From the NCBI GenBank assembly GCA_001701065.1, contig DAAL01000157.1, positions 1-19,877 on the forward strand: a stretch of 19,877 nt of DNA. Reading direction: 5' to 3'. The notes beneath the pieces are model-generated. The model was not told where the DNA came from. It was given only the letters and a program-made list of their open reading frames with translations, and did no database searches. This DNA is from Bacteroidales bacterium GP4. Lineage in GTDB: Bacteria; Bacteroidota; Bacteroidia; Bacteroidales; Muribaculaceae. The position numbers and the translations under genes were made by a program. Positions 1 through 19,877 of this stretch are shown here, in pieces (the stretch's first letter is position 1; each line of letters starts with the position of its first letter).

Positions 1-58
1 GCTTTTGGCGTATACACGCTTTCCAGGCGTGCCTCTTCAACCACTCGAGCATCACTCC
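1..58 (-). tRNA. tRNA-Ser (GGA), 5' part only
   Basis: Read on the minus strand from 58, the sequence begins GGAGTGATG and has a D arm closed by CTC/GAG. The anticodon stem is CACGC/GCGTG, enclosing the seven-base loop CTGGAAA, so the anticodon is GGA. After the anticodon stem it enters what looks like the long variable arm typical of class II tRNAs (Ser, Leu, Tyr), and the window ends there. The T arm, the 3' acceptor strand and the discriminator base lie outside the window. A TACCTTTG box just upstream fits its promoter. Confidence 0.9.
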
Positions 59-75
59 AGTTTGAATTAGCAGTG

Positions 76-107
76 CAAAGGTAAGCATTTATTTCTTTTC
101 TCGCAAG
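76..107 (-). promoter_or_regulatory. Bacteroides-type promoter of tRNA-Ser
   Basis: On the minus strand, TACCTTTG (83 to 76) matches the -7 consensus TAnnTTTG of the primary Bacteroidota sigma factor. Twenty bases upstream lies CTTG (107 to 104), one mismatch from the -33 element TTTG. The -7 box is 17 bases before the first base of the tRNA, as expected for a short 5' leader. It is the only promoter in the window where I see both elements at a normal spacing. Confidence 0.55.
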
Positions 108-139
108 CAAGAATCTGTTTAAATTTTTCTTGACAACAA

Positions 140-169
140 AAAAGCGGAGGTTTGTTTACCTCCGCTTTT
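140..169 (-). terminator. Intrinsic terminator of malQ
   Basis: A perfect 12-bp inverted repeat (AAAAGCGGAGGT / ACCTCCGCTTTT) has a six-base loop. Read on the minus strand, the stem ends in TTTT and continues TTGTTG. It begins 18 bases past the malQ stop codon, so it most likely ends malQ transcription before the tRNA promoter. Confidence 0.85.
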
Positions 170-187
170 AGGGTATCGAATGAGGGA

Positions 188-2866
188 TTAACGTCCGGTT
201 GACCGGATTTTATTTCTAACGTAGTCATTAAATTCCGCAGCGTCAAGAAGTTCCTCGACGGTGAGATGCATTCTGTAACGCCAGTAGTGACGAGGATTAG
301 CCGGAATGTTAATCAACTCCTCACGAGGATCGGCACGACGCAGGCTTCCATTGATTGACAACCAGTCCTGTAGCGGGAAGATGGCAAGCATGGAGGGCGA
401 CTGAAGATTAAGCGTTATAATCTTGTCGCAAATCCACGGCTCGGCATAGTAAGGAGCCGCCCCGTTTTCATGGAGCATATTATTGTAGAAATGCTGGGTA
501 GCATCACGGTTCTCTTCCCACCACTGGCGGATACCGCCCATGTCGTGGGTGGATGTTGTACATACCGATAGATAAGGATAAGCCCAGGTGTTGCCGAACT
601 CGGCAGCCGGATCTTTAGGCATACGCTGGATTTCAAGCGACAGCATCTGAAGCTGATGCATGACAGCCGGCACACAGTCAGGAATCATGCCCAGGTCCTC
701 AGCGCAAGTCAACATACTTGTCGCGTCAAGCAGCGGCGGCAGTTTCCACATAGCCTTTCCATACCAGAAGTCGTTGTGGCGATGATAGAAGAAGTCGTTA
801 TAAAGACGGTTGAAGCACCAGCGTTCATAGTCGGTCAATGAACGGTAGATGTAAGTGTACTGTGCGGAGATACGCGGATGGTATTTACCTTTCTCGTAGG
901 GATCCTCGATGAACAGCACATCGTCCACAAGTCCCAGCAAGGCATTGCAAAGACGGTTGTTCTTGTCATTATCCTCCTGTGTTTTGAAGAAGTCGACAAT
1001 CTTACGCTGGGTGTCAAACTCGGGACGCAGCTTGTAACGTCCGTAACCGACACTTATCAAGAACCGACGTTTAGCCTCCTCGGTATGCTCCCCGAAGAAG
1101 TCCACAAGGAAATAATCCATTATAAACGGAGTAGTCTGCAAGTCCACATCCAACCAGAAGTCGTAATTGTGACGAAGTTCGTCGGGCGAGAACGGTAGCG
1201 CAGGATTGAATATGCCTAACAAGCCATGGACAGCATCCATCGGTATCTGCCATATGCGGAAGAATCCAAGCACATGGTCGATACGATAAGCATCAAAGTA
1301 TTCAGCCATCTTGCGGAAACGGGCTTTCCACCATGAGAAGCCGTCCTTTGACATTTCTTCCCAATTGTAAGTGGGAAATCCCCAGTTCTGACCAAGCACA
1401 GAGAAATCATCAGGCGGCGCACCTGCCTGGCAGTCCATGTTGAACAACCTCGGATTAATCCAGGCATCGGCTGAATCACGGGAAATACCGATGGGGATAT
1501 CACCTTTAAACGCCACTCCGTGCTCCGAAGCATAATTATGCACCTCACACATCTGCTTATCGAGGTGGAATTGTATATAATACACCTGATTGATGGCATC
1601 AGTGTGCCGTGACACAAAATCTTTGATTTTTTCTTCGTCGTACACGGCATATTCACCCCACTGCGAGAACACGGGTGTATTGTTGATGTCACGCAGCACG
1701 CAGAATGCGGCATAAGGCATCAACCAGTCATAGTTTTTGTCGACAAATTCCTTGAAAGCCGGCGAATCAAGAGTCTTTTGACCCTCTTGGTTGTAAATTT
1801 CTTTTATGAATTCTCTTTTGACTGCATTTACTCGCTCATAATCCACAGTCGGCAATGCGTTAAGCTCTCTTGCCATATCGTCAAAGTAAAGTTGACGACC
1901 TTCGTCATGGAGCCTGCCCAGTTCGCTCAAGCGCAGATACATGGGGTGAAGCGCAAATGTGGAGTTGGCATTATAGGGATAAGAGTCAGTCCACGTATTT
2001 GTCATCGTGGTGTCGTTTATAGGCAAAATTTGGAGGAACCGTTGACCCGTAGCCACAGCCCAGTCCACCATTTTCTTCAAGTCGAAGAAATCACCTACGC
2101 CAAAATCGTCCTCAGTGCGCACCGAGAAAACAGGAATAGCCACACCCGCGCCGTGCCATAGAGGACGTGAATTGTTGAACCGCAGCCCTTCGACTATAAG
2201 AGCGGAATGCTTATGGGAAGTTACAAGATTCATGACACGGTTTTCGCCGTTTTCCCATGCAAGCAACTTGTGGGAATCCTTGTCAAGAATGACGAATTTA
2301 TAGTAGAACGGGATGTCAAGTTCCTTAATGTCTATGACAGCCTGCCAACAGGGGAAATCCGAGTCATTCATGATAAAGGCATTTTTCGGATTCCACTCTC
2401 CGAGAACATCACAATCGCCGCACACGGCAAGAACTTCATTCTTTCCCACCATAGGAGCCTGAACACGAAGAGTCAAAGAAGCGCCCCTTACAGGAATAGG
2501 CTCGTCGCGGTAGTCACGGCGGTTAATACAGTCCACAAACACTGATGAATAATAGGATTTGTCGTGCGGCTGATCCTGCCATCGGTCATAGATTTCATAG
2601 TCGGCTACATCAACCCCGGCTTTAAAATGCCGAGGAGTGCCCCATTCATGCCTTTCCATTCCGTTCTCATGACGCACAAGGTAGCCATAGGTGAACTCTT
2701 GAATGTCATCAGGAATCTCCACACTCAGGGTCCAAGATTCGATACCCTGCAACTCCATCTTTAAACCTTGCCGCTCCAATTCAGCTCCAAGAGCCGGAAT
2801 ATTCCCGACAAGATATAACGATTCGCCCCAATTAGTGCGATAATCGACATTAAAATTTAATTTCAT
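188..2866 (-). CDS. malQ: 4-alpha-glucanotransferase (amylomaltase), GH77, with two CBM20 domains
   Basis: This cytosolic disproportionating enzyme moves alpha-1,4-glucan segments between maltodextrins and releases glucose. The start at 2866 gives 892 residues beginning MKLNFNVDYRT. An in-frame ATG at 2905 would add 13 low-complexity residues and is less likely. Residues about 1-105 and 130-230 look like starch-binding CBM20 domains (LYLVGNIPALG, VLAVCGDCDVLGEWNP). The GH77 barrel follows, with SYPYNANSTFALHP, the nucleophile Asp530 in YRIDHVLGFFRIWQIP, the acid/base Glu723 in CAEDLGMIP, and Asp775 in STHDMGG. Nucleophile and acid/base are about 190 residues apart, against roughly 50 in short MalQ proteins, so the barrel carries a long insertion, as in plant DPE2. 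DPE2-type enzymes act on heteroglycans as well as maltose; whether this one does cannot be read from sequence. It is transcribed alone and ends at the hairpin at 140-169. No signal peptide is seen. Confidence 0.95.
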   Translation of the reverse strand: MKLNFNVDYRTNWGESLYLVGNIPALGAELERQGLKMELQGIESWTLSVEIPDDIQEFTYGYLVRHENGMERHEWGTPRHFKAGVDVADYEIYDRWQDQPHDKSYYSSVFVDCINRRDYRDEPIPVRGASLTLRVQAPMVGKNEVLAVCGDCDVLGEWNPKNAFIMNDSDFPCWQAVIDIKELDIPFYYKFVILDKDSHKLLAWENGENRVMNLVTSHKHSALIVEGLRFNNSRPLWHGAGVAIPVFSVRTEDDFGVGDFFDLKKMVDWAVATGQRFLQILPINDTTMTNTWTDSYPYNANSTFALHPMYLRLSELGRLHDEGRQLYFDDMARELNALPTVDYERVNAVKREFIKEIYNQEGQKTLDSPAFKEFVDKNYDWLMPYAAFCVLRDINNTPVFSQWGEYAVYDEEKIKDFVSRHTDAINQVYYIQFHLDKQMCEVHNYASEHGVAFKGDIPIGISRDSADAWINPRLFNMDCQAGAPPDDFSVLGQNWGFPTYNWEEMSKDGFSWWKARFRKMAEYFDAYRIDHVLGFFRIWQIPMDAVHGLLGIFNPALPFSPDELRHNYDFWLDVDLQTTPFIMDYFLVDFFGEHTEEAKRRFLISVGYGRYKLRPEFDTQRKIVDFFKTQEDNDKNNRLCNALLGLVDDVLFIEDPYEKGKYHPRISAQYTYIYRSLTDYERWCFNRLYNDFFYHRHNDFWYGKAMWKLPPLLDATSMLTCAEDLGMIPDCVPAVMHQLQMLSLEIQRMPKDPAAEFGNTWAYPYLSVCTTSTHDMGGIRQWWEENRDATQHFYNNMLHENGAAPYYAEPWICDKIITLNLQSPSMLAIFPLQDWLSINGSLRRADPREELINIPANPRHYWRYRMHLTVEELLDAAEFNDYVRNKIRSTGR

Positions 2867-2911
2867 ATTTTTTATTTTAACTATTTCTTTAAAATCACAT
2901 TTCACAACAGC

Positions 2912-2928
2912 CGGTCACCGATTGACCG
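2912..2928. promoter_or_regulatory. Short dyad upstream of malQ
   Basis: CGGTCA and TGACCG form a perfect 6-bp inverted repeat around CCGAT, 46 bases upstream of the chosen malQ start, in otherwise AT-rich leader DNA. It could be an operator or a small 5' UTR hairpin. I found no exact TAnnTTTG box in the 127 bases between malQ and the nrdJ terminator, so the promoter position stays open. Confidence 0.3.
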
Positions 2929-2993
2929 CCTCAATATATATAATTCATTTGACAGCTATAAAGTTACATAGTTTTGTCAAAAAAATAAAATAA

Positions 2994-3034
2994 AACAGGC
3001 TAAAAACGCATTAAATTTGTGTTTTTAGCCTGTT
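2994..3034 (-). terminator. Intrinsic terminator of nrdJ
   Basis: A perfect 14-bp inverted repeat (AACAGGCTAAAAAC / GTTTTTAGCCTGTT) has a 13-base loop. On the minus strand it is followed by a T-rich stretch (TTATTTTATTTTTTT). It lies 20 bases past the nrdJ stop codon, which separates nrdJ from malQ transcriptionally. Confidence 0.85.
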
Positions 3035-3053
3035 ATTCCGGATTAAGAGGTAA

Positions 3054-5594
3054 TTAACCGCACTTGGAGGTGCCGCACGAGGTACAAATAAGACACCCTT
3101 CCTGATAAATCAAAGTCTCATTTCCGCAGTTGGGGCATTTCTGTCCTTTGGCGGAAGTTCCGTTAGGAAGATATTTTTTCAACGCGCGCTCCACTCCCAT
3201 CTTCCATGTGTTGATTGACTGGCTGTCAAGTTCAAGACCGCCAACCAGCTTTATCACCTGGTCGATAGGCATTCCGTAACGCAACACTCCCGAAATAAGT
3301 TTGGCGTAATTCCAGTACTCAGGATTGAACTTGTCGGAAAGTCCTTCGATAGTGGTTTTATATCCGCGTTTATTCACAAACTGGAAGTCGTATCTCTTGT
3401 TGCCTTTCTCGTCCACGGCTTTTATAATCTTGCCATGGTTCACACTCTTGGGACAGAATATGCCGTCGTCGTCATCGGCAAGACCGGTGAATATCTCGTA
3501 AGGCTGTCCGTCCACAAGACCGACAAACGCAATCCACTTTTCTTTGTTGTTCTGGAAGCGCACCACATCAGCTTCAAGCTCCACAGGGCGTTTCAGCACA
3601 TGCGCTTCGTCTATCTTAATCTTATCCTCGCTCTTGTTCTCTTTCTTTTCCACTGACACGAGCACACCGGAACGTGAGCCGTCACGGTAAACAGTACAAC
3701 CTTTACATCCCGACTTCCATGCCTCCATGTACAGGTCGTTGACCAAATCCTCGCTTACATCGCTCGGCAAGTTGATTGTAACCGAGATGGAATGGTCCAC
3801 CCATTTCTGCACCGCGCCCTGCATTCTCACTTTTTCAAGCCAATTGACATCGTTGGATGTCGCTTTATAATAAGGCGACCGCTCGACAAGCGCGTTAAGT
3901 TCGTCCTGGGTGTAGTCAGTTTTCACAGGTATATCGTTTATCTTCATCCATTCCATGAATTTGGGATGGTACACGATATATTCCTCAAATGCGTCGCCGG
4001 TTTCGTCCACATAATCGATGCGTACATCAGGGTCATTAGGATTGACTTTGCGACGACGTTTATATACAGGCATAAACACCGGCTCTATACCAGAAGTGGT
4101 CTGAGTCATCAATGATGTAGTTCCGGTGGGAGCTATAGTAAGACAGGCTATATTGCGTCGTCCGTATTGCTTCATCTGCTCGTACATTGCCGGGTCAGCT
4201 TCGCGAAGGCGGTTGATGTAAGGATTGTTCTCCTCGCGCTTGGCATCATATATCTCAAACGCACCACGCTCTTTAGCCATATTGACCGATGAACCGTAAG
4301 CTGCAAGCGCAAGGGCTTTGTGCACTTCCACTGAGAACTGAGTGGCTTCGGGAGTTCCGTAACGCAATCCCAATGCAGCTATCATGTCGCCTTCGGCGGT
4401 AGTTCCCACTCCGGTGCGCCGTCCTTTCAATGTCTTTGCCTTAATCTTTTCCCATAGATGATGTTCGGTCTGCTTCACTTCGGCAAGCTCGGGGTCATCG
4501 TCCACTTTCTGAAGGATAAGGTCAATCTTCTCCATCTCAAGGTCGATGATGTCATCCATCAAGCGTTGAGCCTTAGCCACATGCTGACGGAAAAGGTCAA
4601 AATTGAATGAAGCCTGCGGAGTAAACGGATTTTCCACATAGCTGTACAAGTTTATGGCAAGCAAGCGGCAGCTGTCATAAGGACACAATGGAATCTCGCC
4701 GCAAGGATTGGTGGAAATAGTCTTAAATCCCAGGTCAGCATAACAGTCAGGCACCGATTCACGTGTCACGGTGTCCCAGAAGAGGACTCCCGGTTCAGCC
4801 GATTTCCAAGCATTGTGCACAATCTTGCGCCACAATACTTTTGCGTCGATTGCCTTTGTCACTTCAGGATTAGGCGATTCTATAGGGTACTGCTGCACAT
4901 ATTCCTTTTCAGCAGCAGCCGCTTCCATGAATCTGTCGTCAATACGCACCGACACATTTGCCCCGGTCACCTTGCCGGTCTCCATTTTAGCATCGATGAA
5001 CGATTCGCTGTCAGGATGTGCGATGCTCACAGTAAGCATCAATGCTCCCCTACGTCCGTCCTGAGCCACTTCACGGGTGGAATTGGAATAACGCTCCATG
5101 AATGGAACCAGCCCGGTCGACACCAAAGCCGAGTTTTTCACTGGGCTGCCTTTAGGACGAATATGGCTCAAATCGTGCCCTACTCCTCCGCGGCGTTTCA
5201 TAAGCTGCACCTGCTCTTCGTCGATTTTCATAATACCTCCGTAAGAGTCAGGATCGCCGTCAAGCCCCACCACAAAGCAGTTGCTCAAGGATCCCACCTG
5301 ATAGTTATTGCCTATACCTGACATAGGGCTTCCTTGCGGCACGATATACCGGAAATCCTTCATAAGGCTGAAGATTTCATCTTCACCCATAGGATTAGGA
5401 TATTTATTTTCGATACGCGCAAGTTCCTTAGCCAGTCGGCGATGCATGTCGTCAGGCGTTTTCTCAAAGATGTTGCCAAAAGAATCCTTCAAAGCGTACT
5501 TCGACACCCACACTTTAGCGGCAAGTTCATCACCGTTAAAGTACTTACACGAGGCATCAAATGCTTCTTCAAATGAAAAGACGTTATTTTCCAC
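3054..5594 (-). CDS. nrdJ: Adenosylcobalamin-dependent (class II) ribonucleoside-diphosphate reductase
   Basis: This cytosolic, oxygen-independent enzyme reduces ribonucleotides to deoxyribonucleotides using a thiyl radical generated from vitamin B12 coenzyme. The product is 846 residues, normal for the NrdJ dimer type. Visible landmarks are SNCFV with Cys106, NPCGE with Cys298 and Glu300 (the thiyl cysteine and catalytic acid), and Cys309 eleven residues later. Cys106 and Cys309 would be the substrate-reducing pair. A phosphate-binding APTGTTS segment also fits. The last 30 residues hold CPNCG, CLICTSCG and SKCG, a zinc-ribbon-like tail with cysteines able to pass electrons to the active site. 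The start codon is GTG at 5594: no in-frame ATG exists upstream before a stop, and residues from here match the family's usual N-terminus. I see no cobalamin riboswitch or NrdR-like repeat in the 241-base region upstream, although enzyme activity needs B12. Confidence 0.95.
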   Translation of the reverse strand: MENNVFSFEEAFDASCKYFNGDELAAKVWVSKYALKDSFGNIFEKTPDDMHRRLAKELARIENKYPNPMGEDEIFSLMKDFRYIVPQGSPMSGIGNNYQVGSLSNCFVVGLDGDPDSYGGIMKIDEEQVQLMKRRGGVGHDLSHIRPKGSPVKNSALVSTGLVPFMERYSNSTREVAQDGRRGALMLTVSIAHPDSESFIDAKMETGKVTGANVSVRIDDRFMEAAAAEKEYVQQYPIESPNPEVTKAIDAKVLWRKIVHNAWKSAEPGVLFWDTVTRESVPDCYADLGFKTISTNPCGEIPLCPYDSCRLLAINLYSYVENPFTPQASFNFDLFRQHVAKAQRLMDDIIDLEMEKIDLILQKVDDDPELAEVKQTEHHLWEKIKAKTLKGRRTGVGTTAEGDMIAALGLRYGTPEATQFSVEVHKALALAAYGSSVNMAKERGAFEIYDAKREENNPYINRLREADPAMYEQMKQYGRRNIACLTIAPTGTTSLMTQTTSGIEPVFMPVYKRRRKVNPNDPDVRIDYVDETGDAFEEYIVYHPKFMEWMKINDIPVKTDYTQDELNALVERSPYYKATSNDVNWLEKVRMQGAVQKWVDHSISVTINLPSDVSEDLVNDLYMEAWKSGCKGCTVYRDGSRSGVLVSVEKKENKSEDKIKIDEAHVLKRPVELEADVVRFQNNKEKWIAFVGLVDGQPYEIFTGLADDDDGIFCPKSVNHGKIIKAVDEKGNKRYDFQFVNKRGYKTTIEGLSDKFNPEYWNYAKLISGVLRYGMPIDQVIKLVGGLELDSQSINTWKMGVERALKKYLPNGTSAKGQKCPNCGNETLIYQEGCLICTSCGTSKCG

Positions 5595-5642
5595 GTTAGC
5601 TACGTTTATAATAGATTTAAAATTTTATGCAAAATAGCAGAA

Positions 5643-5674
5643 TAATTTTGAGTTTACCAAATCGAAAACGATTT
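5643..5674 (+). promoter_or_regulatory. Candidate promoter and overlapping palindromic operator of the nitroreductase gene
   Basis: TAATTTTG at 5643-5650 matches the Bacteroidota -7 box exactly; no clear -33 TTTG sits at normal spacing. Nine bases downstream, AAATCG and CGATTT (5659-5664 and 5669-5674) form a perfect 6-bp dyad around AAAA, where transcription would be expected to start. A site there could block initiation if a repressor binds. The nitroreductase start codon is 161 bases further on, so the implied 5' UTR is long. The dyad also lies 64 bases upstream of nrdJ on the other strand. Confidence 0.35.
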
Positions 5675-5835
5675 AAAGGACAAAATGTTGATAAGTTTTC
5701 CGCTTTAGAAACGACGAGCACTGAAAATCAGCGACTTATTAAATAAAAGATTTTCAATTATTGACAATTAGGAATTTCCGCTTGGTAATTCGACAAATTA
5801 AAAGTAATTTTATGGCGATAAAAACATGAACGACT

Positions 5836-6591
5836 ATGCAAAAAGAAAATTACTTCATCAACCGCCGCACGGTAAGGAATTTTTCCTCCCGGACTGTTTC
5901 TCCTGAATTATTAAAGGAAATGCTTTCCGAAGCCGCCCATGCCCCCAACACCGGGAATATGCAGATTTATTCGGTCATCGTAACCTCCGACCCGGAAGCT
6001 AAGAAACGTCTTGCAGTGCATCATTTCAATCAACCAGCATCGACCGGATGTCAGGTTCTGCTCACATTCTGCGCCGACATTCACCGTTTCAACGAGTGGT
6101 GCCGGCTGAACAATGCCGATGCCGGATTTGACAACCTACAGATGTTCTTAGCTGCGACAATCGACGCTTCGATATTTGCCCAGCAGTTTAACACGATAGC
6201 CGAGATGAACGGTCTCGGATGCTGCTATCTCGGCACAACCGCCTACAATGCTCCTGCCATAGCCAAAGAGTTGAATCTTCCTGACGGAGTTGTGCCTGTA
6301 ATATCACTCGCTGTAGGATATCCCGAAAACGGAAAAGATGCATCATCATCCCGGCTTCCGCTTGAAGCTGTCGTACACATGGAGGAGTATCATGACTTCT
6401 CCGATAATGAAATCAAGGAGATATATTCGGCACTGGAAGCTGAACCGGCAAGCAAGAAATTCGTCGAAGAGAACGACAAGCAGAATCTCGCTCAGGTATT
6501 TGCCGAGGTACGCTACCCACGCTCCACCAATGAACTGTTCTCCGAGTCGCTCCGTGACTACCTTGACACCACATTCTTCAAGAAGCAATAA
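5836..6591 (+). CDS. Nitroreductase-family FMN-dependent oxidoreductase
   Basis: This is a cytosolic flavoprotein expected to use NAD(P)H to reduce nitro compounds, quinones or related acceptors; the natural substrate is unknown. The protein has 251 residues, normal for the NfsA/FRP-like branch. Family features are the N-terminal INRRTVRNF segment (Arg10, Arg11 and Arg14, FMN phosphate contacts), APNTGNMQ at about 36-43, a hydrophobic helix ending in NTIAEMNGLGCCYLGT, and a VVPVISLAVGYP strand. The start at 5836 is the first in-frame ATG and opens the usual family N-terminus; an ATG at 5826 is in another frame. It diverges from nrdJ and ends at a hairpin 15 bases after its stop codon, so it is probably monocistronic. 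Confidence 0.9.
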   Translation: MQKENYFINRRTVRNFSSRTVSPELLKEMLSEAAHAPNTGNMQIYSVIVTSDPEAKKRLAVHHFNQPASTGCQVLLTFCADIHRFNEWCRLNNADAGFDNLQMFLAATIDASIFAQQFNTIAEMNGLGCCYLGTTAYNAPAIAKELNLPDGVVPVISLAVGYPENGKDASSSRLPLEAVVHMEEYHDFSDNEIKEIYSALEAEPASKKFVEENDKQNLAQVFAEVRYPRSTNELFSESLRDYLDTTFFKKQ

Positions 6592-6605
6592 CAAATACTA
6601 TACAG

Positions 6606-6640
6606 AAAGAGCCGTCAGGCAATGCCCGGCGGCTCTTTTT
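6606..6640 (+). terminator. Intrinsic terminator of the nitroreductase gene
   Basis: AAAGAGCCG pairs with CGGCTCTTT, and the hairpin continues inward with a G-T wobble, a C-G pair, one mismatch and GGC/GCC around the loop AAT. On the plus strand it ends in TTTTT. On the minus strand the tail is only weakly T-rich, so it may also serve the converging M16 gene, less efficiently. Confidence 0.8.
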
Positions 6641-6671
6641 ATATGCAATAACGAGAATTGCGACCGCTGAT

Positions 6672-9485
6672 TTATTCAGCTTCCATCACAAATACTCGGT
6701 AGTTATTCTGCTTGGAAAGTTCTTTCATGAACTTCTTAACATCGTCAGGAGTGATGGAGTTAATCACATCCACCGCACCATTGAGAGTGTCGACCTGACG
6801 TAACTGATAAGATGACATAGCGTTCAACCAACGACCGTTCTTCTTCATATTCTCATTGGCATCTTTCACCATATATTCCTTCACCTTGTTAAGTTCTTCA
6901 TCGGAGATATTGGAACCCATGTCCTCAATTTGACCGGCAATAATGGCGAGAACCTTATCTTTCATCTCCGGCTTCATCGGGAACACTGTCTGTATAATGC
7001 TGTTAGGCTCGTTAATCAAAGACATAGATCCGTTAGCCGAGATAGAATACACTGCACCTTCCTCTTCACGCACAATCTTTATAAGTCGTGCCGAGAGAAT
7101 CTGACCTGCTATAGATGAAAGTTTGGCGTTCTTGCTGTCAAACGGCATATTGCCCGACAGGATTACAGCAGCATAAGTCTGCGGGTTATCCATTTTCTGC
7201 TTAACCTGAGTAGTTGCGCTTCCGCTCTTCAACATCAAAGCAGGGTTAAGTTCTATCTTAGCCGGTTCTACCGGAGTTCCGGGAAGAGACGCGATGTATT
7301 TTTCCACAAGAGGTTTCAAAGAATCAGTATCGACATTGCCCACGAAATAGAACACGAATTCACCGGCATTGCTGAAACAATTCTTGGTTATCTCGATGAT
7401 GCGCTCACGGTTGGCATTGTTGACCACTGCTACATCCAGAGGTGCCCTGCGAGGTGATTCATAGAGATTGCCGATAAGCTGCTTTGTAAACTGATATTGA
7501 GGATCCGATTCACGATTCTGTAGGATTCCGGTGTAAAGGTTTTGGTTTGCCTTAAACTCATCGGCATTGAGGTCAAATTCAGTGAAAGCGGCATAGATAA
7601 GCTCCATGAGCACGGGGAGGTCCTTCTTAACGGCACTACCGCTAAGCTCACGGGTGTAATCGTCAATTTCGTATTCCACGCTCACGTTCTTACCGGCAAG
7701 GTACTTCTGAATATCAGAGTAGCTGTAAGTACCGAACGAAGGCATAGCAACTGCATCGCCAAGATAACGGAGATTGTCATTGTCAGCGTCGCTAAGTCCT
7801 GATGTTCCGCCTGCGGCTTGTGCGTCAAACAAGATTTCATCGTCACGGAAGTCAGTCTTTTTAACCACCACTTTAGCACCGTTGGACAAAGTCCACACTT
7901 CGGCACCGAACCGGTCAAAAGGAGCTACCGACACAATCTTGCCGGCAGGCAACAAATTAGAGATAAGAGGTTCAGTCTTTACTTCCTCCTTATAAGCCTC
8001 GATGTCCTCAGCTTCCACACGTTTCATGGCTTCAGCAAGTTGAACTTCAGTGGGAACGACAAATTTACCATTGTCAGGAAGCATGGCAAGCACCACGATA
8101 TTGTTTTCAGGCATCATCTGCGGGAATACCTGATTTATCGCCTCAAGAGGAATCTGCGCTGAAAGCATAGTCATCAGCTGATACTCATTCTCAATTCCGG
8201 GGATAGGTTCATTGTCCAGGAAGTGGCGCACATACTCTTCAACCAGCGAAGTTGACGGGGTAGAGTTACGGTTGTTATAGGCCTTTTCAAGCTGAGAACG
8301 CAACTCGTCCTTGGCGCGGTTAAACTCAGTGTGGGTAAAGCCACCGCGTTTAGCACGCAACGCTTCACGGTATATCGACTCAAACGCAGGCATCAAGTCA
8401 TCGCCTTTCGCCACGCTCACGAAGGTAAGGGCATCCTTGGTCTTAGCCGACATATAATCGCCGGCAGCTGCCTGAGCCACTGCAAATGGAGCGTCGGGCT
8501 TTGTAACCATGTCGGAAAGACGTGCGTTAAGCATGTGCTCTATCAAGTTCAAAGCATACAATTCGACAAGATAGTCGACGGTGCCTTTCAGCGAGTCAGG
8601 ACGCACATCGGATTTGAACATGATTTCCACCAATGCCATAGTCTGCTCTTTATCCTTACCTATAGCGAAGATAGTCTCTTCGTTGTCAGGCACAGGATAA
8701 TATTCACGTTTAGCCGGATTTTCGGGCATCTTGATGTCAGAGAACATCTCTTTGATTTTACCTTCTATACGGTCCACGTCAATATCACCCACTACTATGA
8801 TACCCTGCAAGTCAGGACGATACCATTTTTCATAATAGTCACGCAAGTCCTGATAAGGGAAATTGTCGACGATTTCCATTGTGCCGATGGGGAGTCGGTT
8901 GCCGTACTTACTTCCTTCAAAAATCACAGGGAACAGCTGCTCGATGATACGCTGCTGACCCACATTACGGCTTCGCCATTCTTCATGGATTACGCCACGC
9001 TCCTTATCAATTTCCTCGTCTTCAAGAAGCAGAGCGTCAGCCCAGTCGTGAAGAATGAGAAGACAAGAGTCCTGCACACTTTCTCTCTCAGTGGGCACCT
9101 GGCTTATATTATACACCGTTTCGTCAAAGGCGGTGTAGGCGTTAAGATTACGTCCGAACTTCACACCCACGGTTTCAAGCCACGACACAATTTCGTTGCC
9201 GGGGAAGTTTTTCGTTCCATTGAAGCACATGTGCTCAAGGAAGTGGGCAAGTCCGCGCTGATTATCATCTTCTTGCATTGAACCCACCTTCTGCGCGATG
9301 TAGAAATCAGCCTGACCTTTAGGATATTCATTGTGGCGGATGTAATAGGTCAATCCGTTGTCAAGTTTCCCGATTCTGACATTCTGGTCCACGGGAATAG
9401 GAGGCATCTGCTGGGCAGCGGCAGGCAAATAAGCCATAAACGCACCCAATAGGGCAAATCCCACCTTCATTAGATACTTTTTCAT
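6672..9485 (-). CDS. Secreted M16-family (pitrilysin/insulinase-like) zinc metallopeptidase
   Basis: This is a peptidase of the inverzincin clan, expected to act in the periplasm on short or unfolded peptides. Its 937 residues start with a signal peptide (basic MKKYLMK, then a hydrophobic stretch, likely cut after PAAA at about residue 24). The inverted zinc motif HFLEH is at 81-85, with Glu84 as catalytic base. The downstream acidic segment ERGVIHEEW at 162-170 supplies the third ligand, probably Glu169. The other hallmark, NAYTAFDETVY at about 115-125, is present. A second half from about residue 530 repeats the fold without the HxxEH motif, the usual two-module single-chain M16 arrangement. 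No lipobox is visible. It has its own -7 box upstream and shares a convergent intergenic region with the nitroreductase gene. Substrate cannot be inferred. Confidence 0.93.
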   Translation of the reverse strand: MKKYLMKVGFALLGAFMAYLPAAAQQMPPIPVDQNVRIGKLDNGLTYYIRHNEYPKGQADFYIAQKVGSMQEDDNQRGLAHFLEHMCFNGTKNFPGNEIVSWLETVGVKFGRNLNAYTAFDETVYNISQVPTERESVQDSCLLILHDWADALLLEDEEIDKERGVIHEEWRSRNVGQQRIIEQLFPVIFEGSKYGNRLPIGTMEIVDNFPYQDLRDYYEKWYRPDLQGIIVVGDIDVDRIEGKIKEMFSDIKMPENPAKREYYPVPDNEETIFAIGKDKEQTMALVEIMFKSDVRPDSLKGTVDYLVELYALNLIEHMLNARLSDMVTKPDAPFAVAQAAAGDYMSAKTKDALTFVSVAKGDDLMPAFESIYREALRAKRGGFTHTEFNRAKDELRSQLEKAYNNRNSTPSTSLVEEYVRHFLDNEPIPGIENEYQLMTMLSAQIPLEAINQVFPQMMPENNIVVLAMLPDNGKFVVPTEVQLAEAMKRVEAEDIEAYKEEVKTEPLISNLLPAGKIVSVAPFDRFGAEVWTLSNGAKVVVKKTDFRDDEILFDAQAAGGTSGLSDADNDNLRYLGDAVAMPSFGTYSYSDIQKYLAGKNVSVEYEIDDYTRELSGSAVKKDLPVLMELIYAAFTEFDLNADEFKANQNLYTGILQNRESDPQYQFTKQLIGNLYESPRRAPLDVAVVNNANRERIIEITKNCFSNAGEFVFYFVGNVDTDSLKPLVEKYIASLPGTPVEPAKIELNPALMLKSGSATTQVKQKMDNPQTYAAVILSGNMPFDSKNAKLSSIAGQILSARLIKIVREEEGAVYSISANGSMSLINEPNSIIQTVFPMKPEMKDKVLAIIAGQIEDMGSNISDEELNKVKEYMVKDANENMKKNGRWLNAMSSYQLRQVDTLNGAVDVINSITPDDVKKFMKELSKQNNYRVFVMEAE

Positions 9486-9550
9486 TGTCTGAATAATTAA
9501 ATTATGTATAATGAATGATTATATACTTGTCATATATCATCTCTAACCCA

Positions 9551-9558
9551 CAAAGATA
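9551..9558 (-). promoter_or_regulatory. Candidate -7 box for the M16 peptidase gene
   Basis: On the minus strand this reads TATCTTTG, an exact TAnnTTTG match, 65 bases before the M16 start codon. An ATTG lies 23 bases further upstream, slightly beyond the usual spacing of the -33 element, so only the -7 box is well supported. Confidence 0.4.
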
Positions 9559-9623
9559 GGTATAATAATTCAATTACAGGACAATAAAATGCACCTATTT
9601 TAGAAACTGCTCGATAATCCGAC

Positions 9624-9881
9624 TCAGAAAAGAGTCAACTGCACCCCATTTGCGGTAATGGGCGTAAGCATCATCGAGCGGTCATGGCACCACCCCTGAG
9701 TGGAATTACGGAACTTAACTGTGACCAGCCCCATCTTGGAATTGATCATGCAACGAAGCTGATACACGGCATCCTTAAACGATGACAGCCCGCTTAAACG
9801 GAAGGTGGCTATCTGACAGCCTTGCTTTATAATAGAAGCAAAGATTACATCGGAAAAATTAATTGTACTCATATGTGACAT
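9624..9881 (-). CDS. Small uncharacterised protein downstream of dnaA
   Basis: I do not recognise a named family, though it resembles short hypothetical proteins found in Bacteroidales. From the ATG at 9881 it has 85 residues; a second ATG at 9872 (MSTINFSD, 82 residues) is an equally good start. A purine-rich AAAAGG sits just upstream of the first. The sequence alternates hydrophobic and polar residues (FASIIKQGCQIATFRLSG, GLVTVKFRN), suggesting a small beta-rich fold, and holds a conserved-looking RNSTQGW segment around 58-64. There are no TM segments or signal peptide. It lies between the dnaA terminator and the M16 promoter and has an exact TAnnTTTG box 24 bases upstream, so it appears to be an independent gene. 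No convincing terminator follows: GACTC/GAGTC over its stop codon is short and lacks a T tail. Confidence 0.65.
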   Translation of the reverse strand: MSHMSTINFSDVIFASIIKQGCQIATFRLSGLSSFKDAVYQLRCMINSKMGLVTVKFRNSTQGWCHDRSMMLTPITANGVQLTLF

Positions 9882-9904
9882 AAACCTTTTTTAGAATTAC
9901 ATCA

Positions 9905-9912
9905 CAAAAGTA
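9905..9912 (-). promoter_or_regulatory. Candidate -7 box of the small gene downstream of dnaA
   Basis: On the minus strand this reads TACTTTTG, an exact TAnnTTTG match, 24 bases before the ATG at 9881. Any -33 element would fall inside the dnaA terminator hairpin, and none is recognisable there. The T tract also forms part of that terminator's tail, so the match may be fortuitous. Confidence 0.3.
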
Positions 9913-9916
9913 CAAA

Positions 9917-9947
9917 CAAGGGTGGGCAATAATATCGCCCACCCTTG
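9917..9947 (-). terminator. Intrinsic terminator of dnaA
   Basis: A perfect 11-bp GC-rich inverted repeat (CAAGGGTGGGC / GCCCACCCTTG) has a nine-base loop. On the minus strand a T-rich tail follows (TTTGTACTTTTG). It lies 22 bases past the dnaA stop codon. Confidence 0.85.
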
Positions 9948-9969
9948 CTAACATATGTTATTTACTCAA

Positions 9970-11352
9970 CTATTTTGCCATCATAGCCTTTATCTTAGCC
10001 ACATCATCACGAAGCGCCGACTCGCATGTTAATCGTTCTTCTATGCTTTTACAGGCATGAAGCACCGTGGCATGGGTGCGTGAAAGTCGCGTCCCGATAG
10101 CCGTAACAGGCATTTTAGCCTGACTGCGGGCAAGATACATAACCATTTGCCGTGCATCGGATATCTCACGTTTACGTGTCTTCGCGAATATCTGATCCAC
10201 ATCTATCTTATAATAGTCGCTGACATTCTGAGCTATCATCTCAAAATTGACCACTTTCTTATGGATCTTAACGGCATTGCTGATTACTGACTGCGCAAGC
10301 TCCACTGTTATATCTCGGTTTAGCACAGTGGCATGTGCCATCAGCGACACAATTATGCCTTCGAGTTCACGGATACTGTCAGTGACATTGGAAACGATGT
10401 AATCCATGACCTCAGGAGCTATGGAAAGTCCGTCCTGCGACACTTTCTGCGACAAGACTTCGCGTCGAAGTTCTATGTCAGGACGCTCCAGCTGCGCGGT
10501 CATGCCCCACTTGAAGCGTGACAACAGGCGTTCGTGCATATCACGCATTTCCGAGGGAGCGCAGTCGCTCGACAATATTATCTGGCGTTGGTTCTGATGC
10601 AAATGGTTAAAAATGTGGAAGAAAGCCTTCTGTGTCCCCGGCTTGTTCATCAAGTCCTGGATGTCGTCGATAATCAACACATCTATCGACTGGTAGAAAT
10701 TGATGAATTCATTAACTCGGCTAGATGTGGCGGCTACAGTGTACTGGCTTTCAAACAATCGCGCAGGCACATAAAGCACACGTGCCGAAGCGTCACGCTC
10801 CTTGGTCCTGATTCCTATGGCTTGAATCAGATGGGTTTTACCCACACCCGCTGAACCAAACACAAAGAACGGATTGAAAGTCTTGCATTCGGGATTCATG
10901 GCGATAGCCTCGCCTATCGAACGGGCTATCTTATTAGAGGGGCTGGAACAATAGTTCTCAAAAGTGTACTTCGGATTCAATTGCGAATCGAAGTCCTCCA
11001 CGATGGGAGTATTGAAAGGATTTGCCGCTACATTGGTAGAGTGAACGGCAGGACTGGGGCGAGAGCTTTCAATAGAGATAGCCGTGGCGGGGTCATTGCC
11101 CACCTGATTATAATCGTAGAATATCTTTACATTGGGACCATATACCTTTCGGGTGGACAGCACGAGCAGTCTACCGTATTGTTCCTCCAGTTTCTCAACG
11201 AAATAGGCAGTAGGAACCTTCAGGCACAATTTTACCCCATCAAACTCTTTTGATATGATGGGCTCAAACCATGCTTTGTATTGTTCAAGGGATAGATTGT
11301 CCCGGCATATTTTCAGGCAATCTTCCCATAGCTGTGTATGAGTCTTTTCCAT
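9970..11352 (-). CDS. dnaA: Chromosomal replication initiator protein DnaA
   Basis: This AAA+ ATPase binds DnaA boxes at oriC, melts the origin and loads the helicase. It has 460 residues with all four domains. An N-terminal helicase-interaction domain spans about 1-80 and a linker 85-125. The AAA+ core has Walker A GSAGVGKTH (Lys172), Walker B LIIDDIQ (Asp229 and Asp230) and sensor 1 LSSD. The C-terminal helix-turn-helix carries SRTHATVLHAC. At the recognition helix the usual Asp or Asn before His is Thr, and the residue after His is Ala. Neither dnaN nor an array of DnaA boxes lies next to it, so this is not an obvious oriC locus. It is transcribed alone, between a 380-base upstream gap and its own terminator. 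Confidence 0.97.
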   Translation of the reverse strand: MEKTHTQLWEDCLKICRDNLSLEQYKAWFEPIISKEFDGVKLCLKVPTAYFVEKLEEQYGRLLVLSTRKVYGPNVKIFYDYNQVGNDPATAISIESSRPSPAVHSTNVAANPFNTPIVEDFDSQLNPKYTFENYCSSPSNKIARSIGEAIAMNPECKTFNPFFVFGSAGVGKTHLIQAIGIRTKERDASARVLYVPARLFESQYTVAATSSRVNEFINFYQSIDVLIIDDIQDLMNKPGTQKAFFHIFNHLHQNQRQIILSSDCAPSEMRDMHERLLSRFKWGMTAQLERPDIELRREVLSQKVSQDGLSIAPEVMDYIVSNVTDSIRELEGIIVSLMAHATVLNRDITVELAQSVISNAVKIHKKVVNFEMIAQNVSDYYKIDVDQIFAKTRKREISDARQMVMYLARSQAKMPVTAIGTRLSRTHATVLHACKSIEERLTCESALRDDVAKIKAMMAK

Positions 11353-11486
11353 GTAATCGTAATTCTTTAGGCTTCTCTTTGTAATGCAAATGTCCTACTT
11401 TTTTTTATAAAAAACAACAAAAGAAAAATTTGGAAATTTAAGATTCGGTTAAAGGTTTCTGTAAATCAGTTCATTACAAGGAGGCT

Positions 11487-11494
11487 CAAATTTA
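11487..11494 (-). promoter_or_regulatory. Candidate -7 box of dnaA
   Basis: On the minus strand this reads TAAATTTG, an exact TAnnTTTG match, 134 bases upstream of the dnaA start codon. No TTTG appears at the expected -33 distance. GAGGC/GCCTC flanks it as a weak 5-bp stem with a 13-base loop. Confidence 0.3.
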
Positions 11495-11571
11495 GGGTGC
11501 CTCTTGACTGCGAATAATTATTATTCCGCTGATTTGCAACACGATATACATAATGCGATAAAGCCAAAATA

Positions 11572-11600
11572 AAAATGGGATTTCTGTGAAACCCCATTTT
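11572..11600 (-). terminator. Intrinsic terminator of the amidase-MCE operon
   Basis: AAAATGGG pairs with CCCATTTT; after one A-C mismatch, TTTC pairs with GAAA around the loop TGT. On the minus strand the stem runs into TTTTTATTTT, a good U tract. It lies 132 bases past the MCE stop codon, giving the operon a long 3' UTR that contains the two dyads. Confidence 0.75.
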
Positions 11601-11655
11601 ACATATATTCCCAAATACTTTAGCGTGGAACAATGTTAAAAAATAGCCGACGCAC

Positions 11656-11676
11656 TATTTAGAATCAGTCTAAATA
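11656..11676. repeat. Dyad 1 (TATTTAGA / TCTAAATA)
   Basis: A perfect 8-bp inverted repeat surrounds ATCAG. It is related in sequence to the dyad 48 bases away at 11706-11722: on the minus strand both contain CTG, A or T, then TTCTAAAT. It lies in the 3' UTR of the amidase-MCE operon and upstream of dnaA, so it could act at DNA level (operator) or RNA level. Confidence 0.5.
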
Positions 11677-11705
11677 ACATCATTCATTAAAATATAACGG
11701 TCCAT

Positions 11706-11722
11706 TTAGAAACAGTTTCTAA
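11706..11722. repeat. Dyad 2 (TTAGAAA / TTTCTAA)
   Basis: A perfect 7-bp inverted repeat surrounds CAG, beginning 10 bases after the MCE stop codon. It is related to dyad 1. There is no T tail suited to termination on either strand. Confidence 0.5.
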
Positions 11723-11732
11723 GCCACAAGCA

Positions 11733-12632
11733 TCAGAACACCTTTATGGACGGTATATAACGCTTAGGATTCTTCTTCAAGTCAAACACTAATGTGTCAA
11801 GACCTCCGGCTATGCCGTTCATGTGGTCATACAATTCACGGTCGTTAAACAATAATCCTATGTTGTTGTCACGGCTGTTCATCTTAGTTGTGAGGTCATT
11901 CACATTCTTGGTTATAGTCTCGACATTAGCCATTGTCTCTTTTAGCGGCAAAGTCTTAAGGTCCTCCGATACCACAGCAAGATTGCGGCTTATGGAATCA
12001 AGATTCATGGCAACACCGTCGACGGTGTTCATGGTCTTTGGCATCGTGGCAAGGGTGCGGTTCAGATATACTGTAGTCGCTTCAAGATTTGAAGTAATTT
12101 TATCAAGCCTACGCACTGAAGCAAGCAGAGCTGAATCGGACACCAGCCTGTTGACCGAAGTCAACAAAGAATCCACTTTCGGGAATATTGTCTCCACGGC
12201 AGGCATGAGTTTCTCGCTCACACCGTCGAGCATGGACGGAGCAGTTTCGCCAACCAGCACATCCCCTATCTCATGGAAGTCGCCTGAATCACTCAACTTC
12301 AGCACCACTGAAGCGGTTCCCAATAGCTCGGTCTGGATGATAGCTTTACTTCCCGAAGGCACTTTTAGACGTTTGTCAAGAGAAAGTTCCACCTTCACAT
12401 GCCCAGGATTATCGTATTCGTAAGCGATGTCCCTCACTTGTCCCACTTTAAAACCGTTTAAAGTGACAGGCGAAGATACGGTAAGACCATTCACACTCGT
12501 GTAAGAAACATAATAGTAATTGGCTGCCTTGAACACATTGACACCATTTAGATAATCGATTCCGAAAAACAGGACCAGTCCCGCTATAAGCACTGAGAGT
12601 CCTATTATCACTTCTCTTGAATAAGCTTTCAT
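11733..12632 (-). CDS. MCE-family (MlaD-like) protein, lipid transport component
   Basis: This is an inner-membrane-anchored, periplasmic protein of the kind that forms hexameric rings carrying phospholipids between membranes with an ABC transporter. Its 299 residues have one N-terminal TM helix (about 7-26), then the MCE beta-barrel domain (about 36-115) with VNGLTVSSPVTLNGFKVGQV and SGSKAIIQTELLGTASVVL. A long C-terminal region (about 130-285) is rich in Leu, Val, Asp and Ser with helical periodicity, likely a coiled coil or needle as in PqiB-like members. The gene starts 22 bases after the amidase stop codon, so the two are co-transcribed. No MlaE-like permease or MlaF-like ATPase gene is in this window; the partner must be encoded elsewhere. 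Confidence 0.88.
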   Translation of the reverse strand: MKAYSREVIIGLSVLIAGLVLFFGIDYLNGVNVFKAANYYYVSYTSVNGLTVSSPVTLNGFKVGQVRDIAYEYDNPGHVKVELSLDKRLKVPSGSKAIIQTELLGTASVVLKLSDSGDFHEIGDVLVGETAPSMLDGVSEKLMPAVETIFPKVDSLLTSVNRLVSDSALLASVRRLDKITSNLEATTVYLNRTLATMPKTMNTVDGVAMNLDSISRNLAVVSEDLKTLPLKETMANVETITKNVNDLTTKMNSRDNNIGLLFNDRELYDHMNGIAGGLDTLVFDLKKNPKRYIPSIKVF

Positions 12633-12654
12633 ATTCTTATTGATATATTATTTT

Positions 12655-13761
12655 TTATTTTATGCGTTTCCCGTCCTTCATCTTTATGATAAAAGCCTCG
12701 GGAAATTTTTTCTTTATCTCTTTAAGACGCGGCATAGCCTCGTCTACCGAAGCGTAACTTCCGGTGACATACTTGTGCAGTCCGCCGTCAACATACGATT
12801 CAATATCTTTAACACCTTTAAACTCACGATGGTTGTTTCTAAGCTTCTTAGCTGAGGCAAGGAACTGGATGCGGTACTCGATTGAGCCTTGTTCGTCCAC
12901 TTCCTGCGATTCCGGTTCATAATCCTCTTCCGGTTCCGCAGCCTTAGTCTCTTTATTCTGTTGCGGCACCTTGCCTCCCGCCTTATGCTCGTAAGAGGTC
13001 TTGTATTTTGCAAAAGCATTATAGATAGATGTCGCAAACTTCTTTTGTCCGCTTTCCGAGCCTAAGAACTGTTCGCAATTAGGATTGCAGATGAACTCCA
13101 GTTCTATCAGCACAGCCGGCATTCCGGTCTTTGCCAATACCCAAAAACCTGCCTGACGCACACCATTGTTTTTACGCTTGGCTGTAGTAGCCATCTCCTG
13201 CTGCACTTCGCTGGCAAATTCAATGCTCAGGTCCATGTGCTTGTTCTGGCTTAACTCAAAAATGATGTACGATTCGGTGGAATTAGGGTCAAAGCCCATG
13301 TAGGTGGTAGTAAAATCATCCTCAAGCATCATGACCGAGTTCTCGCGTTTTGCCACAGCGAGGTTATCGGCTGACTTATGAAGTCCCAGCGTATAAGTGG
13401 CGGTGCCATTGATTGTGCGGTAATTGCGGTTACGCTTGTCCACTGAATTGGTGTGTATCGATATAAACAAGTCGCCTTGGGCACGGTTGGCTATGTCGGC
13501 ACGTTGCTGGAGTGTCTTAAAATAGTCGCCGTCGCGGGTGTACACAATCTTAACGTCCTTGTGGTTCTTCTTTATCATCTCTCCCAGCTTCAGGGCGACA
13601 CCGAGATTTATGCTCTTTTCATTGTACTTTTTCCCCACTGCGCCATAGTCATGACCTCCATGTCCCGGATCTATGACGACAGTGAACGCTTCCATGCTCA
13701 ACGGCACGGATAGCATGGACAGCACGACTCCCAATATAAGGATGTAGCATTTCAAGTGCAT
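12655..13761 (-). CDS. Periplasmic N-acetylmuramoyl-L-alanine amidase (Amidase_3) with C-terminal SPOR domain
   Basis: This zinc amidase cuts the bond between MurNAc and the stem peptide in peptidoglycan, acting in the periplasm during cell separation or wall turnover. The 368-residue protein starts with a signal peptide (about 1-25). Zinc ligands are His34 in DPGHGGHDYG, Glu48 in NEKSINL and His103 in SIHTN, and the catalytic Glu220 is in VLIELEFICNP. The segment around 255-290 is charged and low in complexity (EPEEDYEPESQEVDEQ), a flexible linker. Residues about 292-368 form a SPOR domain (YRIQFLASAK, YVTGSYASVDEA), which in other proteins binds glycan stripped of peptides at the division septum. 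It heads a two-gene operon with the MCE protein. Its -7 box lies just upstream. Confidence 0.93.
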   Translation of the reverse strand: MHLKCYILILGVVLSMLSVPLSMEAFTVVIDPGHGGHDYGAVGKKYNEKSINLGVALKLGEMIKKNHKDVKIVYTRDGDYFKTLQQRADIANRAQGDLFISIHTNSVDKRNRNYRTINGTATYTLGLHKSADNLAVAKRENSVMMLEDDFTTTYMGFDPNSTESYIIFELSQNKHMDLSIEFASEVQQEMATTAKRKNNGVRQAGFWVLAKTGMPAVLIELEFICNPNCEQFLGSESGQKKFATSIYNAFAKYKTSYEHKAGGKVPQQNKETKAAEPEEDYEPESQEVDEQGSIEYRIQFLASAKKLRNNHREFKGVKDIESYVDGGLHKYVTGSYASVDEAMPRLKEIKKKFPEAFIIKMKDGKRIK

Positions 13762-13801
13762 AATCTTACAATGATTTCTCGTCTTCTAAGAAAAGTTACT
13801 A

Positions 13802-13809
13802 CAAAATTA
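13802..13809 (-). promoter_or_regulatory. Candidate -7 box of the amidase-MCE operon
   Basis: On the minus strand this reads TAATTTTG, an exact TAnnTTTG match, 40 bases upstream of the amidase start codon. No clean -33 TTTG is seen. The same octamer occurs on the other strand at 13907-13914, serving the divergent gene. Confidence 0.45.
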
Positions 13810-13906
13810 AGAAATCGAAGCGTAAATTAAGCATAACAACCATGGTTTTTACCCTTAAAGAGTAAAAAAATAGATATTTTGGACATTTTTATTTAGCTAT
13901 TTCATC

Positions 13907-13914
13907 TAATTTTG
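13907..13914 (+). promoter_or_regulatory. Candidate -7 box of the gldB-like gene
   Basis: TAATTTTG matches the Bacteroidota -7 consensus 23 bases before the start codon, which fits a short leader. A TTTG lies 25 bases upstream, a little beyond usual spacing. Confidence 0.45.
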
Positions 13915-13937
13915 CAGATTATAATATCACTTGTTTT

Positions 13938-14912
13938 ATGCGGATACACATTATTTATATAGCAGCACTATTTTCAGTCCTTATTTCAGGATGCGGAAAC
14001 GACCGTCCCCGACACGAGGCGACTCCGGATGTTATCGATCGATTTGACCTAAGCATATACGATTATCCGGAGCTTGACACTGACAGCCGACGTGATTTTG
14101 CCTCCCGTTATAAGCCGGTCATAGATTTAATGCCGTCTATCGAATCCGGTTCCGATTCTTCCCTTCTTGAATATTCTCTAAGCGCAGGAGTTCGCCGGTT
14201 TACGCCCGACATTAAAGCACAGTTCACAATGCAGGATTCCATCGACTATATATTATATAAGGTGAAAGAAAATCTTACGGCTACAGTTCCGGGCATCCGT
14301 GACAGAGCCGTGTACGGAATAGTATCCACATTCAATCAATCGATAATCCTAAATGACAGCACATTGCTCTTAGGGCTAAACCACTATTTAGGCTCCGATT
14401 ATCCGGGATACGAATATTTCGACATTTACCTGCGCCGCAACAAGACACCACAGCATCTCCCCTATGACTTTGCCGAAGCTGTAATTAAGTCCGATTTCAA
14501 ATACCTGCCTTCACCGGAGCATCCTGACCTGCTGTCGCTGATGCTTTACGAAGGAGCTGTGCTGTATGTGACCGGCACAATCATGCCGGAAAGCTTGGAA
14601 AATGAACTGTTAGGCTACGAGTCATGGGAGCTTGAATGGCTGCAGAAACATGAAAAGTCGCTTTGGGACGGACTTGTATCACAAAAGCTGCTCTATTCCA
14701 CCGATCCTCTCGTAGCGGCAAGGCTCATATCCCCTGCCCCGCGTTCAGCCTCACTGAACCCTGAGGCTCCGGGAAGGACTGCGAGATACATCGGTTACCG
14801 GATAGTAAAGTCCTACATGAAACACAACCGCGACACCTCACCCGCTGAGTTGCTGTCGCCTGACTTTTACAATGACTTCTCTACGCTTGTAAACGCCAAA
14901 TATAATCCATAA
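13938..14912 (+). CDS. gldB: GldB-like lipoprotein
   Basis: This resembles GldB, a lipoprotein needed for gliding in Flavobacterium that is also widespread in non-gliding Bacteroidales, where its role is not established. The 324-residue product starts with a lipoprotein signal peptide ending LISGC, so Cys19 is the likely lipidated residue. The rest is soluble and periplasm- or outer-membrane-facing. Family-like features are the early IDRFDLSIYDY segment, a central NDSTLLLGLNHYLGSDYPGY stretch, LMLYEGAVLYV, and a C-terminal ARYIGYRIVKSYMK helix. There is no clear HExxH zinc motif. It is divergent from the amidase-MCE operon and converges on a tiny minus-strand gene, whose terminator abuts its stop codon. 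It is assigned from overall resemblance, so the family is likely but the function is open. Confidence 0.72.
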   Translation: MRIHIIYIAALFSVLISGCGNDRPRHEATPDVIDRFDLSIYDYPELDTDSRRDFASRYKPVIDLMPSIESGSDSSLLEYSLSAGVRRFTPDIKAQFTMQDSIDYILYKVKENLTATVPGIRDRAVYGIVSTFNQSIILNDSTLLLGLNHYLGSDYPGYEYFDIYLRRNKTPQHLPYDFAEAVIKSDFKYLPSPEHPDLLSLMLYEGAVLYVTGTIMPESLENELLGYESWELEWLQKHEKSLWDGLVSQKLLYSTDPLVAARLISPAPRSASLNPEAPGRTARYIGYRIVKSYMKHNRDTSPAELLSPDFYNDFSTLVNAKYNP

Positions 14913-14936
14913 AAAACGGAGCAATAATTGCTCCGT
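14911..14936 (-). terminator. Terminator of the small minus-strand gene
   Basis: A perfect 9-bp repeat (ACGGAGCAA / TTGCTCCGT) has the three-base loop TAA. On the minus strand it is followed directly by TTTTTT. It lies 6 bases past the stop codon of the small gene starting at 15104. Its T tract overlaps the gldB stop codon. On the plus strand the tail is AAAATCTT, so it is a poor terminator for gldB. Confidence 0.75.
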
Positions 14937-14942
14937 AAAATC

Positions 14943-15104
14943 TTAATTAGGATAAATGGCGCTTATAGGTTCCGGCAAACGGCTTTCAAAAGTGTAAGTG
15001 CGAGCAAACTGTTTTATAAACGCAAGTGTGAGTTTACTCGGAGAATCCTGCCGACAATCATCTTCGCCACGTGATTTAATTAAATGAGTAGATTTCTTAT
15101 CCAT
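14943..15104 (-). CDS. Very small uncharacterised protein (53 residues)
   Basis: I assign no function. From the ATG at 15104 the product is 53 residues, MDKKSTHLIK to SAIYPN. A GTG at 15173 would give 76 residues, but the added part is Asn-rich and less convincing. The C-terminal half (LTLAFIKQFARTYTFESRLP) reads as an amphipathic helix with positive charge. It has no cysteines suited to metal binding and no TM helix. Its reality is supported by the strong terminator placed 6 bases after the stop codon, oriented for this strand only, and by an exact TATATTTG -7 box at 15213-15206 upstream. Short Bacteroidales proteins with a similar QFAR segment near the C-terminus come to mind, but I could not check this. 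Confidence 0.6.
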   Translation of the reverse strand: MDKKSTHLIKSRGEDDCRQDSPSKLTLAFIKQFARTYTFESRLPEPISAIYPN

Positions 15105-15205
15105 AGGCACGCTATTTTTTGATGAATCTATAATAGTAACGGCATTATTCGCATTTTTATTATAAAATTTCACAGGCAGTGCAACTTTTTGGCGCGCTTC
15201 TGCAT

Positions 15206-15213
15206 CAAATATA
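15206..15213 (-). promoter_or_regulatory. Candidate -7 box of the 53-residue gene
   Basis: On the minus strand this reads TATATTTG, an exact TAnnTTTG match. Transcription would start near 15200, giving about 95 bases of leader to the ATG at 15104, or about 27 to the GTG at 15173. No -33 element is clear. Confidence 0.3.
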
Positions 15214-15251
15214 CAAAATCACATAAATAGAATAAATTAATGATATTAAAA

Positions 15252-15935
15252 ATGAACAAGATTTTAATCCCGGCTCTGTCATTTATAGTCATGATGATAT
15301 CATCGTGCTCTTCGAGAAATGACGAAAAAGATGAGCTTATCCAAGGAATCAGAGAAGACATCGTGTCCAATATCCAGGAAGCGATGAACGAACTCAATGA
15401 CTCTTCCATCCGTGAATTACAGATTCAGCTTAACAACTCTTCGGAGAAAGTGGATGTCACCACCACCCACATGATAGGCGAGGACGGGAAAATCCACGTG
15501 GATGTAAACGTAAACATGGACGACGATTCCGGCACTGACCGTGTAGCCATCATCGCTGTGGTATTAGGAACCGTGGGATTCTTCATGTGCCCTATCCTGA
15601 TGGTGGGAATCATATGCTACTTTATATATAGGAGTAAGCGCGACAAAAACCATGTCATAAACACCGCTCTTACCACGGGACATCCGCTGCCTAAAGAGTT
15701 CTTCTATCAGTCCAGCCCGACCATTAAACTCCAGTCAGGATTTATATACATGGCATGGGCCACGGGATTGTTCCTGTTCTTCTACATGGTAGGGTTTGAA
15801 AGTATCCCTTATCTTGCACTTATACCTTTTATTATAGGAGTAGGAAAAATTGTGGGATGGTTCATATCGCAGAAGAAAGAAAACGACAAAGATAAAGACA
15901 TAATTATAGAGGAATTCCGCGACGATGTTAAGTAA
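15252..15935 (+). CDS. DUF6249-like membrane-anchored lipoprotein, first gene of a sigma-factor operon
   Basis: From the ATG at 15252 (MNKILIP) the product has 227 residues; the ATG at 15240 adds only four. It opens with a lipoprotein-type signal ending MMISSC. Next comes a charged, helical, probably periplasmic segment (DELIQGIREDIVSNIQEAMNE), then an acidic stretch rich in Val and Asp (HVDVNVNMDDDSG). Three hydrophobic segments follow: VAIIAVVLGTVGFF through ICYFIY (long, possibly two passes), FIYMAWATGLFLFFYMVGF, and YLALIPFIIGVGKIVGWF. The tail is charged. The layout matches proteins annotated DUF6249; I place it by architecture, not alignment. Its last 11 bases overlap the start of the ECF sigma gene, so it should be translationally coupled to it. 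It could sense envelope state, but that is inference. Confidence 0.75.
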   Translation: MNKILIPALSFIVMMISSCSSRNDEKDELIQGIREDIVSNIQEAMNELNDSSIRELQIQLNNSSEKVDVTTTHMIGEDGKIHVDVNVNMDDDSGTDRVAIIAVVLGTVGFFMCPILMVGIICYFIYRSKRDKNHVINTALTTGHPLPKEFFYQSSPTIKLQSGFIYMAWATGLFLFFYMVGFESIPYLALIPFIIGVGKIVGWFISQKKENDKDKDIIIEEFRDDVK

Positions 15936-16464
15936 ATGGGAAGAACTTCGGCTGATAGCTCAGTGCGTTGCGACGGACAATCGTCATGCATTTGGGCTGT
16001 TGGTTGAAGAATACAATGACCAATTGCGTCGATTCCTGTTTAATCTTACCCTCGGCAACGCCGCGCTGACTGACGACCTTGCGCAAGAAACATTCCTGAA
16101 AGCTTATCTGTCCATAAGATCTTTCAAGGGACTTTCAAGGTTCAAGACATGGTTGTATCGGATAGCCTATAACGAATACTATAATTATACAAGGAAATAC
16201 TCCGATCTACAACCTACCTATGAACCGCCGCCCGAGTCGAAGTCATCGGATGCGGTCAATGCATCCGATGCGCGCTTAGACGTGGAGGAATGCCTGAAAT
16301 ATCTTAATGATGTGGAACGCATGATAGTTCTTCTTTTCTATCTTGAGGATCAACCCATAAAGAAAATAGTGGAAGTGACGCAACTGCCTGAAGGAACGAT
16401 TAAGTCGCACCTTCACAGGGCAAAAAACAAAATGACTAAAGTTTTCAACAGTTATGAAAGATAA
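15925..16464 (+). CDS. ECF-type RNA polymerase sigma factor (sigma-70 family)
   Basis: This alternative sigma factor directs RNA polymerase to a stress or envelope regulon. Its 179 residues are the ECF norm: region 2 at about 22-92 (LVEEYNDQLRRFLFNLTLG, LTDDLAQETFLKAY, FKTWLYRIAYNEYYNYTR) and region 4 at about 120-175 (LNDVERMIVLLFYLEDQP, EGTIKSHLHRAKNKM). There is no region 3 and no C-terminal extension. Start and stop both overlap their neighbours by 11 bases, so the three genes form one tightly coupled operon. ECF factors are usually held by a co-encoded anti-sigma factor, and the small two-TM protein directly downstream is the natural candidate. It has no SusC/D or FecR partner beside it, so it is not of the nutrient-uptake ECF type common in this phylum. 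Confidence 0.93.
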   Translation: MLSKWEELRLIAQCVATDNRHAFGLLVEEYNDQLRRFLFNLTLGNAALTDDLAQETFLKAYLSIRSFKGLSRFKTWLYRIAYNEYYNYTRKYSDLQPTYEPPPESKSSDAVNASDARLDVEECLKYLNDVERMIVLLFYLEDQPIKKIVEVTQLPEGTIKSHLHRAKNKMTKVFNSYER

Positions 16465-16780
16465 GAATGACATATATTTTAAAGAATTGTTCCGGAAGGA
16501 ACTCCCGCAGGCACCGCGCAATCCGTGGTTTGTGAAGAAGGTCTTGAACCGTCTTCCCGACAAATCACCGAAAGCCTACACATGGGTCGAATACTTGTCC
16601 TATATTCTGTCAGCGGCAGGATTAGTGGCGGCATGGCTGATGCTTCTGCACAAAGTCGACACAAAGGATGTAATCGAGATGTCGGATATCATGGGATTTG
16701 CTGTGATATTGGTCATGGGAATGGTCGTGGCGCTAAGTTTTATAGCTCCATGGGCTAAAAAATGGCTTTTAGAGCCTTGA
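16454..16780 (+). CDS. Small two-TM protein, putative anti-sigma factor or sigma partner
   Basis: The product is 108 residues. Residues 1-45 are soluble, charged and likely cytoplasmic (FKELFRKELPQ, then NPWFVKKVLNRLP). TM helices lie at about 47-66 and 79-100, with a short HKVDTKDVIEMSD loop between them and a basic end (AKKWLLEP). A cytoplasmic N-terminus of this size next to the membrane suits a sigma-binding segment, but there is no zinc-binding HxxxCxxC motif, so it would not be a classical ZAS anti-sigma factor. It overlaps the sigma gene by 11 bases. No clear terminator follows before the EF-G gene 144 bases on. The WF-KKV-NRLP segment recalls small Bacteroidales proteins of unknown function found beside sigma factors. 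The regulatory role is inferred from position. Confidence 0.75.
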   Translation: MKDKNDIYFKELFRKELPQAPRNPWFVKKVLNRLPDKSPKAYTWVEYLSYILSAAGLVAAWLMLLHKVDTKDVIEMSDIMGFAVILVMGMVVALSFIAPWAKKWLLEP

Positions 16781-16924
16781 TTTTTGCCTATAGAACGACA
16801 AAATAGCCACATTTTTTCATTTTGTGTTTTGTAACATATTTTACTTATTAGGTTTTCTCAAAAATAAATCGTAATTTGCGGTCATAAATAAAGTAATTAA
16901 GTTAAACTTTAAATCACTCCGCTC

Positions 16925-19081
16925 ATGAAAGAGTATAAAACTAATGAGATCAAAAACATAGCCTTGCTTGGAAGCAAAGGCTCAGGTAAAACCACACTCG
17001 CTGAAGCTATGCTTTTCGAGTGTGGAGTTATAAAACGTCGCGGTTCGGTTGAATCCAAGAACACCGTGAGTGACTATTTCCCCGTGGAGAAAGAATACGG
17101 CTATTCAGTATTCTCGACCATCTTCTACGCTGAGTTTCTTAACAAAAAGCTGAATGTGATAGACTGCCCGGGAAGCGATGACTTCGTGGGTAACGCCATC
17201 ACTGCATTGAACGTGACCGACACCGGTGTTATACTTGTCGACGCTCAATATGGAGTGGAAGTAGGTACTCAGAACATCTTCCGAACCACAGCACAGATCA
17301 AAAAGCCGGTGATATTCGCCCTTAACCAGCTTGACGGCGAAAAAGCTGACTATGATAATGTGATTGAACAGATGACCGAAATATTCGGCAACAAGGTTGT
17401 GCCCATCCAGTATCCCCTGTCAGTGGGTCCGAGCTTCAACGCCATGATCGACGTTCTTCTTATGAAGAAATATTCATGGGGTCCTGACGGAGGTGTGCCT
17501 ACTATAGAGGACATTCCCGCTGAAGAAATGGAAAAAGCCCAGGAACTTCACCAGAAACTCGTGGAAGCTGCCGCCGAAAACGACGAAACTTTGATGGAGA
17601 AATTCTTTGACCAAGGACATCTCACCGAGGATGAAATGCGTGAAGGTATACGCAAGGGTCTTATTGACCGCTCTATTTATCCGGTGTTCTGCGTAAGCGC
17701 ACTCAAGGACATGGGTGTTCGCCGTATGATGGAATTCCTTGGCAATGTTGTGCCTTTCGTTGAGGACATGCCGGCTCCGGTAGACACCGAAGGCGAAGAA
17801 ATCAAGCCTGACAGCAATGGTCCTCTCTCTCTGTTCATGTTTAAGACTACTGTAGAACCGCACATCGGTGAAGTGAGCTACTTCAAAGTAATGAGCGGAA
17901 CTTTGACACCCGGTGTCGACCTTAACAATATTGACCGCGGCTCAAAAGAACGTATCGCACAGATATTCTGCGTGTGCGGTCAGATTAAGACTCCGGTCGA
18001 CAAGCTTTATGCCGGTGATATAGGTGCGACAGTAAAACTTAAAGACTCTCGTACAGGCAACACTCTGGACGAAAAGGGATGTGAATACAAGTTCGATTTC
18101 GTTAAATACCCTGCGCCCAAATATCAGCGCGCGATCCGTCCCGTCACAGAAAGCGATGCCGAGAAATTAAGCGAAATCCTCACCCGTATGCACGAAGAGG
18201 ATCCCACTTGGCAAATCGAGCAGTCCAAGGAATTGAAACAGACCATCCTTTCAGGACAAGGCGAATTCCACCTGCGCACACTCAAATGGCGTGTCGAGAA
18301 CAACGACAAACTTCCCATCGTGTTTGAAGAGCCTCGTATCCCCTATCGTGAAACTATAACCAAGGCAGCACGTGCCGACTATCGCCATAAAAAACAATCG
18401 GGCGGCGCAGGTCAGTTCGGTGAAGTTCATTTGATTATCGAGCCTTACAGCGAGGGTATGCCGGCTCCCGACACTTATCGTTTCGGATCTCAGGAATTCA
18501 AGATGAATGTGCGTGACACTCAGGAGATACCTCTCGATTGGGGCGGCAAGCTTGTAGTACACAACTGTATAGTGGGCGGTGCCATCGACGCACGCTTCAT
18601 CCCGGCTATTGTGAAAGGTTTGATGGACCGCATGGAACAAGGTCCGTTGACCGGCTCTTATGCCCGTGACGTGAGAGTTTGCATCTACGATGGTAAGATG
18701 CATCCGGTTGACTCCAATGAAATTTCATTCCGTCTTGCCGGACGTAATGCATTCAGCGAAGCGTTCCGCAATGCCAATCCTAAGATTCTTGAGCCGGTAT
18801 ATGACGTGGAAGTTATGGTTCCGGCTGATGTGATGGGTGATGTGATGAGTGACCTTCAGGGTCGTCGCGCTATCATCATGGGTATGTCAAGCGACAACGG
18901 ATTTGAAAAGATTCAGGCAAAAGTGCCCTTGAAAGAGATGTCGTCTTATTCAACTGCTTTAAGTTCTATCACCGGCGGTCGTTCATCCTTCACTATGAAG
19001 TTCGCTTCTTACGAGCTTGTTCCCTCCGATGTTCAAGAAAAGCTTCTTAAAGCTTACTCTGAATCACAGACTGAAGAATAA
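16925..19081 (+). CDS. fusA2: Elongation factor G paralogue (EF-G2 type) with a degenerate GTPase centre
   Basis: This is a ribosomal translocase with all five EF-G domains in 718 residues: G domain about 1-285, II about 297-385, III about 395-465, IV about 470-615, V about 620-705. The P-loop GSKGSGKT is intact (Gly16, Gly21, Lys22, Thr23). Other G motifs are not standard. Switch I RGITI is YGYSV (58-62). Switch II DTPGH is DCPGS, so Ser84 replaces the catalytic His. NKxD is NQLD (134-137). The domain IV tip (KMHPVDSNE) and the HKKQSGGAGQFGEV segment stay EF-G-like. This matches the second EF-G of Bacteroides (EF-G2, BT2167), reported to support translation during starvation and gut colonisation without GTPase activity. 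No ribosomal protein genes or canonical fusA adjoin it, which supports a paralogue. The upstream 144 bases show no exact TAnnTTTG box; TAATTTG near 16872-16878 is one base short. Confidence 0.92.
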   Translation: MKEYKTNEIKNIALLGSKGSGKTTLAEAMLFECGVIKRRGSVESKNTVSDYFPVEKEYGYSVFSTIFYAEFLNKKLNVIDCPGSDDFVGNAITALNVTDTGVILVDAQYGVEVGTQNIFRTTAQIKKPVIFALNQLDGEKADYDNVIEQMTEIFGNKVVPIQYPLSVGPSFNAMIDVLLMKKYSWGPDGGVPTIEDIPAEEMEKAQELHQKLVEAAAENDETLMEKFFDQGHLTEDEMREGIRKGLIDRSIYPVFCVSALKDMGVRRMMEFLGNVVPFVEDMPAPVDTEGEEIKPDSNGPLSLFMFKTTVEPHIGEVSYFKVMSGTLTPGVDLNNIDRGSKERIAQIFCVCGQIKTPVDKLYAGDIGATVKLKDSRTGNTLDEKGCEYKFDFVKYPAPKYQRAIRPVTESDAEKLSEILTRMHEEDPTWQIEQSKELKQTILSGQGEFHLRTLKWRVENNDKLPIVFEEPRIPYRETITKAARADYRHKKQSGGAGQFGEVHLIIEPYSEGMPAPDTYRFGSQEFKMNVRDTQEIPLDWGGKLVVHNCIVGGAIDARFIPAIVKGLMDRMEQGPLTGSYARDVRVCIYDGKMHPVDSNEISFRLAGRNAFSEAFRNANPKILEPVYDVEVMVPADVMGDVMSDLQGRRAIIMGMSSDNGFEKIQAKVPLKEMSSYSTALSSITGGRSSFTMKFASYELVPSDVQEKLLKAYSESQTEE

Positions 19082-19099
19082 ACCGGTCAAATTTATAAT

Positions 19100-19134
19100 A
19101 AAAAATAGCGTCGAGAATCTCGGCGCTATTTTTT
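19100..19134. terminator. Bidirectional terminator between EF-G2 and GH97 genes
   Basis: AAAAAATAGCG pairs with CGCTATTTTTT, continuing through a T-G wobble and CGAG/CTCG around the loop AAT. T tracts follow on both strands (TTTTTTT on plus; TTTTTTATTAT on minus). It lies 18 bases after the EF-G2 stop and 27 before the GH97 stop, so it serves both converging genes. Confidence 0.85.
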
Positions 19135-19161
19135 TGTATTGTAACCAGTCGTAAGATGGCG

Positions 19162-19877
<716 letters not shown>

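What the first reader, a model, noticed from the sequence alone, without database searches (positions are those of the whole stretch)
16925..19081. EF-G paralogue with rewritten switch I, switch II and NKxD motifs
The P-loop (GSKGSGKT) and translocase domain IV are kept, but Ser84 takes the place of the catalytic His of DTPGH, RGITI is YGYSV, and NKxD is NQLD. Loss of the catalytic His should cripple GTP hydrolysis, and the NKxD change could loosen guanine specificity. The pattern fits Bacteroides EF-G2, described as lacking GTPase activity and used in starvation. If this is a non-Bacteroides lineage, it extends that energy-saving translocation strategy.
Basis: partly seen in the sequence, partly recalled or inferred. 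Interest (0 to 1): 0.72.

Follow-up and report, generated by a model that had tools for sequence, protein, structure and literature searches.

The report
Known Bacteroidales EF-G2 starvation translation factor
This gene encodes the gut-bacterial version of an already described spare translation factor, EF-G2, thought to keep protein synthesis going during starvation without spending GTP, here in a close cousin of Bacteroides.

Summary
ORF 16925-19081 encodes a 718-aa EF-G paralogue with GSKGSGKT, YGYSV, DCPGSDDF and NQLD. It is ordinary, though: it passes NCBIfam's 'elongation factor G2' model, and it is 75.5% identical to the chain of PDB 8dmf ('ribosome-bound Bacteroides thetaiotaomicron EF-G2'), which has the same YGYSV, DCPGSDDF and NQLD. 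YGYSV was printed in 2011 as the Bacteroidetes EFG II motif. The window is Muribaculaceae-like; five of five relatives searched also carry a canonical EF-G. A Cur/BT4338-like site and a fixed-spacing -7-like element lie upstream and are conserved in relatives, so carbon-limitation control probably extends beyond Bacteroides.

The argument from the lost His needs correction. None of 131 EFG II rows had His there; Thermus EF-G-2, with Tyr there, is reported to hydrolyse GTP; E. coli H91A is only about sevenfold slower. A domain IV insertion marks this clade better: 26 residues here, 17 in other Bacteroidota, 0-1 in insertion-free EFG II sampled. Most likely it works as B. theta EF-G2 does, as a slow GTP-hydrolysis-independent translocase. 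GTPase activity was not testable here.

The parts
16925..19081 (+). EF-G2 (fusA2-type) coding sequence, 718 aa
16970..16993 (+). P-loop GSKGSGKT (residues 16-23); Asp of canonical AHIDAGKT replaced by Gly
17096..17110 (+). switch I / G2 motif YGYSV in place of RGITI (residues 58-62)
   Evidence: named as the Bacteroidetes EFG II motif in PMC3150367
17174..17176 (+). Ser84, position of the switch II His of canonical EF-G
17324..17335 (+). G4 motif NQLD (residues 134-137); Asp kept, Lys replaced by Gln
18455..18535 (+). domain IV insertion (about residues 511-537; 26 residues relative to insertion-free EFG II; includes strands 517-520 and 523-526 in the model)
16823..16838 (+). Cur/BT4338-like palindrome TGTGTTTTGTAACATA, 2 mismatches to TATGTTnTAnAACATA
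   Evidence: consensus from PMC6989115
16872..16880 (+). TAATTTGCG, -7-like element at the conserved offset (+49) from the start of the palindrome
19100..19134 (+). intrinsic-terminator-like hairpin with T tail just after the gene (consensus scan only)

Best explanation
The gene is the orthologue, in a Muribaculaceae/Barnesiella-like bacterium, of Bacteroides thetaiotaomicron EF-G2 (fusA2, BT2167), of the EFG II subfamily. Inferred mechanism: under carbon limitation a Cur-type activator binds the palindrome at 16823-16838 and drives a stand-alone fusA2 transcript. The protein binds the ribosome in the EF-G site with domain IV toward the decoding centre and promotes tRNA-mRNA translocation slowly, without GTP hydrolysis, so translation continues at lower energy cost while canonical EF-G falls. 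Shown here: sequence identity, motifs, insertion, tree, conserved promoter architecture, and canonical fusA in five relatives. Inferred from the B. theta work: ribosome binding, lack of GTPase activity, and induction in starvation.
For: NCBIfam NF058620 EFG2_Bacteroid 1357 bits, cut-off 1000. 542 of 718 residues (75.5%) identical without gaps to 7uvp_A, with YGYSV, IDCPGSDDF and NQLD identical and 18 of 26 insertion residues the same (the 18 counted by eye on its printout). 8dmf, listed with the same sequence as 7uvp, is titled 'ribosome-bound Bacteroides thetaiotaomicron EF-G2'. Tree: the 14 proteins with the 26-residue insertion, window included, form one clade with support 100, away from 6 canonical EF-G. 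Five of 5 relatives also carry a canonical EF-G with RGITI, His and NKMD; the one inspected sits beside ORFs that I read by eye as ribosomal proteins S12, S7, S10 and L3. The Cur-like site is within 2 mismatches in 66 of 75 upstream regions, window included, against 0.5% of shuffles; in a second count 53 of 62 against 5 of 3667 background tiles and 4 of 485 AT-matched tiles. TAnTTTG stands at +49 in 32 of 54 and elsewhere only twice. B. theta fusA2 is Cur-activated in carbon limitation (PMC6989115 passages) and supports GTP-independent translation (PMC10294740 passage; PMC12775393 passage).
Against: No activity was measured. The window's own genome is not held, so its canonical fusA and Cur regulator were not seen. 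No Cur orthologue was sought in the relatives. The window's own palindrome has 2 mismatches, and about one match within 3 mismatches is expected by chance in a window of this size; its weight comes from conservation in relatives. The two fetched loci closest to B. theta EF-G2, L111 and L112, show only 4 and 3 mismatches under the start codons I assumed. Margus et al. state that NKxD is conserved in EFG II; the window clade departs from that with NQLD, as B. theta EF-G2 does.
Confidence: 0.87

Rival explanations
1. It is an EFG II paralogue that still hydrolyses GTP on the ribosome, as T. thermophilus EF-G-2 is reported to do; the motif changes tune affinity and rate rather than abolish hydrolysis.
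For: His loss is shared with T. thermophilus EF-G-2 (Tyr), reported to bind and hydrolyse GTP and to be active in poly(Phe) synthesis (PMC3150367 passages). E. coli H91A and H91R lose only about sevenfold and H91Q behaves as wild type (PMC4532990). P-loop Lys and Thr, a switch I Ser and the G4 Asp are kept.
Against: The closest assayed relative, B. theta EF-G2 (75.5% identical), is described as working without GTP hydrolysis and shares the 26-residue insertion, which was not seen in the insertion-free EFG II sampled.
Confidence: 0.1
2. It is a ribosome-bound factor of another kind (recycling, hibernation or tetracycline protection) rather than a translocase.
For: The PDB chain it resembles is labelled 'Tetracycline resistance protein TetQ'; in Borrelia translocation and recycling are split between EF-G paralogues (PMC3150367 passage).
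Against: It scores 120 bits against the Tet(Q) model, cut-off 1425; all EF-G domains including IV and V are present; B. theta EF-G2 is cited as catalysing translocation.
Confidence: 0.03

Closest known systems
Bacteroides thetaiotaomicron EF-G2 (fusA2, BT2167; PDB 8dmf/7uvp)
   Same: 718 aa, 75.5% identical without gaps; same YGYSV, DCPGSDDF and NQLD; same-length domain IV insertion with 18 of 26 residues identical; a Cur-like site upstream in both.
   Different: Host is Muribaculaceae/Barnesiella-like; Lys instead of Ser at residue 18 of the P-loop; activity and regulation untested.
EFG II subfamily (Margus, Remm and Tenson 2011; PMC3150367, authors recalled)
   Same: RGITI lost with Ser in fourth place; YGYSV is the named Bacteroidetes pattern; switch II His absent in all rows counted.
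   Different: Margus et al. give NKxD as conserved in EFG II; of rows outside the window clade NK is kept in 18 of 38 with the 17-residue insertion and 5 of 7 without insertion, while the window has NQLD. The 26-residue insertion is confined to the window clade in my samples.
Thermus thermophilus EF-G-2 (PDB 1wdt/2dy1)
   Same: EFG II; no switch II His (DAPGYGDF).
   Different: Reported to hydrolyse GTP (PMC3150367); chain of 665 aa; 30% identical in the structural alignment.
Mycobacterium smegmatis EF-G2
   Same: EF-G paralogue reported to bind guanine nucleotides and lack ribosome-dependent GTPase activity (PMC3150367 passage).
   Different: Sequence not compared here.
Canonical EF-G (EFG I)
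   Same: Five-domain architecture and fold.
   Different: RGITI, His and NKMD in 6 of 6 Bacteroidota copies compared; 33-34% identical; separate in the tree.

Membership tests
EFG II subfamily | RGITI absent, Ser (or Thr) kept at its fourth position | tested here: met
   YGYSV at 58-62; definition from PMC3150367
EFG II subfamily | groups apart from canonical EF-G | tested here: met
   69-protein quick tree, branch to the 59 EFG II rows support 99, canonical EF-G separate
EFG II subfamily | NKxD (G4) conserved, as the paper states | tested here: not met
   NQLD in the window. Not a defining feature in this branch: NQLD in 83 of 85 clade rows and in B. theta EF-G2, and the paper itself places Bacteroidetes YGYSV proteins in EFG II
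EFG II subfamily | accompanied by another EFG in the genome | tested here: inconclusive
   5 of 5 relatives have canonical EF-G; the window's own genome is not held
Bacteroides-type EF-G2 (NF058620) | profile score over the curated cut-off | tested here: met
   1357.2 bits against 1000
Bacteroides-type EF-G2 (NF058620) | domain IV insertion of about 26 residues | tested here: met
   26 residues in the window, 85 of 85 clade rows and 120 of 120 listed homologues; that the published '26-residue region' is this one is recalled, the paper is not held
Bacteroides-type EF-G2 (NF058620) | translocation without GTP hydrolysis | not testable with these tools
   needs a biochemical assay
Bacteroides-type EF-G2 (NF058620) | Cur/BT4338-dependent induction on carbon limitation | tested here: inconclusive
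   site and -7-like spacing conserved; no expression data
Canonical EF-G (EFG I) | RGITI, DTPGH and NKxD motifs | tested here: not met
   YGYSV, DCPGS, NQLD
Tet(Q)-type ribosomal protection protein | NCBIfam tet_protect_Q cut-off | tested here: not met
   120 bits against 1425

The most novel reading that the evidence does not exclude
GTP-hydrolysis-independent translocation arose stepwise and is wider than Bacteroides. EFG II first lost the switch II His and, in most members, the P-loop Asp. A 17-residue domain IV insertion then arose in a Bacteroidota lineage, and a 9-residue extension in Bacteroidales completed it and came with Cur control. If so, the 17-residue class of other Bacteroidota may also be slow, hydrolysis-free translocases under other regulators.
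Probability: 0.25. Interest if true: 0.5.

Novelty: new member of a known kind. Interest (0 to 1): 0.2.

Why it matters
The gene itself adds a well-conserved member to a known family and shows that its promoter layout (Cur-like palindrome plus a -7-like element at fixed spacing) holds in Muribaculaceae and Barnesiella, gut relatives of Bacteroides. It also corrects a tempting inference: the missing switch II His is shared by the EFG II proteins examined and cannot by itself be read as loss of GTPase activity. The insertion series of 0-1, 17 and 26 residues gives a ready set of natural proteins for testing which element abolishes hydrolysis.

Tried and rejected
Rejected: Tet(Q)-type protection protein, despite the PDB label. 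Rejected: co-regulation with the upstream ECF sigma factor and 108-aa ORF; of 46 relative loci at least 14 kb long they lie upstream of EF-G2 in 2 (about 0.5-1 kb away in L005, 3-4 kb in L001), and none of the other five window neighbours tested except DUF6249 (same 2 loci) was found. Rejected: Ser84 as a selected residue, since it is mostly Ala in the clade. The first structure model was poor (mean pLDDT 35.7), made from 14 near-identical sequences; a second with 69 diverse sequences was good (87.6). A plain TAnnTTTG scan found the element downstream of the palindrome in only 2 of 54; the conserved word is TAnTTTG, one base shorter. The Cur-like site is absent at 2 mismatches or fewer in 27 of 27 upstream regions of 17-residue-class loci, so the regulatory claim is limited to the 26-residue clade.

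Rows dropped: 74 of 80 loci were used (6 had under 200 bp upstream) plus the window. In one search my start pattern found 66 of 80 starts and 62 had 200 bp upstream. In one search, 85 of 88 clade loci and 38 of 39 17-residue-class loci were parsed; 6 of the 85 rows are the same gene fetched twice. The shuffles keep single-base composition only. The 109 of 296 figure for near-full-length EF-G2 in Bacteroidota is a hand count of the listing (15 over the cut-off, 94 more at 727 bits or above); I fetched 42 of those 109 and parsed 41. Only 7 insertion-free EFG II loci were fetched. Each homologue search scored about 8000 candidates and listed the best 120; only those listed were counted. The Cur regulator itself was not searched for.

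Full report
The open reading frame at 16925-19081 (+) is real: ATG start, 718 residues, single stop, with EF-G domains I to V recognised by Pfam. The motifs are as reported: GSKGSGKT, YGYSV, DCPGSDDF with Ser84 where canonical EF-G has His, and NQLD. A terminator-like hairpin with a T tail follows the gene (a consensus scan, 5 sites found in the stretch against 2.4 in shuffles).

What it is. It passes NCBIfam NF058620 'elongation factor G2' at 1357 bits against a cut-off of 1000, and falls short of the cut-offs for canonical EF-G (TIGR00484, 517 against 659) and for Tet(Q) (120 against 1425). The closest solved chain is 7uvp/8dmf. Its sequence is 75.5% identical over 718 of 718 residues, with identical YGYSV, IDCPGSDDF and NQLD. 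The entry 8dmf is titled 'Cryo-EM structure of the ribosome-bound Bacteroides thetaiotaomicron EF-G2', although the molecule is labelled TetQ. The window's 80 best loci in genome contigs are 83-94% identical and mostly titled Muribaculaceae, Barnesiella, Porphyromonadaceae or Bacteroidales; a few carry other names.

Canonical EF-G. The window's own genome is not held. In five related genomes the protein has one EF-G2 match and one canonical EF-G match of 32-35% identity, besides more distant translational GTPases. The canonical copies carry AHIDAGKT, RGITI, His and NKMD in 6 of 6, these five plus one more. In the one inspected, the flanking ORFs read by eye as ribosomal proteins S12 and S7 on one side and S10 and L3 on the other.

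Family and tree. In a 69-protein tree the 14 proteins with the 26-residue insertion, the window included, form one clade (support 100). It nests in a wider Bacteroidota class with 17 residues there, and that among EFG II without the insertion, apart from canonical EF-G. This was a quick tree with long branches, so the deep order is provisional. The His position is never His in the EFG II rows counted: window plus 85 rows with 26 residues (Ala 67, Ser 14, Gly 3, Met 1 among the 85), 38 with 17 residues (Tyr 22, Phe 6, Leu 5, Thr 2, Ala, Ser, Pro one each) and 7 without (Tyr 5, Leu 2). It is also never His in the 360 homologues listed by three searches: 120 near the window (Ala 104, Ser 12, Gly 4), 120 of a type whose named rows are Ignavibacteria or Bacteroidota (Tyr 120), 120 of a type whose named rows are Chitinophagaceae-like (Tyr 119, Phe 1). 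In a sample of 296 Bacteroidota genomes, 15 hold a match over the EF-G2 cut-off. By my hand count 109 hold a near-full-length match of 727 bits or more.

What the motif changes mean. Margus et al. 2011 (PMC3150367, passages) already list YGYSV as the Bacteroidetes EFG II switch I pattern. They cite T. thermophilus EF-G-2 as hydrolysing GTP and M. smegmatis EF-G2 as lacking ribosome-dependent GTPase activity, and they give NKxD as conserved in EFG II, from which NQLD departs. T. thermophilus EF-G-2 has Tyr in the His position (DAPGYGDF). In E. coli EF-G, H91A and H91R hydrolyse about sevenfold slower, H91E about a hundredfold slower, and H91Q like wild type (PMC4532990, abstract, introduction and one results section; that introduction also notes earlier reports of H91A as completely or significantly impaired). 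The missing His therefore does not by itself predict loss of GTPase activity. The P-loop Asp of canonical EF-G is Gly in the window and in all 85 clade rows. In the 17-residue class it is Gly in 30 of 38, Lys in 4, Ser in 2 and still Asp in 2 (L130, L140), by my reading of the list; it is Gly in 7 of 7 insertion-free loci, and Gly in 357 of the 360 listed homologues with a gap in 3. The Asp of NKxD is kept in the window.

The insertion. In the alignment columns of window residues 512-537, the window clade has 26 residues, the wider Bacteroidota class 17 (one row 19), and insertion-free EFG II 0-1. In the good model (mean pLDDT 87.6) this stretch includes strands 517-520 and 523-526. The 9 residues missing from the 17-residue class align with window residues 517-525. 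I recall that Han et al. 2023 assigned the loss of GTPase activity to a 26-residue region unique to EF-G2. That paper is not held, so the match to this insertion is a recalled lead, not a test. What I read of that work are citing passages: EF-G2 'enables GTP-independent translation' (PMC10294740) and 'catalyzes translocation without GTP hydrolysis' (PMC12775393).

Regulation. In B. theta, fusA2 is the gene most strongly induced by carbon limitation and is directly activated by BT4338/Cur through a site resembling TATGTTnTAnAACATA (PMC6989115 passages). The window has TGTGTTTTGTAACATA at 16823-16838, the only match within 3 mismatches in 19.9 kb, though about one is expected by chance. In relatives the site is within 2 mismatches in 66 of 75 regions (window included) against 0.5% of shuffles. 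In a second count it is found in 53 of 62, against 5 of 3667 background tiles and 4 of 485 AT-matched tiles; upstream of six canonical EF-G copies the best match has 4-7 mismatches. These relatives are close kin, so the counts are not independent. A TAnTTTG word lies exactly 49 bases after the start of the palindrome in 32 of 54 cases and elsewhere only twice; in the window it is TAATTTGCG at 16872-16880. The genes around fusA2 are not conserved, which fits a stand-alone unit with its own promoter. The site is not seen within 2 mismatches in the 17-residue class (0 of 27), nor at L111 and L112, the two fetched loci closest to B. theta EF-G2 (4 and 3 mismatches).

Verdict. Of the 12 papers that the search listed with at least two of its terms, none held the word Muribaculaceae. 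The modest additions are the conserved promoter layout outside Bacteroides, the correction about the His, and the insertion series as a test set.

Noticed in passing
PDB 7uvp and 8dmf: The chain is labelled 'Tetracycline resistance protein TetQ' but is EF-G2 by sequence and by the 8dmf title.
   Followed up: yes
L035, L042, L045, P0062: Records titled Clostridium, Paenibacillus, Alistipes timonensis and Firmicutes carry EF-G2 at 86-90% identity to the window's; probably mislabelled metagenome bins.
   Followed up: no
window 15240-16780: DUF6249 protein, ECF-type sigma factor and a 108-aa ORF without a Pfam match (perhaps an anti-sigma partner) overlap end to end upstream of fusA2; this trio is upstream of EF-G2 in only 2 of 46 relatives.
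   Followed up: partly
window 19162-19875 (-): C-terminal part of a GH97 glycoside hydrolase gene whose start lies beyond the window, convergent with fusA2.
   Followed up: no
window 16872-16880 and relatives: The promoter-like word is TAnTTTGCG, one base shorter than the TAnnTTTG Bacteroides -7 consensus that I recall, at fixed spacing from the palindrome.
   Followed up: partly
L130 and L140: Two 17-residue-class EF-G2 proteins keep Asp at the P-loop position where most EFG II have Gly.
   Followed up: no
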